DNA from: Phormidium tanganyikae FI6-MK23
GTDB lineage: Bacteria; Cyanobacteriota; Cyanobacteriia; Leptolyngbyales; Leptolyngbyaceae
DNA length: 64,000 nt
Direction of reading: 5' to 3'
NCBI GenBank assembly: GCA_019359175.1
Contig: JAHHHU010000002.1
Location: 248,001 to 312,000 of the forward strand
The notes below the pieces were generated by a model. It worked only from the letters and a program-made list of their open reading frames with translations, was not told the DNA's origin and did not search any database. The position numbers and the translations under genes were made by a program. How positions within the stretch are numbered: the stretch's first letter is position 1; each line of letters begins with the position of its first letter. This document shows, piece after piece, positions 1 through 64,000 of this stretch.

Positions 1-426
1 TTGTTGAGCGACTGTATCGATCGCGAAATCTCTCGCTTTTTGTCGCAGCGACAACGGAGTCAGTTGCCGACGTTCTTCGGGCTTGAGGGTTTGAAGAACT
101 TTTAACTCGATCGGTAAACCATGACAATCCCATCCGGGTACGTAGCGAACTTTCCGCCCTTTGAGCAATTGATATTTATTAATCGTATCTTTGAGGATTT
201 TGTTCATCGCGTGACCGATGTGAAGCGCACCGTTTGCGTAGGGCGGCCCGTCATGCAGAATGAACAATTCACCCGGATTCTCTTGCGACAGGTGTTCGTA
301 AATTTGCTGCTCTGCCCAAAATTTTTGCAATTCAGGCTCACGTTTGACAGCATTCGCACGCATATCAAACTTCGTTTGGGGCAGGTTCACGCTTTTTTTG
401 TAGGAACCGGGTTCTGTCGCAGTCAT
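1..426 (-). CDS. ileS: Isoleucyl-tRNA synthetase, N-terminal part (runs off the window)
   Basis: Isoleucine-tRNA ligase charges tRNA-Ile in the cytoplasm. Only the first 142 codons are present; the gene continues beyond base 1. The translation starts [20 protein letters not shown], typical of cyanobacterial IleS, and carries the class I signature HIGH at residues 69-72 inside [13 protein letters not shown], followed by the [16 protein letters not shown] block that opens the CP1 editing domain. The ATG at 424-426 is the first in-frame start and matches the family N-terminus. The editing domain, KMSKS loop and anticodon domain lie outside the window. Confidence 0.96.
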
Positions 427-529
427 AAGAAAGAGGCTAAGGAATCAAGTATCCGTCTATTCTGTCAGGAATTTCGCCACTGTGGAGATTGAAGCGAAAT
501 TTGTTTTGCCTTCTCCGGGAAATCTAAAT

Positions 530-729
530 ATGTCAGAATTGAGGAACAAGTTATCAATCCCACTGTTGCACAGGCGTTCAAATCTGTTGAACTCTGCCAA
601 AAGCTTTCCGACTTATACCGAGATATTCATTTATTTCGGTTTGATCCTCTTCTTGGAAACATCTACATCTTGGCTCAAGAAAACATCGAAATTGTCATTT
701 ATCCGGCTGGAAATTGGGAGTTTGTATGA
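530..729 (+). pseudogene. DUF6888-type small protein, apparently frameshifted at its start
   Basis: The frame ending at the TGA at 727-729 encodes a recognisable DUF6888-type protein: VELCQKLSDLYRDIHLFRFD, then GNIYILAQENIEIVIYPAGN, ending WEFV. That frame opens after a stop at 490 and has no ATG, GTG or TTG upstream of the conserved core. An ATG at 530 (MSELRN...) lies in another frame. One extra base near 535-538 would join it to the conserved frame (M-S-E/D-I-E-E-Q-V). Either a base was lost, or translation begins at a rare ATT (499 or 538). The stop overlaps the next start as ATGA, the usual DUF6888-DUF6887 coupling. Function unknown. The family assignment is from memory of similar cyanobacterial proteins. 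Confidence 0.6.
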
Positions 730-914
730 CGAAGCAAGACTTTAAAGCCATGAGTAAGGATGATCTCAGAGCATACGTACTCGCTCATCGAGATGATGAT
801 GACGCGATTCGAGAGCTATTCAGCCGTCGCAGTCCAAATCCCGTAATTTACACTACAAACGACCCAGAAGAAATTAGGGAGATTTTGAGAAAGAAGATCG
901 CGGGTGAGATTTAG
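726..914 (+). CDS. DUF6887 family small protein
   Basis: A 62-residue acidic protein starting MTKQDFKAMSKDDLRAYVLA, then a run of Asp in HRDDDDAIRELFSRR and a C-terminal EEIREILRKK helix. This pattern is the cyanobacterial DUF6887 family, which is usually encoded directly after a DUF6888 protein. The start at 726 overlaps the upstream TGA (ATGA), so translation is probably coupled. An in-frame ATG at 714 would add four residues and break the overlap. The function is unknown. The two-gene layout resembles a toxin-antitoxin pair, but nothing in the sequence proves that. Confidence 0.75.
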   Translation: MTKQDFKAMSKDDLRAYVLAHRDDDDAIRELFSRRSPNPVIYTTNDPEEIREILRKKIAGEI

Positions 915-932
915 ACAAAAAAGAAACTAGAC

Positions 933-966
933 AAAAAAGAAACCGAGAATCATCGGTTTCTTTTTT
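933..966. terminator. Bidirectional intrinsic terminator
   Basis: A perfect 8-bp stem, GAAACCGA (939-946) with TCGGTTTC (953-960), is flanked by A6 on the left and T6 on the right. It can end transcription from both converging genes: DUF6887 (stop at 914) and the small minus-strand gene (stop at 969). Confidence 0.85.
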
Positions 967-968
967 CG

Positions 969-1163
969 TTAATTCTGTCCTTCTTTTTCCTGCATGAATT
1001 GCTCAATGTCTGCTAGCGCTTGTTCAAGCTCGATCGAGAAACTGGTGGGCGCTTCTGGGGTCGGCTTCTCTTCAGGAGCGCAGAGGGTTTGTTCTAATTT
1101 GTTCAGCGACTCGGCAAACGCTTGGGCGGCGGCGCGACGCAATTCTCGCTGCTGATAATCCAT
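969..1163 (-). CDS. Conserved small hypothetical protein
   Basis: A 64-residue protein, MDYQQRELRRAAAQAFAESL at the N-terminus, then a Pro/Glu-rich linker (EEKPTPEAPT) and a second helix ending FMQEKEGQN. Predicted as two amphipathic helices with no membrane segment and no cysteine pair. I do not recognise a function. It is transcribed away from lpdA and ends at the shared terminator at 933-966. Confidence 0.6.
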   Translation of the reverse strand: MDYQQRELRRAAAQAFAESLNKLEQTLCAPEEKPTPEAPTSFSIELEQALADIEQFMQEKEGQN

Positions 1164-1349
1164 AAGTTCACTCCTAAACCGTTTGAGACATCTCGCCCCG
1201 AAGCGATTACTAAAATTTTCACGGGGACTCCGCTTGGATCAGGATGCCCAGTTCAGAAAAAAGCATTTCACGATCGATTTATCGGTTCGTGTTGTCGAAT
1301 CGACGCTCCACAGATGAGAATAAATAGGCATTGAGAACGGGAGGGAACT

Positions 1350-2774
1350 GTGGCTTACGATTATGACTTGGTGATTGTCGGCGCGGGCGTGGGAGGTCAT
1401 GGAGCAGCACTCCACGCGGTCGATTGTGGGCTGAAAACTGCCATTATTGAAGCCGCTGATATGGGTGGAACCTGTGTGAATCGGGGCTGCATTCCTTCCA
1501 AGGCGCTGCTGGCTGCATCTGGACGAGTGCGGGAACTGCGAAACGCGCACCATTTGAAGTCGCTAGGAATTGAAGTCGGAGATGTTTCGTTCGATCGAGC
1601 TGCGATCGCGAATCATGCTCATTCGATCGTCACGAAACAGCGCGAAGGCTTGATCGGGAGTCTCAAACGCTTGGGAGTCGATGTCATTCACGGACGGGGA
1701 CGAGTTGCAGGAAGCCAAAAACTGATCGTCTCAACTCCAGAAGGTGAGAAGACCGTGACGGCGAAGGAGATTATCCTGGCTCCGGGATCGATTCCGTTTG
1801 TGCCGCCGGGTGTGCAAACTGACGGAAAAACCGTTTTCACCAGCGACGATGCGATCAAATTAGAGTCTTTGCCGCCTTGGATTGCGATCGTGGGTAGCGG
1901 CTATATCGGTCTGGAATTCTCGGATGTTTACACTGCGCTCGGTTGCGAAGTCACGATGATCGAAGGACTCGACCAACTGATGCCGGGATTTGATCCGGAT
2001 ATTGCAAAGCTTGCTCAAAGAATTCTGATCACTCCGCGCGATGTGGAAACGAAGGTTGGGGTATTTGCTGCGAAAGTGACTCCTGGATCTCCGGTGACGA
2101 TCGAGCTAATTGATGCGAAAACGAAAGAACTCGTCGAAGTGCTGGAAGTCGATGCCTGTCTGGTGGCTGCGGGTCGCGTTCCGTTTGCGAAAGAGATGGG
2201 ACTCGAAACCGTAAATGTCGAACTCGATCGCGGTTTTATTCCAGTCAACGATCGGATGCAGGTTTTGTCAGAGGGCGAACCTGTGCCGCATTTGTGGGCG
2301 ATCGGGGACGCAACCGGAAAAATGATGCTAGCTCATGCGGCTTCGGCTCAAGGAGTCGTGGCGATCGAGAATATGTGTGGTCGATCGCGTGAAATCGATT
2401 ATCGCAGTATTCCGGCTGCCGCGTTTACCCATCCTGAGATTAGTTTTGTAGGTTTAACCGAGCCGCAAGCCAAGGAACTAGGGAAAAAAGAAGGCTTTGA
2501 AGTCGCAGCGGTGCGGACTTACTTCAAAGGAAACGCGAAGGCGATTGCAGAAGGAGAATCCGAAGGGATCGCGAAGATCGTTTACCGCAAAGACACCGGA
2601 GAAGTCTTGGGAGCGCATATTATCGGGCTTCATGCGGCGGATTTGATTCAGGAAGCGGCGAATGCGATCGCCAAACGGGAATCAGTACGATCTCTGGCGT
2701 TCTTGGTTCACACGCATCCGACACTCTCTGAAATTCTGGATGAAGCATACAAACGTGCGGCGGCTCATGCGTAG
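1350..2774 (+). CDS. lpdA: Dihydrolipoyl dehydrogenase (E3)
   Basis: FAD-dependent E3 subunit that reoxidises dihydrolipoyl groups of pyruvate dehydrogenase and the glycine cleavage system. In the 474 residues: FAD-binding GAGVGG at 11-16, redox disulfide [13 protein letters not shown] (Cys43/Cys48), NAD-binding GSGYIGLE mid-protein, second FAD motif [15 protein letters not shown], and the dimer-interface HPTLSE near the C-terminus whose His456-Glu461 act as the base. The GTG start at 1350 has a good ribosome site (GGGAGG, about 5 bases upstream). Normal length for the cyanobacterial enzyme. The other complex subunits are not nearby. Confidence 0.97.
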
Positions 2775-2777
2775 AAC

Positions 2778-2846
2778 GTTGTTCGCTGCGTTTTAGTCGG
2801 ATATGCGCCCCCTAAATCCCCCAGAATCGGGGATTTAGGGGGCGAA
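2778..2846. repeat. Palindromic dispersed repeat (GCCCCCTAAATCCCC family), copy 1
   Basis: A perfect 16-bp inverted repeat, CGCCCCCTAAATCCCC (2806-2821) with its complement at 2829-2844 around a 7-base loop. It is preceded by TTCGCTGCGTTTTAGTCGGATAT, close to the flank of the copy at 8945-9011. It lies between lpdA and trpC and may also act as a terminator for lpdA, though no T-run follows. Related copies are at 8945, 26945 and 47965. Confidence 0.8.
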
Positions 2847-2901
2847 CTCCAGAAATCTGAACTTAGACTCATTCTCTAACCCTCACAAGCTCAATACCTC
2901 A

Positions 2902-3792
2902 ATGGAAATTCGTCGTCGTCGTCCGAATCCCGCGATCGCCGTCCTAGAAATGCGCTACCAAGCAAAAGTTCTAGACAGCGAACCTCGGAGCATTCTCGAA
3001 GAAATCGTTTGGCATAAAGAAACGGAAGTGGATCAACTCCGGGAAAAGATGCCGCTGATCAAACTACAGAGTAAAGTCAAAGATTTAGCGAGTCCGAAAG
3101 ACTTTTTAGCCGCGCTGAAAGCTAGTCAAACTAAGCCCGCTGTCATTGCTGAAGTCAAGAAAGCTTCACCGAGTAAAGGCGTGATCCGAGAAGACTTTGA
3201 TCCAGAAGCGATCGCACAAGCGTATCAATCCGGTGGCGCAACTTGTCTATCCGTCCTGACCGACGCGAAATTCTTTCAAGGCAGCTTTGAGAACTTAGCA
3301 AAAATCCGCGCGATCGTAGATTTACCGCTTTTGTGCAAGGATTTTATCGTTTACCCGTATCAGATGTATTGGGCGCGATTGCATGGAGCCGATGCGGTTT
3401 TATTCATTGCTGCAATCCTTTCAGACAAAGATTTGCAGTACTTTCTTAAAATCGTCAAAGTTCTACGAATGACCGCACTGATCGAAGTTCACACGATCGA
3501 AGAACTCGATCGCGTTCTCGCGCTCGATGGCGTAACGCTCGTCGGCATCAACAATCGCAACTTGATGAATTTTGAAGTAGATCTGAAAACGACCGAAGAG
3601 ATTTTGCGAGATCGCGCCTCGGTGCTAGCAGAAAAAAATATTACGATCGTCAGTGAATCCGGGCTGCACACCGCAGTAGATTTGACCAGAGTGGCGCAAG
3701 CTGGAGCAACCGCCGTACTGATCGGAGAATCGATCGTCAAACAACCTGATCCCGGACAAGCCCTCTCGCAACTTCTGGAAGGGCTGACCTGA
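2902..3792 (+). CDS. trpC: Indole-3-glycerol phosphate synthase
   Basis: Converts CdRP to indole-3-glycerol phosphate in tryptophan synthesis. A single (beta/alpha)8 barrel of 296 residues with the cyanobacterial N-terminal extension [14 protein letters not shown]. Substrate and catalytic motifs are present: [10 protein letters not shown] from residue 84, [39 protein letters not shown] near 214, and phosphate-binding IVSESGLHT and [10 protein letters not shown]. It stands alone rather than in a trp operon, which is normal for cyanobacteria. Confidence 0.97.
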
Positions 3793-3931
3793 GCATTTCA
3801 GCGCTAGACTTTGCCGCATTAATTTTTTAGAGTGAAGCCTTGAGTTTCTTTAGATTCAGCGTATACAGTCAAGAGAACACAAAAACGCTCCGTTTCATAA
3901 CTCTCGATTTATCATTCCTTGTAGGTCTTTC

Positions 3932-4195
3932 ATGGAACCGATTCCTCTGCCATCGCACATTCATTACGAGTTGCTATTACAACTGTTGGAGCGTCAGACC
4001 ATGTTTGCCGTCGGAGGGCGACAGCGAGAACAAGTTCAGCAACTGATCATCGCACTCCGCAAGGCGCTTTCTCAGCAGAAACATCTCGAAGGGGAATTCG
4101 ATCGTCTCAATATTCCGATCGAATATCGCTGGTCGCTCAACAGCGTTGAGCGACCAACCGAAGCTGTGACCCTGCCGCCAGAACCAAAACATTAA
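3932..4195 (+). CDS. DUF5340 domain protein
   Basis: An 87-residue soluble helical protein beginning MEPIPLPSHIHYELLLQLLE and containing REQVQQLIIALRKALSQQKH and IPIEYRWSLN. This matches the cyanobacterium-specific DUF5340 family. No signal peptide or membrane segment. Function unknown. It is followed 65 bases later by a coiled-coil protein on the same strand and may be co-transcribed with it. Confidence 0.85.
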   Translation: MEPIPLPSHIHYELLLQLLERQTMFAVGGRQREQVQQLIIALRKALSQQKHLEGEFDRLNIPIEYRWSLNSVERPTEAVTLPPEPKH

Positions 4196-4260
4196 GTTAC
4201 GGAGGCGAAAACCTCAGACTGCATGTAACTTTATAGTCGAACTTGTGGGAGGTTCGTGCG

Positions 4261-5202
4261 GTGTCAGAACCGGAGCAACTCAGTTTGAGATTCGAGGAAA
4301 ATTCGCCCGTACCGGACTTGTTAAACCAAGTTCAAACACAGCAGCGCCGGATTCGCGATCTTGAGCAAGCGCTGGATCAGTCGATCGCGAGTTTGGAAGA
4401 CCTGAGATCGCAAGTAGTGGATCAGCATTTTCTAGAACGCCAACTCGCTTCGACCGAGGAAATCGCGAATGTCCAGCAGCAAGCGATTCACCAACTCAAG
4501 CTGCAATTTTCCCAGCAAAAAGCCGACCTCGAAATCAAAATCCAGCAGGCCCAACAGCGCGAACGCGATTATCAAGCGCTTTTAGATGCGGCTGAAACTC
4601 GACAACAAGCCGAATTAGATCTGCTAAAAGCGCAGGTCGATAGCGCTGATGTCCAACCTTTCGCGATCGAGCAACAGCTACAAGTTCTGCAAACCGATCT
4701 ACAACTCCGACGACAGCAGCTACAAGACCTTGAAGCCCAAAAGCAAGAATCGCACACGCGCATCCTTGAGCTAGAAGCACAAGTCGAGGCGTTAGAAGCT
4801 CGGATCGCGCGTCACATGACGACTCAAGCGCTTCTTCAGCAAGTTTGTCAGGAACTCGAAGTCGATCGAGAACAAAGCCAAACCCGCATCGCTGAACTCG
4901 AAAGCCAAGCAGCAGAGATGCAGGAACAAATTCTCAGCCAAGCCCAACAAGCAAGCGAGTACGAAACAGCGGTGCAGCATTGGAAAACCCGGTTTCAGGA
5001 ACTACATGAAACCGCGATCGCGCTTAAACAAGGATTAGCCGATCAAGAACTTCCACCAGAAATCACAGAACAATTAGCCGCGATCGATCCCACTGCGCCC
5101 CCGGATTTGAAATCCACAACGCGATCGAACTCCTTCAAACCGGAAAGCGACATTCCCGAATTCTTAGTCCGTCGCCGCACCTACCGCACCCGAAAAAGTT
5201 AG
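4261..5202 (+). CDS. Long coiled-coil protein of unknown function
   Basis: About 313 residues, almost entirely heptad-rich Gln/Glu/Leu coiled coil from about residue 15 to 270, then a disordered tail ending [15 protein letters not shown]. There is no enzymatic motif, signal peptide or membrane segment, so a scaffolding or structural role is likely (inference). I prefer the GTG at 4261, preceded by GGGAGG about 8 bases upstream, over an upstream TTG at 4243. The stop overlaps the convergent leuB stop by four bases, so the two genes share no terminator. Confidence 0.75.
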
Positions 5203-6278
5203 AGTGCTGCGACGATCGCATCTCCGATCGCTTGGCATCCGACCAATGTTTTACCCTCGGAGAAAATATCCCCGGTACGATATCCCTGATCCAGAACCTT
5301 GAGAACTGCTTGTTCGATATAAGTTGCAGCTTCAGATTGATTGAAACTGTATCGAAGCATCATTGCAGCGCTCAAAACTTGTGCGAGTGGATTCGCCTTA
5401 TCTTGTCCTGCGATATCTGGTGCAGAACCGTGGACTGGCTCATAAACCCCCGGATTCGATGCGCCCAAACTTGCAGAAGGCAGCATTCCGATGCTTCCAG
5501 TCAACATCGCAGCAGCATCCGAGAGAATATCCCCGAACAGATTGCTGGTGACGATCGTATCAAACTGCTTGGGTGCGCGAACCATTTGCATCGCAGCATT
5601 ATCGACATAGAGATGCGAGAGTTCGACATCAGGATATTCAGCCGAGAGTGCAATCATGCGATCGCGCCAAAACTGCGACACTTCTAGCACATTTGCTTTA
5701 TCCACGGAGCAGAGCCGCTTCGATCGCTTTTGTGCCGTTTCAAATGCGACTCGACCGATGCGATCGATTTCTGATTCGGTGTATGCCATCGTATTGACAC
5801 CCCGTTTCTCACCCGTTTCTGTGGTGAAAACGCCGCGTGGCTGTCCGAAATAAATCCCGCCCGTCAATTCCCGCACGACCATAATATCGACCCCTTCTAC
5901 GACCTCCCGCTTGAGAGTCGAAGCATCGATCAACTGCGGCAAGATCGTTGCAGGGCGGAGATTGGCAAAGAGCTGTAAGCCCGATCGCAGTCCCAACAAT
6001 CCCGTTTCAGGGCGCAAATGACGCGGCAGAGAGTCCCACTTGTAACCGCCGATCGCAGCAAGTAAAACGGCATCGCTTTGTTTGCAAGTTTCGAGTGTCG
6101 CAGCGGGAAGCGGTTCGCCTGTGGCATCGATCGCAGATCCGCCGATCAGCGCTTCTTGAAACTCGAATTTCAGATCAAACTTTTCACCGATTGTTTCGAG
6201 AACGCGAACGGCGATCGCCATAATTTCAGGGCCGATGCCGTCACCGGGAAGAAGTGTGATGCGATACTGTTGTGTCAT
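5199..6278 (-). CDS. leuB: 3-isopropylmalate dehydrogenase
   Basis: Oxidatively decarboxylates 3-isopropylmalate in leucine synthesis, with NAD+ and Mg2+. The 359-residue protein has the N-terminal [13 protein letters not shown], substrate-binding LRPATI and [15 protein letters not shown], catalytic Tyr/Lys region [13 protein letters not shown], metal-binding Asp in [12 protein letters not shown] and the NAD-binding [18 protein letters not shown]. The length is normal. It is convergent with the coiled-coil gene, overlapping by four bases. leuA, leuC and leuD are not in the window, as usual for scattered cyanobacterial leu genes. Confidence 0.97.
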
Positions 6279-6368
6279 GGCGCGTTGTTAAATCTGAAGA
6301 CTGCGGAAAGTATCATATCGCAATGTCTTTCCCTAAGATGAAGAAGTTGTCGCGGTTTCGATCGACTT

Positions 6369-6830
6369 GTGAAAAAGAAGCGCCCGTTTGGACTAATTGC
6401 GATCGTTCTGTATAAAACGTTTGTCTCGGCGTTGTTGCTGATGACCGCGATCGCATTGTTGCTAACGTTGGACAACTACGAAGCACTGGCAGATTTTTCT
6501 GATTCCTACACGCTCGAAGGCAAGTCTGGAATCATTGATTGGGGTTTAGAAAAGCTGTTGAACTTAAGTCCGAGAACGCTTCAGTTTAGCGGATTAGGAG
6601 CATTGGGATATGCGATCGTGACTGAGATCGAAGCGATCGGGCTATGGTATGAGAAGCGATGGGCGCATATTTTAGTGCTATTTTTAGTCGGAATTAGCAT
6701 TCCGCCGGAGATTTACGAACTGAGTCGCGGAATCTCGATCGTTAAAGCGATCGTGTTTTTAATCAACGTGGCGGTGTTTGTTTATCTTCTGAAGTCCTTT
6801 CCAGAGCATTCTTCTTCCAAGGATTCTTAG
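6369..6830 (+). CDS. DUF2127 family membrane protein
   Basis: A 153-residue integral membrane protein. The start is a GTG at 6369, followed by the basic stretch KKKRPFGLIAIVLYK. About four hydrophobic segments follow: 8-31, about 70-85, 97-112 and 121-140. The central ALGYAIVTEIEAIGLWYEKRWAH motif, with Gly-Leu-Trp next to acidic residues, is typical of the DUF2127 family of small predicted inner-membrane proteins. Function unknown. It is divergent from leuB, with about 90 bases between starts. Confidence 0.8.
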   Translation: MKKKRPFGLIAIVLYKTFVSALLLMTAIALLLTLDNYEALADFSDSYTLEGKSGIIDWGLEKLLNLSPRTLQFSGLGALGYAIVTEIEAIGLWYEKRWAHILVLFLVGISIPPEIYELSRGISIVKAIVFLINVAVFVYLLKSFPEHSSSKDS

Positions 6831-6915
6831 TTCCCATCTCGGTGAAAGCAGAGAAGACTAGATACAGAATTAACAAACCTGCGCTAATGAGAAATGAAAC
6901 TATTTCATTGTTCAT
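6763..6915 (-). CDS. Possible 50-residue single-span membrane protein
   Basis: A short open frame on the minus strand encodes MNNEIVSFLISAGLLILYLV followed by FSAFTEMGTKNPWKKNALE. This is a clean N-out hydrophobic helix with a basic, polar tail, the layout of small thylakoid or plasma-membrane subunits. It starts three bases beyond the stop of the PIN-like gene and its 3' end overlaps the DUF2127 gene antisense by 68 bases. No convincing ribosome site precedes the ATG, and I do not recognise the family. Treat as a candidate only. Confidence 0.3.
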   Translation of the reverse strand: MNNEIVSFLISAGLLILYLVFSAFTEMGTKNPWKKNALERTSEDKQTPPR

Positions 6916-6919
6916 AAGG

Positions 6920-7312
6920 TTAAGGGATAAACAATCGTCCAGACCCTAAATAGTCTTGAAGGTCAATCGCAATTTCTATCAGTCTTTCAACACACTGTTC
7001 TCGATAGTCATATTCATTCACGCGATCGGGATCAGCGATCGTTATGATCGGAAATGAGCTAGACAGATTTTCCTCGCGCATCACTTGTTCTAGCGAGTCT
7101 TCGCCCTTTGCATTTCGATTTGCCGTGAGTAGCAGCATTCTATTCGCTTGGGCAAACTGCCAAACGACGCAATCTGTACTATCTGCGGATAAGCCGACAG
7201 CTTTAAATGTCACTAACCGAAGTGAAATGAGATCTGCCCACCCGCCAGCCACCAGACTTCCAGAAAGTAGCATTGCTTGACGATTCAAGTTGTAGTCAAC
7301 CAGAACGATCAT
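6920..7312 (-). CDS. PIN-like (DUF5615-type) putative toxin
   Basis: A 130-residue protein with Asp in an N-terminal strand (MIVLVDYNLNRQAMLLSG), a Ser/Asp pair in GLSADSTDCVVWQFAQ and a late strand LLLTANRNAKGEDSLEQ. This is the layout of small PIN-like nucleases of the DUF5615 kind. The partner directly upstream is a DUF433 protein. The start ATG overlaps the DUF433 stop by one base (TAATG), so the two are translationally coupled. The likely role is the RNase-like toxin of a type II module; this is inferred from family and pairing only. Confidence 0.65.
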   Translation of the reverse strand: MIVLVDYNLNRQAMLLSGSLVAGGWADLISLRLVTFKAVGLSADSTDCVVWQFAQANRMLLLTANRNAKGEDSLEQVMREENLSSSFPIITIADPDRVNEYDYREQCVERLIEIAIDLQDYLGSGRLFIP

Positions 7313-7683
7313 TATGGCTTTGCTGCTCGCTGCGCTCTCTGTTCTTGGAGTTTGGCTCGAATGGCTGCATATTCAGGACGAGAAGGAGCAGCAGCAATTC
7401 GGGCGAATCTTTCACAATTTTGCTCTTCCCAATATTGCCGAGTTGCTGCTGCTCCTTTCAAAATTTCCTGATACTCTGCTTCGACTTCTGCTTGGTGTGC
7501 CTCAATGTAGGAAAGAGCAGCCAATATTTGTTCGTTTGTTAGGTTGAACGAATCGCGAATGAACTTAGAAGGATATTGTGCTTTCAGATAGTCCATCACG
7601 TCGTAAAGAGTAATACGAGTGCCAGCGATCGATAGCCCTCTCTCGGTACGGATAATCATTGCCTTCTGATTGGATACTGTCAT
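7312..7683 (-). CDS. DUF433 family putative antitoxin
   Basis: About 123 residues from an ATG at 7683 (MTVSNQKAMIIRTERGLSIA). The DUF433 core is GLSIAGTRITLYDVMDYLKA followed by PSKFIRDSFNLTNEQILAAL, a winged-helix-like DNA-binding domain. The C-terminal Ala/Arg/Glu-rich helix could embrace the toxin. An upstream in-frame ATG at 7746 would add 21 residues, but the family normally begins near the 7683 start. It is encoded first, with the PIN-like gene overlapping by one base, which fits antitoxin-before-toxin order and autoregulation. Confidence 0.7.
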   Translation of the reverse strand: MTVSNQKAMIIRTERGLSIAGTRITLYDVMDYLKAQYPSKFIRDSFNLTNEQILAALSYIEAHQAEVEAEYQEILKGAAATRQYWEEQNCERFARIAAAPSRPEYAAIRAKLQEQRAQRAAKP

Positions 7684-7756
7684 CAGTGAAGCTGCTAATC
7701 TGAGGTTACGTTCATCATATATCAGCATGAAGTAAGGGGACTTCAAAAATTTGCTA

Positions 7757-8905
7757 TTAATTTCTTAGCAACAGATAATATAACTGCCCGGTTGCATTAA
7801 TTAGTCCTGCTTCGTTTCCTGCTTGCGTTCCGGTTCCGGTAAAGATATCTACGCGCCCTGCTCCGATAATTGCACCGCCTGTATCTTGATCTAGCACATA
7901 ACGATTCACCGATCGCTGTTCAAACTGCTTCTGTGCATTCAGAATCGGTAACTGAGTTTGAATCAATGCTAATGCTCCCGGTGGCATCAAGGATTTATCT
8001 GTGGCGATCGAGCGATCGGCTGTTACCGGAACACCCAAGCTCCCCAACGCTGCCGCGCCAAATGTGTTTCTGAAAAAAACAAACCGCCGATTTCGAGGCA
8101 GATAGATATTTAAGTCTTTGGGATTTGCTTGAAAGTGTTTCAGCACATTCGGCAGGTTCAGATCTGCTAACTTCAGCTTGCCGTCTTTGACTAGTTCGCG
8201 CCCGATGCCGCTGTAAGGCTGATCGGTTAGTCCTGCAACACCGATCGTCATTGTGGTTCCATCGGTGAGATTCAATCGAGCAGAGCCTTGAACTTGAACC
8301 AAAAAAGCTTCTAAGCGATCGCGCATCCACACCAATTCCGAGCCGCGCAGTTTGCCTTTACTTGCCTGTAGTCCGTCTGCTCCTTCAAGCTCTAATCGAG
8401 TCGGATGTGGCTTTTTCCACTGCGAAAATTGGGCGGGAAGTGCATACAGCGGATAGCGGTATTCAGCAGTTTGAGTGCGACTCGCGGTATGAACTGGCTC
8501 GAAGTAGCCCGTAAAGGAAACGGTTCCTTTGTTGTCCTTACCGATCGATTGATACGCCACAAATTCCCGCGCGATCGCATTCGATAATGCAGCCTCAGAT
8601 CGGGCTGTCGTCAACAATTGGCGAAATCTTTGCAAACTGCGAATCACCCGATCGCGCGTTACCCCTTTCACCGGATATTTTTGATAAGCCTGAACTGCTT
8701 TCTCAGTTTGCAAATATTGCAAGCTGTGATCGATCGCGCGAATCATTGATCGACGATCGCGCAAAATCTGATCATCAATCGCCGTCGGAGAATTCGCGAT
8801 CGGTTTCAGCGCAGAGTGAACGGAAGTAGTAATCGGTTTCGGTTGTGCAACTGAAATCGTAGGCACACCTAAAAATATCAGACTGAGGATCAGCGATCGT
8901 TTCAT
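7757..8905 (-). CDS. mltA: Membrane-bound lytic murein transglycosylase A family protein
   Basis: Cleaves peptidoglycan glycan strands to 1,6-anhydromuropeptides in the periplasm. The 382-residue protein has a signal peptide (MKRSLILSLIFLGVPTISVA, no lipobox Cys), an MltA domain (FTGYFEPVHTASRTQTAEYRY to VQVQGSARLNLTDG, roughly 130-270) and a C-terminal 3D domain with the Asp-rich core DTGGAIIGAGRVDIFTGTG. The 3D Asp residues supply the catalytic acid. A moderately long N-terminal helical region (40-125) precedes the core. It stands alone on the minus strand. Confidence 0.93.
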   Translation of the reverse strand: MKRSLILSLIFLGVPTISVAQPKPITTSVHSALKPIANSPTAIDDQILRDRRSMIRAIDHSLQYLQTEKAVQAYQKYPVKGVTRDRVIRSLQRFRQLLTTARSEAALSNAIAREFVAYQSIGKDNKGTVSFTGYFEPVHTASRTQTAEYRYPLYALPAQFSQWKKPHPTRLELEGADGLQASKGKLRGSELVWMRDRLEAFLVQVQGSARLNLTDGTTMTIGVAGLTDQPYSGIGRELVKDGKLKLADLNLPNVLKHFQANPKDLNIYLPRNRRFVFFRNTFGAAALGSLGVPVTADRSIATDKSLMPPGALALIQTQLPILNAQKQFEQRSVNRYVLDQDTGGAIIGAGRVDIFTGTGTQAGNEAGLINATGQLYYLLLRN

Positions 8906-8944
8906 GAATCATCCAAAAAAGAACATGATCGAATTCGCCCCAAA

Positions 8945-9011
8945 ACAATTCAAAGTCCCCCAGAATGGGGGAGGGGGCGCATATCCGACCAAATCGAAGC
9001 GAAAAACCCAT
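8945..9011. repeat. Palindromic dispersed repeat, copy 2 (inverted, partly degenerate)
   Basis: Contains TTCAAAGTCCCCCAGAATGG followed by GGGAGGGGGCGCATATCCGA and then CCAAATCGAAGCGAAAAACC. Read on the minus strand it matches the copy at 26945 (TTTTTCGCTTCG, then GCCCCCT, then CCCCCATTCTGGGGGACTTTGA). The internal AAATC of one arm is missing. It lies between mltA and the GT2 gene. Confidence 0.75.
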
Positions 9012-9047
9012 CCGAACTGACTCTAATCAACCCGCACAAGTTCCGCT

Positions 9048-10472
9048 CTAATCGTCCGCGCCACGATGCACCGTCTTCACCCATTTCAGTCGTTTCGGAC
9101 GAATCGACATTCTAAAAGTCGCAGTAGACACGATCGCGAACCAGTGGAACATATAAACTGCACCGCGCAAACCTTGAGCAATCAACGATGCCCAATCGAG
9201 CAGAGATCGTTCTTCTGCGCTCTTGAGCCGTTGCACTCGTCGCAATCCACCGATCGCACTAAACAAAAACAACACGAGCGTCATTGCAGAAATCGGACTC
9301 GTCAGCATCATCCGGTGACGCAAAACCGCCATGAGAAAATCTGGCAGTGCGGCAGTCGGCATCACATATTGAAGCATCCAGAACATCGCAAGATCGATCG
9401 TTTTGCGGGTTCCCATGCGATTTTGCAGAATCAATCGCCAATAGTCGAGATAGCGCTGATAGCCGCCTTCTGCCCAGCGATTTCGCTGATGCCAAAGCGC
9501 GATCGCGCTCGTGACTCCTTCTTCATAAACCGCAGGCTCGGTCACGACTTCGATGTCCCATTGGTTTAGATGCAACCGGAACGTCAGATCCAAATCGTCG
9601 GTAATGGTTTCTTCGTTCCAGCCACCGCAATCGATTAAGGCTTCTCGGCGCACTAGTTGACCGTTTCCGCGCAGTTCACCTAATCCCCCGATCGCAGAAC
9701 GCTGTTGATGAATAAATGAATCCAGCGCCATTTCTGCCATTTGTCCCCGAATCCAGAAGTTATTCGCATCTTTAGACTGAAACTCTGGTTCGGCTTGAAT
9801 GATTGCTTTTCTGACCTGAATTGCGCCCACATCGCCGCGATCGAACACAGGCAACACGCGCCGCAAGAAGTTGGTTTCGACCTGAGCATCTGCATCAAAT
9901 ACGACTAGAAATTCGCCGCGTGTGAGTGGAAGCACTTGATTTAGAGCGCCAGATTTACCGCCACCTGCATTTGCGGGGCGATGAAATACATTGAGCTGCG
10001 GATACTGAGTTGTCATCTGATCCAAGATCTCAGCCGTCCGATCGGTGCTGTTGTCGTTGATTACCCAAAGTTCGTAGCGATCGTGTGGATAATCTAAACG
10101 ACACATCATCTCGACCAATCGAGCAATCACCGCTTCTTCGTTTTTGGCGGCAACCATCAGCGACACCATCGGAAAGAAGTCGTCTTCCTCGATCGCTTTT
10201 GGTAAGTCACAAGGCCGCGCCAGAATTAGCCTAACTGCGTGAACACTCATCAGTGTGGTTAGACCTAAAACGAACCAGTAACCCCACGTCACGAGATGAA
10301 GCGCGATCGTGCTGCTCCAGATCATTGCAAAGACGATCGCTGCTTTCTTCCTACGTCCTTGAAATCCACGAAATACCTCCGGATCTTCCGGATCGGGTAG
10401 CTCCGTCACCAGTGCTGCCAACGCCTCAAGCTCATTGAAGGAATCGTTTTCTTGCCAGGAATTTTCGGACAT
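9048..10472 (-). CDS. Membrane GT2 family glycosyltransferase (possible glucosyl-diacylglycerol synthase)
   Basis: A 474-residue processive-type GT2 enzyme. It has two N-terminal membrane helices (about 47-85), a catalytic GT-A domain (about 100-345) and C-terminal membrane helices. Motifs: VAAKNEEAVIARL, INDNSTDRT, VFDADAQVE (metal-binding DAD), NGQLVRRE, TDDLDLTFRL (acceptor ED region) and QRNRW (QxxRW). The size and topology fit the cyanobacterial lipid glucosyltransferase typified by Sll1377 (monoglucosyldiacylglycerol synthase). That specificity is inferred; a cellulose-like polysaccharide synthase is the alternative. The start ATG is at 10472. Confidence 0.85.
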   Translation of the reverse strand: MSENSWQENDSFNELEALAALVTELPDPEDPEVFRGFQGRRKKAAIVFAMIWSSTIALHLVTWGYWFVLGLTTLMSVHAVRLILARPCDLPKAIEEDDFFPMVSLMVAAKNEEAVIARLVEMMCRLDYPHDRYELWVINDNSTDRTAEILDQMTTQYPQLNVFHRPANAGGGKSGALNQVLPLTRGEFLVVFDADAQVETNFLRRVLPVFDRGDVGAIQVRKAIIQAEPEFQSKDANNFWIRGQMAEMALDSFIHQQRSAIGGLGELRGNGQLVRREALIDCGGWNEETITDDLDLTFRLHLNQWDIEVVTEPAVYEEGVTSAIALWHQRNRWAEGGYQRYLDYWRLILQNRMGTRKTIDLAMFWMLQYVMPTAALPDFLMAVLRHRMMLTSPISAMTLVLFLFSAIGGLRRVQRLKSAEERSLLDWASLIAQGLRGAVYMFHWFAIVSTATFRMSIRPKRLKWVKTVHRGADD

Positions 10473-10566
10473 AGGTTGCAGTGTCTAACACCCAATATTT
10501 GTCTACTGTTGCGTGTGGCTAAAGATTCGGATCGAATCGTAAAGTTTTCGCACATTGACAGCTTAC

Positions 10567-10614
10567 CTCGCGATCGTCCCTTTTGACCGACTTCTTCCGA
10601 GTCGGGATCGCGAG
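10567..10614. other. Strong nested hairpin between cheR and the GT2 gene
   Basis: The outer arms CTCGCGATC (10567-10575) and GATCGCGAG (10606-10614) are perfect complements. An inner stem CGACT/AGTCG sits inside them. No T-run follows on either strand, so this is not a classic terminator. It lies between the cheR stop (10664) and the GT2 start (10472) and could be a 5' leader structure of the GT2 transcript or an mRNA 3' end. Confidence 0.5.
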
Positions 10615-10663
10615 TTTGATTGGGTACAAGTACACTGTTTTTGCACTGATCAATCTCGATGAG

Positions 10664-11890
10664 CTACTGATCCACAAAGGTCAGTAATAGACCGATCATC
10701 TTTTGCCTGAAGCTGAAAACAGGCGCGATCGCAATATCAAAATATCGAGTCTGATTTGAAGTGTTCCATTCAATGTGCTTAAGGATTTGTGGCTGATGAC
10801 AGTGGTTCAATTTGCTGATCAGCGCTTCGGAGTCTAGTAGCTTACCAGGTTCGAGTTGGTGAAACGGATGATTCCAGTCGTTCAGCGTTAAGCCAAATAA
10901 GAGTGTGGCTTGCTCATTTGCACTGACTAAACAACCCTCTAGGTCGATCGCACATTGAGCTACGGGATTTGTTTCAAATGCAGTTCGCCAGAAGTGACTT
11001 TGGACGGTAAAAGGCTGAAGAGAGGGCTTTCGATGAGACTTCGAGTGAATCGATAGCTGATCTTCGATTTCTAGCTTGAGTCCTTTCTTATAGATTCGAT
11101 GCTTGAGATTGATCGGTGCAAAAATTTGTCTGCGATTCACTAAGGTTTCTGCTTGACCGAGAAATAGAAAGCCTGTTGTTTTGAGTGAGAAGTGAAACCG
11201 TACCAGAATCGAAGCTTGAGTCTCGGCATTGAAATAGATCAATACATTCCGGCACAGCAACAAATCAATTTTGGAAATCGGGGCATCTTTTGCTAAGTTG
11301 TGACGACCAAAAATAATGCTTTGGCGTAAGAGCGGGTGAATCGAGTAGCCTGTTTCAGATTTTACAAAGTATTTTTCGAGCAGATCAGCAGGAATGCCTG
11401 TCATCTGCAATTCGCTGTAATTCGCTTGACGCGCTTGTTTGAGAGCCGCTTCGTCTGCGTCGGTTGCATAGCACTGAACTCGTTTTCGACAGAAATCAAG
11501 CCCAAATTTTTCTGCTAATAGGATCAAAACGCTGTAGATTTCTTGTCCAGCCGCACAGCCTGCACTCCAAATCCGAATCTGTTCGTCAGGTAACTTATTT
11601 GCAACGATTTTGGGGAGAATTTCGGCGGCGAGATAGTCCCAAGCCGCACGATCGCGAAAAAAACTGGTGACGTTAATAAAAACATCATCGAGCAAAGAAA
11701 GGTGTTCTTCTGTATGTGTTTGTAGATACGCTAAGTAGCTCTGATAGCCCTCAATGTTGAGGCTACTCATGCGGTGCTGAAATCGTCGCGTTAAGGTCGA
11801 TCGCTTATAGCCTGTGAGGTCATACCCTTGGTTTTGCTTGAGATAGAGCAATAACGCTTCAAATTCTGGATTGGCCTCGGATTGTTCCAT
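10664..11890 (-). CDS. CheR-type protein methyltransferase with C-terminal PAS domain
   Basis: SAM-dependent glutamate-O-methyltransferase of the CheR family. Residues about 5-60 are the helical CheR N-domain (LLLYLKQNQGYDLTGYKRST), 65-265 the SAM-binding domain with IRIWSAGCAAGQEIYSV and LLLCRNVLIYFN, and about 300-405 a PAS-like domain (FWRTAFETNPVAQCAIDLEG). The usual GEEPYS is GQEIYS here. No CheB or chemoreceptor gene is nearby. The gene begins 13 bases after the giant hybrid kinase stops on the same strand, so both probably form one signalling operon; the PAS may let it act on a sensor other than a chemoreceptor (inference). Confidence 0.88.
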   Translation of the reverse strand: MEQSEANPEFEALLLYLKQNQGYDLTGYKRSTLTRRFQHRMSSLNIEGYQSYLAYLQTHTEEHLSLLDDVFINVTSFFRDRAAWDYLAAEILPKIVANKLPDEQIRIWSAGCAAGQEIYSVLILLAEKFGLDFCRKRVQCYATDADEAALKQARQANYSELQMTGIPADLLEKYFVKSETGYSIHPLLRQSIIFGRHNLAKDAPISKIDLLLCRNVLIYFNAETQASILVRFHFSLKTTGFLFLGQAETLVNRRQIFAPINLKHRIYKKGLKLEIEDQLSIHSKSHRKPSLQPFTVQSHFWRTAFETNPVAQCAIDLEGCLVSANEQATLLFGLTLNDWNHPFHQLEPGKLLDSEALISKLNHCHQPQILKHIEWNTSNQTRYFDIAIAPVFSFRQKMIGLLLTFVDQ

Positions 11891-11903
11891 ACCCGCCTCT
11901 CTG

Positions 11904-14900
11904 CTAAGTTAGCTCTTCCAAAAGTGGCAGGTACACGCTAAAGGTTGCCCCTTGTCCCTCTCCTGCACTTTGGGCATCAATCGCGCCATTATGAAGCTCG
12001 ACTAGATGCTGTGCGATTGCAAGTCCTAACCCAATTCCTTTCACTGATTCGGGGGCTTGCCAGAAGCGATCAAAGACGTGTGATAGAAATTCAGCCGAGA
12101 TTCCGATACCTGTATCAGTCACCCGGATTTCACAGTGGGCTATATTCTGTTTTTTCGTCCCTGACAGTTCAACCGTAACGCTGCCGCCTTCTGGTGTAAA
12201 TTTAATGGCATTACTTAGAAGATTACAGATGACTTGCTGTAATCGATCGCGGTCTGCCATCACCAGCGGATGCATTCTATTTTGCTGCCAGATTAACTTG
12301 ACTTCTTTGGCTTGGGCGGTTTGGTCAACGGTTGCGATCGCCATTTCGATCACCGATGTGAGTTCGATCGGTTGAAGATTTAAACGCAGTTTACCAGCAG
12401 TAATGCGGGAGATATCTAACAAATCTTGAACGAGTTTGGCTTGTAGGGTGGCATTACGTTCGATCGTGCTTAATGCTTTTGCCAACAGTACTGGAGTGGG
12501 CGGACTTGATCGTAGGAGCCGCGTCCAACCGAGAATCGAAACGAGCGGCGTGCTTAGTTCGTGGGAAACGGTTGAGAGCAGATCATCTTTACGGCGGCTG
12601 TTGGTTCTTTCTTGATGTAGAACTTTGCCGCGCTGTAGATGAGTATTCACGCGCGAAATCAGTTCTTGAGTCGAGAAAGGTTTGATCAAATAATCGTCTG
12701 CACCCGCTTCCAAGGCTTCCACGATCGCTTCTTCTCCTGCACGCGCAGACAGCAGAATAATCGGGATTCCTCTTGTGCCCGGATCTGCTCGTAATGCCTG
12801 AAGCAATTGAAATCCATCTAGCCCAGGCATCATCACATCGCTGAGGATCAGATCCGGGACTTGCGATCGAGCCGCTGATAGTGCCGCTGTTCCATCCGCA
12901 ACAGATTCGACTTGAACATGGTCGCTTAAGATTCGCGTCAGGTAATCCCGCATATCGGCATTATCATCCACGAGAAGAACACGGGCATGAGTGGGCGTTT
13001 CGCGTCGGTCTTCCGATCGCCAAAGTTCTGCTTCTTGTACATAAGGCGCAGTTCCGATCGCAGTGGATGTTAGGGTGCGGGTGGGTTGGATACGATCGCC
13101 TTCAGATTGAAGGCGATCGTTCGGTAGATGTTCTGTCCCCAAAGGCAGGACGATCGTAAAGCAGGTTCCTTCTCCGACGATGCTACTCACCTCGATCGTG
13201 CCGCCATGCAGTTTAATCAGTTCATGCACTAGAGATAGACCAATCCCTGACCCTTCATGGGCTCGTGCTTGTGTCCCTCGCACCTGATAAAACCGCTCAA
13301 ACAGATGCGGCAGTTCATCGGGCGGAACGCCAACCCCCGTATCCTGCACTTTTAGAACGATATGAGGAAATGAAGCTGACGTTTTGAGTTGCGATCGCGG
13401 TGCTTCGAGTTTCAAAGTTGGAGTATCGAGATCGGAAAGGGAAGTTTCGAGTTCCGAGCTTGAAATTTCAAGTTCTGAGGTCGGAGTTTGCTTCTTCAAA
13501 GAAGTAGTTTCTAGATCAGAAGGGGAAACTTCCAGTTCTAATGTCTGTGCTTGGAGTTCTGAAGTAAAACCGCTATCGTTTAAGGTCAAAGCTTGAGGCT
13601 CTACCCCCAATTCTGCTCTTAGAGATACAGTAATTTCGCCCTCAAAAGTGAACTTAAAAGCATTTGAGAGCAAGTTCAGAACAATTTTCTCCCACATTTC
13701 TCGATCGATGTACACGATCTCCGGCAACGGCGGACAATCCACAATCAATTGCAGTCCAGCTTGCTCGATCGCTGAACGAAACACACTCGCTAACTCTGTC
13801 GTGAACTGAGATAAATCAGTCGGTTCATAAACAACCTCCATCCGACCCGCTTCGAGGCGTGAAAAGTCAAGCAGGGTATTCACCAGTTTCATCAGGCGTA
13901 AACTATTACGATGAGCGAGTTCTACCCGTTCTTTTTGCGCGGCAGGAAGCGGTGAAGTGCGATCGTTTAAGGCATCTTGCAGCGGATTCAATAACAGAGT
14001 TAGCGGAGTGCGAAACTCGTGAGAAACATTGCTGAAGAAGATTGTTTTAGCGCGACCGAGTTCTGCTAGAGCTTCGGCGCGTTGGTGTTCTTCTTCGTGC
14101 GCCGCTTGTTCTTGAATGCGCTGAAGCCTTTCTGCTTCTGCCCGCTTGCGATCGGTAATGTTGTTGAATACGATCGCAACCCGTCGGTTTTCGGGTTCGC
14201 CATCGGGAAAGGCATAGACATCAAACCAGCCATCTAACCCTTCAGCCCGATTCTCAAAGCGAATCGGTTGACCTGTTAAAACAACGTTGCCGTAAATCTC
14301 AAACCAATATTCTTCATGGTCTGGATCCAGTTCCCGCATCCGTTTACTGAGCACGTTTGTCATGCCCGTCTGCCGCTCAAACGATGGGCTGATTTCCAAA
14401 AAGCGATAGTCAAGGGGCTTCTCGTTCTCGTCAAAAATCATTTCGATCAGACAAAAGCCATCGTTGATCGCCTCGAACAGCGATCGATATTTTTCTTCCG
14501 ATTGACGCAGCGCCGCATCCGCCCGGTGGCGTTCGAGAAATTCCCCGGCTGTCCAGGCAAGCATATCCATCAGCCGCAGCTCGTGGTCGCTTGAACGATG
14601 CGGCTGGCGAAACTGAGTGCTGATCACGCCGATTGTCTCTCCCGATCGACCCGCCATCGGGGTGGACTGGCTGGCGCGAATTCCCTCGGCGTGGGAGGCA
14701 GCGCCAGCATCAGTGCCGTCCAAACCTGGGAAACCCACCGTGTCTTCGATGATCATGCGTTGCCGATAGACGCGCGCCACCTCGCACCCCGTCCTCAGTC
14801 CTTCGTAGCGAAAGAAGGAGATAAAGGGACCATCATCCGCATAGCCCTGCCAGACAGCCATCTCCAGCCGCTCACCGTCATCGCTGAGAAGCTGCACGCA

Positions 14901-17690
14901 GCCACGATCGGTGCTAGTGAACTCACACGCCACTGCGAGTACGTCCTGGAGCGCCGCCTTGACATCGTTTTGGTCTGCCAGCTTCGACTGTAGCTCGTAA
15001 AGTCGGCGCATCCCCGCGAGGTCTGCCGCGATTCGTGCTTCGCTCTCACGCAGCGACTCCTCGTTCTGCTTCCGCTCGGTGATGTCAATGATGAACTCGA
15101 CGCATTGAGATTCGAGACCACTGCCCGAAAGCCGCGTAGGTGCGAAAAGTCCCCACCACCGCGAACCGTCTTTACGGAAAAGCTGCTTTTCATACGGCGC
15201 GGTTTCTCCCTTTTCTGCGAGTTCTGCGGCGGTTCGCAGGGTTATGTCCCTAAATTCCGGCGGTGTCAGCGTCTCCCAATGCACTGCGTTTTGAAGCTCG
15301 TCGCGGGTGTAACCGCTCATTCCTATAAATGCCTCGTTCGCGTCTTGCATCCCCCCATCAAGACTGAAGAAAAGCACGCCGACAGTTTCAGCCGAAACCG
15401 CCTTTTGCATTCGCGCTTCGGATTCGCGCAGCGCGGCTTCGGCGTGGGCACGATCGAGACGCGGGAAAATGCGGTTCGAGAGTTCGCGGAACAATTCGAT
15501 TTCGTCATCACGCCAATCGTGGCTTTCTGAATCAGTAACAGCAAGATAATTCGTCCACAGGCCGTTGCGGTGAAACGGAACGGTGACAAATGCGCCGATT
15601 CCAACTGCGGTGTAATCCTTACCTTCGCAGCGCGGATCGGTGCGCGTGTTGCGGACGACAGCACCTTCTCCAGAGCGGTTGGCGCGTGAGAATTCTTCGC
15701 TGATAAAATCGGAGAGGCGGATCGTTTGGTGACGCAGACTCGGCACGCCTGCCGTGTTCCAAGCATCAAAAACCGTCACCTCGCCGCGCGCGTCATCAAC
15801 ATCCACAAATAGACAGGATTTGACTTCGAGATATGCGCCAATTTTCGCGCCGACCGTTTCCATAATTTCTTCGGCGGTCGAAAGGCGCGACATATCATCA
15901 GTGATTTCGGCGAGAAAAGTCTGATTCGCTTCGCGGCGTTTGCGATCGCTAATATCTTGGTAAACAGCGGCGATTTTTGTATCATTCGGCGCACCCACTT
16001 TGAAAACATAGCAGTTATACCAGGTATCTAGCGGTGCGGTGTAGATCTCATGGCGTTCGGCAACTCCCGTTTTCGCTACTCTCCCAAAGGTTTCAAACCA
16101 CTGCGATTCGTAATTTGGATCAAGTTCGCGTGTCCGCCGTCCAACAAGTTCGGTTCCAGTCATTTTCACCGCTGCCGGATTTGCAGCTAAATACAAAATG
16201 TTGATCGGCTGGTCGTTCTCATCGAAAATCACGTCGCAGAGAATGTATCCCTCGTCGATCGAATTAAACAGCGATCGATATTTTTCTTCCGATTCGCGTC
16301 GTGCAGCTTCTGCCAGTTTGCGATCGTGGATATCCGTCGATGCACCAAACCAGCGAACTACTTTGCCCGTTTGCGGGTCGCGGTAAGGCTCGGCTCGGAC
16401 AAGAAACCACCGATAGGTTCCGGTCTTCGATCGAATGCGATGCTCGACCTCAAACACACTGCTAGTACGCCGCGCTTCGTTGAACGCCTCCATTGTTAGT
16501 GCGCCGTCATCGGGGTGAACAAAGGTGCCAGCGGCTTCTGCTGCTGTAGTCGGTTCGTAAGGCAATCCCGTATAGTCGCTCCACTGCTTGTTAAGAAACT
16601 CGACTCGTCCTTCTGAATCCGTGATCCAAATGATTTGTGGCACAGCGTCTGCCACTTGCCGGAAATGTTCTTCCGATTCGCGCAGAGATTCTTCGGATTT
16701 TTTACGATCGGTGATGTCGTAAGAAACGACAAGCGTCGCATAAACTTCACCGTTTGAAGACCGAAGCGGCGTTCCGCGTGAGATGTAAAAGCGATCATGT
16801 GAATTATGTTCATGCTCAAATGCCTCACCCGCCAGACATTGACGGTACAGCACTTCGTAAGTCGGCAGTAATTCGGGCGGCATCACCTCGGAAAGCGTAT
16901 ATCCGACAAGATCTTCGGGTTTGAATCCCGCGATCGCTAATGCTTCTCCTTCAGCCAGCACATAGCGCAGATCACGGTCAACAATAAACGCCGCTCCACC
17001 TGGCAGCTTCTCGATCATCACCCGCAAGCGTTCTTCCGACTCGCGCAGCGCTTCATGCGATCTCTGGTCTTCTTCTAATTGAGCATTCGCCGCCCGCAAT
17101 TCTTGGGTTTGATGTCGATTCAAGATCAAAGCAGTAGCGGCGAAATCTGCCAGACTGGTCATGATTCGCACGTCTTCGGAGTCAAACTGTCGCGTCTCAT
17201 CGTGCGACATAATCCAGATCGTACCGAGCGCGCGGCGATCGACGATCAAGGGCAACGCCAAGCCTTCAACGATCGATGTATTCGCAGCTTGAAAGTAAGT
17301 GGAATAGTATTCGGGGTGAGAAAAAAGCTGGGGAGATTGCCGATCGATGCAAATTCCACAAGGGCTAAGGTTGCGGGGGATTGTTTTACCTACGTATTGA
17401 GCTAACGTTCCAGCTAATGCAGCCCAGCGAAGGATTTCTTTGCCATCTGATGTTGTTTCGAGCAAACTAATGCCTGCGGTTCCTGCCTGACATAACTCCA
17501 GTGCAGTTTCGACTAACCTTTGCGGCAGGCTTTCTGGCTCTTGTACCATCGAGCGAGCGAGAGATTGCATTGCCTGAGCTTCCGCCTGCCAGTCTGGAGA
17601 ATGAAGCGACTTCTGGGAAATCTGTGAAGCAATCCGCTGTGATAGCTCCTCAGTGATCAAAATATCGTTTAGGGTAACGCTGTGGGGCAT
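11904..17690 (-). CDS. Giant multi-PAS/GAF hybrid histidine kinase with two kinase cores
   Basis: A soluble 1928-residue sensor. Approximate order: GAF (33-190), PAS (214-330), PAS (335-455), PAS (467-580), GAF (587-746), PAS (752-875), GAF (893-1056), PAS (1070-1190), HisKA with SNVSHEFRTPL (about 1220), HATPase with N-box NAFKF and G1 DTGVGV, response receiver (VLLVDDNADMRDYL, phospho-acceptor Asp in LILSDVMMPG near 1617), second HisKA with STVSHELSTPL (about 1712) and second HATPase with G2 GIGLGLA. No membrane segment. Residues 1376-1438 are nine heptad repeats inside the first ATPase domain. The middle GAF/PAS stretch lacks HIP1 sites. A CheR-PAS gene follows directly. The signal is unknown; bilin binding by a GAF is possible but not shown. 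Confidence 0.93.
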   Translation of the reverse strand: MPHSVTLNDILITEELSQRIASQISQKSLHSPDWQAEAQAMQSLARSMVQEPESLPQRLVETALELCQAGTAGISLLETTSDGKEILRWAALAGTLAQYVGKTIPRNLSPCGICIDRQSPQLFSHPEYYSTYFQAANTSIVEGLALPLIVDRRALGTIWIMSHDETRQFDSEDVRIMTSLADFAATALILNRHQTQELRAANAQLEEDQRSHEALRESEERLRVMIEKLPGGAAFIVDRDLRYVLAEGEALAIAGFKPEDLVGYTLSEVMPPELLPTYEVLYRQCLAGEAFEHEHNSHDRFYISRGTPLRSSNGEVYATLVVSYDITDRKKSEESLRESEEHFRQVADAVPQIIWITDSEGRVEFLNKQWSDYTGLPYEPTTAAEAAGTFVHPDDGALTMEAFNEARRTSSVFEVEHRIRSKTGTYRWFLVRAEPYRDPQTGKVVRWFGASTDIHDRKLAEAARRESEEKYRSLFNSIDEGYILCDVIFDENDQPINILYLAANPAAVKMTGTELVGRRTRELDPNYESQWFETFGRVAKTGVAERHEIYTAPLDTWYNCYVFKVGAPNDTKIAAVYQDISDRKRREANQTFLAEITDDMSRLSTAEEIMETVGAKIGAYLEVKSCLFVDVDDARGEVTVFDAWNTAGVPSLRHQTIRLSDFISEEFSRANRSGEGAVVRNTRTDPRCEGKDYTAVGIGAFVTVPFHRNGLWTNYLAVTDSESHDWRDDEIELFRELSNRIFPRLDRAHAEAALRESEARMQKAVSAETVGVLFFSLDGGMQDANEAFIGMSGYTRDELQNAVHWETLTPPEFRDITLRTAAELAEKGETAPYEKQLFRKDGSRWWGLFAPTRLSGSGLESQCVEFIIDITERKQNEESLRESEARIAADLAGMRRLYELQSKLADQNDVKAALQDVLAVACEFTSTDRGCVQLLSDDGERLEMAVWQGYADDGPFISFFRYEGLRTGCEVARVYRQRMIIEDTVGFPGLDGTDAGAASHAEGIRASQSTPMAGRSGETIGVISTQFRQPHRSSDHELRLMDMLAWTAGEFLERHRADAALRQSEEKYRSLFEAINDGFCLIEMIFDENEKPLDYRFLEISPSFERQTGMTNVLSKRMRELDPDHEEYWFEIYGNVVLTGQPIRFENRAEGLDGWFDVYAFPDGEPENRRVAIVFNNITDRKRAEAERLQRIQEQAAHEEEHQRAEALAELGRAKTIFFSNVSHEFRTPLTLLLNPLQDALNDRTSPLPAAQKERVELAHRNSLRLMKLVNTLLDFSRLEAGRMEVVYEPTDLSQFTTELASVFRSAIEQAGLQLIVDCPPLPEIVYIDREMWEKIVLNLLSNAFKFTFEGEITVSLRAELGVEPQALTLNDSGFTSELQAQTLELEVSPSDLETTSLKKQTPTSELEISSSELETSLSDLDTPTLKLEAPRSQLKTSASFPHIVLKVQDTGVGVPPDELPHLFERFYQVRGTQARAHEGSGIGLSLVHELIKLHGGTIEVSSIVGEGTCFTIVLPLGTEHLPNDRLQSEGDRIQPTRTLTSTAIGTAPYVQEAELWRSEDRRETPTHARVLLVDDNADMRDYLTRILSDHVQVESVADGTAALSAARSQVPDLILSDVMMPGLDGFQLLQALRADPGTRGIPIILLSARAGEEAIVEALEAGADDYLIKPFSTQELISRVNTHLQRGKVLHQERTNSRRKDDLLSTVSHELSTPLVSILGWTRLLRSSPPTPVLLAKALSTIERNATLQAKLVQDLLDISRITAGKLRLNLQPIELTSVIEMAIATVDQTAQAKEVKLIWQQNRMHPLVMADRDRLQQVICNLLSNAIKFTPEGGSVTVELSGTKKQNIAHCEIRVTDTGIGISAEFLSHVFDRFWQAPESVKGIGLGLAIAQHLVELHNGAIDAQSAGEGQGATFSVYLPLLEELT
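13377..13565 (-). repeat. Nine tandem 21-bp units encoding Ser/Leu/Glu heptads inside the kinase gene
   Basis: The 189 bases encode nine consecutive seven-residue units, for example TSELEIS, SSELETS, LSDLDTP, TLKLEAP and RSQLKTS (kinase residues 1376-1438). The consensus is roughly (S/T)-S-(E/D)-L-E-x-(S/T). The units have diverged but keep frame and period. They lie between the N-box and the G1 box of the first HATPase domain, where other kinases have only a short loop. Confidence 0.85.
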
Positions 17691-17704
17691 AGGATCGATT
17701 TGCG

Positions 17705-17914
17705 TTAGGGCTGATGAACTTGATTTAATGGCAGCAGTAGATTATCTCGACTAATTTTCCGAGAAGCGTTGAGAATTTCTACACCAATGACATCCTCTTC
17801 CGGATCGTAGTCGATCATTACCCCAGGTTGCTGTTCGTCGCTTTCTTTGATCGTTTTGACAGCTTTCCTGTTTCTCGGACATTCTCCTAAGATGGAATGA
17901 GTATGAGTGTACAA
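17705..17914 (-). pseudogene. DUF2283 protein remnant, N-terminus missing
   Basis: The reading frame encodes VKTIKESDEQQPGVMIDYDP, then EEDVIGVEILNASRKIS, which is the second half of a DUF2283 domain (the GVxxDYDxxxxVxGxEILNAS pattern). The first strand of the family (typically a K-x-x-YD-x-x-xD-x-LYI motif) is absent, and upstream codons (YTHTHSILGEC) look random. A short MSEKQ stretch in the adjacent frame hints at a frameshift as well. The only available starts are a weak TTG at 17914 or internal ATGs. It overlaps the divergent cystine lyase start by 18 bases. Most likely a decaying gene. Confidence 0.55.
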
Positions 17915-19099
17915 AATTTAGAGAACTTACAGAACTTCAGTAGGGTTGATGTTTCGATCGAGCAGCACCGCAGCGAATTTCCCTACCTCAGCGGTAAAGC
18001 CTATTTTAACTATGGTGGGCAAGGGACAATGCCGCGATCGGCGATCGCATCTTTGCATCAAGCACACGATCGCTTTCAGGAGTTAGGCCCTTTTTCGAGT
18101 GCAGCAAATCGTTGGATTGTGGAAGAAGGAAATTTAACGAGGAGTGCGATCGCAAAAGAATTAGGGACAACGGCTGACACGATTACGCTGACTGAAGATG
18201 TTTCGGTTGGCTGCAATATTGCACTTTGGGGCATTGATTGGAAAGCGGGCGATCATATTTTGATCACCGATTGCGAACATCAAGGGATTGTGGCAGCAGT
18301 TCGCGAACTTCAGCGACGATTTGATTTAGAAGTGTCCGTCTGTCCGCTGTTGGAGACTTTGAATTCGGGTGATCCGAGTGCGATCGTCAAACAATTTCTA
18401 CAGCCGAATACTCGTTTATTCGTAGTGAGCCATATTCTTTGGAATACGGGGCAAGTTCTACCGCTAAAAGAAATGGTGGAGATTTGCCATGCGCGATCGG
18501 TGCAAGTTTTGGTGGATGCAGCACAATCGGTTGGGGTGTTGCCGCTGAATTTGACCGAGTTACAAGCCGATTACTATGCGTTTACAGGGCATAAATGGTG
18601 GTGCGGTGCGGCAGGTGTGGGTGGATTGTATGTTCGTCCTGAAGCGCGAGAAAGTCTGAGTCCGACGTTTATCGGATGGCGGAGTGTGATCACGGATGCG
18701 ACTGGAAATCCCGATCGCTTTCAGTCTGATGGTCGCAAGTATGAAATTGCAACTTCAGCGATTCCGTTGTACACCGCATTGAGATCATCGATCGAGGTTC
18801 ACGCGCCGTTTGCTCCAGATCGGTATCAAATGATTTGCGATCGAAGTGCGTATTTATGGCGGCGATTAATTCAGCGATCGGATTTGAAATGTTTAAAACA
18901 ATCTGCTCCAGAAGCGGGATTAGTTTCATTTCAATTAGCAAGTAGAAAGCATTCTCAGTTAGCTCAATTTTTGGAAGAGAAAGATATTTTTTTGCGAGTG
19001 ATCTTGAATCCAAATTGTGTTCGCGCTTGCGTTCACTATTTCACAACTGAGAATGAAATTGATTTGCTGATTAATGCGATCGAACAATTCAACGCTTAA
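17897..19099 (+). CDS. Class V aminotransferase-fold L-cysteine/cystine lyase (C-DES type)
   Basis: A PLP enzyme of 400 residues in the NifS/cysteine desulfurase superfamily. N-terminal FPYLSGKAYFNYGGQGTMPR, cofactor-binding DCEHQG and LVDAAQSVGVLPL, and Schiff-base Lys233 in FTGHKWWCGAAGVGGLYVRP. The WWCG(P/A)AGVGG sequence after the Lys marks the cyanobacterial C-DES group, which cleaves cystine to cysteine persulfide, pyruvate and ammonia for Fe-S assembly, rather than IscS/SufS. No iscU or suf genes are near. The start is ATG 17897, with an alternative ATG two codons downstream. Confidence 0.85.
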   Translation: MSMSVQNLENLQNFSRVDVSIEQHRSEFPYLSGKAYFNYGGQGTMPRSAIASLHQAHDRFQELGPFSSAANRWIVEEGNLTRSAIAKELGTTADTITLTEDVSVGCNIALWGIDWKAGDHILITDCEHQGIVAAVRELQRRFDLEVSVCPLLETLNSGDPSAIVKQFLQPNTRLFVVSHILWNTGQVLPLKEMVEICHARSVQVLVDAAQSVGVLPLNLTELQADYYAFTGHKWWCGAAGVGGLYVRPEARESLSPTFIGWRSVITDATGNPDRFQSDGRKYEIATSAIPLYTALRSSIEVHAPFAPDRYQMICDRSAYLWRRLIQRSDLKCLKQSAPEAGLVSFQLASRKHSQLAQFLEEKDIFLRVILNPNCVRACVHYFTTENEIDLLINAIEQFNA

Positions 19100-19204
19100 C
19101 GAGATGTCACCTTTGTTCTGAGTCTCAATACGAGGATTCTATAAGACGCGCCGTTTTTACCCGAATAGCTTAAGCTTGTTTTTTGATCGTCTCTCTTATC
19201 CGTC

Positions 19205-20287
19205 ATGCCCCAACCGATTCTCTACCTTGCGATTACCAATCATGGATTCGGTCATGCCACCCGCGCAGCATCGATCGCGGCTGAGATCCAACGGCTCGAT
19301 CCTGAGATTTTGTTAATCCTTGTGACCACGGCTCCTCGATCGCTGCTTGAAGCATACATTCCTGGAGATTTTATCCATCGTCCTCGCGCTTTAGATGTTG
19401 GCATTATTCAAAGTGATAGTCTGACAATGGATAAGCCTGCGACCTTGGAGAAGCTGCGTCAAATTAAACAACAACAGCGATCGATGATTGCCAGCGAAGT
19501 GAATTTCATCCGCCAAAATCGCGTTGGATTGGTGTTAGGAGATATTCCCCCATTAGCGGCTCCGATCGCATCCACAGCAGGCATTCCGGGCTGGATGATG
19601 AGTAACTTCGGTTGGGACTTTATCTATCGAGATTGGGGCGGCGATTTTATTGAGATTGCGGATTGGATTGGGGAATGTTTTGCACAATGCGATCTCTTGT
19701 TCAGAATGCCATTTCACGAACAAATGAGCGCGTTCCCGACTGTTACAGATGTCGGCTTAACAGGGGTTGATCCCCGATTCGATGCAGCAGAAATTTTGCA
19801 GAAGTTTGAGTTAACTGAAACTTCAAAAGAAAAGATTATTTTGGCAACGTTTGGCGGATTGGGACTCGATCGCATTCCCTACGAAAACGTAACGCGCTAT
19901 CCCGATTACAAGTTTCTTTGCTTCGATCTGAATGCGCCAGGGCTTCCGAATTTGATTAAAGTTGACGATCGCTTTTATCGCCCGATCGATTTAATGCCTG
20001 TCTGTGGTCGTTTATTAACAAAACCGGGTTACAGTACTTTTTCCGAAGCTTGCCGTTATGACATTCCGATCTCAACTGTCACCCGTGAAGGCTTTGCCGA
20101 ATCTCCGATTTTGCTTGAAGGCATTCGGGACTGTGCAGCGCATCAAATTTGGACAACGGACGAATTTTTTAATGGGGATTGGAATGGGATTACTCAACCC
20201 ATGAATCCGCCGCGCAAGTCTGAGAAATTAGCCAGAGATGGAAATTTGACGATCGCGCAATCGGTCGTGGAATATCTTCGATCGTGA
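19205..20287 (+). CDS. GT-B fold glycosyltransferase-like protein
   Basis: A 360-residue soluble protein with the MurG-like N-terminal glycine loop ITNHGFGHATRAASIAAEIQ. The C-terminal nucleotide-sugar half has LATFGGLGLDRIP and the conserved MPVCGRLLTKPGYSTFSEAC, equivalent to the GGxGT/SEAL acceptor-donor motif, then REGFAESPILLEGI. This fits a family 28-like glycosyltransferase. Donor and acceptor are unknown. It follows the cystine lyase by about 105 bases, but no functional link is evident. Confidence 0.75.
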   Translation: MPQPILYLAITNHGFGHATRAASIAAEIQRLDPEILLILVTTAPRSLLEAYIPGDFIHRPRALDVGIIQSDSLTMDKPATLEKLRQIKQQQRSMIASEVNFIRQNRVGLVLGDIPPLAAPIASTAGIPGWMMSNFGWDFIYRDWGGDFIEIADWIGECFAQCDLLFRMPFHEQMSAFPTVTDVGLTGVDPRFDAAEILQKFELTETSKEKIILATFGGLGLDRIPYENVTRYPDYKFLCFDLNAPGLPNLIKVDDRFYRPIDLMPVCGRLLTKPGYSTFSEACRYDIPISTVTREGFAESPILLEGIRDCAAHQIWTTDEFFNGDWNGITQPMNPPRKSEKLARDGNLTIAQSVVEYLRS

Positions 20288-20336
20288 AGCCTCGACCGTA
20301 AGCACATTGCCTGATTCAACTAGTTCTAAGTCGTCT

Positions 20337-20879
20337 ATGAAAATGACAGACGAGCAATTTTATGAATTTTGTCAAGTCAATCGGGATCTACGAATTGAGC
20401 GGACAGCAACGGGAGAAGGGATTGTTATGCCGCCTGTTTTTTCGGATACAGGCAATCGAAATTCTAAGATTACGACTCAGCTCGGAAACTGGGCAGAACA
20501 AGACGGAACCGGAGAAGGATTTGACTCAAGTGCAGGATTTACGCTGCCGAATGGAGCAATGCGATCGCCCGATGCTTCTTGGATCAGATTAGAGCGTTGG
20601 AATGCTTTAACCGCTGAACAAAAAGCTTCATTTGCACCGATTTGCCCTGATTTTGTCATTGAATTGCGTTCATCGAGTGATACGTTAAGCGGTCTGCAAG
20701 CCAAGATGCAGGAGTACATCGAGAATGGGGCAATTTTGGGATTTTTGATCGATCGTAAAAACACTACGGTTCACGTTTACCGTCCGGGTCGATCGCCTGA
20801 GATTCTAGAACAACCTGAAACAGTCAGTGCTGATCCAGAGTTGCCAGGATTTGTGCTGCGGATGGCAAAGATTTGGTAA
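20337..20879 (+). CDS. Uma2 family putative endonuclease (DUF820)
   Basis: About 180 residues with the Uma2 PD-(D/E)xK-like core. Elements visible: N-terminal MTDEQFYEFCQVNRDLRIER, SDTGNRNSKITTQLGNWAEQ, SPDASWIRLERWNAL and catalytic PDFVIELRSSSDTL (Asp, Glu; here the usual ExxS motif is ELRSS). It ends with GRSPEILEQPETV and LPGFVLRMAKIW. These genes are very numerous in cyanobacteria and of unknown role. I choose the ATG at 20337; an upstream TTG at 20307 is also in frame. It lies 49 bases after the glycosyltransferase. Confidence 0.85.
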   Translation: MKMTDEQFYEFCQVNRDLRIERTATGEGIVMPPVFSDTGNRNSKITTQLGNWAEQDGTGEGFDSSAGFTLPNGAMRSPDASWIRLERWNALTAEQKASFAPICPDFVIELRSSSDTLSGLQAKMQEYIENGAILGFLIDRKNTTVHVYRPGRSPEILEQPETVSADPELPGFVLRMAKIW

Positions 20880-20916
20880 AAGTGTATGCTGCTCTAGGCT
20901 TTTAATTGTGTCTTAG

Positions 20917-21162
20917 ATGCCAACAATTATCAGAAAAGATGGATTTAGAGTAATCATTTATTTCGATGATCACTTGCCTTCTCATGTCCATGTAATCAGT
21001 GCCGATAGTGAGGTTAAGATTAGCTTAGGAGACGACACCGAGCTTCCTAAAATAATTGAGTATCGTGGTAAGCGCAGTATCGCGATTAAAGCATTAGAAC
21101 TTGTAACCTCTCATCAACCTGAATTATTGGCAGCCTGGGAAGAAATCCATGGACAACCTTGA
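20917..21162 (+). CDS. DUF4160 family protein
   Basis: An 81-residue protein starting MPTIIRKDGFRVIIYFDDHL, then PSHVHVISADSEVKISLGDD, which is the DUF4160 signature (G-F-x-x-x-x-Y-x-x-D-H-x-P-x-H-V-H-V). It overlaps the following DUF2442 gene by 14 bases. DUF4160/DUF2442 pairs are common, mobile-looking gene pairs that resemble toxin-antitoxin modules in layout, but activity here is unproven. Confidence 0.88.
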   Translation: MPTIIRKDGFRVIIYFDDHLPSHVHVISADSEVKISLGDDTELPKIIEYRGKRSIAIKALELVTSHQPELLAAWEEIHGQP

Positions 21163-21505
21163 ACTCAATGCAGCCTTAGAAGCACAACTCGACCGCGCAC
21201 GCGATCGAGCAATTCTGGCGGATGCCACTGAACCTCGTGCGGTTTCTGCTCACTACGATCGGGCTTCTGGTCAGATTGTAATTCATCTAAAAGATGGCTC
21301 AACTTTCATGTTTCCTCACGAGCTTGGACAAGGACTATCCAACGCATCCGAAGAGGATTTAGCAAACATTGAAATTACTCCATCCGGTATTGGATTGCAT
21401 TGGGAAGCCCTTGACGTAGATTTGACAGTTCCCTCTCTCTTACAAGGAATCTATGGAACAAAAGCGTGGATGAAGCAACTTAGACATAAACAGACAGCAG
21501 CTTGA
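21149..21505 (+). CDS. DUF2442 family protein
   Basis: A 118-residue protein. After a 30-residue helical N-terminal extension, the DUF2442 core runs from AVSAHYDRASGQIVIHLKDG through STFMFPHELGQGLSNASEED, then IEITPSGIGLHWEALDVDLT and VPSLLQGIYGTKAWM. DUF2442 proteins act as small strand-rich, possibly DNA-binding partners of DUF4160. The start overlaps the upstream gene by 14 bases, implying coupled translation. Confidence 0.88.
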   Translation: MDNLELNAALEAQLDRARDRAILADATEPRAVSAHYDRASGQIVIHLKDGSTFMFPHELGQGLSNASEEDLANIEITPSGIGLHWEALDVDLTVPSLLQGIYGTKAWMKQLRHKQTAA

Positions 21506-21549
21506 AGCATGAGAAGGCTTTTCTACCCTCCCATGCTGGTTCATTTCTA

Positions 21550-23367
21550 TCAAGCTAACAGTTCGCCAGTTTCCTGAAGCGAGTGCAAGCGTTGATACAG
21601 TCCGCCGTGTTGTAACAGTTCCTCGTGATTGCCAACCTCAACAATGTTGCCTTGGTCTAACACTACGATTTTGTCTGCTTCACGAACGGTACTCAGTCGG
21701 TGAGCAATGATGATCAAGGTGCGCGTTCCGAGAATCGATCGCATCGCTAACTGAATCGATCTCTCTGATTCGTAGTCCAAGCTCGATGTCGCTTCATCAA
21801 AGATCAGAACATCAGGATCAACAATCAATGCTCGTGCAATTCCGATTCGCTGTCGTTGTCCACCCGATAATCGAACTCCCCGTTCACCTACGATCGTCAA
21901 ATATCCCGCTGGCATTTGTTGGATAAAGTCTTCTGCCTGAGCAATTCGACAGGCTTCGCGGACTTGCTCGATCGAGGCATTGGGATTGCCGTAGACCAGG
22001 TTATCCATCAATGTGCCGTTAAAGATGTCTACCTCTTGGTGAACAATGGCAAGCCGTTTTCGATAGCCACTGACATCAAGCCGTCGGATGTCTTGACCAT
22101 CGATTAAGATCTTGCCTTGGTTCGGCTCAAAGTAGCGGAACAAAAGCTTCACTAAAGTCGATTTTCCTGAACCCGATCGACCGACTAACGCTACCGTTTG
22201 ATACGGTTCGATGAGTAAATTGATGTCTTTGAGAACAGGTCGATCGACACTATATCCAAACTGCAAATCTGAGAGTTCAACTTTCCCAGTAAATTGATAC
22301 TGTGGGACAGCTTCAGGATGAGTTGCAAGGCTGCTTGCATCCACGCCGACCGGAAGCTTCATAAATTCGTGAAAGCGAATCATAGGGCCATACCGACGGG
22401 CAAAGAATTCAGCAACCTGAGTGATTGGTTCTACTTCAGCAAACGCCATGCTCGACACGGTGAAAGCCGTGATGAAGTGACCGAGTGAGATGCTCCCTTG
22501 TGCCGTAGCAAACACTGTCAGCGCAAAAACGATAAACACACAGGACTGTACGATCGTGCGCTCATAGGTTCCAAGAATGATGTAGCCTTTGTGAATGCGA
22601 TAGTCTAGAACTTTGAATTCTCGATCGAATCTTTGCTGTTGTCGCTTCAGTTCCGAAGTTTCGGTCGCGAAAGCTTTCACGGTTTTAATGTTCGTGACAA
22701 TCTCAGAAGTTCGGCTTTCGGTGTTCTCCGCATACTTATCGAGGCGTTCTTCTTGCTCGGATAATTTCTTTAGCCCTCTGAGATCAAACGCAAGAATGCC
22801 AATCAGCGAAACCATTACCAAGATTGCAATTCGCCACTCGATAAACCAAATCATCAAAAAGATTCCAATCAGCCGGAAAAATTTTGGGAATAGTTGCGAA
22901 GTTAGTGTTGGATATGTCCACGTATGATTCGATAATCCTTTGGCAACACGAGCAGCAACACGACCTGCATTATTTTCGTCATAGAATTCTAACGGTAGCG
23001 TTAATACTTTCTTCAACGCTGCTTCAGCATTCTCGCGACGCGCCCGGAATGCGACATCCCAAGCAAACCAAGGTCCGATCCACGGTTGAATCGGCGCACG
23101 ACCGACAGAAATAATCCCAACCAAAATCAGTAATACCGATAGTGTAAAGGATTGATTCGTTTCAACCTGACCGATTTGAGCAACCGAGTTCACCATGTTT
23201 TGCAATACGCGATCGAGCGGTTGCCCCGATAGCACGTTCAAAATTTGCCCGATCGCATACGGTACAGACAAGTCAATCATCTCGAACAAACTCATCATCG
23301 CAATGCTGAAGACTGAAATTTTCCAGTAGTTGCGAAAGTAGTTGAGAATGTCTAAAAATTTAGCCAT
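21550..23367 (-). CDS. ABC exporter, fused membrane and ATPase domains
   Basis: A type IV half-transporter of 605 residues. Six membrane helices fill residues about 15-315, and the ATPase domain about 350-600. Motifs: Walker A VGRSGSGKST, Q-loop VHQEVDIFNGT, signature LSGGQRQRIGIARAL, Walker B VLIFDEATSSLD, and the H-loop in IIAHRLSTVREADKIVVLD. It should work as a homodimer exporting a lipid or hydrophobic compound; the substrate cannot be inferred from neighbours. The gene ends 45 bases from the convergent DUF2442 stop. Confidence 0.94.
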   Translation of the reverse strand: MAKFLDILNYFRNYWKISVFSIAMMSLFEMIDLSVPYAIGQILNVLSGQPLDRVLQNMVNSVAQIGQVETNQSFTLSVLLILVGIISVGRAPIQPWIGPWFAWDVAFRARRENAEAALKKVLTLPLEFYDENNAGRVAARVAKGLSNHTWTYPTLTSQLFPKFFRLIGIFLMIWFIEWRIAILVMVSLIGILAFDLRGLKKLSEQEERLDKYAENTESRTSEIVTNIKTVKAFATETSELKRQQQRFDREFKVLDYRIHKGYIILGTYERTIVQSCVFIVFALTVFATAQGSISLGHFITAFTVSSMAFAEVEPITQVAEFFARRYGPMIRFHEFMKLPVGVDASSLATHPEAVPQYQFTGKVELSDLQFGYSVDRPVLKDINLLIEPYQTVALVGRSGSGKSTLVKLLFRYFEPNQGKILIDGQDIRRLDVSGYRKRLAIVHQEVDIFNGTLMDNLVYGNPNASIEQVREACRIAQAEDFIQQMPAGYLTIVGERGVRLSGGQRQRIGIARALIVDPDVLIFDEATSSLDYESERSIQLAMRSILGTRTLIIIAHRLSTVREADKIVVLDQGNIVEVGNHEELLQHGGLYQRLHSLQETGELLA

Positions 23368-23503
23368 ACATCCTCCCAGTGCGGCTAAGGTCGATCGCCC
23401 CTACAAAACTTCAAAGCTAATAAAATTCCAAGCGACTCCATGAATTGAGGTAGGACGATTTTCAATTCACCGGATATTTATAATACTACAGATATTACAG
23501 ATA

Positions 23504-24913
23504 TTACAGAAGTTCCTGCCGCAATCGATAGATAATCGTTTTTGCATCGACTTGATTCAAAATCTCGCGAATCACCGTATTGGCTCCCTGTGCGCCCCAA
23601 GTGCAGCCATTTTCGAGATAAACTTGCGCCGCCCGTCCGACCGAATACGATCCATATCCAGCAATTCCCGCTTGAACGATCGCTGTTCCTGCTAATGCCG
23701 AAAATCCCGCGCTGCCATCCAGCCCCGTCGCCAAAGCCGCCGCACTTTTGCCCATTCCTAACAAAATCCCACTGCCAATCTCACCGAGCAGCAAGCTTCC
23801 TGAACTAAGCAGAATAGTATTCAAAAGCTTTCCTGCCTCGTAGCGGGTCATCGGCAACCCATACAGATTCGCCAACGCTTGAATCATCGCTAAATCTGAA
23901 ACTGCACCCCCGATTAGATCGAGAAATGCGATCGGGTTAACTGCGATCGCGATCGCTTTGTAGCGCGTGAACTTCCAAATCAGCGCTTCTGCTTCCGTGT
24001 CTCGCAGTTCCATGACTTTCGTCGCCATTTCCAATTCTGCGGTTCTAGCTTGCGTTAAAGCATTTAGAGCTAACAGCGATCGACCTTCTCGATTCAGAAT
24101 CGTCAGAATTTTTGCCTTCAACTCTTCAATCTGTGGGGGCGGAGTTTCCCACTCATAACTTACGCGCCCATCTGGGTATTCCACGCGCATTTGAAGCGGA
24201 GCAGGTTCCGCTGCCACCATTACAATTTCATCCGCCGTTAAAAGCTGCTCTAATTGTTTGCTACTCCCGGTTCTACCGCCCAAACTTTGTAGATTGCGAT
24301 AAATATCTTGTCGCGATTGATCCGGATAGAGATCCACTTTGTTAAACGCTAAAATCAATGGCTTTTGTGCTTGTCTGAGATCACAAAGCGCTTTGTATTC
24401 CGTTCGCGTAATATCGCCAGAAATTACAAACAAAATCAAATCCGCTTGACGTGCGACTTCTTGCGCCATGTTTGCGCGTGCTTGTCCATCAATTTCATCG
24501 AGTCCAGGCGTATCAATTAGCTCGATCCGAATCTTGCTCGAAGACTCCGGTACAATCGATCGAGCTTCAGACACTAATCCCCCACTCGGCGACCACGTAA
24601 CCAGCATCGGAGCTTGCGTCACACCATTCAACGGACCGGTTTCAAACACCTTTTCGCCAATCAGCGCATTCAGAATTGCCGATTTCCCCCGACTCACTAA
24701 CCCAAACACAGCAATTCTCAAAACATATTGATCAAGCTTTTTTAAGTTGCTTGAAATCGCTTCGAGTTCTGCTTTAAGCGCCGATTCTAAGGTGGGATTT
24801 TTGCTCGATCGAAGAAACTGAGAGTAATTCGTAAATGCTTGCCGCAAACTTGCCCGCGCTCGACTGAGGTGGGTTTCCTGGAAATTGGGGCGATTAGAAG
24901 AGACTTGACTCAA
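23504..24913 (-). CDS. Dynamin/Era-like GTPase with C-terminal membrane domain (DUF697-like)
   Basis: A 469-residue P-loop GTPase. N-terminal helices (1-62) precede G1 GLVSRGKS (71-78), switch region NGVTQAP, G3 DTPG (134-137) and G4 NKVD (191-194). The C-terminal half (about 310-450) is Ala/Gly-rich and hydrophobic (IGGAVSDLAMIQALANLYGL, LLGEIGSGILLGMGKSAAAL), resembling the DUF697 region that binds or spans membranes. A role in membrane remodelling or tethering is likely (inference). It is one of a family abundant in cyanobacteria. It is followed on the other side by the ADP-ribosylglycohydrolase-like gene, 60 bases upstream. Confidence 0.85.
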   Translation of the reverse strand: MSQVSSNRPNFQETHLSRARASLRQAFTNYSQFLRSSKNPTLESALKAELEAISSNLKKLDQYVLRIAVFGLVSRGKSAILNALIGEKVFETGPLNGVTQAPMLVTWSPSGGLVSEARSIVPESSSKIRIELIDTPGLDEIDGQARANMAQEVARQADLILFVISGDITRTEYKALCDLRQAQKPLILAFNKVDLYPDQSRQDIYRNLQSLGGRTGSSKQLEQLLTADEIVMVAAEPAPLQMRVEYPDGRVSYEWETPPPQIEELKAKILTILNREGRSLLALNALTQARTAELEMATKVMELRDTEAEALIWKFTRYKAIAIAVNPIAFLDLIGGAVSDLAMIQALANLYGLPMTRYEAGKLLNTILLSSGSLLLGEIGSGILLGMGKSAAALATGLDGSAGFSALAGTAIVQAGIAGYGSYSVGRAAQVYLENGCTWGAQGANTVIREILNQVDAKTIIYRLRQELL

Positions 24914-24973
24914 GGCAATTTAAACCAACAGTATCGTATTTCTATTCTCGATCAAATTTGGGAAAGTCGGTGG

Positions 24974-25810
24974 TCAATCTCGACGCATTACTTGAGGAGC
25001 CGCGATCGCAAAGTTTCTCGCCTCGATCGCATACATTCCCGACCAGCTCGCCAACAATTGCTGAGACAACTGCTGAATTTCTGCTTGCTGTGCAACTTCC
25101 ATCCGCCATTCTGCTGGAAGACCGATCGTACTGTTATAAGCCCCAGATAGCGCCCCCGTTAACGCCGCAACACCGGGAACCTGATATCGAGTCTGTATCG
25201 CCCTTAGAATCGACAAGCGAAAGTCTCCTGGAGTGCTGAGAAAACAGTAGAGCGAAAGCGCGATCTCGGCATCTCCAAGCGTGGCATCACTCAGCGTCAG
25301 AATTAACTGTGTCGCGTCTTCGAGTCCAAGTCCTTGCTGTACCATTGTTTCGACTTGTTGAAGCCGTTGAAGCTTGGGAATTCCTTCCGGTGGAGCTAAC
25401 AGAGCCTCAAACATTGAAGTGACGAAGCGACGGGGATTCAAGGATTCGAGTAGAGCCTGAGATAGCGTGTAACCGATCGCCAATAAATCTAGCTCCGACA
25501 CGGCAGGATTCTGCCACAATTTGAGAACGGTTTGAACATTCTGCCGCAGTTTCGGGAAGTCCTCGTGGAAAAACAGAAAGACGGGTAAAAGCGCGATCGC
25601 AGATTCGGCAGTGGTGAGCGGTTCTCGAAAAATCGGATCGCTCGGCTGCTCAATCCGACTTGGATCAATCAACGATTCGGCATAGAACCGCATCAATCCG
25701 AGCGAATCGCGACGAGTCGGAACCCGACCCGATGCCTGAATTCCGATCGTTTCTCCCACGACCGCCCCGATCATTGCTGCTTGAAATCGATAGAGAAGTG
25801 CAGACTGCAT
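24974..25810 (-). CDS. ADP-ribosylglycohydrolase-fold protein, catalytic metal site apparently lost
   Basis: A 278-residue all-helical protein. The N-terminus FQAAMIGAVVGETIGIQASG matches the family G-A-x-x-G-D-x-x-G start, and the C-terminal ALTGALSGAYNSTIGLPAEW matches the family's AGALAGAYYGxxxIPxxW helix. Between them the acidic clusters that bind two Mg2+ (the N-terminal TDD and C-terminal DTDT motifs) are not seen. This suggests a non-catalytic or binding-only homologue, a type present in other cyanobacteria. The start is ATG 25810. It is transcribed towards the GTPase gene. Confidence 0.65.
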   Translation of the reverse strand: MQSALLYRFQAAMIGAVVGETIGIQASGRVPTRRDSLGLMRFYAESLIDPSRIEQPSDPIFREPLTTAESAIALLPVFLFFHEDFPKLRQNVQTVLKLWQNPAVSELDLLAIGYTLSQALLESLNPRRFVTSMFEALLAPPEGIPKLQRLQQVETMVQQGLGLEDATQLILTLSDATLGDAEIALSLYCFLSTPGDFRLSILRAIQTRYQVPGVAALTGALSGAYNSTIGLPAEWRMEVAQQAEIQQLSQQLLASWSGMYAIEARNFAIAAPQVMRRD

Positions 25811-25882
25811 GATTTTTTCTCAGAACCTAGTATAGAATTTTCGCTGATTTGATTCGTTTTTAGCAGATTCAATTAGATTTGA

Positions 25883-26512
25883 ATGCAACCTTATCCCCCT
25901 AAATCGCGTCCCATGATTCGTCTTCAACCTCGTTTCTTTATGCAGTTTCTCCGATCGCTGGTCATTTCAACGGTTCTGGTGATGAGTACGATCGCGCCCG
26001 GATTCGCGCAAGCCCCGACTCGGTCGATTCTCAGAGTCGGCAGTCAAGGCGCAGATGTGACCGAGTTACAAAGCACATTGAAGCTTCTAGGATACTTCGC
26101 GGGATCAGTAAATGGGGTGTTTGAAGAAAATACAGATCGAGCCGTGAAACGCTTTCAGCAAGCGGCGGGAATCGAGGCGGATGGAGTCGTTGGAACTGCG
26201 ACTTGGAATCGATTGTTTCCAACTTCTGAGCCTGTTGCTGCAAATTCTGCACCTAGACCGACAACCGAATCGCGCCCATCTCAATTCCAGCCCGCTGCGA
26301 CCGGAGAGTTTCCGATTTTGCGGCAGGGAGCGAGAGGCGAAGCGGTGCGAGGATTGCAAAGTCGATTGAAAGCGATCGGGGTTTATGACGGGGAAGTGGA
26401 TGGGGTGTTTGGGCCCGGAACTGAAGCGGCAGTCAAGACCGCGCAAGGGAAGTTCGGATTAGAGGCAGATGGGATTGTTGGGGAGGCAACTTGGGCGGCA
26501 ATTTTGCGCTAA
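25883..26512 (+). CDS. Exported protein with two peptidoglycan-binding domains
   Basis: A 209-residue secreted protein. An N-terminal signal peptide (core FLRSLVISTVLVMSTIAPGFAQA) is followed by two PG_binding_1 three-helix domains: about 49-112 (ILRVGSQGADVTELQSTLKL to DGVVGTATWNRLF) and about 143-208 (ILRQGARGEAVRGLQSRLKA to DGIVGEATWAAIL). A Pro/Ser linker joins them. No catalytic domain is present, so it probably anchors to the cell wall. Several in-frame ATGs (25883, 25913, 25940) exist; the shortest gives a standard signal peptide. Confidence 0.85.
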   Translation: MQPYPPKSRPMIRLQPRFFMQFLRSLVISTVLVMSTIAPGFAQAPTRSILRVGSQGADVTELQSTLKLLGYFAGSVNGVFEENTDRAVKRFQQAAGIEADGVVGTATWNRLFPTSEPVAANSAPRPTTESRPSQFQPAATGEFPILRQGARGEAVRGLQSRLKAIGVYDGEVDGVFGPGTEAAVKTAQGKFGLEADGIVGEATWAAILR

Positions 26513-26893
26513 ATTTGTCGATCGTTGCAGTCAATGAAGTGCTGTGAACTTTGGTAAAACAGATGAGTTGGACTGAGGAAGGAATGCTAATTTAAATTCA
26601 AGACACAAGAGAAGTTGAAACCCTTCTTCCAAGCCAGATTAAAGCCTGTGTCTCCCGCTTTAGTCACCTCGCAAAGTCTAAGAAACTGAACTACGATCGA
26701 ACTTCAACTTGCTTTACATTTGTCTCACTCACTTCAGATTATCAGTTCATCTGAGACGGATTAGAGTTTAGTGAAAACTACAGCCTGATTTGGCTGAATA
26801 CGTAGTAGTGATTGATTAGAAAGCTTGCGATTTTGTCCACCTTATTTGTTGCTTCTTGTTTCAGCTACACACAACTAAGTGACCAAAAAATTC

Positions 26894-26918
26894 AGGGCTT
26901 GGCAATTTGCCAAGCCCT
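26894..26918 (-). terminator. Intrinsic terminator, best oriented for asnB
   Basis: An 11-bp perfect stem (AGGGCTTGGCA with TGCCAAGCCCT) has a 3-base loop. On the minus strand it is followed by GAATTTTTTGG, a T-run suited to ending the asnB transcript. On the plus strand only TTGA follows. Confidence 0.65.
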
Positions 26919-26944
26919 TTGATGTATTTATGCGTTTAGCTCGA

Positions 26945-27018
26945 CGAGGTTTTTCGCTTCGTTGTGGATAGCTGCCCCCTAAATCCCCCAGAATGGGGGA
27001 CTTTGATATTGAGAAATC
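26945..27018. repeat. Palindromic dispersed repeat, copy 3
   Basis: Contains TTTTTCGCTTCGTTGTGGAT, then GCCCCCTAAATCCCCCAGAA and TGGGGGACTTTGATATTGAG. It shares both flank and core with the copies at 8945 and 47965. It lies just after the asnB stop. Confidence 0.8.
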
Positions 27019-27030
27019 TCTTTTGTCGAA

Positions 27031-29064
27031 TTAATGCACGCTTGATAAAACAGCTTGTTGGGTGCGCCAATTTAGGTCTTGCGATCGCTCTTTCGCGAGT
27101 TGTGGAATATCTGCCGCTACAAACTGCTGATGCAACATCTGCACACTCAGTAAATGATTGATAATTCCATCCAGTTGAGTTCGAGCGGACGCAGGTGTAG
27201 ACGGATCAGCATGACGTTGCAGCACTTGATTAACTGCGATTGCATCAAGTAATCCTGCTTCTTGAATCGCGCCGTTTGAAAGATAGATATCACAGAGCGA
27301 TCGCAATGCTCTTTGCTTCTCTACGTCGGTGTGAGAGGGAGGAGCCATAAACGCAAACTTTTGTCGATCGTACAATGCCTGCGGTAACAATCCTTTCATT
27401 GCTTCGCGCAACACATATTTATCGCGTTTACCCCGAAAGCGCATCAATGGCGGCAATGTTACTGCGAATTCGACTAAGTGATGATCTAAGAACGGGGGGC
27501 GTGCTTCCATTGAGTTCGCCATATCGACGCGATCGCCTGCCCAACCAAGAACTTGAGATTCAAACTGGGTTTTGATCCAGATGTACTGAACTTTGTCGAG
27601 CGGATGTCTGCCTGCAATTTGATCTGGATCAAGTGCGGCAGCGATCGCTTCTCCCGGTGAATAGTCGGCGGTTGCTGCCCGAAGATCTGGGTGTAGCAAT
27701 CCTGGAACTTGAGAACCCATTGAGAGCCAAGATTGTAAGCAACTGGGTGTGAAGCCAACTAACTGAGTAAGCGCCGGATCATCTAAAGCATTTTGAGCCA
27801 GTAGATTACCTTGGAACAATCGATTACTTTCTTGCAGCCAAGCTTCGAGATCAGCGCGTTCTTCTGGTGTTGCATCATTCATGCCGTGACGAATCATGTC
27901 TAATCGCAGTTGTGGATATCCGGCGAACAGTTCGTCTGAGCCTTCTCCGGTGAGAACAACGCGATAGCCTGCTTTTTGGACGTGATCGCTGAGGAGCATT
28001 TTAGCGATCGTAAATGTATTGTAGATACTCCGCTCAGTGTGCCAAATCGCGCGGGCAAAGTGATCATAAAGCTCCCCGCCGCGCGTCATTACAATATCTT
28101 GATCGGCTCCGACTGCCTGCGACATCTGTTTTGAAATTTCAGTTTCGTCGTAGTCCTGATTGTCAAATCCAACCGTAAACGCTTTGATTGGAGACTGTTG
28201 ACAAGCGGCTGCAACTCCTAAGATGGTGCAAGAATCAATTCCACCCGAAAGATAACAAGCAACGGGAACATCAGCTTCTAATTTGAGTTGAATCGCTTCA
28301 ATAAAGCGTTCTCTTAAGGTTTCAATATAGTATTCGTCATCGTGTTGAACGGTACGATCGCTAAGCAGTGGAAAGTTTAGATCCCAGTAAGTTTTGGTGC
28401 GAACTTTGAGTTCTCCATTTTCGCGATCGACTATCACCATCTGACCGGGTTGAACCGCATGAATTCCCTCAAATGCAGTTGTTCCAGGAACCATCAATTG
28501 CATCAGTTGATGATAGAGCCCATGAGGTGAAATCTTGCGCTTCACAGCGGGATGAGCAAACAGAACTTTGATTTCAGAGCCAAAGACTAAACCTTCTGGG
28601 GCCATTGTCCAGAATAGTGGTTTAATCCCAAAGCGATCGCGTACCAGCGTTAATCGATCGTGTTGTTTCTCATAGACTGCAAAGCCGAATTCTCCGCGCA
28701 AATGAGTCATTGCACCTTCTAACCCAAAGCGATCGGTTAAGTGCATCAAGAGTTCTGTATCGCTTTTAGATTTGAATCGATAGCCGCGTGAAGTTAGATC
28801 TGCTCGAATGCGTTTGTAGTCATAGAATTCGCCATTGTGGGCAATCATGATTTGCTGATTGTCAGACACAAACGGTTGTCGAGCGCGATCGACATTCAGA
28901 TCAATAATCGCTAAACGGGCATGAGTGAAACCAACACCATCGATCGTTTTCCAGCCACAACCATCCGGCCCTCGATGCGATTGGATCGCTGCCATTGCAA
29001 TTAGAACAGCAGGATCGATTGGTCTTTCTCGATCGCGCTGGAAAACGCCACCAATGCCACACAT
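27031..29064 (-). CDS. asnB: Glutamine-hydrolysing asparagine synthetase
   Basis: Makes asparagine from aspartate, ATP and glutamine. The 677-residue class B enzyme has the nucleophile Cys2 (MCGIGGVF) after Met removal, the glutaminase domain (1-205) with RGPDG, HNGEFYDYKRIR and the GFAVYEKQ strand, then the synthetase domain with the PP-loop CYLSGGIDSC, VLTGEGSDELFAGYP and FLDHHLVEFA. It is longer than E. coli AsnB (554) through a C-terminal extension common in the actinobacterial/cyanobacterial asnB-like group, some of which amidate other substrates. It diverges from smtA. Confidence 0.93.
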   Translation of the reverse strand: MCGIGGVFQRDRERPIDPAVLIAMAAIQSHRGPDGCGWKTIDGVGFTHARLAIIDLNVDRARQPFVSDNQQIMIAHNGEFYDYKRIRADLTSRGYRFKSKSDTELLMHLTDRFGLEGAMTHLRGEFGFAVYEKQHDRLTLVRDRFGIKPLFWTMAPEGLVFGSEIKVLFAHPAVKRKISPHGLYHQLMQLMVPGTTAFEGIHAVQPGQMVIVDRENGELKVRTKTYWDLNFPLLSDRTVQHDDEYYIETLRERFIEAIQLKLEADVPVACYLSGGIDSCTILGVAAACQQSPIKAFTVGFDNQDYDETEISKQMSQAVGADQDIVMTRGGELYDHFARAIWHTERSIYNTFTIAKMLLSDHVQKAGYRVVLTGEGSDELFAGYPQLRLDMIRHGMNDATPEERADLEAWLQESNRLFQGNLLAQNALDDPALTQLVGFTPSCLQSWLSMGSQVPGLLHPDLRAATADYSPGEAIAAALDPDQIAGRHPLDKVQYIWIKTQFESQVLGWAGDRVDMANSMEARPPFLDHHLVEFAVTLPPLMRFRGKRDKYVLREAMKGLLPQALYDRQKFAFMAPPSHTDVEKQRALRSLCDIYLSNGAIQEAGLLDAIAVNQVLQRHADPSTPASARTQLDGIINHLLSVQMLHQQFVAADIPQLAKERSQDLNWRTQQAVLSSVH

Positions 29065-29190
29065 ACACCTTTCTCCTACCCTGGGAATAAGCTGAATTTG
29101 CTCACTGTATGCAGTAATACATCACAAAAAATCTATTAATTGGAATAATTCAAGGCTTTAGAAGAAATTCTAATCGTTGCCAAATTTCTT

Positions 29191-29216
29191 AATACCTGAA
29201 TGATTGTTCATATGTT
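29191..29216. promoter_or_regulatory. Putative SmtB/ArsR-family operator for smtA
   Basis: On the minus strand this reads AACATATGAACAATCATTCA followed by GGTATT. This is an imperfect 12-2-12 palindrome whose half-sites ATGAACA and TTCAG resemble the SmtB sites known from the Synechococcus smt operator. It sits 33 bases before the smtA start, where a bound zinc-responsive repressor would block transcription. No smtB gene is in the window, so the regulator would act from elsewhere. The AT-rich TAAGAT just downstream could serve as the -10 element. Confidence 0.7.
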
Positions 29217-29248
29217 AAGATAAAAACAACTGATTTGGAGAACGTAAA

Positions 29249-29413
29249 ATGACTGCCGTAACGCAAATGAAATGTGCCTGTGAAGCTTGTCTGTGCGTCG
29301 TTTCGATGGAGAGCGCTGTTCAGAAAGATGAGAAATTCTATTGCAGTGACGCTTGTGCGAATGGTCATCCAAAGGGACATGGCGACTGTGGACACAAAGG
29401 CTGCAATTGCTAA
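29249..29413 (+). CDS. smtA: Bacterial metallothionein
   Basis: A 54-residue zinc/cadmium-binding metallothionein that sequesters metal as a Zn4 cluster. Nine Cys are present (9, 11, 14, 16, 32, 36, 47, 52, 54) with His40, His44 and His49, which is the SmtA arrangement: CACEACLC near the N-terminus, FYCSDACANGH in the zinc-finger-like middle, and CGHKGCNC at the end. GGAG lies 8 bases before the ATG. A SmtB-type operator precedes it and a strong terminator follows seven bases after the stop, so it is a monocistronic, metal-induced unit. Confidence 0.95.
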   Translation: MTAVTQMKCACEACLCVVSMESAVQKDEKFYCSDACANGHPKGHGDCGHKGCNC

Positions 29414-29419
29414 GATGCT

Positions 29420-29455
29420 AAAAAAGCCGGAAGAATTGACTCCTCCGGCTTTTTT
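29420..29455. terminator. Bidirectional terminator between smtA and hemL
   Basis: AAAAAGCCGGA (29421-29431) pairs with TCCGGCTTTTT (29444-29454) around a 12-base loop. A- and T-runs on the two sides allow termination of both smtA (plus) and hemL (minus). Confidence 0.9.
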
Positions 29456-29481
29456 ATGCCTAAATTTCAGAACTGCGAATC

Positions 29482-30780
29482 TTACAGATTTGACATCACC
29501 GATCGAGCCGCTTCAATTGTGCGATCGATGTCTTCGTCCGTATGGGCGAGTGACATAAAGCCCGCTTCAAACTGGGACGGAGCTAAGTAAACACCTTGCT
29601 CTAACATTCCGCGATGAAACTTGCTGAACTTCGACAGGTCGGATTTTTTCGCATCTTCGTAGTTGTGAACTGGCCCTTCAGTAAAGAAGAAACCAAACAT
29701 TCCGCTGATCGAACCGCCACAGGACGGATGACCCGTGTCTTTTGCCACATCGAGCAAGCCTTTGATCAGGCGTGAGGTAATGCGATCGAGATAGTCATAA
29801 GTTCCAGGCTGGCGCAGCAATTCGAGCGTTTTAATTCCAGCCGTCATCGCTAACGGATTTCCCGAAAGCGTTCCAGCCTGATACATTGCGCCTGCGGGTG
29901 CAACCATTTCCATGATCTCGCGCCGACCACCGTAAGCCCCGACAGGTAAGCCACCCCCGATCACTTTACCGAGCGTTGTGAGATCGGGTGTAATGCCGAA
30001 TTTCTCTTGTACGCCACCGTAAGCGATGCGGAATCCGGTCATCACTTCATCAAAGACCAACAGCGCTCCATGTTCCGTCGTCAGTTCGCGCAGACCTGCT
30101 AAGAATCCGGGATCTGGGGGAATGAATCCGGCATTTCCCACGATCGGTTCAAGCATTACGCCTGCGACTTCGCCGGGATTTTCTTCGAGCAGCTTTTTCA
30201 CTGCCTCCAAATCGTTGTAAGGCGCGTTGAGCGTGTTAGCTGTTGTCGATTTGGGCACACCTGGCGAATCGGGTAAGCCCAGCGTCGCGACACCTGATCC
30301 AGCTTTGACCAAGAACATATCCGCGTGTCCGTGGTAGCAGCCTTCAAACTTGATAATTTTATCGCGTCCGGTAAATGCCCGCATCAAGCGCAGCACCGAC
30401 ATACACGCTTCCGTACCCGAATTCACAAATCGCACCATTTCGATACTGGGAACCGCATCGATTACCATTTCAGCCAGCACGTTTTCGAGATAAGACGGCG
30501 CGCCAAAACTCGTTCCTTTCTCTGCGGCAGCTTGAATCGCGCGAATCACGTCTGGATGAGCATGACCGCAGATTGCAGGCCCCCAAGTGCCGATGTAGTC
30601 GATGTATTGATTGCCATCGACATCCCAAGCATAAGCGCCTTTGACTCGATCGAAGACGATCGGCTGTCCGCCCACAGACTTGAACGCCCGGACGGGAGAA
30701 CTTACGCCACCCGGCATCAATTTTTGAGCCGCTGCAAAGATCTCATCTGATTTGGTGGTTTTCAAAGTACCTGTGATCAA
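29482..30780 (-). CDS. hemL: Glutamate-1-semialdehyde 2,1-aminomutase
   Basis: Converts glutamate-1-semialdehyde to 5-aminolevulinate for heme, chlorophyll and bilins, using PLP. The 432 residues include [20 protein letters not shown], the [15 protein letters not shown] active-site loop, [27 protein letters not shown] and Schiff-base Lys272 in [18 protein letters not shown]. The start is TTG at 30780, supported by AAGGAG six bases upstream and by the family N-terminus. It shares a terminator with convergent smtA. Confidence 0.97.
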
Positions 30781-30886
30781 AATTTTCTCCTTAAATCCAA
30801 TCCTGAAGATATTCCGTAGGGCAGGGGATTTTTTCCCACAAAGCCAGGATACTTAAAAATTATCCCATTTACTGGAGGCGGCTTGA

Positions 30887-31084
30887 ATGTCGTACCAAAG
30901 TAATCGCGAATTGCCAGAGAGTGTTCGCGATCGCCTGTCGGAAACTGCCCAACACTTTTATAGGGTAGCGTTTAACTCAGCGCTTCAGTGGTATGGTGAG
31001 GAGTCAAGAGCGCATCAAATTGCTTGGAGTGCGGTGAGGAACCAAGCAGTGAGTCTAAATAGCGCGATCGTCGAAATTCTATAA
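30887..31084 (+). CDS. ChaB family protein
   Basis: A 65-residue protein with the ChaB fold core: LPESVRDRLSETAQHFYRVA, then FNSALQWYGEESRAHQIAWS and AVRNQAV. ChaB homologues were linked to cation transport in E. coli, but the cyanobacterial role is unknown. GGAGG lies about 8 bases before the ATG. The gene is divergent from hemL and convergent with the ycf35-like gene. Confidence 0.85.
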   Translation: MSYQSNRELPESVRDRLSETAQHFYRVAFNSALQWYGEESRAHQIAWSAVRNQAVSLNSAIVEIL

Positions 31085-31133
31085 TGTTAAGTGCCGTTGA
31101 GATTAAACTCTCGACGTCACTCAGTTTTTGAAC

Positions 31134-31511
31134 CTAAATCCAGCGTCCGACGACGACTCGTACTGTTCCATCTTCTAAGACTTCTTCCGCTTCGATCGTA
31201 TATCCCTGTTCAGAAGCAGTCTTTTGCAATTGCTTATGAGCATATTTCTGCTGGATCTCATTCACAAACTGTGCTTGATTGATTCGCGCTCCCCAAAAAT
31301 CTGCAATCAGAACATACTGATCGTCACCTTCGCGTCGAAAACCGAGGTCGTATCCATTCGATCTACGAATCACGTATTCCGCTTGAGTCTTGTCGCCTTG
31401 ATATCCCCGCACAAGCGCGTTTTGCTCGACTTTGTAACCGAGTTCGCGCAAGGTTTGACCGAGCACTTCGCCATCTTTGATTTCAACTTTGATTGTTGTA
31501 AAGTGTGACAT
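31134..31511 (-). CDS. ycf35: Ycf35 family protein (DUF1257)
   Basis: A 125-residue soluble protein with the DUF1257 core MSHFTTIKVEIKDGEVLGQT, then the double-psi-like strands RRSNGYDLGFRREGDDQYVL and FWGARINQAQFVNEIQQKYA, ending in EEVLEDGTVRVVVGRWI. Ycf35 is conserved in cyanobacteria and some plastids; the function is unknown. It is encoded one base after the Ycf46-type ATPase stop on the same strand, forming a likely two-gene operon. Confidence 0.92.
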   Translation of the reverse strand: MSHFTTIKVEIKDGEVLGQTLRELGYKVEQNALVRGYQGDKTQAEYVIRRSNGYDLGFRREGDDQYVLIADFWGARINQAQFVNEIQQKYAHKQLQKTASEQGYTIEAEEVLEDGTVRVVVGRWI

Positions 31512-31512
31512 T

Positions 31513-33108
31513 CTAATCTAGCTCCAAAGAATCAATCCCACGCAGTCGGGTAATCTGGCGTAACTCTTCGATCAACTGTACATCCTGGGATGCTGGACGT
31601 GCTCCCGCACTTGCCGCCCATTGTTTCAAGCCGTCGATCTGATCTCGCGCGATCGCGGCTAATGGAACGGTTTCTTCGATCGCTTGTACGATGTCTTCGG
31701 TCGTAAAATCGCGACGATTGCCCAAACTCCCTTGACTAAAGGCGCGCTGCATTCCGTCAATGATCGTTTGTTCGATTTCTGCACCGCTAAATTCATAAGT
31801 TTGACGGGCGAGTAGAACGAGATCAAATTCGCGTAAGCGGCTCGATCGTAGTCGCTGGAGATGCACTCTAAAGATTTCACGCCGCTCTGGTTCGGTCGGG
31901 AGATTGAGGAAAAAGATCTCGTCGAATCGACCTTTGCGTAAAAGTTCAGCGGGCAGAATTTGAACATTATTTGCGGTAGCAACGATGAACACGGGGCTAG
32001 TTTTTTCCTGCATCCAAGTAATCAAGCTACCAAACACGCGCCGACTGGTTCCAGAGTCGCCATCCATGCCTGCGTTGATATTGCCGAATGCTTTATCGAT
32101 TTCGTCCATCCACAACACACAAGGCGCGATCGCTTCAACAATTCGGATCATTTGGCGCACCCGGCTTTCACTTTCTCCGACCAGTCCACCAAACAATCGT
32201 CCCGCATCAAGCCGTAATAGCGGTAAGCGCCATTCATGCGCGATCGTTTTAGCCGAAAGCGATTTTCCTGTCCCCTGAATGCCTGCTAATAGAACGCCTT
32301 TGGGGTTTGGAATGCCGTAGCGCCTTGCTTCTTCGGTAAAGCTATCTTGGCGCATTTGTACCCATTTTTTCAGATTGTCCAAACCACCGACGCTTTTGAG
32401 TGATTCTTGCGTGGTGAAAAATTCGAGAATTCCGGTTTGGCGAATCGCTTGGCGTTTAGCTTCGAGCACACTATCGATGTCTTGTTCGCTGATATGTTGT
32501 TTTGCTGCGATCGATGCCGCCAATACTCGCTGAATTCGAGCGCGACTCAATCCCTGACAAGCTTTTACCAATTGTTCTTTTCCCAATTGAGAAAGTTTGA
32601 GCTTTTCGGGGACAACAATCTGTGAGATTAGCGTATCGATCTCTTGAGTGTCAGGAAGCGGAAAATCGATCACCGTCATTTCCTCGATGAATTCTTGCGG
32701 AACATCGAGAGAATGGCTCGTCAGAATTAAAGTCTTTCGACTGCGTTTGAGGTCACGCGCCAGATTCTTGATTTCACGCACGATCGGAACATTGCTAGCC
32801 TGTAGCGGAAATTTGAGAACGGGGTGAAGATCTCGCAGAACATACACCGCAGATTTATCATTTGGAGCTTTGGCGATGCGTCCGAGAGCCGCGATCGCTG
32901 ATCCTTTATCTGCACCGCTATCATCCCAACCTCGCACAATATCCCAGCGCCTGAGTTCACGAGTTGCCCGCTCACAGACTTGCATTAGAACTTCCTCGAT
33001 CGGTTCTTCCTCGACTCCGACTAGATAAATTAGCGGATAGCGGGCACGCAACATCAGATCGAGTTGCTCGGCAATTTCTTGGTGAGAGTGAGAGAGATTA
33101 GAAGCCAT
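31513..33108 (-). CDS. Ycf46-type AAA ATPase
   Basis: A 531-residue AAA+ protein with a degenerate N-terminal ATPase-like region (1-240) and one canonical AAA module. Walker A GIQGTGKS is at 276-283, Walker B VLWMDEID at 331-338, sensor 1 IVATANN and the arginine finger region LLRKGRFDEIFF follow, then the C-terminal lid helix. Ycf46 proteins have been tied to photosynthetic carbon use at low CO2, but a substrate is not established. It shares an operon with ycf35 and diverges from the WD40 gene with 72 bases between starts. Confidence 0.92.
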   Translation of the reverse strand: MASNLSHSHQEIAEQLDLMLRARYPLIYLVGVEEEPIEEVLMQVCERATRELRRWDIVRGWDDSGADKGSAIAALGRIAKAPNDKSAVYVLRDLHPVLKFPLQASNVPIVREIKNLARDLKRSRKTLILTSHSLDVPQEFIEEMTVIDFPLPDTQEIDTLISQIVVPEKLKLSQLGKEQLVKACQGLSRARIQRVLAASIAAKQHISEQDIDSVLEAKRQAIRQTGILEFFTTQESLKSVGGLDNLKKWVQMRQDSFTEEARRYGIPNPKGVLLAGIQGTGKSLSAKTIAHEWRLPLLRLDAGRLFGGLVGESESRVRQMIRIVEAIAPCVLWMDEIDKAFGNINAGMDGDSGTSRRVFGSLITWMQEKTSPVFIVATANNVQILPAELLRKGRFDEIFFLNLPTEPERREIFRVHLQRLRSSRLREFDLVLLARQTYEFSGAEIEQTIIDGMQRAFSQGSLGNRRDFTTEDIVQAIEETVPLAAIARDQIDGLKQWAASAGARPASQDVQLIEELRQITRLRGIDSLELD

Positions 33109-33180
33109 TGCGCTATTCTGGCAGATACTTCTAGGTTTACGCGAACTCTTTATAGTTCAAATATACCATAATCAAGGAAT

Positions 33181-33993
33181 ATGACCGACTCCCCGAATGA
33201 ATTTGATGCTGTCTTAGGAAACTCTGCCCGTCCAATGATGGGTAGCGTTGTGCTGGGCGGAATTGAGGGGATTCGGCAACGGTTAAAAAGCGATCGTATT
33301 GATCAACGAATTTCAGCACTGCGCGAAGTTCAACACACTCAAGTTGGATTAGATTTGATAGTTCAAGCCTTGAATGATCCTGCGATCGCAGTTCAGAAAG
33401 TTGCTTATCGATTGTTGCAGCCTTATCCTGAATTGCTAAAACCGTATCCGCACTATCAACTATTTGAATGTTTAGCTGCATTGAAAGGGCATCACGCTGG
33501 AATTACTGCAATTGCGATCGCGACTCAGCATTTGAGATACTTCGCTCGGACTGTTGTGATCAGTGCGAGTCGAGACGGACTGATTCAAGTTTGGGACATT
33601 GATGCTGAAGAAGTGGTTTTTAGCATTCCTACCTATACATTTGTCTATACGATTTCTATTGATACAGAAGCCGATATTTTTACAATTCAAGGAGCCAAGC
33701 GAAAGGTGAAGTCTTGGAGTTTGAGAAATGGACAAGAGATTGATCCAACTGAGATCAAACTTAGACAAATTGCATCCGTGGTGCGAAATGACGATCGCTA
33801 TTTGATCAGCGGTAGTCAGAACACAATCAAAGTTTGGGATTTGCAAGCAGGGCGAGAAGTTTGCCGATTGCAAGGACATACAAGTTTAATCACAGCCGTC
33901 GCAGTGAATGAGGATCAATCTTTGATTGTGAGCGGGAGTGAAGATAGAACGGTGCGAATCTGGGGAATTTCTCCGCTGCCTCAAATGCGCTAA
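33181..33993 (+). CDS. HEAT-like plus WD40 repeat protein
   Basis: A 270-residue protein. Residues about 15-90 form a HEAT-like pair of helices (AVLGNSARPMMGSVVLGGIE, RISALREVQHTQVGLDLIVQ, DPAIAVQKVAYRLLQPYPEL). Residues about 100-265 contain WD40 units ending in IQVWDI, IKVWDL and VRIWGI. Only three recognisable WD units exist, fewer than the seven of a full propeller, so it is either partly degenerate or pairs with another chain. A role in protein-protein scaffolding is inferred. Confidence 0.8.
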   Translation: MTDSPNEFDAVLGNSARPMMGSVVLGGIEGIRQRLKSDRIDQRISALREVQHTQVGLDLIVQALNDPAIAVQKVAYRLLQPYPELLKPYPHYQLFECLAALKGHHAGITAIAIATQHLRYFARTVVISASRDGLIQVWDIDAEEVVFSIPTYTFVYTISIDTEADIFTIQGAKRKVKSWSLRNGQEIDPTEIKLRQIASVVRNDDRYLISGSQNTIKVWDLQAGREVCRLQGHTSLITAVAVNEDQSLIVSGSEDRTVRIWGISPLPQMR

Positions 33994-34023
33994 ACTGCTT
34001 CTACGAATTAGGGCAATACGATC

Positions 34024-35220
34024 GTGGCTCAAGTTGTTCTCGAAAACATCTACAAATCCTATCAGCAAGGCGATCAGAGCGAAAACTCTGCGGTTCTACG
34101 ATCGATTAATCTCCTGATCGAAGACGGCGAATTCATGGTTTTGGTCGGGCCTTCGGGCTGTGGGAAAAGCACCCTATTAAGGCTGATTGCCGGACTCGAA
34201 GAACTGACCGCCGGAAACATTCGAGTCAGCGATCGTATTGTGAACGATCTGCCGCCCAAAGAACGCGACATTGCGATGGTGTTTCAGAACTATGCGCTGT
34301 ATCCGCACATGAGCGTTTACGATAACCTTGCATTCGGACTACGGCGCACCAAGTTAGACGGGCAGAACGCAAACTGGTCAGAAAATCTAGCGGTCGGGAT
34401 GACGCGAAAACTGCCGGGTGGAATGCGATACGTTAGCGATCGAGAACGGTCAGTTCAAGAACGAGTCAAGCTAGTGGCGCGAATGCTGCAAATCGAACCT
34501 TTGTTGCATCGCTTACCCAAACAGCTTTCCGGCGGTCAAAAACAGCGGGTCGCACTCGGTCGAGCAATGGCACGAAATCCACAAGTCTTTCTGATGGATG
34601 AGCCGCTCTCAAACTTAGATGCAAAGCTCAGAGCCGAAACCCGCGCCCAGATTGTCAAACTTCAGCGACAGTTAGGAACCACCACGATCTATGTCACGCA
34701 TGACCAAACCGAAGCAATGACAATGGGCGATCGCATTGCCGTGATGAACGGCGGACAGATTCAACAACTGGCAACACCGCTAGAACTCTACACCCGTCCC
34801 GCCAATCGCTTCGTGGCTGAATTCATCGGATCGCCTCCCATGAACTTTATCCCAGTGCAAGTCCGCGCCCCGCTCACGCTGCATCACGCTTTGTTTCAAC
34901 TGACCTTGTCACAACACTGGGCATCGGTGCTAAAGCTTTACGATAGTCAAATGGTTGCACTCGGCATTCGTCCTGAGCATCTCAGCTTGAGCGATTCTAC
35001 AGATCAAACGCTCCTTGTCGCAGTCGATTTAGTCGAAGCTTTGGGACATGAAACTGTGTTATCTGTGCGTTTGGCAGATAACTCCGATACGATGCAAGTC
35101 CGCATTACTCCCGATCGCACTGTAAGACTCGGTGAAACTCTGCGATTAGCATTGCCAACTGAGAAGATCTACTTGTTTAACGCAAAAAGCGGAACTGCGA
35201 TCGTCCCTAATTTATGCTGA
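34024..35220 (+). CDS. Sugar ABC importer ATPase (MalK/UgpC type)
   Basis: A 398-residue CUT1-type ATPase. Walker A VGPSGCGKST (41-50), Q-loop MVFQNYALYPHMSVYDNLAF, signature LSGGQKQRVALGRAM near residue 168, Walker B VFLMDEPLSNLD, H-loop YVTHDQTEAMTMGDR, and a C-terminal TOBE regulatory domain. A roughly 40-residue insertion (LDGQNANWSENLAVGMTRKL onwards) sits before the signature, as in several cyanobacterial homologues. Such ATPases are often shared among several sugar importers. No permease genes are next to it; a binding protein lies at 37635. Confidence 0.92.
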   Translation: MAQVVLENIYKSYQQGDQSENSAVLRSINLLIEDGEFMVLVGPSGCGKSTLLRLIAGLEELTAGNIRVSDRIVNDLPPKERDIAMVFQNYALYPHMSVYDNLAFGLRRTKLDGQNANWSENLAVGMTRKLPGGMRYVSDRERSVQERVKLVARMLQIEPLLHRLPKQLSGGQKQRVALGRAMARNPQVFLMDEPLSNLDAKLRAETRAQIVKLQRQLGTTTIYVTHDQTEAMTMGDRIAVMNGGQIQQLATPLELYTRPANRFVAEFIGSPPMNFIPVQVRAPLTLHHALFQLTLSQHWASVLKLYDSQMVALGIRPEHLSLSDSTDQTLLVAVDLVEALGHETVLSVRLADNSDTMQVRITPDRTVRLGETLRLALPTEKIYLFNAKSGTAIVPNLC

Positions 35221-35401
35221 TTAGGAAAACACAAGAACTAACACAGACAATTCTTTACTTCTGAGACGACAGAATTTCAAGGATCGTTTCATGGGGAAAA
35301 TCCTTTGGCGCTTTTATCCTTTAGAATCGACCAGGTTCGCTTTCTCAATAAATTTTCTTTTCCGGGAACTCTGATAAGAGCGTCTTTCAGATCAGGGTTC
35401 C

Positions 35402-37582
35402 ATGATGATTGGCAAGGAGATTGAGCAGACAGCGTTGGGTCTTTGGCAAGTTCTCGATCGAGTCGCGGCTCCGGTCTTTATTCAAGATCGTCAGCATCGC
35501 GTCATCTTTGCAAATCGCGCCCTGTGTCAGAGATCGCACTATACCGCTTCAGAATTTCTCGAAAAGATCGATCGCATTTTTTCATCTGAACTCCGCAACA
35601 ATGGAGCCATTTTTACGACTGAAATCCCTGTGATTCAGACTGGTTTTCTCTATAATGCGGCTGGCATGGCTCAAGAGATTTCAATCGAAAAAGAGATCGT
35701 GCGAGATGCAAACGGAACGCCCTTCATTGTGGCAACGATCGAGGATTTGATTTCTCAATCGAAAGCGGAATCGACTCAACTTCAGCAGGAAATTCAGGAA
35801 CGAAAAGCGGCAGAAGCCGCATTAGTGCGATCGCAGCAACGTCTGACGTTGCTGATTCAACAATCGCCGTTTATGTTTGTCGAGTGGAGCGCAAACCACA
35901 AAATTCAAACGTGGAATGCAACAGCTCAAAGAACTTTCGGGTATCGTCGCTCAGAGGCAGTTGGGCAATCGCTTGATGAAATTTTACCAGAACTTGCACG
36001 AGAAGAAGTCCTCGATCAAATCGCACCTTTGTTAACCCAATCGGGAGTCACACAGCAGATTCAAACCCATCACACTCAGAGCGGAAAGGAAATTATCTGT
36101 GAGTGGTATCACTATCCGCTGTTAGCACCCAATGGAAACGTCATGAGCATTGTTTCGATGGGGATTGATATCACAGATCGAGTTCAGAGCGAAACAGAAC
36201 GACGACAAGCAGAAGTTGCACGATTGGAGTCTGAACAGCGACTATCCTTGCTGATCCAACACGCGCCGCTGGCAATTATTGAATGGACACCCGAATTCAT
36301 TGTGAAAGATTGGAATCCAGCAGCCGAGCAGATTTTTGGATCATCTCGATCGCTTGCGATCGGACAACACTGCGATCTCTGGGTTCCCGATGAAGTACAA
36401 CCCGAAGTTAGTGAGGTCGCAGCAAAATTAGTTGAGCGTACAGGTGGAATGTACAACATCAACAAAAACCGAAAAAGTGACGGAAAGATCATTACTTGTG
36501 AATGGCATAACAGCCAGATTTTAGATGCTGATGGAAAGGTGATTGGTATTGTCTCAATGGTGATGGATATCAGCGATCGTATTCGACTCGAACAAGAGCG
36601 AGAACAAACTGCGATCGCGCTAAAACAATCAGAATCACAACTGCGTCAACAAGCTCAAGAACTCGAACACGCATTTAAGCAACTGCAAAAAACTCAAACC
36701 CAACTGATTCAAACCGAAAAAATGTCGAGCTTAGGGCAATTGGTCGCGGGAATTGCTCACGAAATCAACAACCCAGTAAGTTTTATCTACGGCAATCTTG
36801 AACCTGCAAAGCAATACATCGAAGACCTGCTGAACATTATTCATCTCTATCAAACTGATCATCCTGTTCCAAGCGAAAACATTACTGAGGAACTCGAAGA
36901 CCTTGACTTAGACTTTTTGCGACACGACTTATTTAAGCTACTAGACTCGATGGGAACTGGAGCGGAACGGATTCGCGACATTGTACGATCGCTGCGACAC
37001 TTCTCCCGCCACGATGAAGCCGACCTCAAAGCAGTCGATTTGCACGAAGGAATTGATAGTACTTTGATGCTGTTGCAGCATTTGATGAAATCGAGTCGAA
37101 CCGCTGGAAATTCGATGCTCCGTCCCACGATTCAAGTCGTGAAACAGTATGAAGTCTTACCAAAAGTACAGTGTTATGCTGGCTTACTCAATCAGGTGTT
37201 TATCAATTTGCTTTCAAATGCGATCGATGCCATCAATTCGCGCTGGCAAGCAGAAGAAATCGACTTCACACCTGCGATCGAAATCCAAACTTCGCTGTTT
37301 CAAGAGACAGACTCAGCCGAATGGGTACGGATTTGCATCATCGATAACGGGATTGGAATGAGTGCGGCAACACATTGCCGTTTGTTCGATCCGTTTTTCA
37401 CCACAAAGTCTGTTGGTCAAGGATCAGGATTGGGTTTATCGGTCAGTTATCAGATTGTGACCGAGCAACATGGCGGGCGATTAAAATGCGACCCTCGCGG
37501 TATCTGCGAAGCCACGCGCGTCTCAAAACGGGGTGCCACTTTCATGATTGAGATTCCAGTGAAACAGTTATTGTGGAGTTGA
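35402..37582 (+). CDS. PAS-PAS-PAS sensor histidine kinase
   Basis: A soluble 726-residue kinase with three PAS domains (about 15-115, 148-262, 282-400), a coiled coil (405-440) and a kinase core. HisKA: SSLGQLVAGIAHEINNPVSF. HATPase: N-box NLLSNAIDAI, G1 IDNGIGM, F-box FDPFFTTK, G2 GSGLGLSVSYQIV. The HisKA dimerisation region is extended by about 70 residues (YIEDLLNIIHLYQTDHPVPS onward), as in many cyanobacterial kinases of this group. No receiver or partner regulator adjoins it. The signal may concern sugars, given the flanking transporter genes (weak inference). Confidence 0.93.
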   Translation: MMIGKEIEQTALGLWQVLDRVAAPVFIQDRQHRVIFANRALCQRSHYTASEFLEKIDRIFSSELRNNGAIFTTEIPVIQTGFLYNAAGMAQEISIEKEIVRDANGTPFIVATIEDLISQSKAESTQLQQEIQERKAAEAALVRSQQRLTLLIQQSPFMFVEWSANHKIQTWNATAQRTFGYRRSEAVGQSLDEILPELAREEVLDQIAPLLTQSGVTQQIQTHHTQSGKEIICEWYHYPLLAPNGNVMSIVSMGIDITDRVQSETERRQAEVARLESEQRLSLLIQHAPLAIIEWTPEFIVKDWNPAAEQIFGSSRSLAIGQHCDLWVPDEVQPEVSEVAAKLVERTGGMYNINKNRKSDGKIITCEWHNSQILDADGKVIGIVSMVMDISDRIRLEQEREQTAIALKQSESQLRQQAQELEHAFKQLQKTQTQLIQTEKMSSLGQLVAGIAHEINNPVSFIYGNLEPAKQYIEDLLNIIHLYQTDHPVPSENITEELEDLDLDFLRHDLFKLLDSMGTGAERIRDIVRSLRHFSRHDEADLKAVDLHEGIDSTLMLLQHLMKSSRTAGNSMLRPTIQVVKQYEVLPKVQCYAGLLNQVFINLLSNAIDAINSRWQAEEIDFTPAIEIQTSLFQETDSAEWVRICIIDNGIGMSAATHCRLFDPFFTTKSVGQGSGLGLSVSYQIVTEQHGGRLKCDPRGICEATRVSKRGATFMIEIPVKQLLWS

Positions 37583-37634
37583 GCTATCTAATCCGGTAAA
37601 CTGGGCTACGCTGCGATTCAATGTGTAGATCTCC

Positions 37635-38924
37635 ATGCGCCAGATGAGAACTTGGAAAACGTTTACGGTATTCACGCTTTTGGGGGTTGTCCTCAGTTGG
37701 TTGGTTAGTTGCGGGAGTGGCACTCCGAGCGCACAGAACGCAGCTAATGGTCAGCTTGATTTTTGGACGATGCAACTCAGTCCGCAGTTTGATGGCTATT
37801 TCAAAACGCTGTTTGCAAAATTTGAGCAGGAAAATCCGGGCGTAAAAGTTCGCTGGACGGATGTGCCTTGGGCAGAAATGGAACGCAAAATTTTAACCTC
37901 GGTCGCAGCGAAAACGGCTCCCGATGTGGTGAATCTCAATCCTGGATTTGCCTCTCAACTCGCGGAGCGCGGAGCTTGGATGAATTTAGATGAGAAGATT
38001 CCGGCAGATGCGAAACAGCAGTATTTTCCGGGAATCTGGCAGGCAAGCACGCTAAACGGCAAAACTTTCGGTGTGCCTTGGTATCTGACCACGCGAGTTG
38101 CCATTTACAACACGGATCTGATGAAGCAAGCAGGCATTACCAAACCGCCTGCGACTTATGCGGAACTTGCCCAAGCTGCAAAGCAGATCAAAGAGAAAAC
38201 CGGAAAATATGCCTTCTTTGCGACGGTGGTTCCCGGTGATTCGGGTGAAGTGATGGAATCGTTTGTGCAGATGGGCGTTCAGCTTGTCGATGCTCAAGGC
38301 AAAGCGGCGTTTAATTCCCCTCAAGGCAAGGCGGCATTTCAGTACTGGGTGGACTTGTACAAAAATGGCTTGATGCCCAAAGAAGTTCTCACCGAAGGAC
38401 ATCGCCACGCGATCGACCTTTATCAACAAGGCAGTACGGCAATTTTGGCATCCGGAGCCGAATTCTTGAAGTCGATCGCGAAAAATGCGCCCACGATCGC
38501 TCAAGCCTCCCAATCTGCACCGCAAATCACAGGCGACACTCGCAAGAAAAACGTAGCGGTAATGAATGTGGCAATTCCCAAAGATACGGATCAGCCCGAT
38601 GCAGCGGTGAAATTCGCGCTCTTTTTGACGAATAATGCGAATCAGCTTGAATTTGCCAAAGCTGCGAACGTTCTGCCCTCTACCGTACAGGCGGCACAAG
38701 ATGCTTATTTCACCACCGCACCCGCCAATGCAACCTCGATCGACAAAGCCAGAATCGTCAGCGCAGGTCAGCTTAAAGAAGCGGAAGTGCTAATTCCAGT
38801 GATTAAAAACATTAAGTCATTGCAGCAAACGATTTACGAAAATCTACAAGCGGCAATGCTCGGACAGAAAACCATTGATCAAGCGCTCAATGATGCCGCG
38901 CAAGCTTGGAATAGTCGATCGTAG
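37635..38924 (+). CDS. Sugar ABC transporter substrate-binding lipoprotein
   Basis: A 429-residue family 1 (MalE/UgpB-like) periplasmic binding protein. The signal peptide ends in a lipobox LVSCG (Cys about 31), followed by a Ser/Ala linker, then LDFWTMQLSPQFDGYFKTLF and WTDVPWAEMERKILTSVAAK, which open the ligand-binding lobes. KTFGVPWYLTTRVAIYN is the conserved hinge-side motif. It probably delivers a glycoside or polyol to permeases encoded elsewhere, using the shared ATPase at 34024. It starts 53 bases after the kinase stop. Confidence 0.93.
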   Translation: MRQMRTWKTFTVFTLLGVVLSWLVSCGSGTPSAQNAANGQLDFWTMQLSPQFDGYFKTLFAKFEQENPGVKVRWTDVPWAEMERKILTSVAAKTAPDVVNLNPGFASQLAERGAWMNLDEKIPADAKQQYFPGIWQASTLNGKTFGVPWYLTTRVAIYNTDLMKQAGITKPPATYAELAQAAKQIKEKTGKYAFFATVVPGDSGEVMESFVQMGVQLVDAQGKAAFNSPQGKAAFQYWVDLYKNGLMPKEVLTEGHRHAIDLYQQGSTAILASGAEFLKSIAKNAPTIAQASQSAPQITGDTRKKNVAVMNVAIPKDTDQPDAAVKFALFLTNNANQLEFAKAANVLPSTVQAAQDAYFTTAPANATSIDKARIVSAGQLKEAEVLIPVIKNIKSLQQTIYENLQAAMLGQKTIDQALNDAAQAWNSRS

Positions 38925-38972
38925 AAATGGTGTGTCAGTTCACTCTGGCATCTTGTACCAAGCTCAAGAGGA

Positions 38973-39101
38973 ACAATTCGCAATGTCGATCGCATTATTG
39001 ATGTTCTGCAAAACGGGCAACTGATTCAGCAGGGAAATTTTGATGAGCTTGCGAAACAGTCCCGACTGTTTCGCAAGCTTCTTGATCGACAACAGGTTTA
39101 A
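38973..39101 (+). pseudogene. C-terminal remnant of an ABC exporter ATPase
   Basis: The open stretch ending at a TAA (39099-39101) encodes TIRNVDRIIDVLQNGQLIQQ, then GNFDELAKQSRLFRKLLDRQ QV. This is the end of an ABC exporter ATPase, just after the H-loop (family pattern HRLSTIRNADRIIVLxxGxIVExGxHxEL). No upstream part exists: the preceding bases from the sugar-binding gene onward do not encode the rest, and no start codon is present. A gene once lay here and was deleted down to 43 codons. Confidence 0.75.
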
Positions 39102-39256
39102 AGCGATCGAGAAGTATCATCCCAGTATTTGATTGTGTTCAGTTCATCTGTCATTAGCGTGAAGCTGAGTTTACGTCTTGCGGCAGAGCATTGAGCTAAA
39201 GGCAATCAGTAGCCTGAGTGACATAGCCTGTTGTTACTCTAGCGCAAGACGAGTTC

Positions 39257-39499
39257 ATGACTTCTGCACAGCAATCTGTCCAAACTACTGATTTTGAACA
39301 ATCGATTACGGTGAACAGTTCCGCCGATCGCATTTTTGAATATCTGTCTGATGTCCGCAATGTTCCACAGTACTTACCCACGGTGACGAACGCAGAACCC
39401 CACTTGGGTGAGCGCTTCGGCTCGTCGAGTTCGTGTGATCTGAAGCAAACGATCAATGTTATTCGTGCAACATTCATTGCACCCCTAGGAGCATTTTGA
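39257..39499 (+). pseudogene. Truncated SRPBCC (START-like) protein
   Basis: The N-terminal half of a polyketide-cyclase-like SRPBCC domain is clear: FEQSITVNSSADRIFEYLSD followed by VRNVPQYLPTVTNAEP. After about residue 52 the sequence (FGSSSSCDLKQTINVIRATF) no longer fits the family and the frame stops at 80 residues, while intact members have about 150. The ligand cavity cannot form. It ends four bases before the SDR-DehI gene. Whether a short product is made is unknown. Confidence 0.65.
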
Positions 39500-39503
39500 A
39501 GCT

Positions 39504-41495
39504 ATGAGCGTGAATTATCAGAACCTACTCATTCTGACTGCCAGCATCCTACTGGTTTCTCTATTGTTCGATCGCTGGTGGCGGGAACGAGTTTACGACC
39601 TGCAAGGTAAAATTGTCCTGATTACAGGCGGCTCACGCGGGTTGGGGTTAGTGATGGCGCGTCAGCTTATTGCGTCAGGCGCACGATTGGCGATTTGTGC
39701 GCGAGATCAAGCCGAACTTCAGCGAGCGCAAACAGAGTTAGAGCAACGGGGCGGGGAGGTTTTGGCGTTAACCTGTGATGTTACCGATCAAACGCAAGTC
39801 GAGCAAATGATCCAGCAGGTAAACGATCGCTTCGGCTCGATCGACATTCTGATCAACAATGCCGGAACTGATATTATCAGCCCGCTAGAAAACCTCACGA
39901 TGCAGGACTATGATGACCTGATGAAGCTGCATTTCTGGGCATCGCTCTACACCAGTTATGCTGTTCTTCCAGGAATGCAAGCGCGTAAAGCAGGGCGGAT
40001 TGTTAACGTTTCCTCGATCGGGGGCAAAATCGCATCGCCGCACATGGTCGCATACTGTGCGAGTAAATTCGCACTGGTAGGACTCTCGGAAGGAATGCGA
40101 ACAGAACTGGCAAAAGATGGAATCGCAGTGACAACGGTTTGCCCCGGATTTATTCGCACTGGAGTTGTCGATCACGGGATTATTAAAGGTCAGAACCGCA
40201 AAGAGTTCGCTTGGTTTAGCATTGGTGACTCGTTGCCGATTGTTTCAGCTAGTGCAGAAAAAGTTGCTCGATCGACGATTGCGGCACTCCGTCGAGGTCA
40301 AGCTGAAGTGATTGTGCCGTTTCCAACCTGGCTATCTGTGAAACTGTACGCCTTGTCGCCAGCATTGATGACGAATGTGCTGAGTGTCGTGAATTTGCTT
40401 CTACCGAAACCAGGTGGAATTGGCACAGAGAGAGCATTCGGCAAAGATAGTCATTCTAAATGGGTGCCTTCTTGGTTCACTGCTTTAAGCGATCGTGCAG
40501 CGCGTCGAAACAATGAGATCCCAGTTACAGAACCAAAAAGTACAACTACCGTTCAGCCGATCGAATCCGAAGTGCGATCGCAAAAACAGCTTGAACCCGA
40601 TCAAGGGAAAGCCCCCATTTCTGAGAACAATTCAGATAGTTTTGCGATCGTTGATCCTGCTAAAGCTTCTCCAGAAGTTCAAGCTTGCTTAAGTGAGATT
40701 CAAGATACGTTAGGCATTCCTTGGACACCTGCAAACTGGCGTGCTTATGCGATCTATCCTTCAGTGATGCAATTGTTTTGGAAACGGCTCAAACCTGCGA
40801 CGCAAACCGAAGCTTTTTTGGAATCTGCGATCGCCATTACCGAGCAAGTCTATCGCGACATTGATGACTGGTATCAGCCGAACTATCAAATCGAAGTCGA
40901 TGCTGGACAACAACGCCAAATTCGACGGGAACTGAATGCGTTTAGTTTTGGTAATCCTCAATTGCTGATTCAACAAATCGCATTAAGCCGCACGCTAGCG
41001 GGTGAAGTCGTTGGCGAAGATGGTAAAGCAGACCTGCGGCGCGGTCCTAATGCCTATCGTCATCCAGAAATTCAAATGATTTCTGAACAGTCAGTTAGAG
41101 AAATTTCGGCAGAAATGCAGCAGATCTATCAAGATATTCAGCAAACTTTGGGAGTCCCGATCGTTAATTCTGATTATCAAGCTCTTGCCCGCTGGTCTGC
41201 TTTCTTTATCGCTGCTTGGGAAGATATCAAACTTTGGCGCGATCGACCCGAATATCATCTGCTAAAACAGTCGATCGTGCAAAGAGCGAATAATGCTGCA
41301 AGTCGGCTTCATCCTGCGGTGTTTGTTGGAGAACAAGAAGTTCGCGATCTGCTCGACAATCCCGAAGACTTTGAGCAACTTCAGCAGAGGGTGCAACTGT
41401 TCACAGACATTTTGCCAGAACTGATTATTCAAAATGCTCTGTTTCACATGGGATTAGCAGGCATTCAACCCGCGACTCTGACTGATAAAGCCTAA
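39504..41495 (+). CDS. Membrane-anchored SDR fused to a DehI-type dehalogenase domain
   Basis: A 663-residue two-domain protein. Residues 7-22 form a single membrane anchor. Residues 34-300 are a classical short-chain dehydrogenase: TGGSRGLG (41-48), NNAG (118-121), catalytic Ser170/171, Tyr184 and Lys188. After a charged linker (about 330-375), residues about 378-655 resemble the DehI-type 2-haloacid dehalogenase domain, built of two repeats with matching openings: SPEVQACLSEIQDTLGIPW and SAEMQQIYQDIQQTLGVPIV. The linked reactions might process a hydroxy or halo acid, but no substrate can be named. The gene follows two remnants and precedes another SDR 26 bases on, suggesting an operon in an accessory patch. 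Confidence 0.82.
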   Translation: MSVNYQNLLILTASILLVSLLFDRWWRERVYDLQGKIVLITGGSRGLGLVMARQLIASGARLAICARDQAELQRAQTELEQRGGEVLALTCDVTDQTQVEQMIQQVNDRFGSIDILINNAGTDIISPLENLTMQDYDDLMKLHFWASLYTSYAVLPGMQARKAGRIVNVSSIGGKIASPHMVAYCASKFALVGLSEGMRTELAKDGIAVTTVCPGFIRTGVVDHGIIKGQNRKEFAWFSIGDSLPIVSASAEKVARSTIAALRRGQAEVIVPFPTWLSVKLYALSPALMTNVLSVVNLLLPKPGGIGTERAFGKDSHSKWVPSWFTALSDRAARRNNEIPVTEPKSTTTVQPIESEVRSQKQLEPDQGKAPISENNSDSFAIVDPAKASPEVQACLSEIQDTLGIPWTPANWRAYAIYPSVMQLFWKRLKPATQTEAFLESAIAITEQVYRDIDDWYQPNYQIEVDAGQQRQIRRELNAFSFGNPQLLIQQIALSRTLAGEVVGEDGKADLRRGPNAYRHPEIQMISEQSVREISAEMQQIYQDIQQTLGVPIVNSDYQALARWSAFFIAAWEDIKLWRDRPEYHLLKQSIVQRANNAASRLHPAVFVGEQEVRDLLDNPEDFEQLQQRVQLFTDILPELIIQNALFHMGLAGIQPATLTDKA

Positions 41496-41521
41496 CTGTT
41501 AGCAATGGAATAAACAACACA

Positions 41522-42310
41522 ATGGTTTCTACCCAATCTCAACCCTCTTCAACTGCATCGAAGTTAATGCAAGACCGCGTTGTTTTAATCACGGGCGCAA
41601 GTCGTGGAATTGGTGCAGCGACAGCGGCTTTGCTCGGACAACATGGGGCAGCAGTTGGTGTGAACTACTACAACAGTGAAACAGCAGCTCAGGAAGTTGT
41701 CGAAACAATTACTGCTAGTGGCGGACGGGCGCTTGCAGTTCAGGCAGACGTGCGAAACGTGCAGCAAGTGAATGCAATGGTGCAGCAAGTTGAAGAAGCA
41801 TTTGGCGCGATCGATACTTTGGTAATCAACGCGAATGCCCATTTCCCGATTCTGCCGTTTGTGGCATACGGATGGGAGGACTTTGAAGCGAAATTGCTCG
41901 GAGAACTGAAAGGGGCATTCTTTCCCTGCAAAGCTGTTGTACCGTCGATGATCGAAAATAGACGTGGATGTATTATTGCGGTGAGCAGTGGATTATCGCG
42001 CGATCCAGGACGAGGATTTATTGCTCACAGCACTGCGAAATCTGGACTCGATGCCTTCATCAAAAGTTTGGCGCTGGAACTCGGCTCGTATGGAATTCGT
42101 GCGAATGTGGTTTCACCTGGTCTTACTCTGACTGAGGCAACCGCACAATTGCCGCAACAACAGAAAGACGCTGCCGCTCAAAGTGTGCCATTAAAGCGAA
42201 ATGGACTCCCGGAAGATGTGGCAGGAGCAATTTTACTATTGGCATCTGAGCAAGCGAACTTTATCACGGGGGCTTATTTACCTGTGAGCGGCGGTTCTCA
42301 AATGCTTTAA
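41522..42310 (+). CDS. Short-chain dehydrogenase with His in place of the catalytic Tyr
   Basis: A 262-residue FabG-like SDR with nucleotide-binding TGASRGIG (24-31) and AVQADVRN. The NNAG motif reads INANA (102-106). The active-site region is SSGLSRDPGRGFIAHSTAKS: Ser155/156 and Lys173 are kept, but the usual Tyr of YxxxK is His169. The C-terminal region (GLPEDVAGAILLLASEQANF, then ITGAYLPVSGG) is typical. Activity is therefore uncertain: it may use another acid, or be a binding subunit for the SDR-DehI protein upstream. Its end overlaps the convergent membrane-protein gene by 33 bases. Confidence 0.88.
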   Translation: MVSTQSQPSSTASKLMQDRVVLITGASRGIGAATAALLGQHGAAVGVNYYNSETAAQEVVETITASGGRALAVQADVRNVQQVNAMVQQVEEAFGAIDTLVINANAHFPILPFVAYGWEDFEAKLLGELKGAFFPCKAVVPSMIENRRGCIIAVSSGLSRDPGRGFIAHSTAKSGLDAFIKSLALELGSYGIRANVVSPGLTLTEATAQLPQQQKDAAAQSVPLKRNGLPEDVAGAILLLASEQANFITGAYLPVSGGSQML

Positions 42311-43318
42311 CTCTGTTGGTGGCAACACACGAACTCGGTGTTCAAACCAGAGTCCTGCCGCGATCGCACTTATTCCACACGCTCCGAAAATCAGCAATCT
42401 CAGCGGCGAATCGATCTCATATTCCAGCAGGCGACTTAGAATCTGCACGCTCAAGAACATTACGCTAAACCAAAAAGCGTGTCGTTCTCCAGTTTTCAAG
42501 CTATCTCGCAGAGTCACGATCGACAAAATAACTAACATGGCATTAAACACGAGCGGGGCAAAAATCGGAATTGGCTGAACCTGCAGATGCCAAAAATTGA
42601 CGATCGTACTCACGCTGATCATTATTCCGATCATTACTGTTTTCAGTTGCGGTGTCTGAATCAATAGATAAATCCATTGTCCGATCGCAATTGCTGACAA
42701 AATTGCCACACTCGGAAGCGATCGCCATTCTAAGATTCTGCTATACCAAGCAAGATCGCCCCAAACCCAATGGAACGACATCCAGTAAAACAATCCGCCT
42801 AAATACAGCACTGCCAATCGTCGCGCGATCGGTTGAAACAATTTTTCTCGTTGCCCGATCGTCCAAAGCGTATCGTCATACGACCACAGCAGCGCAGCCG
42901 GGAGAATCAGCAACAGAGACGGTAGAATGCTTCCTTTGGTGACGATCTCAGCAAGGCTACTGAGCAAAGCTGAACAAACTGCGATCGCGTTTAGCAAAAA
43001 TAGTTTCTGAGACCGACACCGATACGCCAGCGGCAGAAATAAAATTGCAGCGACGATCGGCATTTGAAGCGCGATCGAATCAATGATTGATAAATGACGA
43101 CCTAGATAAATTTGATTCCATCCGCTCCAATATCCCAATCCGAGCAGCACGATCGCCAACATTCCTAAAGAGGCGAGGCGGAGTCGATAAGCGATCGCGA
43201 GTCCTCCAAGCCCCAACAGAAAAAAGATGGAATGAATCTCAGGAACCATGAACGACTGATGAGAAGACGGAAAATACGGAATTATTTCCAGACTCTCACA
43301 TCTAATTTCAGTATTCAT
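42278..43318 (-). CDS. Polytopic membrane protein of unknown function
   Basis: A 346-residue protein with about ten hydrophobic segments (for example IFFLLGLGGLAIAYRL, LGMLAIVLLGLGYW, LLLILPAALLWSYDD, FAPLVFNAMLVILSIVTLRD). The C-terminal part, with GERHAFWFSVMFLSVQILSR and a final two-helix hairpin, is reminiscent of DUF2157-type membrane proteins, but I cannot assign it firmly. A start further in (MVPEIHSIFF) is possible. It is convergent with the His-variant SDR and overlaps its end. Confidence 0.6.
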   Translation of the reverse strand: MNTEIRCESLEIIPYFPSSHQSFMVPEIHSIFFLLGLGGLAIAYRLRLASLGMLAIVLLGLGYWSGWNQIYLGRHLSIIDSIALQMPIVAAILFLPLAYRCRSQKLFLLNAIAVCSALLSSLAEIVTKGSILPSLLLILPAALLWSYDDTLWTIGQREKLFQPIARRLAVLYLGGLFYWMSFHWVWGDLAWYSRILEWRSLPSVAILSAIAIGQWIYLLIQTPQLKTVMIGIMISVSTIVNFWHLQVQPIPIFAPLVFNAMLVILSIVTLRDSLKTGERHAFWFSVMFLSVQILSRLLEYEIDSPLRLLIFGACGISAIAAGLWFEHRVRVLPPTELKHLRTAAHR

Positions 43319-43351
43319 CGGGAATTATGCCAGCTTGGGAAATTGGCGCAT

Positions 43352-43801
43352 TTAGAGAATGGTCAGATAAGTTTCGGTTGCTTCGATCGGTAAAACCTTC
43401 AGCGTTTGATTCTTCAAATCTGGCTCTAATCCCATCGCTTCAAGCGGAATCACCCCTAACACTGCACTTCCTCCACCCGGCAACTCAAGGCATTCAAACG
43501 TTCCGTCGCGTCCGCTGATCGAGAGTTTTGCATCCTGAAAAATGCGGGCGCTCCCAATTCCCATCGCCGTTTCGGCCGTCACTTCTCTCGCGAGTTCTAG
43601 CCCTAACTGCTCGATAACACTGGCGGGTAGGCACAGCATTGTTGCACCCGTATCGGCTAGAACATTTTGTAGCGTGATTGATCGAATGTTCGCTTCAGGA
43701 ATCACACCATTTCTTGCCAGAATTTGATCCGCGCGATTTGTCACCGTGATCGTTGTAAAAACCTTGCCCATCATTGAATGCTCATTTGTTGCAGGGTGCA
43801 T
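43352..43801 (-). CDS. Retropepsin-like aspartic protease
   Basis: A 149-residue single-domain protein with the catalytic LADTGATMLCLPASVIEQLG (Asp-Thr-Gly-Ala-Thr) and the hydrophobic flap/turn VLGVIPLEAMGLEPDLK typical of bacterial retroviral-type clan AA proteases, which act as dimers. A strong ribosome site (AGGAGG, about 4 bases before the ATG at 43801) fixes the start. No signal peptide. These proteins are frequent in cyanobacteria. The substrate is unknown. Confidence 0.85.
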   Translation of the reverse strand: MHPATNEHSMMGKVFTTITVTNRADQILARNGVIPEANIRSITLQNVLADTGATMLCLPASVIEQLGLELAREVTAETAMGIGSARIFQDAKLSISGRDGTFECLELPGGGSAVLGVIPLEAMGLEPDLKNQTLKVLPIEATETYLTIL

Positions 43802-43913
43802 AATACCTCCTAAAGGAAAAGAACGATCGACGCTCTCTTTAATTATGGCGCTGAAGAAGTTGTGTTTTGGTCGCCGTTCTTCGGTATAAACAAACAGAGA
43901 GTTTGGGTAAATT

Positions 43914-46079
43914 GTGCGCGGATTCTTTGCGGTTTTATTTGCGATTCTGATTTGGTTTTATGCAGTTCCTGTTGAAGCAGCACAACCGGAACGACTGCCG
44001 CTGACTTTGGAATTGTTGCAGGAAAGATTGCGATCGCCGATTCCGAGTGAAGGGACGCGGATCGTGGATCTCAGACGAATGGAAATCGATTTACGTCCTG
44101 AAAATGCCGCGTTTCGGGATCAGTTTTATAGTTTGGTGCAGGCGCAACTTCAGCGATCGGGGGTGCCGTTGGGGTTGGATTTGAGCTATTCGCTGATCAA
44201 TGGGGACTTTACGACGAGTAAGTTGGGATTGCGTGCGCCGATTTACGACGGGGAAGCATTATCGAAGTTGTTTACGCCCGCAGAACAAGAACAGCTAAAA
44301 CGAGATCGTAGACGTTTATACCGATTGAGTACGCTATCTACATCGCTGCTGATTACACCGAGAGAAACGGGAACTGCAACATCTCTGCAATTAACTGTTT
44401 TTCGTGCGCCGATCAAATTAGTGCAAACGAGAATTATAGGATTTGCAGATTTAACCAATACATTTTTTCTCAATCGGGTGGAAGCACAGGGAATGCAATT
44501 TCCAGCAGGAGCAGATTTTTCACAATCGCGATTTAGTTTGCCGATGAGTTTTGCGAGTGCGAATTTTGGTCGAGAGGTGCAGTTTCGTAACACTATCTTT
44601 TTTGCCAAAGCGGAATTCAATCAAGTTCAGTTTCGAGGGGAAGTGAACTTTCAAAGCGCAGAATTTCAGACGACTGCAAATTTCAATCAAGCCATGTTTT
44701 ATCAACCTGCAAATTTTAGTAGAGTGCAGTGGCAAGGAAACGCGGATTTTGCTCAAACGCGATGGCGAGATCAAGCGAATTTTATCAAGGATAAATTTAG
44801 TCGATCGCTTTTTTTGACCGATGCAACTTTCGAGAAAGCGGCAGTGTTTCGAGAAGCGCAGTTCAATTCATTGGCAAATTTGCGCGGGGCAACGATTCTC
44901 GATCGAGCCGATTTTAGCTATTGTAGTTTCGCAAAAGGTGCGTATTTGAATGTTCCGGGACTGCGATTTGATTCGGATAAAGCGAAAATTTTGGGCGATC
45001 CGGGACAGATTGGGCGAGTGATTTCAGTGCCAACGCTTCAAGGCAACGAGAATTTATTGCGCGAATTGGTGCGAAATTTTCGTCGATTAGAACAGATTTC
45101 TGATGCGAATCAAATCGATTACACGACGCAGACTTTACGATCGCGGCAACTCCGCCGCCAGCTTTTCGGCACTGATCTCAACACCGCAGATTTAGCGAAA
45201 TTAAAACAAATCGGATTCAGTGAAACTCAAGCAAACTCGATCATTCAACGCCGCATTGAGCAACCCTTTCGGAATCTAACCGAACTGCTCACCCTCGATC
45301 AAATTGGCATTGCGACTTATATTAACGTCCGCGATCGCGTGATTGCTGCTGATCCATTACCGCCTGCCTTGAATCTCTGGCGACGATTCTCGATCGGATT
45401 TCGCTGGATTAGTTTAAGTCTTCTTTTATTGCTGAGTCGAGACGGAACTAGCTTTTGGCTAATTTTTGGAATTGGACTGGTGACGGTTTCGTATTTCAGC
45501 GTTTTGTTTTGGTTTGTTGATCGAGTGCGGCGGCGTTATCCGAAAGCAATTTTGCCGACGTTTTCTGAAATTGTTTCGACGGTTAGTTTCGCGATCGTGC
45601 TGTTTTTGCTCGGCTTAACTGCAATTATTCAAGCCACCGATCGTCCTTTGATTACGGTGCTGTGGTGGTCGATCGTGGTGATCCCTGTGCCGTTGATTCT
45701 GCTTGGAGTCCTGTATCAGCGAGGACGCTATCACGCGCTGATGGAGGTCAGCTACTTTTCGGAAGAAGGCACACTGCGGCAGTTGAGAATTCTCGTCGGG
45801 AGACTGCCCACGATTCCGAGATATCCCCTATTTCGAGAGCGATATCTGCCGATTTTGTGGGATCGACAATGGAACTGGTTGAACTATTTTGACTTTAGCC
45901 TCAACAATTTTCTACGCTTTGGCTTTAATGATATTCGCCTGCGAGATCAGCACCTACCTGGAATTGTTTCGATTCTCGTGTGGTATCAATGGGCGTTGGG
46001 CACGCTGTACATCGCACTATTATTGTGGACGCTCTCGCGGACGATTCCAGGACTCAACCTCTTGATTTACTTTAAGTAA
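43914..46079 (+). CDS. Pentapeptide-repeat protein with helix-hairpin-helix and membrane domains
   Basis: A 721-residue exported or membrane protein starting at GTG. Signal peptide (MRGFFAVLFAILIWFYAVPV EA). Residues about 185-345 contain pentapeptide-like repeats of the A-x-F-x-x type (GADFSQSRF, ANFNQAMF, ADFAQTRW, ATFEKAAVF, ADFSYCSF), forming a right-handed beta-helix. Residues about 415-460 are a helix-hairpin-helix unit (TDLNTADLAKLKQIGFSETQ), like the ComEA HhH. Then come four or five membrane helices (about 480-620 and 690-715). The combination is unusual. A periplasmic or luminal scaffold anchored in the membrane is a reasonable guess. Function unknown. Confidence 0.8.
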   Translation: MRGFFAVLFAILIWFYAVPVEAAQPERLPLTLELLQERLRSPIPSEGTRIVDLRRMEIDLRPENAAFRDQFYSLVQAQLQRSGVPLGLDLSYSLINGDFTTSKLGLRAPIYDGEALSKLFTPAEQEQLKRDRRRLYRLSTLSTSLLITPRETGTATSLQLTVFRAPIKLVQTRIIGFADLTNTFFLNRVEAQGMQFPAGADFSQSRFSLPMSFASANFGREVQFRNTIFFAKAEFNQVQFRGEVNFQSAEFQTTANFNQAMFYQPANFSRVQWQGNADFAQTRWRDQANFIKDKFSRSLFLTDATFEKAAVFREAQFNSLANLRGATILDRADFSYCSFAKGAYLNVPGLRFDSDKAKILGDPGQIGRVISVPTLQGNENLLRELVRNFRRLEQISDANQIDYTTQTLRSRQLRRQLFGTDLNTADLAKLKQIGFSETQANSIIQRRIEQPFRNLTELLTLDQIGIATYINVRDRVIAADPLPPALNLWRRFSIGFRWISLSLLLLLSRDGTSFWLIFGIGLVTVSYFSVLFWFVDRVRRRYPKAILPTFSEIVSTVSFAIVLFLLGLTAIIQATDRPLITVLWWSIVVIPVPLILLGVLYQRGRYHALMEVSYFSEEGTLRQLRILVGRLPTIPRYPLFRERYLPILWDRQWNWLNYFDFSLNNFLRFGFNDIRLRDQHLPGIVSILVWYQWALGTLYIALLLWTLSRTIPGLNLLIYFK

Positions 46080-46373
46080 GAAAAACAGTTTTGGAGGAGC
46101 CGTTTTAAAAAAGTGATTGATTTTGGTCTTTGCTTCTAAAATCGATGCAGTCGGCGCGAAGTTGATCAAACAATTACAAAAGAAATTCTTGATTTTATCC
46201 CGTTGGTGCAGGCAAAATCAGGGAAATATTGTTAACATACTGCGTTTAGTCAGGGTACTGAGAGCGGTGAATGAGATCTAAAAAATCGCGCATTCGGGTT
46301 TAATTACATATGATTAAAGTCCGAAATTTCGCGAATGTTCTGAGTCTGGTTTGAATCTGTAAAAAACTTTGGT

Positions 46374-47900
46374 GTGATGAGGGTACCTGTGAAAAGCGTC
46401 AATCAACGTCCGGTTAAGAAGAAAGCTCAACCCACTCAAAACGGGGCAAAAGCAGGACAGCCCAAATCGGGGCAACTCAAATCGGGGCAACTCCGTAAAA
46501 AGAAACCTGCAAAGCGATCGAAAGGAATGCGATTGCTATTTATGGCGCTTTCTCTTAGCGGAATTGCGATGATTTCTGCCACTGCGGGAGCGCTTCTCGC
46601 CGTTTCTCTTGCCAGTACGCCTTTGATGCAGCGGCAACTCTCACCCTCTGAAGCTTCGATTTTTGGAAAAGGCAATCGCTTTTCTACCGGGATGAGCCTG
46701 CAACTTCCTGCTTTAACTCGCCCTGTTAATATTCTTGTTCTCGGTACGAAAGTTCTCACGACAGATATCGGTGATGCTCCCACAGAACTGAAAAAGCTTC
46801 CGTATCAAGCATTAGTCAATTCTTTCGAGGGTTTGACGGATACAATGCTACTGCTTCGATTTGACCCGGAGAGCAAAAAAGTCGTCGTGATGTCGATTCC
46901 GCGTGATACTCGCACCTACATCGCGGAACACGGCATGACTAAGATCAATGAAGCGAATTATCATGGTGGCCCTGCCCTGAGCGCGAAATCTGTGAGTGAA
47001 CTGCTCGGTGGCGTGGGTATCGATCGATATATCACAATCAATGTTCAAGGCGTTCAGGCGCTCGTTAATGCGTTGGGCGGTGTCACTGTCCACGTTCCCA
47101 AAGATATGAAATATCAGGATGATAGCCAGCGGCTATACATCAATCTCAAAGCTGGACGACAAGAGCTAGACGGCAACAAAGTGCTGCAACTCTTACGCTA
47201 TCGGCATGATGAGAATGGTGATATTGGGCGAATTCAGCGGCAACAAATGGTGATGCGTGCCCTGATGGAACAATCGCTTAATCCCTCTACGGTTTCGCGT
47301 TTTCCGAGTTTGCTTGGCGTGGTTCAATCGCACATTGATACAAATCTCACCGTTGAAGAACTGGTCGCGCTGGTCGGATTTGCCTCGCAGGTGAATCGAT
47401 CGAATACTAAAATGCTGATGGTTCCGGGAGAGTTTAGCTCACCTGGGGAATATAAAGCGAGCTACTGGTTGCCGAAACCCGATCGCATCAAGGAAATGAT
47501 GGCGCAGTACTTCAATTTTGGGACAGCGAGTTTAGAAGCGAGTGATCCTGCATCGCTCAAAGTGGCAGTCCAAGACAGTACTAAGCAAGCCAAGAGTGTT
47601 CAGACTGCAATGTCAGCTTTGACCAAGGCGGGATATGGCAATGTTTACGAAGGGCAGGAATGGAGTGAGCCTTTGAGTGTGACTCGGATTGTGGCGGAAT
47701 GGGGTGATGTCAGTAGCGCTGAGGCGATTCGGCGGGCATTGGGCTTTGGAGAAGTGCGGATCGAAAATACGGGCGATCTGCGATCGGATATCACGGTGCA
47801 ACTGGGTAAGGATGCGTTACAGCCAAAGAAAACGGTGAAGCGTCCGACATCGGAACAGACTCCGGATAAGCTGCAACCTGCGAATAAGTTGTCGAATTGA
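46374..47900 (+). CDS. LytR-CpsA-Psr (LCP) family cell-wall polymer ligase
   Basis: A 508-residue protein. A basic, repetitive N-terminus (AGQPKSGQLKSGQLRKKKPA) precedes one membrane helix (about 50-75). The extracytoplasmic LCP domain (about 110-310) has TDTMLLLRFDPESKKVVVMS, IPRDTRTYI, KINEANYHGGPALS and LRYRHDENGDIGRIQRQQMV with its catalytic Arg/Asp cluster. A C-terminal LytR_C domain (about 390-475) follows. LCP proteins attach polysaccharides to peptidoglycan or lipid carriers. The start is GTG 46374 or ATG 46377; a GTG at 46389 would also fit. A hairpin follows the stop. Confidence 0.93.
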   Translation: MMRVPVKSVNQRPVKKKAQPTQNGAKAGQPKSGQLKSGQLRKKKPAKRSKGMRLLFMALSLSGIAMISATAGALLAVSLASTPLMQRQLSPSEASIFGKGNRFSTGMSLQLPALTRPVNILVLGTKVLTTDIGDAPTELKKLPYQALVNSFEGLTDTMLLLRFDPESKKVVVMSIPRDTRTYIAEHGMTKINEANYHGGPALSAKSVSELLGGVGIDRYITINVQGVQALVNALGGVTVHVPKDMKYQDDSQRLYINLKAGRQELDGNKVLQLLRYRHDENGDIGRIQRQQMVMRALMEQSLNPSTVSRFPSLLGVVQSHIDTNLTVEELVALVGFASQVNRSNTKMLMVPGEFSSPGEYKASYWLPKPDRIKEMMAQYFNFGTASLEASDPASLKVAVQDSTKQAKSVQTAMSALTKAGYGNVYEGQEWSEPLSVTRIVAEWGDVSSAEAIRRALGFGEVRIENTGDLRSDITVQLGKDALQPKKTVKRPTSEQTPDKLQPANKLSN

Positions 47901-47901
47901 T

Positions 47902-47935
47902 AGTTAGGGAGAATCGTGTTTAATTCTCTCCTAAC
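47902..47935 (+). terminator. Probable terminator after the LCP gene
   Basis: AGTTAGG-GAGAAT pairs with AATTCTCTCCTAACT with one bulged base. The T-rich CATTTTTAATTT lies about ten bases downstream, so it is a weaker match to the intrinsic model. Confidence 0.5.
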
Positions 47936-47964
47936 TTGTCACATTTTTAATTTCACGTTCGGTT

Positions 47965-48112
47965 CGACAGAAATGCTTCGCTTCGATTGTGAATTCGGGA
48001 AGCCCCCTAAATCCCCCATTCTGGGAGACTTTGAACCGGAAAGATTGGCTTGAAGTCCCCAGAATGGGGGATTTAGGGGCAGAAGCTGATGACAACGAAG
48101 CAAAAAACTCAT
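47965..48112. repeat. Palindromic dispersed repeat, copy 4 (two facing units)
   Basis: Two units face each other: GCCCCCTAAATCCCCCATTC from 48002 and its complement ending GGGGGATTTAGGGGC at 48080. The outer flanks ATGCTTCGCTTCGATTG and CAACGAAGCAAAAAACTC are also inverted. The facing arms form a stem of about 25 bp between the convergent LCP and surE genes. Confidence 0.8.
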
Positions 48113-48117
48113 CGAAT

Positions 48118-48903
48118 TCACATTTCTAATTTTCGATGCTGCATCATTTTCAACCCTAGCGGTGAAGTGAGATTGTAGTGCAACGGAGTTACCGTAATGT
48201 ATCGATCGCGAATTGCCTCGACATCGGTTGGCACATCGTTCGGCACGTCCGGATCTTCGATGTCTTCGAGTAATTCGCCTGAAAGCCAATAGTAGATTTT
48301 GCCTCTTGGATCAACGCGCTTTTCAAAGACATCGGTATAGCGTCGGACTCCTTGACGAGTGACGATCGCACCTCGAATTTCACTTGGCTCGATCGCGGGA
48401 ACATTCACATTGAGCAGCATCAATTCGGGTAATGGGTCTTTTTCTAACTGTTGAACGAGCGTACACGCAAAATCTGCCGCAGGCTGAAACTCTTTAGATT
48501 CAAAGCTTGTGAGACTAAAGGCAATACTCGGAATCCCTTCGATCACGCCTTCCATTGCAGCAGAAACGGTTCCAGAGTATAGCACATCGGTTCCGAGATT
48601 TGAGCCGTGATTGATCCCCGACAGCACAAAATCTGGTTTTTCTTCTAACAGTGCCCAAATCGCTAATTTCACACAATCCGACGGAGTGCCCGAACACGCC
48701 CACGCTTTGATCGACGGATGAAAAAGGTGATCCATTTGTACCACTCGAATTGGATCATGCAGCGTTAAACCGTGTCCAGTGGCGGAGCGTTCTCGATCGG
48801 GACACACCACGGTTACTTGATGTCCCGCTTCCGCCAAGGTATTCGCCAAGGTACGAATTCCCAGTGCATAAACACCATCGTCGTTACTGATCAGGAGTTT
48901 CAT
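48118..48903 (-). CDS. surE: 5'/3'-nucleotidase SurE
   Basis: Metal-dependent phosphatase of nucleoside monophosphates. From the start [20 protein letters not shown] (metal-binding Asp-Asp), it continues with [28 protein letters not shown] and [20 protein letters not shown]. About 261 residues, normal for the family. An ATG at 48924 adds seven unlikely residues; MKLL is the family start. It is divergent from pheS, 68 bases away. Confidence 0.95.
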
Positions 48904-48971
48904 TCGATCCACTACAATAAACAAGTTCGCAGTTCATTTTGACGCGAATTAGGACTTACGAATTACCCATT

Positions 48972-49973
48972 ATGGCGGCTCAATCGAACGAACTTGAATC
49001 TCAATTAGATGCCATTCGGCAAGAAGCGACTCATACGATCGCGCAAACGACCACGCTCGATCAGCTTGAACAATTGCGAGTCAAGTATCTCGGCAAAAAG
49101 GGGCCCATTCCCCAAGTTCTCGGCGGCATGGGCAAGCTCGATCCGGCTGAACGTCCGAGAATTGGGGCACGCGCGAACGAGGTCAAAGAAGCAATTCAAA
49201 TTGAAATTGATCAGAAAAAAGCGGCTCTGCAAACGGCAGCGATCGCGGCTCAACTCGAATCTGAAACGATCGATGTAACGATGCCGGGAGTGGGGCGACC
49301 TCAAGGACGACTCCATCCGCTCAATAGCACGACCGATCAAGTTCTCGATATTTTTGTGGGACTGGGCTACATGGTGGCGGAAGGCCCTGAGATGGAGACG
49401 GATTATTATAATTTCGAGGCGCTGAACTTCTTGCCGGATCATCCAGCGCGAGATATGCAAGATACGCTTTATTTGCCAGACGGGAATCTGTTGAGAACGC
49501 ACACTTCTCCGGTTCAAATCCGCTATATGGAAGCGAATGATCCGCCGATTCGAGTGGCAGTTCCAGGACGAACTTACCGCCGCGATACGGTTGATGCGAC
49601 TCATTCCGCCGTGTTTCATCAGATTGAGATTTTAGCGATCGATGAAGGCTTAACTTTCACCGACTTGAAAGGCACGATCAAAGTGTTCTTACAAGAGCTT
49701 TTTGGAGAAGTCGAAATTCGTTTTCGTCCGAGTTTCTTTCCGTTCACTGAACCATCCGCAGAAGTGGACGTGAAATGGAAAGGGCGATGGTTGGAGATTC
49801 TTGGCTGTGGCATGGTCGATCCAAACGTGCTGAAAGCGGTGGGCTACGATCCAGAGGTTTATACCGGATTCGCAGCGGGATTTGGGGTCGAGCGATTGGC
49901 AATGGTGCTGCATCAAATCGATGATATTCGTCGCTTGTATAGCAGTGATTTACGGTTTCTCAAACAGTTCTAA
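48972..49973 (+). CDS. pheS: Phenylalanyl-tRNA synthetase alpha subunit
   Basis: Class II synthetase subunit, charging tRNA-Phe with PheT. From [20 protein letters not shown], an N-terminal coiled-coil arm (1-85) leads to the catalytic core: [20 protein letters not shown] (motif 1 region), [49 protein letters not shown] and [18 protein letters not shown] (motif 3). The start at 48972 rather than 48939 gives the normal N-terminus. pheT is not adjacent, as usual in cyanobacteria. The stop overlaps the convergent YIP1 gene. Confidence 0.97.
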
Positions 49974-50527
49974 TCGAACAATTGTTGAGCCGCTTGAATT
50001 ACTCCAGTTACGATCTGAATCAGCGGGAAACAGAGTAGACAAATGATGGCAGCCCGACGAGTGCGAACATCTAACGCTTGACGGACTGCCACAATAACCG
50101 CTAACAATGTCCAGACCGATAACATTAGCTCGATCGGTCTTCCTAATAGCGGTATCAGTGTCAAAAAATTGAGAATTTGCGGCGAGTAAGCAAACCCGAT
50201 CGGGCTAAGTAATGCTCGATAACTGGGTGCATTGGTTTTGAGCCATTGCCCGACTTTCCAGATCGTGAATGTCCAGACATAGTAGCTGATAATCACGCTG
50301 AGAATGTCGATCGATAAAGCAAAAATAGCGGCGAGTGGCGTAGTTCGAGTTAGTAGCAGAATAACTAAGCTTCCAATCGCGCGAGACAGGGCGGCGAGAA
50401 ATACGATCGTGAAAGCAAGTCGATGGGTTTTAGTCGTATTTTGAGCATTTTCGTAAAGCTGACTGTCTAGTGTCAGAGCATTACGGATTGTTCGCCAAAT
50501 TCCTATCTGAGAAGCATTTTCAGTCAT
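49970..50527 (-). CDS. YIP1 family membrane protein
   Basis: A 185-residue protein with a short cytoplasmic start ([20 protein letters not shown]) and five hydrophobic segments. The conserved middle is [26 protein letters not shown], the YIP1 signature region. In bacteria these proteins have no proven role. It overlaps the pheS stop by four bases and starts ten bases from the following divergent frame. Confidence 0.75.
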
Positions 50528-50605
50528 AGTTCTATCTTGCGAAGGTTATTTCGCTTGTGCAGGATTGAGATAGTAGTCAAACATTATCAGTTTAGAGATC
50601 CAAAG

Positions 50606-51631
50606 ATGTTGAAATGGATCAATCAAGCAATTCAAGAGTTAAGCAGCACGACCTCTAAGCTTATCTTCGCAATGGGGGGATTTCTAATTCTCTGGGGGAT
50701 CTTTGCGCCTGTAAGTACGATCGTATGGTGGCTTAACCAGAGTGCTGGAAATCTCGGTTTGGTCGAGAACAACCAACCGAAACCTTTACCGAATCTGTCT
50801 CTAAATCCTTCAGCTTCAAAGATTGATTGTTATATTGTCTTTCTGCCGGGAATTGGAAATTTCTCACCTGATGAAATCGCGCCGGGTGAGAAGTATTTTA
50901 TCGATCGACTTGCAGAAAAACATCCAAATTGTGCAACAGTCCGAGATGTGTTTCCTTACTCGATCGTCAATCAAGATCTGGGCAGTGAGCGATTGTTAGC
51001 TCCGCTGTGGAAAATCGCAAAGAATAACGATGAACTGCTCGGAAGCGTGTTCATTCCACTGCGCAACTTGTGGCGTTTTGCGATTTCATCTGACTATCGG
51101 TATAGTCCGGTTTACAGTATGGGCATCGCAGATACGATCGTAGAACGAATGAATGCAGTTCATTCGATTCCTCGATCGACAAAACCGATTAACTTAATTT
51201 TGGTTAGTACCAGTGGGGGTTCTCAAGTTGCTTTGGGAGCAAGTACCTATCTCAAAAAATGGCTGAATGCACGATTAACGGTAGTCTCGATCGGTGGAGC
51301 CTTTGACGGGAAAGTTGGATTCGATCAAGTCGATCATGTCTATCATCTTCAGGGCGAACAGGATTTAGTTCCAACTCTTGCCTATGCGATCCTTCCGTCC
51401 CGTTGGAATTGGACAGTTGGTTCTCCGATCAATCAAGCTCAACAGCAAGGACGATTCACCGTTTGTAGTTCCGGATCACACGAACACAGTGGAGATAAAG
51501 GCTATTTTGGAACTGCGATCGCTGCGAACAATCAATCTTATGTTGACCAAACCATTCAACAGGTTGCACAGTTACCGATTTGGTCGATCGAGCAACCCTT
51601 GACTTCTGAATGCCCTCAACGCTCAAGCTAA
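50606..51631 (+). CDS. Alpha/beta-hydrolase-like membrane-anchored protein, function unknown
   Basis: About 341 residues. One N-terminal membrane helix (about 18-45), then a soluble domain: IDCYIVFLPGIGNFSPDEIA, VFPYSIVNQDLG, and INLILVSTSGGSQVALGAST, which looks like a nucleophile elbow with Ser in STSGGSQ. A later VDHVYHLQGEQDLVPTLAYA and SGSHEHSGDKGYF could carry the acid and His. It resembles conserved cyanobacterial hypothetical proteins. Start ATG 50606 chosen; an upstream in-frame start at 50537 would add 23 residues. Confidence 0.65.
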   Translation: MLKWINQAIQELSSTTSKLIFAMGGFLILWGIFAPVSTIVWWLNQSAGNLGLVENNQPKPLPNLSLNPSASKIDCYIVFLPGIGNFSPDEIAPGEKYFIDRLAEKHPNCATVRDVFPYSIVNQDLGSERLLAPLWKIAKNNDELLGSVFIPLRNLWRFAISSDYRYSPVYSMGIADTIVERMNAVHSIPRSTKPINLILVSTSGGSQVALGASTYLKKWLNARLTVVSIGGAFDGKVGFDQVDHVYHLQGEQDLVPTLAYAILPSRWNWTVGSPINQAQQQGRFTVCSSGSHEHSGDKGYFGTAIAANNQSYVDQTIQQVAQLPIWSIEQPLTSECPQRSS

Positions 51632-51661
51632 TAGTTCTTTTAATGCTCTGAACTGTACGGC

Positions 51662-52474
51662 TCAAACTGACTTGAACTGCAAAACTTGGTTTAGTTTGCC
51701 GCTGCGATATCCTTCTAGATCGAGGGTGACGTACAAAAATCCATAGGACTGAAACGCCTCGGTTAGTTTCGGCAGATCCGTCTGCATGACGAATTCTTTC
51801 ACTTGATCCGGTAGGACTTCAATCCGAGCAGTGTCACCTTCCGATCGCACTCGAATATTTTGCCAGCCTAACTTTCTCAAGTACACTTCCGATCGTCCAA
51901 CGCGCTGGAGTTTCGCGATCGTAATCTCCTCCCCATACGGAAAGCGTGAACTGAGACAGGGTTGAGCCGGCTTATCCCAATAGGGCAATTCTAAATGTTT
52001 CGCGATCGCACGAACTTCTGCTTTCGTGATTCCTAGTTCTGCTAACGGCGATCGCGCTCCTCGTTCGACTGCTGCCTGAATTCCGGGGCGGTAATCGTGC
52101 AAATCGTCGGCATTCACACCATCAATTACGTAAGGATAGCCCCACGCTTGAGCTAACGGTTTTAAAGTGTCATGCAGTTCGCTTTTGCAGAAATAGCAGC
52201 GATTCACCGGATTCGAGGCGTAGTTTGGGTTTTCGAGTTCGTGAGTTTGGACGATTTTGTGTGAAATTCCGATTTCAGCCGCTTGGATTTTGGCATCTTC
52301 GAGATCTTCGGGAAGCAGTGAGGGGGATTCGGCAGTGACCGCGATCGCGCGATCGCCTAAGACATCAAAGGCAACTTTTGCGACTAAAGTGCTATCGATC
52401 CCGCCGGAATACGCGATCAAAGCGCGATCGAGTTCGACAAACAGGTTTTTGAGCGGGTCTAATTTCTCGTACAT
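51662..52474 (-). CDS. larE: ATP-dependent sacrificial sulfur transferase LarE family
   Basis: PP-loop enzyme related to LarE, which gives up its own Cys sulfur to build the nickel-pincer cofactor. From the ATG at 52474: MYEKLDPLKNLFVELDRALI, then PP-loop AYSGGIDSTLVAKVA, NRCYFCKSELHDTL and PCLSSRFPYGEEIT. The Cys in the PCLSSR motif corresponds to the sacrificial residue. 270 residues, normal. larB and larC are not nearby, so the exact role in this organism is open. The ORF could be read from 52528 but the family begins at 52474. Confidence 0.92.
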   Translation of the reverse strand: MYEKLDPLKNLFVELDRALIAYSGGIDSTLVAKVAFDVLGDRAIAVTAESPSLLPEDLEDAKIQAAEIGISHKIVQTHELENPNYASNPVNRCYFCKSELHDTLKPLAQAWGYPYVIDGVNADDLHDYRPGIQAAVERGARSPLAELGITKAEVRAIAKHLELPYWDKPAQPCLSSRFPYGEEITIAKLQRVGRSEVYLRKLGWQNIRVRSEGDTARIEVLPDQVKEFVMQTDLPKLTEAFQSYGFLYVTLDLEGYRSGKLNQVLQFKSV

Positions 52475-52514
52475 TGCAGGGAAAAGGGCAGTAGGGCAGT
52501 CTTCGTTATGACAC

Positions 52515-52546
52515 AAAAAAGCAAGCAACGATCGCTGCTTGCTTTT
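52515..52546 (-). terminator. Terminator of cp12
   Basis: AAAAGCAAGCA (52517-52527) pairs with TGCTTGCTTTT (52536-52546); the 8-base loop contains a CGATCG core. On the minus strand a T6 run follows, placing it 29 bases after the cp12 stop. Confidence 0.85.
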
Positions 52547-52574
52547 GCGTTAGAAATGGGGCATTTTTCAAAAC

Positions 52575-52805
52575 TTATTCGTCGTAAACGCGGCACTCTA
52601 GTGCATCAGGATTGTCATCACAGTATTGCTCAAGTGAATTCTTCGGCTTTACGCTTTGGCGCTGGTGGGATGCTTCTGCCTGCAACTCTTCTACCGCGTC
52701 CCAAGCCGCCGCGCATTCACCCGAATTTGTGCCGCTGACATCGCAGGCTTTGCGAGCATTGTCACGCTCTAATTCAATCTGTTTTTCAATATCGCTCATT
52801 GCCAT
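52575..52805 (-). CDS. cp12: Calvin-cycle regulator CP12
   Basis: A 76-residue intrinsically disordered protein that links GAPDH and phosphoribulokinase in the dark under redox control. Two Cys pairs are present: Cys21/Cys31 (KACDVSGTNSGECAAAWDAV) and Cys62/Cys71 (YCDDNPDALECRVYDE). The central core AAWDAVEELQAEASHQR is the CP12 signature for PRK binding. The start is MAMSDIEKQ, or two codons in. It has its own terminator. Confidence 0.97.
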   Translation of the reverse strand: MAMSDIEKQIELERDNARKACDVSGTNSGECAAAWDAVEELQAEASHQRQSVKPKNSLEQYCDDNPDALECRVYDE

Positions 52806-53130
52806 AGGATTCCGTCCTTATTTTCAATCAAAAACAAAATGCTGTGAGAGAGTAGAACCTAGCTCTGCGCGTCTCAAATGAAAAGACTGACAGAACTTCC
52901 CCAACGTATCAGCTTAGGACATTCATCCTGTTGGGTTCTGCTAACTAGAAGACATTCTAGGAGAGTGCTGACTCAGGGTTTGCATCCCTATATTAACCCG
53001 TGACCTTTCCTCTTGACGACTCTACCAGAAGTGCGGTCTTCCGATCCGTCTTTCTTCTGATCTGCAACGGTGTTCTAAACTAGATCTACTGCGAAGTTTC
53101 TTTTGAGTCCATACACCGGAGCGATCGCAC
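52806..53130. other. 325-base intergenic region between divergent cp12 and FIST genes
   Basis: It must hold the promoters of both genes. A 41-codon frame beginning near 52878 (MKRLTELPQRISLGH) has no ribosome site or family match and is probably chance. I see no riboswitch or clear operator. Confidence 0.5.
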
Positions 53131-54393
53131 ATGGCGGAACCCTTGAATTCAATGCGGTGGGCAAGCGCACTTTCGACGCGCCCATTTCTCGAAGCGGCAG
53201 TCGAGGAAGTTGTTTCACAAGCGCAAGCAATCCTGCAAGCTTCGGCAGATTTGGGGTTTGTGTTTATCTCGTCGGCGTTTGCGAGTGAGTATTCTCGATT
53301 GTTGCCGCTGCTGCGGGATAAGTTGCCAGGCGTGTCGATCGTCGGTTGTAGCGGCGGTGGCATTGTCGGGATGACCCAGCGCGGAAAAGCGCGGGAAGTC
53401 GAGGAAGAACCTGCGCTTAGTCTCGTTTTGGCGCATTTGCCGGAGGTGCAAATCAAGCCGTTTTATGTGTCTGCTAGCGATTTACCTGATTTGGATAGTC
53501 CGCCGGATACTTGGACGGATTTGATTGGAGTTTCGCCAGCGGAGTCACCGAATTTTGTGCTGTTGGCGGATTTGCCGCGCGTGAATGATTTGCTGCAAGG
53601 CTTGGATTTTGCTTATCCGGGAGCCGCGAAGGTGGGCGGGTTGGCAAGTTCGGGGATGTTGGGCAGTGGGGCGACGGGGCTATTTTGCGACGATCGCTTT
53701 TATCGAGAAGGGGCGGTTGGCGTGGCGTTGAGCGGCAATATCGTACTGGATACGATCGTGGCTCAAGGCTGTCGTCCGATCGGGCAACCGTACTGGGTGA
53801 CAGAGGGAGAGCGCAATATTCTTCTAGCGATGCAGGAAGATGATGGGTCGGGCTTGCCGTCGGATCGCTGTGCGGTGAATCGTTCGCCGTTGGAGCAGCT
53901 ACAAGATCTTGTGCAGAACTTGAACGAAGACGATCGACAATTGGCGCAGCAAAATCACATTTTTATCGGCGTGGCGCAGAACGGATTTAAGCAAACTTTG
54001 GAGCCAGGGGATTTTCTGATTCGGAATTTGCTTGGGGTCGATCCGCGTGTGGGTGCGATCGCGATCGGGGATTTGATTCGTCCGGGACAGCGGATTCAGT
54101 TTCATTTGAGAGATGCGGAAACTTCTGGGGAAGATTTGGATTTGCTGCTGCGGCGGTATGTGCAGGCGAGTCAATCGAATCCGAGCGCGATCGGGGCACT
54201 GATGTTTTCGTGTTTAGGGCGGGGCGAAGGGCTGTACGGAGAGCCGAACTTCGATTCGCAATTGGTGAACGAATATTTAGAAGATTTACCGATCGCGGGC
54301 TTTTTCTGCAATGGTGAGATTGGGCCGGTCGGGGGCAGTACGTTTCTGCACGGCTACACTTCGGTGTTTGGAATTTATCGGGAGAAGAAGTAA
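53131..54393 (+). CDS. FIST domain signal-transduction protein
   Basis: A 420-residue soluble protein composed of FIST_N (about 35-220) and FIST_C (about 230-400). Visible markers: FVFISSAFASEYSRLLPLLR, GCSGGGIVGMTQRG, PGAAKVGGLASSGMLG and the C-terminal PIAGFFCNGEIGPVGGSTFL HGYTSVF. FIST domains are predicted small-ligand sensors, often fused to MCP or kinase outputs; this one is free-standing. It is followed only three bases later by trmB, so both are likely co-transcribed. Confidence 0.92.
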   Translation: MAEPLNSMRWASALSTRPFLEAAVEEVVSQAQAILQASADLGFVFISSAFASEYSRLLPLLRDKLPGVSIVGCSGGGIVGMTQRGKAREVEEEPALSLVLAHLPEVQIKPFYVSASDLPDLDSPPDTWTDLIGVSPAESPNFVLLADLPRVNDLLQGLDFAYPGAAKVGGLASSGMLGSGATGLFCDDRFYREGAVGVALSGNIVLDTIVAQGCRPIGQPYWVTEGERNILLAMQEDDGSGLPSDRCAVNRSPLEQLQDLVQNLNEDDRQLAQQNHIFIGVAQNGFKQTLEPGDFLIRNLLGVDPRVGAIAIGDLIRPGQRIQFHLRDAETSGEDLDLLLRRYVQASQSNPSAIGALMFSCLGRGEGLYGEPNFDSQLVNEYLEDLPIAGFFCNGEIGPVGGSTFLHGYTSVFGIYREKK

Positions 54394-54396
54394 TCT

Positions 54397-55032
54397 GTGG
54401 CGATCGTTCGAGTTCGAGAACACGTTAATCCGCTGAGTCGGAAGTATCAAACGCCTACGGCTCCGCCGGATTGGAGTCAGGTGTTTGCTGATTCGTCGCG
54501 TCCGCTGCATTTGGATATTGGCTGCGGTCGGGGCGTATTTTTGCTGAAGATGGCGGAACAAGAGCCGGATTGGAATTATTTGGGTTTAGAAATTCGAGAA
54601 CCGATCGTGAATCAGGCGCTGGAATGGCGAGACGAGGCAGGGCTGAAAAACTTGCACTATATTTTCTGCAATGTCAGCAATTCGCTGCATCCAATTTTGG
54701 CATCGCTGAAACCGGGGACGCTGGCGCGGGTTTCGATTCAGTTTCCTGATCCGTGGTTTAAGCGCAAACATCAGAAGCGGCGAGTGGTTCAGCCGGAGGT
54801 GGTGGCAACGTTGGCAGAGTTTATGAATCCGGGCGCGATCGTATTTCTGCAATCGGACATTTTGGACGTGGCGAAAAAAATGGTCGATCGATTTGCCGAA
54901 TCGCCGGATTTTGTGCGCCAGAGTTCGGATTGGCTGCCGGAAAATCCGCTGGCAGTTCCAACTGAACGCGAATTGATGGTGCTGTCGTTTGGCGATCCGA
55001 TTTATCGATCGATGTTTCGCAAAGTTGAATAG
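54397..55032 (+). CDS. trmB: tRNA (guanine-N7-)-methyltransferase
   Basis: Methylates G46 in tRNA variable loops, using SAM. 211 residues starting at GTG (54397). SAM-binding motif I LDIGCGRGVFLLKMAEQEPD, then LGLEIREPIV, the catalytic block RVSIQFPDPWFKRKHQKRR and the C-terminal ESPDFVRQSSDWL. Normal length and domain structure. It lies three bases after the FIST gene. Confidence 0.95.
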   Translation: MAIVRVREHVNPLSRKYQTPTAPPDWSQVFADSSRPLHLDIGCGRGVFLLKMAEQEPDWNYLGLEIREPIVNQALEWRDEAGLKNLHYIFCNVSNSLHPILASLKPGTLARVSIQFPDPWFKRKHQKRRVVQPEVVATLAEFMNPGAIVFLQSDILDVAKKMVDRFAESPDFVRQSSDWLPENPLAVPTERELMVLSFGDPIYRSMFRKVE

Positions 55033-55073
55033 GATCGTGAATTAAATAAGATTGGTCATTGCAAAGTTGATTC

Positions 55074-55170
55074 GCCCTCACCCCCAACCCCTCTCCTAAT
55101 TTGGGAGAGGGGAGCTAGAGTCCGGTTCCCCTTCTCGCAATTTGGGAGAAGGAGTTAGGGGATGAGGGCG
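55074..55170. repeat. Palindromic CCCTCACCCC-type dispersed repeat
   Basis: The left end GCCCTCACCCCCAACCCCTC matches the complement of the right end, GAGTTAGGGGATGAGGGC. Two inner hairpins lie between: CCTAATTTGGGAGAGG and CTTCTCGCAATTTGGGAGAA. This repeat type, with CCCCTCTCC(C/T)AATTTGGGAGAGG at its core, is common between genes in cyanobacterial genomes (recalled). It sits between convergent trmB and mutS2. Confidence 0.8.
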
Positions 55171-55208
55171 AAGATCTCGGCATTAACAAATTCATATTCC
55201 ATAGAACG

Positions 55209-57623
55209 CTAGATGGGATACGCGATCGTAACTCCCGTTCCGCCATCTGCACGTTCTGCTAGTTCAAATCGCTGGACTCGCGGATGACGCTTGAGAAATT
55301 CGTGAACGCCTTGGCGGAGTTTGCCTGTCCCGTGTCCGTGAATAATCCAGATGGGGGTGTGCGCTTCTGAAATCGCTTTGTCGAGAACTATTTCGGCATC
55401 CGATACGCGGCTTCCTCGAATGTCAAACGTATTGCGATCGGTACGAATTACTGGGGCGGGCGCGGTAGGGGGTGGAGTGGGTTTGGGTTTGTCGGGTTTG
55501 GGTTCGGATTGGGATTTTGGTGGTTTCGTTACTTTCTCGCCTGTGAGCGATTCGATGTCCTCGATCGGAACCGTCATTTTCATCAAGCCAAACCGCACGA
55601 CTAATTCGTCGTCTCCGGCGAGATCGAGAACTTCCGCTGTTTGACCTAAGCGGGGAATCCGAATGCGATCGCCAATCTGCGGACGATAACCGGGTTTCGG
55701 TTTGATCGGTTGTTGGCGCGAGGGTAGATGTTTTCCAGAAAGTTGATTGAGCGCATCGGTTGCTTGTTGGGCTTCTTGCGCGGTGGCATTTCCTTGCTGG
55801 AGTTTGCGAATGACTTTGGCGATTTCGGATTTCGCTTGGGCGATCGCATCTTGCACGGCACGTTCTTGGGCCTGCTGTAAGTCGCGTTCTCGATCGCGTA
55901 AACTTGCTGCTTTCTGAGAGACTTCCGCGTAGAAGCGTTCAGCTTGTTGAAGGAGTTGTGCGGCTTCTTGGGCTTTGGTTTCTTGGGCGCGGCGTTGGGA
56001 TTCTAGTCCTGCGATTACTTGGTTGACATCATCGGTTGCGCCGCCGACTTGGGTTTGGGCGCTCTCGATGATTTCGGGTTTCATGCCCAATCGACGCGCG
56101 ATCGTCAATGCGTTCGATCGTCCTGGAATTCCCCATAACAATCGGTAGGTGGGCGAGAGTGAGACATCATCGAATTCCACTGACGCATTTTCAAAGCGAT
56201 CGTCTTCATATTTCAGAGCTTTGAGTTCGCCAAAGTGGGTGGTTGCGATCGACAATTGCGCATGGTCGGCAAGATATTTTAAGAGTGCGATCGCTAAAGC
56301 GCTTCCTTCAGTTGGATCGGTTCCGGCTCCAACTTCATCGAGTAGGACTAAGGAATTTTTTGCGGTTTCTAGTGCTTCGATGATGCGGCTGATGCGGCGA
56401 ATATGTCCCGAAAACGTGGAAAGGCTTTGTTCTAAGGATTGTTCGTCGCCAATGTCCGATAAGATTTGCTCAAACCATGGTAGTTCTACAGGTTCCCGCG
56501 CGGGAATGAATAAACCCACTTTCGCCATTAACATCGCCAAGCCTACTGTTTTGAGCGTGACGGTTTTGCCGCCTGTGTTGGGGCCTGTGATTGCAACGAC
56601 TCGAATGTGAGGCTGAATCAGTAAATCAACCGGAATCACCGATCGACCTTGTTCCTGTTGTTGTTGCCAGACTAACAACGGATGGCGTAACTGTCGTAAG
56701 ACGATCGCATCTTTTGTAAATCGGGGTGGATTGGCTTTGAGCCAGTAGCTATAGCGCGATCGGGCGGCGGCGAGATCAAGTGTTGTACAAATTGCGAGGA
56801 GGCGTTCGAGGTCATCTTTTGCGATCGCGACTTGTTCAGTGAGTACTCGTCGAACTGCCTCTTCTTCGGTTTGTTCTTGTCGAAGTAACTGTCTCAACTG
56901 ATTGTTGAGTTGCACTGTCGGATGTGGCTCGACGTAGAACGTAGCACCACTCATCGATACATCATGAACAATGCCCGGAATCACATCTTTGTGTGTTGCC
57001 TTCACTGGGATTACAAATCGTCCGTCGCGCTGTGTGATGACTTGTTCTTGAACTGCGCTTGCTTGACGCTGCATGGTTCGTTGCAATGTTTCATACACGC
57101 GATCGCGGACTTGTTTTTGTTGCGATCGAATTCCGGCTAACTTCGGGCTAGCCCGTTCGCTTACTTTGCCATCGTCATTGATGCAGCGATAGATCTCTTG
57201 CTCGATTTCGGGATAGGTTCGTAGTTCTGCGACTAATCCTGTAAGGATCGGGAATCCGTCTTGATTGTCGATCGTGCGTCTGAGGGTTCTTGCACCGGAA
57301 AGCGTTGTGGCGATTGTTAATAGTTCTACACCCGATAAGATTCCATTTAATGCGGCTCGCTCTAGAGCATCTCCGATGTCCTCGATGCCTTCAAAGCTCA
57401 ATCCGGTGGTGAGTTGAGTTTCTAAAGTGTAGACTTCTTGCGTTTGGGCGAGGAGGCGTTCGGTTTCGGCTTGCGTCGTGGGGATTTTCAGAGCGCGAAT
57501 GGCGATCGCACCGAGTTTGGTCGAGGCAAAGGTTGCCAGATGTTGACACAGGCGCGACCATTCTAAAAGTTCTAAAGTTTCGGCTTGAATCAAGGTTAGG
57601 AGTAAGGAGAATGAAGGCTGCAC
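55209..57623 (-). CDS. mutS2: Endonuclease MutS2
   Basis: An 804-residue MutS family protein without the mismatch-recognition domain; it suppresses recombination and rescues collided ribosomes in other bacteria. N-terminal lever region (LEWSRLCQHLATFASTKLGA), ATPase with Walker A TGPNTGGKTVTLKTVGLAML, Walker B region LVLLDEVGAGTDPTEGSALA and ATTHFGELKALKY, long coiled coil (about 520-620), a KOW-like linker and a C-terminal Smr nuclease domain (about 725-804) with DIRG and HGHGTGKLRQGVHEFL. Start ATG 57623; a later TTG start is possible. Confidence 0.96.
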   Translation of the reverse strand: MQPSFSLLLTLIQAETLELLEWSRLCQHLATFASTKLGAIAIRALKIPTTQAETERLLAQTQEVYTLETQLTTGLSFEGIEDIGDALERAALNGILSGVELLTIATTLSGARTLRRTIDNQDGFPILTGLVAELRTYPEIEQEIYRCINDDGKVSERASPKLAGIRSQQKQVRDRVYETLQRTMQRQASAVQEQVITQRDGRFVIPVKATHKDVIPGIVHDVSMSGATFYVEPHPTVQLNNQLRQLLRQEQTEEEAVRRVLTEQVAIAKDDLERLLAICTTLDLAAARSRYSYWLKANPPRFTKDAIVLRQLRHPLLVWQQQQEQGRSVIPVDLLIQPHIRVVAITGPNTGGKTVTLKTVGLAMLMAKVGLFIPAREPVELPWFEQILSDIGDEQSLEQSLSTFSGHIRRISRIIEALETAKNSLVLLDEVGAGTDPTEGSALAIALLKYLADHAQLSIATTHFGELKALKYEDDRFENASVEFDDVSLSPTYRLLWGIPGRSNALTIARRLGMKPEIIESAQTQVGGATDDVNQVIAGLESQRRAQETKAQEAAQLLQQAERFYAEVSQKAASLRDRERDLQQAQERAVQDAIAQAKSEIAKVIRKLQQGNATAQEAQQATDALNQLSGKHLPSRQQPIKPKPGYRPQIGDRIRIPRLGQTAEVLDLAGDDELVVRFGLMKMTVPIEDIESLTGEKVTKPPKSQSEPKPDKPKPTPPPTAPAPVIRTDRNTFDIRGSRVSDAEIVLDKAISEAHTPIWIIHGHGTGKLRQGVHEFLKRHPRVQRFELAERADGGTGVTIAYPI

Positions 57624-57927
57624 CTTTCTATTCTAAAAGGTTCTAACAATATCGATAGTGGAAACGGTGGATAGATCTAAACCTCATCTGAGCCACGAAC
57701 GCGGTCTATCCTCACCGAAACCGTTATTCGAGCTTAGATCGCGTTTCGTATCATCTTGATAGTACTGATGCCGCAACGTTAAGGGCGATCGCTATACAGC
57801 TATACAACTGCTTTTTTCGGGGCAAGCCTCGAAAGAGGATTTGACAATCGATGGAGTGTACCTCAATCTCAAAGGTAGACAAATTTATTGATCGTCTTTG
57901 CTGCACGTGGTGAATCAGTATCAATAG
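57624..57927. other. 304-base intergenic region with an imperfect hairpin
   Basis: Bases 57663-57725 can fold: AACGGT with ACCGTT at the outside and GGATAG with CTATCC inside, separated by an internal bulge. No coding remnant is visible. Both flanking genes lie on the minus strand, so the region is the mutS2 leader plus the downstream side of nth. No T-run follows the hairpin. Confidence 0.4.
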
Positions 57928-58578
57928 TTAGATCTTCTGTTCACACCAATCTAAAACTGGACATTGCAAACAGTGGGGACGTTTCCCGGTGCAGATGTGT
58001 TTTCCAAACGGGACTAATAATTGATTGATCTCGATCCAGTAGCGTTGTGGCAGTTTTGCTTCGAGTGCGATCGTAGTTTTCTCTGGTGTTTTCGTTTCGA
58101 TATATCCCCAACGATTCGTAATTCGATGCACATGAGTATCAACGCTGATATGAGGCTGATTGCAAGCAATTCCTAACGCTAGATGAGCGCACTTTATACC
58201 AATTCCTTTGAAGCTCATCAGCACATTGAGATCTGCTGGAAGTTCGCCTGCGTATTCTGTCGCGACTTGAGTTGCGATCGCGTGAATTTGACGCGCTTTT
58301 TGCTCTGAATAGGTACAATCTCGAATCAGCGTTTCGATTTCCTCTGGGGTGAGTTGCGCGATCGCTTCAGGAGTGCGGGCACGTGCAAACAACCGACGAG
58401 AAACAGGCAAGCTAACTTCGTCATAGGTGCGAACCGAAATCAAGCAGCTAATCAATTGCTCAAACAAAGAAGTATAGCCATCCTCATGAAGCTCAAACAT
58501 GGCAGCTTTTGGCAGAGTGCTGACTGCTTCGCGAATGCGATCGAGAACAATATCGATTTCAAAGGGAAGTTTCGCCAT
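57928..58578 (-). CDS. nth: Endonuclease III-like DNA glycosylase
   Basis: A 216-residue HhH-GPD protein. The HhH motif MSFKGIGIKCAHLALGIA holds the catalytic Lys, and VDTHVHRITNRWG holds the catalytic Asp. The C-terminal Fe-S loop CTGKRPHCLQCPVLDWC has spacing C-x6-C-x2-C-x5-C. The family LLSAQTTD segment reads LISCLISVRTYDE, so this is a divergent member; substrate range may differ from E. coli Nth. It is divergent from ruvC with 45 bases between starts. Confidence 0.88.
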   Translation of the reverse strand: MAKLPFEIDIVLDRIREAVSTLPKAAMFELHEDGYTSLFEQLISCLISVRTYDEVSLPVSRRLFARARTPEAIAQLTPEEIETLIRDCTYSEQKARQIHAIATQVATEYAGELPADLNVLMSFKGIGIKCAHLALGIACNQPHISVDTHVHRITNRWGYIETKTPEKTTIALEAKLPQRYWIEINQLLVPFGKHICTGKRPHCLQCPVLDWCEQKI

Positions 58579-58623
58579 GTTTGAATAGTTCGAGTGTATT
58601 ATAAGAATCTAAAGATAGCGCCA

Positions 58624-59118
58624 ATGCAAATGCTAACGTTACAAGGAAAAGTTATTTTGGGCATCGATCCCGCGATCGCAACGATTGGATATGGCGCAAT
58701 TCGAGATGATCATGTTTTGGATTATGGGGTGATTGTTACGTCTGCGAAGTCCTCGATTTACGATCGATTAAAACAGATTCACGATGACATTTGTGAGCTT
58801 TGTCAGATGCTGAAACCGGATGTCGTCGCGCTAGAAATGCCATTTTTTAGCCGCGAAATGACCAGCGCAAGTAAAGTTCTCCGGGCATTAGGCGTGATCG
58901 AATTAGCTCTGGGTGAATGTGGATTGTGTGAGCCGATTTTTTTGCACCAATCGCAGGTAAAAGCTTCTGTGGCAAAATACGGGGCGCAAAAGTCGGAAGT
59001 TCAGCAAGCGGTGATGATGATTTTTGGACTGTCAGAGCCACCAAAACCGGACGATGCAGCGGATGGATTAGCGATCGCGTTTGCGGCTCAATCGGGTGCG
59101 CGTGCGAATGTGAAATAG
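58624..59118 (+). CDS. ruvC: Holliday junction resolvase RuvC
   Basis: Dimeric endonuclease that resolves four-way junctions with RuvAB. About 164 residues from MQMLTLQGKVILGIDPAIAT. Acidic catalytic residues appear in GIDPAIATIGYG, ALEMPFFSREMTSA and KPDDAADGLAIAFA; the YGAQKSEVQQAV helix is the usual DNA-contacting region. Start 58624 gives the family length; an ATG at 58594 adds ten residues. It shares the divergent promoter region with nth and is convergent with the ZIP gene two bases away. Confidence 0.93.
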   Translation: MQMLTLQGKVILGIDPAIATIGYGAIRDDHVLDYGVIVTSAKSSIYDRLKQIHDDICELCQMLKPDVVALEMPFFSREMTSASKVLRALGVIELALGECGLCEPIFLHQSQVKASVAKYGAQKSEVQQAVMMIFGLSEPPKPDDAADGLAIAFAAQSGARANVK

Positions 59119-59120
59119 CC

Positions 59121-59861
59121 TCAAAGCTTACTCAATACGAACGCGACCAAGAAACCACATACCGTAATTAATCCAGCAAAGTTATGTGTGTAAGCGAATG
59201 CTTCTGGAATCATCGTGTCAGAAATCATCGCCAAAATTGCACCCGCCGCGATCGCAGTTGTCGCCGCAATAATTTCAGCAGACACCCCGCTAAACACGCT
59301 GTACCCGATTAGCGATGCAACTCCTGATAGAACCGAGATCGCACTCCAGATTCCGAAAATATATTGCAGAGATCGACCTGAAGACTTCATACCCGCCGCG
59401 CTGGATAGTCCTTCTGGAATGTTTGATAGAAACACGGCTGCAACCGTTACCCAACTCACGATGCCACCTTCGATCATGCTGACTCCAATCACGATTGATT
59501 CTGGAATCCCATCGAGCAAAGCACCGATTGCGATCGCGAGTCCGCCCCCTTCCTCTGAATCCTTTTGCTGATTCGATCTCTTGCGGTGTTTTGCGCCTTG
59601 TTGTGCTAAGAACCAATTGGCTGCTGTGTAGACTGCCGCACCGCTGAGAAAGCCGATCGCGGTTGAATCAAATCCACCCCGCTTATAAGCCTCATCCATC
59701 AATTCAAACGACAATGCAGAAATCAAGACTCCTGCACCAAATGCCATGATTGCTGCAATGAATCGCTGGGGAATCTGAGCAAAATAGCCAATTCCCGCAC
59801 CGATGAGTAGTGCAGAACCTCCCAACAATCCCCACAATCCTGCTTGCAACCAGACTGGCAT
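59121..59861 (-). CDS. ZIP family metal transporter
   Basis: A 246-residue membrane protein with eight predicted helices. The metal pathway helices are IAIGALLDGIPESIVIGVSM (TM4) and VFLSNIPEGLSSAAGMKSSG (TM5), with conserved Pro-Glu pairs; ISALSFELMDEAYKRGG and MISDTMIPEAFAYTHNF carry further acidic and His ligands. The cytoplasmic loop KHRKRSNQQKDSEEGG is short and lacks a His run. Zinc or iron uptake is likely. A relationship to smtA regulation is possible but not shown. Confidence 0.9.
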   Translation of the reverse strand: MPVWLQAGLWGLLGGSALLIGAGIGYFAQIPQRFIAAIMAFGAGVLISALSFELMDEAYKRGGFDSTAIGFLSGAAVYTAANWFLAQQGAKHRKRSNQQKDSEEGGGLAIAIGALLDGIPESIVIGVSMIEGGIVSWVTVAAVFLSNIPEGLSSAAGMKSSGRSLQYIFGIWSAISVLSGVASLIGYSVFSGVSAEIIAATTAIAAGAILAMISDTMIPEAFAYTHNFAGLITVCGFLVAFVLSKL

Positions 59862-59918
59862 AGTTCTAAAACCTTAAGTGAATTCTTTAAGAGTAGAAAT
59901 TTCAGCGCAGATTGAGGT

Positions 59919-61115
59919 CTATCCTAAGGGGGCTTCATTGAGAACTTTCGGAATGATCTTTAATGCTGTTTCTTCTGTCTCTCTCAGCAAACGCGGCTCG
60001 ACAAGCTGATCGCCGGGTGAATGATAGTTCGGATCTTTGCCTCGGAAAAAGAACAGAGTCGGCACATCCTTCGATTTGAAAGACGCATGATCACTACCGC
60101 CAAACTGACTGGCGCTGATATCTCCATTGATGGAATTGGCGATCGCGCTCATTGTTCCTGACCCATCGAGCAGTAATCGATCGTTAATTCCCACCATGTC
60201 AAAGTTAAGCATTGCCTTCAGTCCTGAAAGAAACTGAGGAGTCGCTCGCTTGACAAACGCATCCGAACCCTTCAATCCATCTTCCTCACCATCAAACGCT
60301 ATAAACCAAATTTGACTCGCTTGCGGCGACTTCGACAGCGATCGAGCTAACCCTAAAACCACTGCGGTTCCCGATGCGTTATCATTTGCCCCCGGAGAAT
60401 TTTCGACCGAATCATAATGTCCGCCAATGATTAATTTCGGCTGTTTTACATTCGGCAAATGAGCAATTACGTTCCGCCCTAAAGCGTCCGGTTGGGCTTT
60501 GACGGTCAACGTTACACGCAAATCTGTTTTTTGTGCCTGTTCAAGCAAGGGGGTTCCGACTTGCTCAGAAAGCGATGCGGCTGGAATTGAAGCGGGTTTC
60601 ATCAACATCCCGCGAATATTTCCGGGCTGATTGTTCACGATCAAAATCCCGATCGCACCTGCCGCTGCTGCGTTTTCGATCTTTTGAGCAAACTGCACAC
60701 CGCCCCGTTTGACGATCGCGATTTGATTTCGCACGTCCACGGTTCTAAAGTCTTCAGGCTTGCCAAAATTGGGAACAGTCACCAACTTTCCAGAAGGACT
60801 CCCCGCAATCGATCTCACCATTGCCCAAGTTTCGATCGTCTTTCCATCCAATCTCAAACTCGATCCCGCATCCGCAAATTTTGGATAGGTAAAGGTTTGG
60901 ATTTCAACTTCATAGCCCGCTTTGCGATATTGATTGCTCAAATATTCACTTGCCCGTTCAGCCGTGGGAGAACCTGCTACACGCGCCCCCAAATTTACCA
61001 GCGCTTGCACATCTGCATAAAGTGAATCCGCTGCAAATAGGGAATGAGTCGCGATCAGAATTACCGTGATCGTCATGCCTAACCAAATTTGCATTCGACC
61101 AAATCGAAAAAACAT
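59919..61115 (-). CDS. Secreted M28 family aminopeptidase with PA domain
   Basis: About 398 residues. A signal peptide (MTITVILIATHSLFAA) is followed by a protease-associated domain (about 110-220; NQIAIVKRGGVQFAQKIENA) inserted before the metallopeptidase domain. Zinc ligands appear in IIGGHYDSVENSPGANDNAS, FIAFDGEEDGLKGSDAFVKR, NFDMVGIND and FGGSDHASFKSKDVP. It cleaves N-terminal residues outside the cytoplasm. The frame extends upstream to 61325, but the part before 61115 overlaps the next gene and looks non-coding. Confidence 0.92.
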   Translation of the reverse strand: MFFRFGRMQIWLGMTITVILIATHSLFAADSLYADVQALVNLGARVAGSPTAERASEYLSNQYRKAGYEVEIQTFTYPKFADAGSSLRLDGKTIETWAMVRSIAGSPSGKLVTVPNFGKPEDFRTVDVRNQIAIVKRGGVQFAQKIENAAAAGAIGILIVNNQPGNIRGMLMKPASIPAASLSEQVGTPLLEQAQKTDLRVTLTVKAQPDALGRNVIAHLPNVKQPKLIIGGHYDSVENSPGANDNASGTAVVLGLARSLSKSPQASQIWFIAFDGEEDGLKGSDAFVKRATPQFLSGLKAMLNFDMVGINDRLLLDGSGTMSAIANSINGDISASQFGGSDHASFKSKDVPTLFFFRGKDPNYHSPGDQLVEPRLLRETEETALKIIPKVLNEAPLG

Positions 61116-61173
61116 GAGACTTTCAGGAGGTGAGGACTTTTCTAGCTTAAATGATGCCTCCCTCGCTGAAATG

Positions 61174-61548
61174 CTAGAAGCCGATGAGCGGGGCTGCATT
61201 TCGGTAATAAGTCGCCCAGCGACGGGTTTCCGGTCGAGACTGCCACTGCGATCGCGAAACCCACAGCGTAACCACTGGAGCCGCCATCCCCCCATTGCGC
61301 CCAACCACCACGACCGAAACTTCACTCGCTAAAAGATCGCGATCGAATCCCCGCTGTGCCGCCGTTCGTGCCACTAATTCCGCCCGTCGAACTAACCCGT
61401 CATACGTTTCATTCGGCGCACGATCGAGCATGACCTCGATCCGAGATGTATAAGCCTGAACTGCGATCGGTGCGACCATCGCATCGATTCCCCACACCGT
61501 TGTGCCGCACGCGAGAAGACTGAGAACCACCGAAGCACGAAAATTCAT
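61174..61548 (-). CDS. Exported conserved protein of unknown function
   Basis: About 124 residues from MNFRASVVLSLLACGTTVWG. A hydrophobic signal segment is followed by YTSRIEVMLDRAPNETYDGL, RRAELVARTAAQRGFDRDLL and a strand VSVVVVGRNGGMAAPVVTLW, then WATYYRNAAPLIGF. No catalytic motif is recognised. It lies 58 bases upstream of the M28 peptidase on the same strand and may be co-transcribed. An ATG at 61590 would add 14 residues. Confidence 0.7.
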   Translation of the reverse strand: MNFRASVVLSLLACGTTVWGIDAMVAPIAVQAYTSRIEVMLDRAPNETYDGLVRRAELVARTAAQRGFDRDLLASEVSVVVVGRNGGMAAPVVTLWVSRSQWQSRPETRRWATYYRNAAPLIGF

Positions 61549-61692
61549 AGGAGTCAAAAAACGAACAACATCGGGCAAGTCGAGAATCATGTTAGTTGAC
61601 GAATAGGTTTTTGTTGCAGAAAAGCGATTTTTTCCTATGATGTGTTAGCGCGAGAACTGCGCCAATCCTTCTAAAACAGTCGAGGTGTCGGG

Positions 61693-63171
61693 ATGAGCAA
61701 TTATTGGGCGATCTCAGTCGGAATCAATCACTACCAGTTCCTTCAACCCCTTCATTTTGCCCAATCGGATGCCCAATCTCTCTGTGAAAGTCTGGTCAGC
61801 GATGCGGGTTTTTTACCGGAACATTGCCTGCTCATCACGGATACTTCCCCGGACTTGTTCGGGCATTCGACTGACCCGACGCACGAAAATTTGCAGTACT
61901 GGACAACCGTTCTAAAAGATAAGCTCCAGCCTGAAGATGGCTTGTGGTGCTACTTTAGCGGTTATGGAATTTGTGTGGACGGTGAAGATTTTCTGCTGCC
62001 GATCGAGGGAGATGCAGCCCGTGTGAGAGAAACGGGATTTTCGGTACGATCGCTGTTTCAAATCTTGCGATCGCTGCCGACGCAAAAGATTCTTGTTTTG
62101 CTCGATATCAATCGTTCCTCGGCTGTCTCTAACGAAAAAGTGGGCGCTCAAACGGCAACCCTAGCGCGTGAATATGGGATTCCAACCCTGTTATCGTGCC
62201 GCCCTGAGCAGTTTTCTCACGAATCCCCCGCCCACAATCACGGGCTATTTACTCAGGCATTACTCGAAGGATTGCGATCGCATCAATGTTCAACCTTATC
62301 GGCTTTAGAGGATTTTCTCAAAACACGACTCCCGGAACTCTGTGATCACAACGATCGACCGCTTCAAGATCCGGTTTTAGTCGTCTCTGATCCAGAGCAG
62401 CTTTATCAAGTGATCATGCCTGTGAACTGGGCAGAGACGGAATCCTGGGTTGCAGCAGAATCGAATCCGTTCGCGATCGAAGATGATTTGTATCTCACCG
62501 CAGAGAATGAGACTTCATTCGATAATTTTGTGGCGCAACCGACAATCATGGGCGCAACCGCAGAACTGTCATCCTACGAAGAGATTCCAGAGCAATTCAT
62601 TCTCGATCCGGTGCAGGTCGAGCCAGAACCCGTTCCCGACTTGACGCTAGACGAGCCGATCGACGCTGATCCGACTCCGCTCGTGTCTCCCGTCCCCAAA
62701 GAACCTGAAGTGCAGGATCAAATGTTTTGGGAACGGCTGCTATTCGGTGGAAGCGCGATTCTGCTCGTCTTATTGCTCGGTGTGTTGTTCCGCAACTGGT
62801 CAGCCTTTGTCGGCGGTCAGCAGACTGCAAAAACCACAACGCCCGAAGCGATCGCGTCTCCAAGCCCTGCCGCTACTCCATCCGCGCAGATTTTGAATGA
62901 AGCTCGATCTCTGATCAAACCGACCCTAGCTTCTGATGCAAGTAAGGCAATCGATCGCGCCCGCACGATTCCAGCCAGTGATCCGCTTTACGCTCAAGCG
63001 CAGCAAGATATCGATCGCTGGAGCCGCAATATTCTAGACATTGCCCGCCAACGAGCCGTACAGAAAGAATTTCAGCAAGCGATCGCAGCCGCACAACTCG
63101 TTCCCAAAGATCGCCCTCAAGTTTACGCTGATGCCCAGAAAGCAATTCAGCAATGGCGGAAAGCGCGTTAA
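61693..63171 (+). CDS. Orthocaspase-like protein with both catalytic residues replaced
   Basis: A 492-residue protein with an N-terminal caspase p20 domain (1-240): YWAISVGINHYQFLQPLHFA, then CYFSGYGICVDGEDFLLPIE and KILVLLDINRSSAV. The His of the usual YFSGHG is Tyr91, and the Cys of DxCRS is Asn140, so it should lack peptidase activity. After an acidic Pro-rich linker (about 260-345) comes a membrane helix (about 349-369) and a helical C-terminal region (about 395-490) with repeated AQQDIDRW-like units. It may bind or scaffold rather than cut. Start supported by GAGG upstream. Confidence 0.88.
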   Translation: MSNYWAISVGINHYQFLQPLHFAQSDAQSLCESLVSDAGFLPEHCLLITDTSPDLFGHSTDPTHENLQYWTTVLKDKLQPEDGLWCYFSGYGICVDGEDFLLPIEGDAARVRETGFSVRSLFQILRSLPTQKILVLLDINRSSAVSNEKVGAQTATLAREYGIPTLLSCRPEQFSHESPAHNHGLFTQALLEGLRSHQCSTLSALEDFLKTRLPELCDHNDRPLQDPVLVVSDPEQLYQVIMPVNWAETESWVAAESNPFAIEDDLYLTAENETSFDNFVAQPTIMGATAELSSYEEIPEQFILDPVQVEPEPVPDLTLDEPIDADPTPLVSPVPKEPEVQDQMFWERLLFGGSAILLVLLLGVLFRNWSAFVGGQQTAKTTTPEAIASPSPAATPSAQILNEARSLIKPTLASDASKAIDRARTIPASDPLYAQAQQDIDRWSRNILDIARQRAVQKEFQQAIAAAQLVPKDRPQVYADAQKAIQQWRKAR

Positions 63172-63234
63172 AAATTCGCTGGCATCACCCGCTAGACTAG
63201 AGAAGTAGATTCGACTCAATCACGAGGAGAAAGC

Positions 63235-63480
63235 ATGATTAACCCGGATCAAGTTGAGGCAATGATCAAATCAGGATTGCCAGATGCCCAAGTTACGGCA
63301 GTCAGCCCCGATGGTGAACATTTTGAGGTGACGGTGATCTCCTCTGCCTTTGCTGGAAAACGGCGCGTTCAACAGCACCAACTTGTATACGGGACTGTTC
63401 AGCAAGCGATGGCATCGGAAGCAATCCATGCGCTTTCCCTTAACACCTTCACGCCCGAAGAATGGGCAACGAAAAACTGA
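63235..63480 (+). CDS. bolA: BolA family protein
   Basis: An 81-residue alpha/beta protein with the BolA core: MINPDQVEAMIKSGLPDAQV, SPDGEHFEVTVISSAFAGKR and VYGTVQQAMASEAIHALSLN. Probable [2Fe-2S] partner of monothiol glutaredoxins. A clear GAGGAG ribosome site lies 8 bases before the ATG. It is followed after 25 bases by grxD, its usual Fe-S trafficking partner. Confidence 0.95.
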   Translation: MINPDQVEAMIKSGLPDAQVTAVSPDGEHFEVTVISSAFAGKRRVQQHQLVYGTVQQAMASEAIHALSLNTFTPEEWATKN

Positions 63481-63505
63481 CGTTTCTTTACCCCCTTAAA
63501 TTCCT

Positions 63506-63829
63506 ATGACTACAGCAGCCCAAGATCGAATTAACACCCTGCTCAACACCAGCAAAATCGTTGTGTTTATGAAGGGCAGCAAGTTAATGCCTATGTGCGG
63601 GTTTTCTAACAATGTCGTGCAAATCCTCAACACGCTCGGTGTTCCATACGAAACCGTAGACGTGCTGGAAGATGCCGAAATCCGCCAAGGCATCAAAGAG
63701 TTCTCGAACTGGCCCACAATTCCCCAGGTGTATATCAATGGGGAATTTATCGGCGGCTCGGACATCATGATCGAAATGTACCAGAAAGGCGAACTGCAAC
63801 AGCTTGTAGAAGTTGCGCTCGCTTCCTAA
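63506..63829 (+). CDS. grxD: Monothiol glutaredoxin (CGFS type)
   Basis: A 107-residue glutaredoxin that carries and delivers [2Fe-2S] clusters with glutathione. CGFS is at 31-34 inside [17 protein letters not shown] in [23 protein letters not shown] and the C-terminal helix bind glutathione. It directly follows bolA, forming a two-gene unit ended by the palindrome at 63841. Confidence 0.97.
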
Positions 63830-63840
63830 TTCCAATAAAG

Positions 63841-63862
63841 AAGGGGCGCGATCGCGCCCCTT
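63841..63862. terminator. Perfect palindrome acting as terminator between grxD and DUF6761
   Basis: A 22-bp perfect palindrome with arms AAGGGGCGCGA and its complement, built around GCGATCGC (HIP1). It sits 11 bases after the grxD stop and 5 bases from the DUF6761 stop. A GC-rich stem with only two flanking T on each side makes termination plausible but not classical. Confidence 0.6.
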
Positions 63863-63867
63863 CACAC

Positions 63868-64000
63868 TTATCGATAATCAGGTTCTGGCATCACACTCTC
63901 AAAATTAGACGGATCGTAGATGTAGCGGGTGATCTCCTCCTCTAGGCGGTTGATTTGGTATGGCTCCAAAACGCTTGACTGTCTCAGGGCTGCCAAATAG
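63868..64000 (-). CDS. DUF6761 family protein, C-terminal part (runs off the window)
   Basis: The last 43 codons are present and end in TAA at 63868-63870. The translation YLAALRQSSVLEPYQINRLE followed by EEITRYIYDPSNFESVMPEP and DYR matches the C-terminus of the cyanobacterial DUF6761 family, which commonly neighbours grxD. Function unknown. The N-terminus lies beyond the window. Confidence 0.8.
   Translation of the reverse strand, partial: YLAALRQSSVLEPYQINRLEEEITRYIYDPSNFESVMPEPDYR

Follow-up and report, generated by a model that had tools for sequence, protein, structure and literature searches.

A predicted membrane-anchored SDR fused to a DehI-type domain in Phormidium tanganyikae and other cyanobacteria

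The window considered here is a stretch of 64,000 nucleotides from Phormidium tanganyikae FI6-MK23, and it contains a single open reading frame that encodes an anchor, an SDR and a DehI-type domain in one chain (Table 1). The same start and the same fused frame were found again in nine other cyanobacterial genomes, and the fusion is thus neither a chance event nor a frame error. This anatomy, with a complete SDR and a two-repeat DehI domain, was the core of the original prediction and is confirmed by hydropathy, Pfam, phmmer, AlphaFold and the ten genomes together. The architecture had also been held to be undescribed. A literature search, mostly of freely available papers, found no description of it; as far as searched, two known families are paired here in a new way.

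Table 1. Positions of the fusion gene, its parts, its neighbors and related loci (window numbering unless a locus is named)
Feature	Position	Strand	Length or basis
Fusion gene: TM anchor, SDR, linker, DehI domain	39504..41495	+	663 aa
N-terminal transmembrane helix, residues 8-26, then RWWRER	39525..39581	+	hydropathy; position conserved in homologues
SDR Rossmann domain, residues 36-222	39609..40169	+	Pfam, motifs
Second hydrophobic segment, residues 282-300, SDR C-terminus	40347..40403	+	hydropathy, inference
Polar, variable linker, SDR to DehI	40521..40634	+	alignment
DehI-type domain, two repeats, residues 378-663, HadD fold	40635..41492	+	Pfam, phmmer, AlphaFold
Trp407 = DehI Trp34 / HadD Trp48	40722..40724	+	alignment
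Asn484 = DehI Asn114 / HadD Asn131	40953..40955	+	alignment
Leu487, at DehI Tyr117 / HadD Tyr134	40962..40964	+	alignment
Asn555-Ser556-Asp557 = HadD Asn203-Ser204-Asp205	41166..41174	+	alignment
Phe633 = HadD Phe281	41400..41402	+	alignment
SDR2, FabG-like, co-directional downstream of the fusion	41522..42310	+	262 aa; Pfam, alignment
Hydrophobic protein, no Pfam match	42278..43318	-	346 aa
Cluster C1 example, L041	6434-6823		
Cluster C1 example, L054	6078-6497		
Cluster C1 example, L058	5084-5479		
SDR-less anchored DehI, L055	3677-4792		370 aa
SDR-less anchored DehI, L061	3758-4813		351 aa
G282 nonsense codon TAA, in linker, L037	1331		
G282 nonsense codon TAG, at DehI start, L037	1492		
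Stand-alone DehI relative, Chloroflexota, L083	1144-2034		
Operon-like row with unfused SDR, G497, L107	6926-10941		

The highest hydrophobicity in the protein falls at residues 8–26 (mean hydropathy 1.70), with RWWRER at residues 24–29. Positive residues flanking a transmembrane helix mark its cytoplasmic side (the positive-inside rule), which suggests an N-out anchor with the enzyme parts in the cytoplasm. The second hydrophobic segment, at the C-terminus of the SDR, is a possible membrane-lying helix.

The adh_short match (E 3.6e-58) carries the motifs of a classical SDR: TGGSRGLG at residues 41–48 (TGxxxGxG), NNAG at 118, the Ser within SSIGG, and YCASK at 184–188 (YxxxK). These are shared with 3-oxoacyl reductases and (3R)-hydroxyacyl-CoA dehydrogenase (3tfo, 2et6), which, unlike the window protein, have neither the N-terminal anchor nor the C-terminal DehI domain. 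Alignment places His143 at the site of the tetrad Asn, a residue that is not strictly required. This site holds Asn in 3tfo and likewise His in the (3R)-hydroxyacyl-CoA dehydrogenase 2et6, and His143 therefore does not exclude SDR activity. One Arg lies within the glycine motif and another follows strand 2 (CARD). By established rules, Arg at those sites is typical of NADP(H)-preferring classical SDRs, which suggests NADP(H) rather than NAD as the cofactor; its motifs make the domain most likely a carbonyl reductase or alcohol dehydrogenase that uses NADP(H).

Downstream of the linker, the Pfam DehI model (PF10778) matches residues 406–558 (E 4.5e-50; 170 bits vs. a cut-off of 28.9), a span that covers only part of the domain. 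In phmmer comparisons against the PDB both repeats were matched, to HadD (5gzy, E 4.6e-22) and to DehI (3bjx, 7e-14). An AlphaFold model of residues 378–663, computed from an alignment of 34 sequences, reached a pLDDT of 93 and a pTM of 0.92, and its best Foldseek match was 5gzx (E 1.9e-15). VIA-align gave Z 36.3 to lactate-bound HadD 5gzy (rmsd 1.7 Å over 271 aligned residues) and Z 31.6 to 3bjx, with the next unrelated structures at Z 4.6. The structural match to DehI anticipated by the original prediction was thus found, and for residues 378–663 the modeled DehI fold can be taken as settled. The score above the Pfam cut-off and the two-repeat, all-helical fold place the domain in the PF10778 family. 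A full-length model built from eight sequences (pLDDT 42) was set aside, and statements about fold refer to residues 378–663.

Two structurally known enzymes provide the main points of comparison. HadD of Pseudomonas putida AJ1 (5gzx, 5gzy) has the same whole two-repeat fold at ~26% identity but is not fused to an anchored SDR, while DehI of P. putida PP3 (3bjx), from the group I DL-2-haloacid dehalogenases, shares the fold but is a stand-alone soluble enzyme rather than an anchored fusion. Twelve pocket residues have been given for DehI PP3 (PMC3546658). The plasmid pYS1 protein served as the residue ruler, as its Trp34, Ala36, Phe37, Asn114, Tyr117, Ala187, Ser188 and Asp189 stand at the DehI PP3 numbers. 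The window protein has equivalents of HadD Trp48, Asn131, Asn203, Ser204, Asp205, Phe281, Leu285 (Leu637) and Leu288 (Leu640), and of DehI Trp34, Asn114, Ser188 (Ser556) and Asp189 (Asp557); in place of DehI Ala187 it has Asn, as does HadD. In HadD, Asn131 helps the Asp to activate water, Asn203-Ser204-Asp205 function in carboxylate binding and water activation, and Phe281 has a proposed role in halide stabilization (PMC5780510). The catalytic Asp and Asn of DehI, whose presence had been in question, therefore have counterparts in D557 and N484, and N555-S556 corresponds to the D-specific substrate clamp.

Three pocket sites are altered: Pro409 replaces Ala36/Gly50, Ala410 replaces Phe37/Val51, and Leu487 replaces Tyr117/Tyr134 (DehI/HadD). 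Tyr117/134, like Trp34/48, is strictly conserved in characterized enzymes, and the Y134F form of HadD is almost inactive; substitution of Gly50 costs 95% (PMC5780510). In the 34-row alignment, Leu occupies the Tyr134 site in all 12 cyanobacterial members and in the nearest Chloroflexota relatives, whereas HadD-like proteobacterial and actinobacterial proteins retain Tyr. Group I 2-haloacid dehalogenases are recognized by Asp189/205 and Asn114/131 together with Tyr117/134 and Trp34/48, and of these only the Tyr is missing here. Judged by alignment, the water-activating residues are intact, whereas one of those on which haloacid turnover depends has been replaced throughout. For this reason the domain is filed with the DehI sequence and fold family and not as a 2-haloacid dehalogenase. 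The 2-haloacid substrate originally proposed is accordingly unsupported, with Leu for the essential Tyr throughout the family and Pro at Gly50/Ala36, and the substrate is probably something other than 2-chloropropionate. The alternative given in the original prediction, that the DehI-like domain takes other substrates, may apply.

Given what the Y134F and Gly50 changes do to HadD, the domain might even be catalytically dead. It could then bind a carboxylated ligand, such as a fatty acid or metabolite, and recruit or regulate the SDR at the membrane. Such a binding module fits with the absence of the essential Tyr from every member and with the Ser-Pro that replaces the Asn-Ser clamp in one member, L034. 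It also fits with the state of L083, a close stand-alone relative from the Chloroflexota, in which Ala stands for the catalytic Asn and Glu for the catalytic Asp, and whose function has likely changed. However, Asn484 and Asp557 are present without exception in the 12 aligned cyanobacterial proteins, those that have no SDR among them, and the anchored DehI domains that lack an SDR are still constrained; a mere binding role is thus unlikely.

Fusions of this kind have a patchy distribution. When 84,980 species genomes were scanned with a query alignment that included HadD, 21 DehI loci were obtained, and 7 of the 388 genomes of the class have a PF10778 match above the cut-off. The scan and a taxonomic search together recovered intact, full-length fusions from 10 cyanobacterial genomes of several families, several of them MAGs. 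In addition to the window, these are L034 (G061), Phormidium tenue FACHB-886 (L052), Mojavia pulchra (L053), Scytonema hyalinum (L054), Tolypothrix campylonemoides (L056), Leptolyngbya FACHB-321 (L057), Nostoc desertorum (L058), Spirirestis rafaelensis (L059) and UBA11371 (L060). In the phyla of the Chloroflexota, Actinomycetota and Pseudomonadota centers, DehI exceeds the cut-off in 11 of 301, 6 of 296 and 3 of 398 genomes, respectively, and all of these matches are stand-alone, with no SDR in the same chain. Some have long open frames (up to 524 aa), but their upstream portions have no similarity to SDRs and look like high-GC read-through. No relative was found in the viral contigs searched, and the plasmids searched held only distant, stand-alone DehI.

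Both halves of the fusion are under purifying selection. Among the pairs computed, dN/dS ranges from 0.04 to 0.11 for the SDR and from 0.08 to 0.18 for the DehI domain, with many pairs near synonymous saturation; the cleanest pair, L054/L056 (dS 0.2), gives 0.10 in both domains.

The cyanobacterial DehI domains form one clade (support 100/100), and the stand-alone Chloroflexota proteins L083 and L063 branch next. These are the closest DehI relatives found (47% and 41% identity) and have Pro and Leu at two of the altered pocket sites, as does the window domain, although they have no anchor and no SDR. Unfused, anchored SDRs also exist in five genomes of cyanobacteria and relatives (L106–L110; 47–62% identity). 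They share the anchor, SDR and C-terminal motif of the fusion but have no DehI domain and other neighbors, and they group (97/98) apart from the fused SDRs, so that a single fusion event suffices. Most simply, then, the fusion arose once in cyanobacteria. From the reach of the unfused group into other lineages of the phylum, we infer that an older anchored SDR was joined to a DehI domain; a rooting of the SDR tree on distant SDRs is unreliable due to long branches.

Separation has also occurred in the other direction. In FACHB-63 (L055) and a Nostocales MAG (L061), the SDR has been lost precisely in frame while the anchor and the DehI domain, with its catalytic residues, have been kept. The junctions differ and the two copies branch separately in the tree, and the SDR was therefore lost twice, independently. 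No other close SDR orthologue was found in either genome. Measured against fourfold sites, amino-acid change in their DehI domains has not risen significantly since the SDR was lost and shows no clear relaxation; with their frames open as well, a view of these copies as pseudogenes is unsupported.

Elsewhere the fusion is decaying. For example, G282, a one-contig assembly, has two nonsense codons in an otherwise conserved copy. L062 is truncated by an early stop and L065 contains three stops, although both are MAGs in which assembly errors are possible, and remnants of the fusion occur in L064 and L047. This patchy spread and decay in several genomes indicate that the function is dispensable. 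Together with the patchy distribution, the stop codons, truncated copies and deletions seen in five genomes could also mean that two independent activities were joined by chance and are being lost lineage by lineage. Such a neutral fusion is very improbable in light of 10 intact copies over several families and dN/dS near 0.1 in both domains.

The same separations bear on the proposal, made in the original prediction, that 2-hydroxyacids formed from 2-haloacids by the DehI domain are oxidized by the fused SDR to 2-keto acids, with the intermediate channeled at the membrane. The DehI fold, the Asn/Asp pair, the Asn-Ser clamp and the Phe are all retained, and both halves reside in one chain under purifying selection, which speaks for this route. 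The pocket, with Leu and Pro at the Tyr134 and Gly50 equivalents, is nevertheless ill-matched to the first step, and the second is at odds with Arg residues of the NADP(H) type and with the rarity of 2-hydroxyacid oxidation among SDRs. Moreover, each domain is also kept on its own, the anchored DehI in two lineages that have lost the SDR and the unfused anchored SDR in five genomes. Obligate channeling is unlikely on these grounds and on that of dispensability, and the haloacid route as a whole, weakened in both of its steps, seems improbable.

The neighbor genes of the fusion vary among genomes. In the window, SDR2 begins 26 bases past the fusion stop codon. Its catalytic Tyr is replaced by His169, its NNAG motif reads NANA, and Glu occupies the Asn site; these substitutions are invariant across four genomes and also present in G009, and SDR2 is a candidate SDR pseudoenzyme. 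Beside family members, SDR2 is intact in L054, L061 and G282, and the copies in L052, L053 and L065 are degraded; G009 carries it in the absence of the fusion, adjacent to a gene whose sequence gives the impression of a nitroreductase. Aldo/keto reductase genes are found at the fusion or close to it in three loci (L053, L060, G282), and one unfused SDR, in G497, belongs to an operon-like row of thiolase, FabG-like SDR, alpha/beta hydrolase and SDR. These neighbors weakly suggest carbonyl or lipid-acid metabolism. The neighborhoods of the Chloroflexota DehI relatives have nothing in common. Two proteins without Pfam matches were also observed: a small polar protein (cluster C1), encoded at six loci on the opposite strand beyond the downstream end of the fusion, and a hydrophobic protein encoded on the minus strand of the window, where its gene shares ~30 bases with the end of SDR2.

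The explanation that we favor, at somewhat better than even confidence, is that an NADP(H) oxidoreductase tethered to the membrane is combined with a DehI-type hydrolase whose specificity has changed, the two having separable activities on carbonyl compounds or 2-substituted acids. The protein would be a double enzyme at the cytoplasmic face of the membrane, its anchored SDR joined to a hydrolase whose nearest relatives found are the stand-alone Chloroflexota proteins. By analogy with HadD, the DehI domain most likely functions as a hydrolase: Asn555/Ser556 would hold a carboxylate substrate, and Asp557, with help from Asn484, would activate water for an inverting attack on C2. Both predicted activities would be co-located at the membrane, perhaps acting on related lipid-derived or electrophilic carbonyl compounds and 2-substituted acids, and need not be obligately coupled.

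A more specific idea, offered tentatively, is that the DehI fold was recruited through fusion to the anchored oxidoreductase and became a membrane-bound hydrolase of a natural 2-substituted or lipid-derived acid, either non-halogenated or naturally halogenated, with Leu for Tyr reflecting a new specificity. DehI enzymes are familiar mostly from pollutant degraders and the breakdown of man-made haloacids. If recruitment is correct, a physiological role would be gained for this family, here in the form of a conserved, anchored DehI of cyanobacteria, of which several are, judging by their names, soil or desert strains. The natural one-domain versions and the fusions would provide a ready-made set of proteins with which the natural role of the fold, and the effect of tethering by an SDR, may be approached.

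Follow-up and report, generated by a model that had tools for sequence, protein, structure and literature searches.

An exported beta-helix protein family of Cyanobacteria with a ComEA-type HhH domain lacking GxG hairpins and a highly conserved membrane module

The stretch of DNA analysed here (the window, 64,000 nucleotides of Phormidium tanganyikae) encodes a 721 aa protein of a cyanobacterial, essentially single-copy family, in which an exported beta-helix and an HhH domain are joined to a membrane module. We propose that the beta-helix forms an extracytoplasmic platform on this orphan membrane module, with the HhH acting as an optional adaptor for protein contact, a reading to which we give an even chance. 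A platform for protein assembly is likelier than a device for DNA uptake, because the HhH has lost its DNA-contact loops. The proposal stays close to the protein contact and "surface assembly" that a preliminary description, made from the sequence, had suggested beside DNA uptake.

Gene and family distribution

The ORF given in the preliminary description is exact, with a GTG start one codon past an in-frame stop, and the signal peptide, beta-helix, HHH_3 domain and membrane region ascribed to it were all recovered (Table 1). Pfam assigned Pentapeptide_3 (PF13576, E-value = 3.7e-19) and HHH_3 (PF12836, E-value = 6.4e-7, residues 421-475) to the 721 aa protein, both above their cut-offs, and no domain to its final third. 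The NCBIfam search gave no match, and the sequence search of the PDB gave a single weak one, to an HhH region (E-value = 0.033). Among open PMC papers searched in full text, no paper was found on a protein combining these parts, and the suggestion of an unstudied envelope protein is borne out in the form of an unstudied envelope or lumen protein.

Table 1. Coordinates of the gene, its parts and its downstream neighbor in the window
Feature	Position	Strand	Basis
Entire coding sequence	43914..46079	+	721 aa and stop; GTG start; orthologues with 42-88% identity
Signal peptide, residues 1-23, AxA-like cleavage site	43914..43982	+	80/80 rows with N-terminus
N-terminal exported part, residues 24-165	43983..44408	+	Falls with the beta-helix in the aligned model range 28-363
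F-rich right-handed beta-helix, residues 166-345, 11-residue (5+6) repeat	44409..44948	+	PF13576 3.7e-19; lag-11 periodicity; fold match
Long helix from beta-helix to HhH, residues 380-418	45051..45167	+	AF2; low confidence in first half
ComEA-type HhH without GxG hairpins, residues 419-478	45168..45347	+	PF12836 6.4e-7; Foldseek; GxG 0/70
Helix 484-507, proposed as a non-crossing helix at the outer surface of the membrane	45363..45434	+	AF2, charge balance; inference
Membrane helix 513-535, then K/R-rich loop	45450..45518	+	Averaged hydropathy, AF2
Two membrane helices, 552-574 and 578-602	45567..45719	+	Averaged hydropathy, AF2
Highly conserved loop 603-684, WNWLNYFDFSLNNFLRFGFNDIRLRD near its end	45720..45965	+	Alignment conservation
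Final membrane helix and near-invariant C-terminus WTLSRTIPGLNLLIYFK	45966..46076	+	Alignment conservation
LytR-CpsA-Psr (LCP) glycopolymer transferase, downstream neighbor	46374..47900	+	Pfam; adjacency in 11/65 loci

In searches with the whole protein, 123 of the 291 class genomes had a match and 168 had none, and a profile of the membrane part, built from 39 sequences, matched 154 of 388 genomes. Most matches to this profile are frames of similar length, the shorter ones coming from fragmented assemblies, and no second architecture was found among the matches listed, as judged by frame length and an aligned subset. Three genomes of P. tanganyikae's own family, each at least 95% complete (G156, G183 and G230), lack the family, G183 giving a weak match to the HhH region only (E-value = 0.0025). 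In genome G371 (L112, L114-L117) a remnant of the gene carries several stops and apparently also lacks the HhH, indicating decay in one lineage. Being missing from three near-complete genomes of the same family and broken in G371, the gene is conserved but dispensable; the 168 class genomes with no match, together with the broken copy, argue that it is not essential.

The alignment started from 88 ORF hits, of which 74 rows, the window protein among them, were left once redundancy was removed (locus L089 yielded no orthologue ORF). Subsets of 58 and 39 of the 74 were also taken, and seven further loci brought the set to 81 proteins. Conservation climbs toward the C-terminus, the mean majority identity over the 74 proteins being 0.63 for the repeats, 0.58 for the HhH domain and about 0.85 for residues 651-721. 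Fifty columns are invariant among 58 sequences, 38 of them within residues 486-721; columns of the HhH could not count as invariant, because three of the 58 sequences lack it. The C-terminal membrane module is the most conserved part of the protein. Between the window protein and six near relatives, dN/dS was 0.03-0.14 wherever computable, HhH included.

Export signal and beta-helix

A hydrophobic N-terminal stretch followed by an AxA-like site, scored by this simple rule and not by a trained predictor, is present in all 80 rows with an N-terminus (the 81st, L080, is truncated), in agreement with the export proposed earlier. The exported part that follows was modeled by AF2 with a pLDDT mostly of 55-90 (about 45 at residues 141-160) and contains the invariant residues D59, F71, Y72 and G97.

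In the beta-helix, Phe and Trp recur at alternating five- and six-residue steps. Hydrophobic autocorrelation of the window protein gave z values of 7.8 and 7.2 at lags 11 and 22 but of 3.1 and -1.3 at lags 5 and 10, and lag 11 exceeded lags 5 and 10 in 81/81 orthologues (median z of -0.5 at lag 10); in four classical pentapeptide proteins used as controls, lags 5 and 10 were present and lag 11 was absent. A test for hydrophobic i+5 runs found none in the window protein, because the repeat alternates 5+6. What had been called a pentapeptide beta-helix is thus a beta-helix by PF13576 and by the AF2 model, but its period is 11 residues and not five.

The pLDDT of the model is about 90 across the repeat, and VIA-align superposed the beta-helix on the pentapeptide protein 6fls_D (Z 16.4, rmsd 2.9, 189 aligned). 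Tailspikes, polysaccharide lyases and other right-handed helices score like pentapeptide proteins, and since they match equally well the fold says little on function. The VIA-align list for the full-length model covers residues 28-363 only, so that missing rows for the membrane and HhH regions are uninformative. Mimicry of DNA by the beta-helix in the manner of Qnr and MfpA, raised in the preliminary description, is unlikely because the helix is not acidic: its net charge is +4 in the window protein and +1.9 on average in the orthologues, and only 13 of 74 are net negative.

HhH domain

The HhH is genuinely related to the ComEA type. The long helix that leads to it holds the invariant residues L385, F389, R390 and D397, and the domain itself scores 29.8 bits with HHH_3 against a cut-off of 27, the same profile matching 55 of 58 members at E-values up to 0.1. 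When the model was submitted to Foldseek no match reached an E-value of 0.001; the top row for the HhH was ComEA (8dss_B, prob 1.00, E-value = 0.12), followed among HhH folds by PsbU (7n8o_U, prob 0.98, E-value = 0.77). Comparison of the HhH profile with single target sequences by hhalign gave 94.7% for the HhH of a phospholipase-D-like protein of the same genome and 12.2% for the one PsbU sequence used.

These similarities, together with the position of the HhH outside the cytoplasm, would suit a DNA-uptake factor in which the HhH holds incoming DNA in the periplasm, like ComEA, but we consider such a role highly improbable. The occurrence of conserved GxG hairpins in the orthologues had been named beforehand as the deciding point, and GxG occurs in 0/70 orthologues in hairpin 1 and likewise 0/70 in hairpin 2. 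Hairpin 1 reads GFS, with G434 in 70/70, and hairpin 2 reads IDLATY, with Asp at position 465 in 57/70. The net charge of the domain is 0 in the window protein and +1.1 on average, and no competence gene was recognized among the gene clusters common to at least four neighborhoods. Furthermore, 7 of the 81 proteins have no HhH at all. A tree built without the HhH, which was obtained by a quick method and is unrooted with long branches, separates them from the other proteins at a single branch (SH-aLRT 99), and one gain or one loss of the domain suffices. Loss of GxG does not strictly exclude binding of DNA; the DNA contact and DNA uptake envisaged in the preliminary description nevertheless find the hairpins and the HhH-less proteins against them, and the HhH now most likely binds a protein partner.

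The same genome also encodes an exported phospholipase-D-like protein (L094:1495-3063, C13), with a lipoprotein-type signal recognized by eye, whose canonical HhH keeps GIG and GVG. By these motifs it is a likelier candidate than the family for an HhH that binds DNA outside the cytoplasm.

The genome further encodes PsbU, a photosystem II protein that is exported and has an HhH fold. As the next HhH fold match, PsbU could suggest that the family supplies a thylakoid-lumen factor using its HhH as PsbU does. This appears improbable, as the HhH profile lies nearer to the ComEA type by the hhalign values above and the family is unmatched in most genomes of the class, whereas PsbU-like photosystem II parts are widespread. 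The PsbU profile PF06514 found no match in the window protein or in 58 members.

Membrane module

Hydropathy averaged over 74 orthologues delineates membrane segments at about 513-535, 552-574, 578-602 and 685-710, confirming the membrane helices and anchor noted previously. The mean number of K+R per loop is 4.2 at 534-551 and 9.6 at 602-655, and 1.1 at 573-580 and 1.7 at 709-721. With four crossings and an exported N-terminal half, the loops 534-551 and 602-655 would lie inside, and the loops 573-580 and 709-721 would lie outside together with the HhH. The extracytoplasmic HhH of the preliminary description agrees with this arrangement, in which the signal peptide and inward K/R-rich loops go together. 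If helix 484-507 spanned the membrane, the K/R-rich loops would end up outside, and it was therefore assigned to the outer face. AF2, run with nine input sequences, modeled the module poorly (pLDDT <60 for most residues of the module in the full-length model, and 46.5 when it was modeled alone), and for this reason the number of helices and their topology were derived from hydropathy and charge.

No convincing Pfam or PDB match was found for the membrane module, and its comparison with plasmid records gave no match. Residues 657-719 are dense in invariant polar and aromatic positions, which would fit a C-terminal module acting as a membrane enzyme, a pore or a redox-linked device regulated from outside by the beta-helix and the HhH; we regard this as possible, if unlikely. 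The lack of any PDB sequence match to the module counts against it. As for the pore, SLNNFLRFGFNDI recalls a channel filter by eye, but Ion_trans_2 was not among the 22 families obtained with 39 members at E-values up to 10, and a C-terminus of the ion-channel type was rejected; ion channels of the same genome were compared by eye only.

Another group of beta-helix-like proteins (L125:1921-3213, L127-L132) shares a conserved membrane tail that reads SLDTF-P..D..Q...W, then WF....GW. A search with a consensus led to two of these proteins, one of which led to six more. The Acaryochloris tail protein is annotated as hypothetical and has no Pfam match. For a possible kinship between the membrane tail of the family and that of these Acaryochloris/Nonomuraea-type proteins, hhalign gave a probability of about 1% or less with a shallow profile of eight rows.

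Gene neighborhood

Genes were called as the longest non-overlapping ORFs in the 67 loci, of 74, that were long enough. Most neighbors are not conserved, and among the clusters common to at least four loci only a PIG3-like NAD(P)H quinone oxidoreductase and the LCP transferase stood out. In the window, the family gene is directly preceded by a divergent gene (43,352-43,801, minus strand) for a small clan AA aspartic protease, retropepsin-like, with a TIGR03698 match below the cut-off (4.7e-8). Further upstream, a 663 aa ORF (39,504-41,495, plus strand) begins as a short-chain dehydrogenase and continues into a C-terminal half that looks different by eye.

In 14 of 64 loci, spread over several families and both HhH forms, the family gene is immediately preceded by the PIG3-like gene in the same orientation; the two are separated by -4 to 135 bases, and by at most 36 bases in 11 of the 14. 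Together the two genes look like an old operon, whose PIG3-like member the lineage of the window lost or never had. This arrangement speaks for a C-terminal module acting as an enzyme, a pore or a redox-linked device, but the upstream neighbor in the window itself is not a PIG3-like oxidoreductase, and the PIG3-like proteins score under the curated PIG3 cut-off.

The LCP gene is directly downstream in 11 of 65 loci, with gaps of 198-362 bases. Such adjacency, and the similar Z with which the beta-helix aligns with polysaccharide-binding helices, could point to the assembly of cell-wall or surface glycopolymers together with the LCP transferase. We find this doubtful, given that all LCP-linked loci belong to one 14-row clade including the window and that gaps of this length leave an operon undemonstrated. 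An analogous pair has been reported in Synechococcus elongatus, where Synpcc7942_1360/1361 are adjoining LCP and exported pentapeptide genes, and disruption of the next gene, a predicted murein-peptide ligase, resulted in elongated cells (PMC7464499). This pair is resembled by an LCP gene of genome G011 (L145:1501-3142) followed by a 167 aa exported classical pentapeptide protein. The G011 protein however falls outside the family (profile score of -0.2), so that the published pair may be unrelated. The primers of PMC7464499 were not found in the G011 LCP/pentapeptide locus either, and orthology of Synpcc7942_1361 to the family is not supported. Neither the LCP nor the PIG3-like adjacency fixes a function.

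Proposed role

For the platform proposed here, a Sec-type signal would export the N-terminal half to the periplasm or the thylakoid lumen, where it would fold into an extended beta-helix with a Phe core and a repeat of 11 residues. The linker helix would connect it to a ComEA-derived HhH, absent from one clade of the family, whose phosphate-binding hairpins are replaced (GFS, IDLATY) and which most likely binds a protein partner. The functional core would be the C-terminal module, which has about four predicted crossing helices and a K/R-rich loop and is nearly invariant over its last 70 residues; it probably serves to dock into, or to nucleate, a membrane complex, which the beta-helix would display outside. 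A bolder proposal, which we hold to be unlikely, is that the C-terminal module constitutes an undescribed cyanobacterial membrane machine (an enzyme, a pore or a redox-coupled assembly center) controlled from outside by the beta-helix and, usually, an HhH sensor or adaptor.

In the HhH, a domain made for gripping DNA would have been put to another use without the loops that contact DNA, a case for which the HhH-less clade provides a natural control. Because the family is widespread, occurs in single copy, is exported and carries a near-invariant membrane module, it is a good subject for a deletion with a readable phenotype.

Comparison with known systems

The HhH of the family resembles the ComEA-type (HhH)2 (PF12836) in sequence, fold, NLNTA-like start and extracytoplasmic site, but differs in having no GxG, in the Asp of hairpin 2, in its location within a large membrane protein and in its absence from one clade. 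PsbU, encoded in the same genome, is likewise exported and has an HhH fold, but it is small and soluble, with a weak profile similarity to the family HhH. Its role lies outside DNA binding. NosD of the NosDFY transporter, in row 29 of the fold list with a Z of 14.5, resembles the family in linking a beta-helix with a membrane complex, although no sequence relation is shown. NosD is periplasmic and a separate polypeptide from its membrane partner.

With pentapeptide proteins (PF13576, PF00805) the family shares the right-handed beta-helix, at Z of about 14-16 to AlbG, QnrB1 and MfpA. It differs from Qnr, MfpA and AlbG in its 11-residue period, its export, its non-acidic character and its HhH and membrane module. 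The biochemical functions of cyanobacterial pentapeptide proteins are called almost completely unknown in PMC8145042. According to the same source, HglK of Nostoc is also a cyanobacterial membrane protein with a pentapeptide region, but there four N-terminal membrane helices precede the C-terminal repeats (PMC8145042), whereas in the family this order is reversed and the beta-helix is exported.
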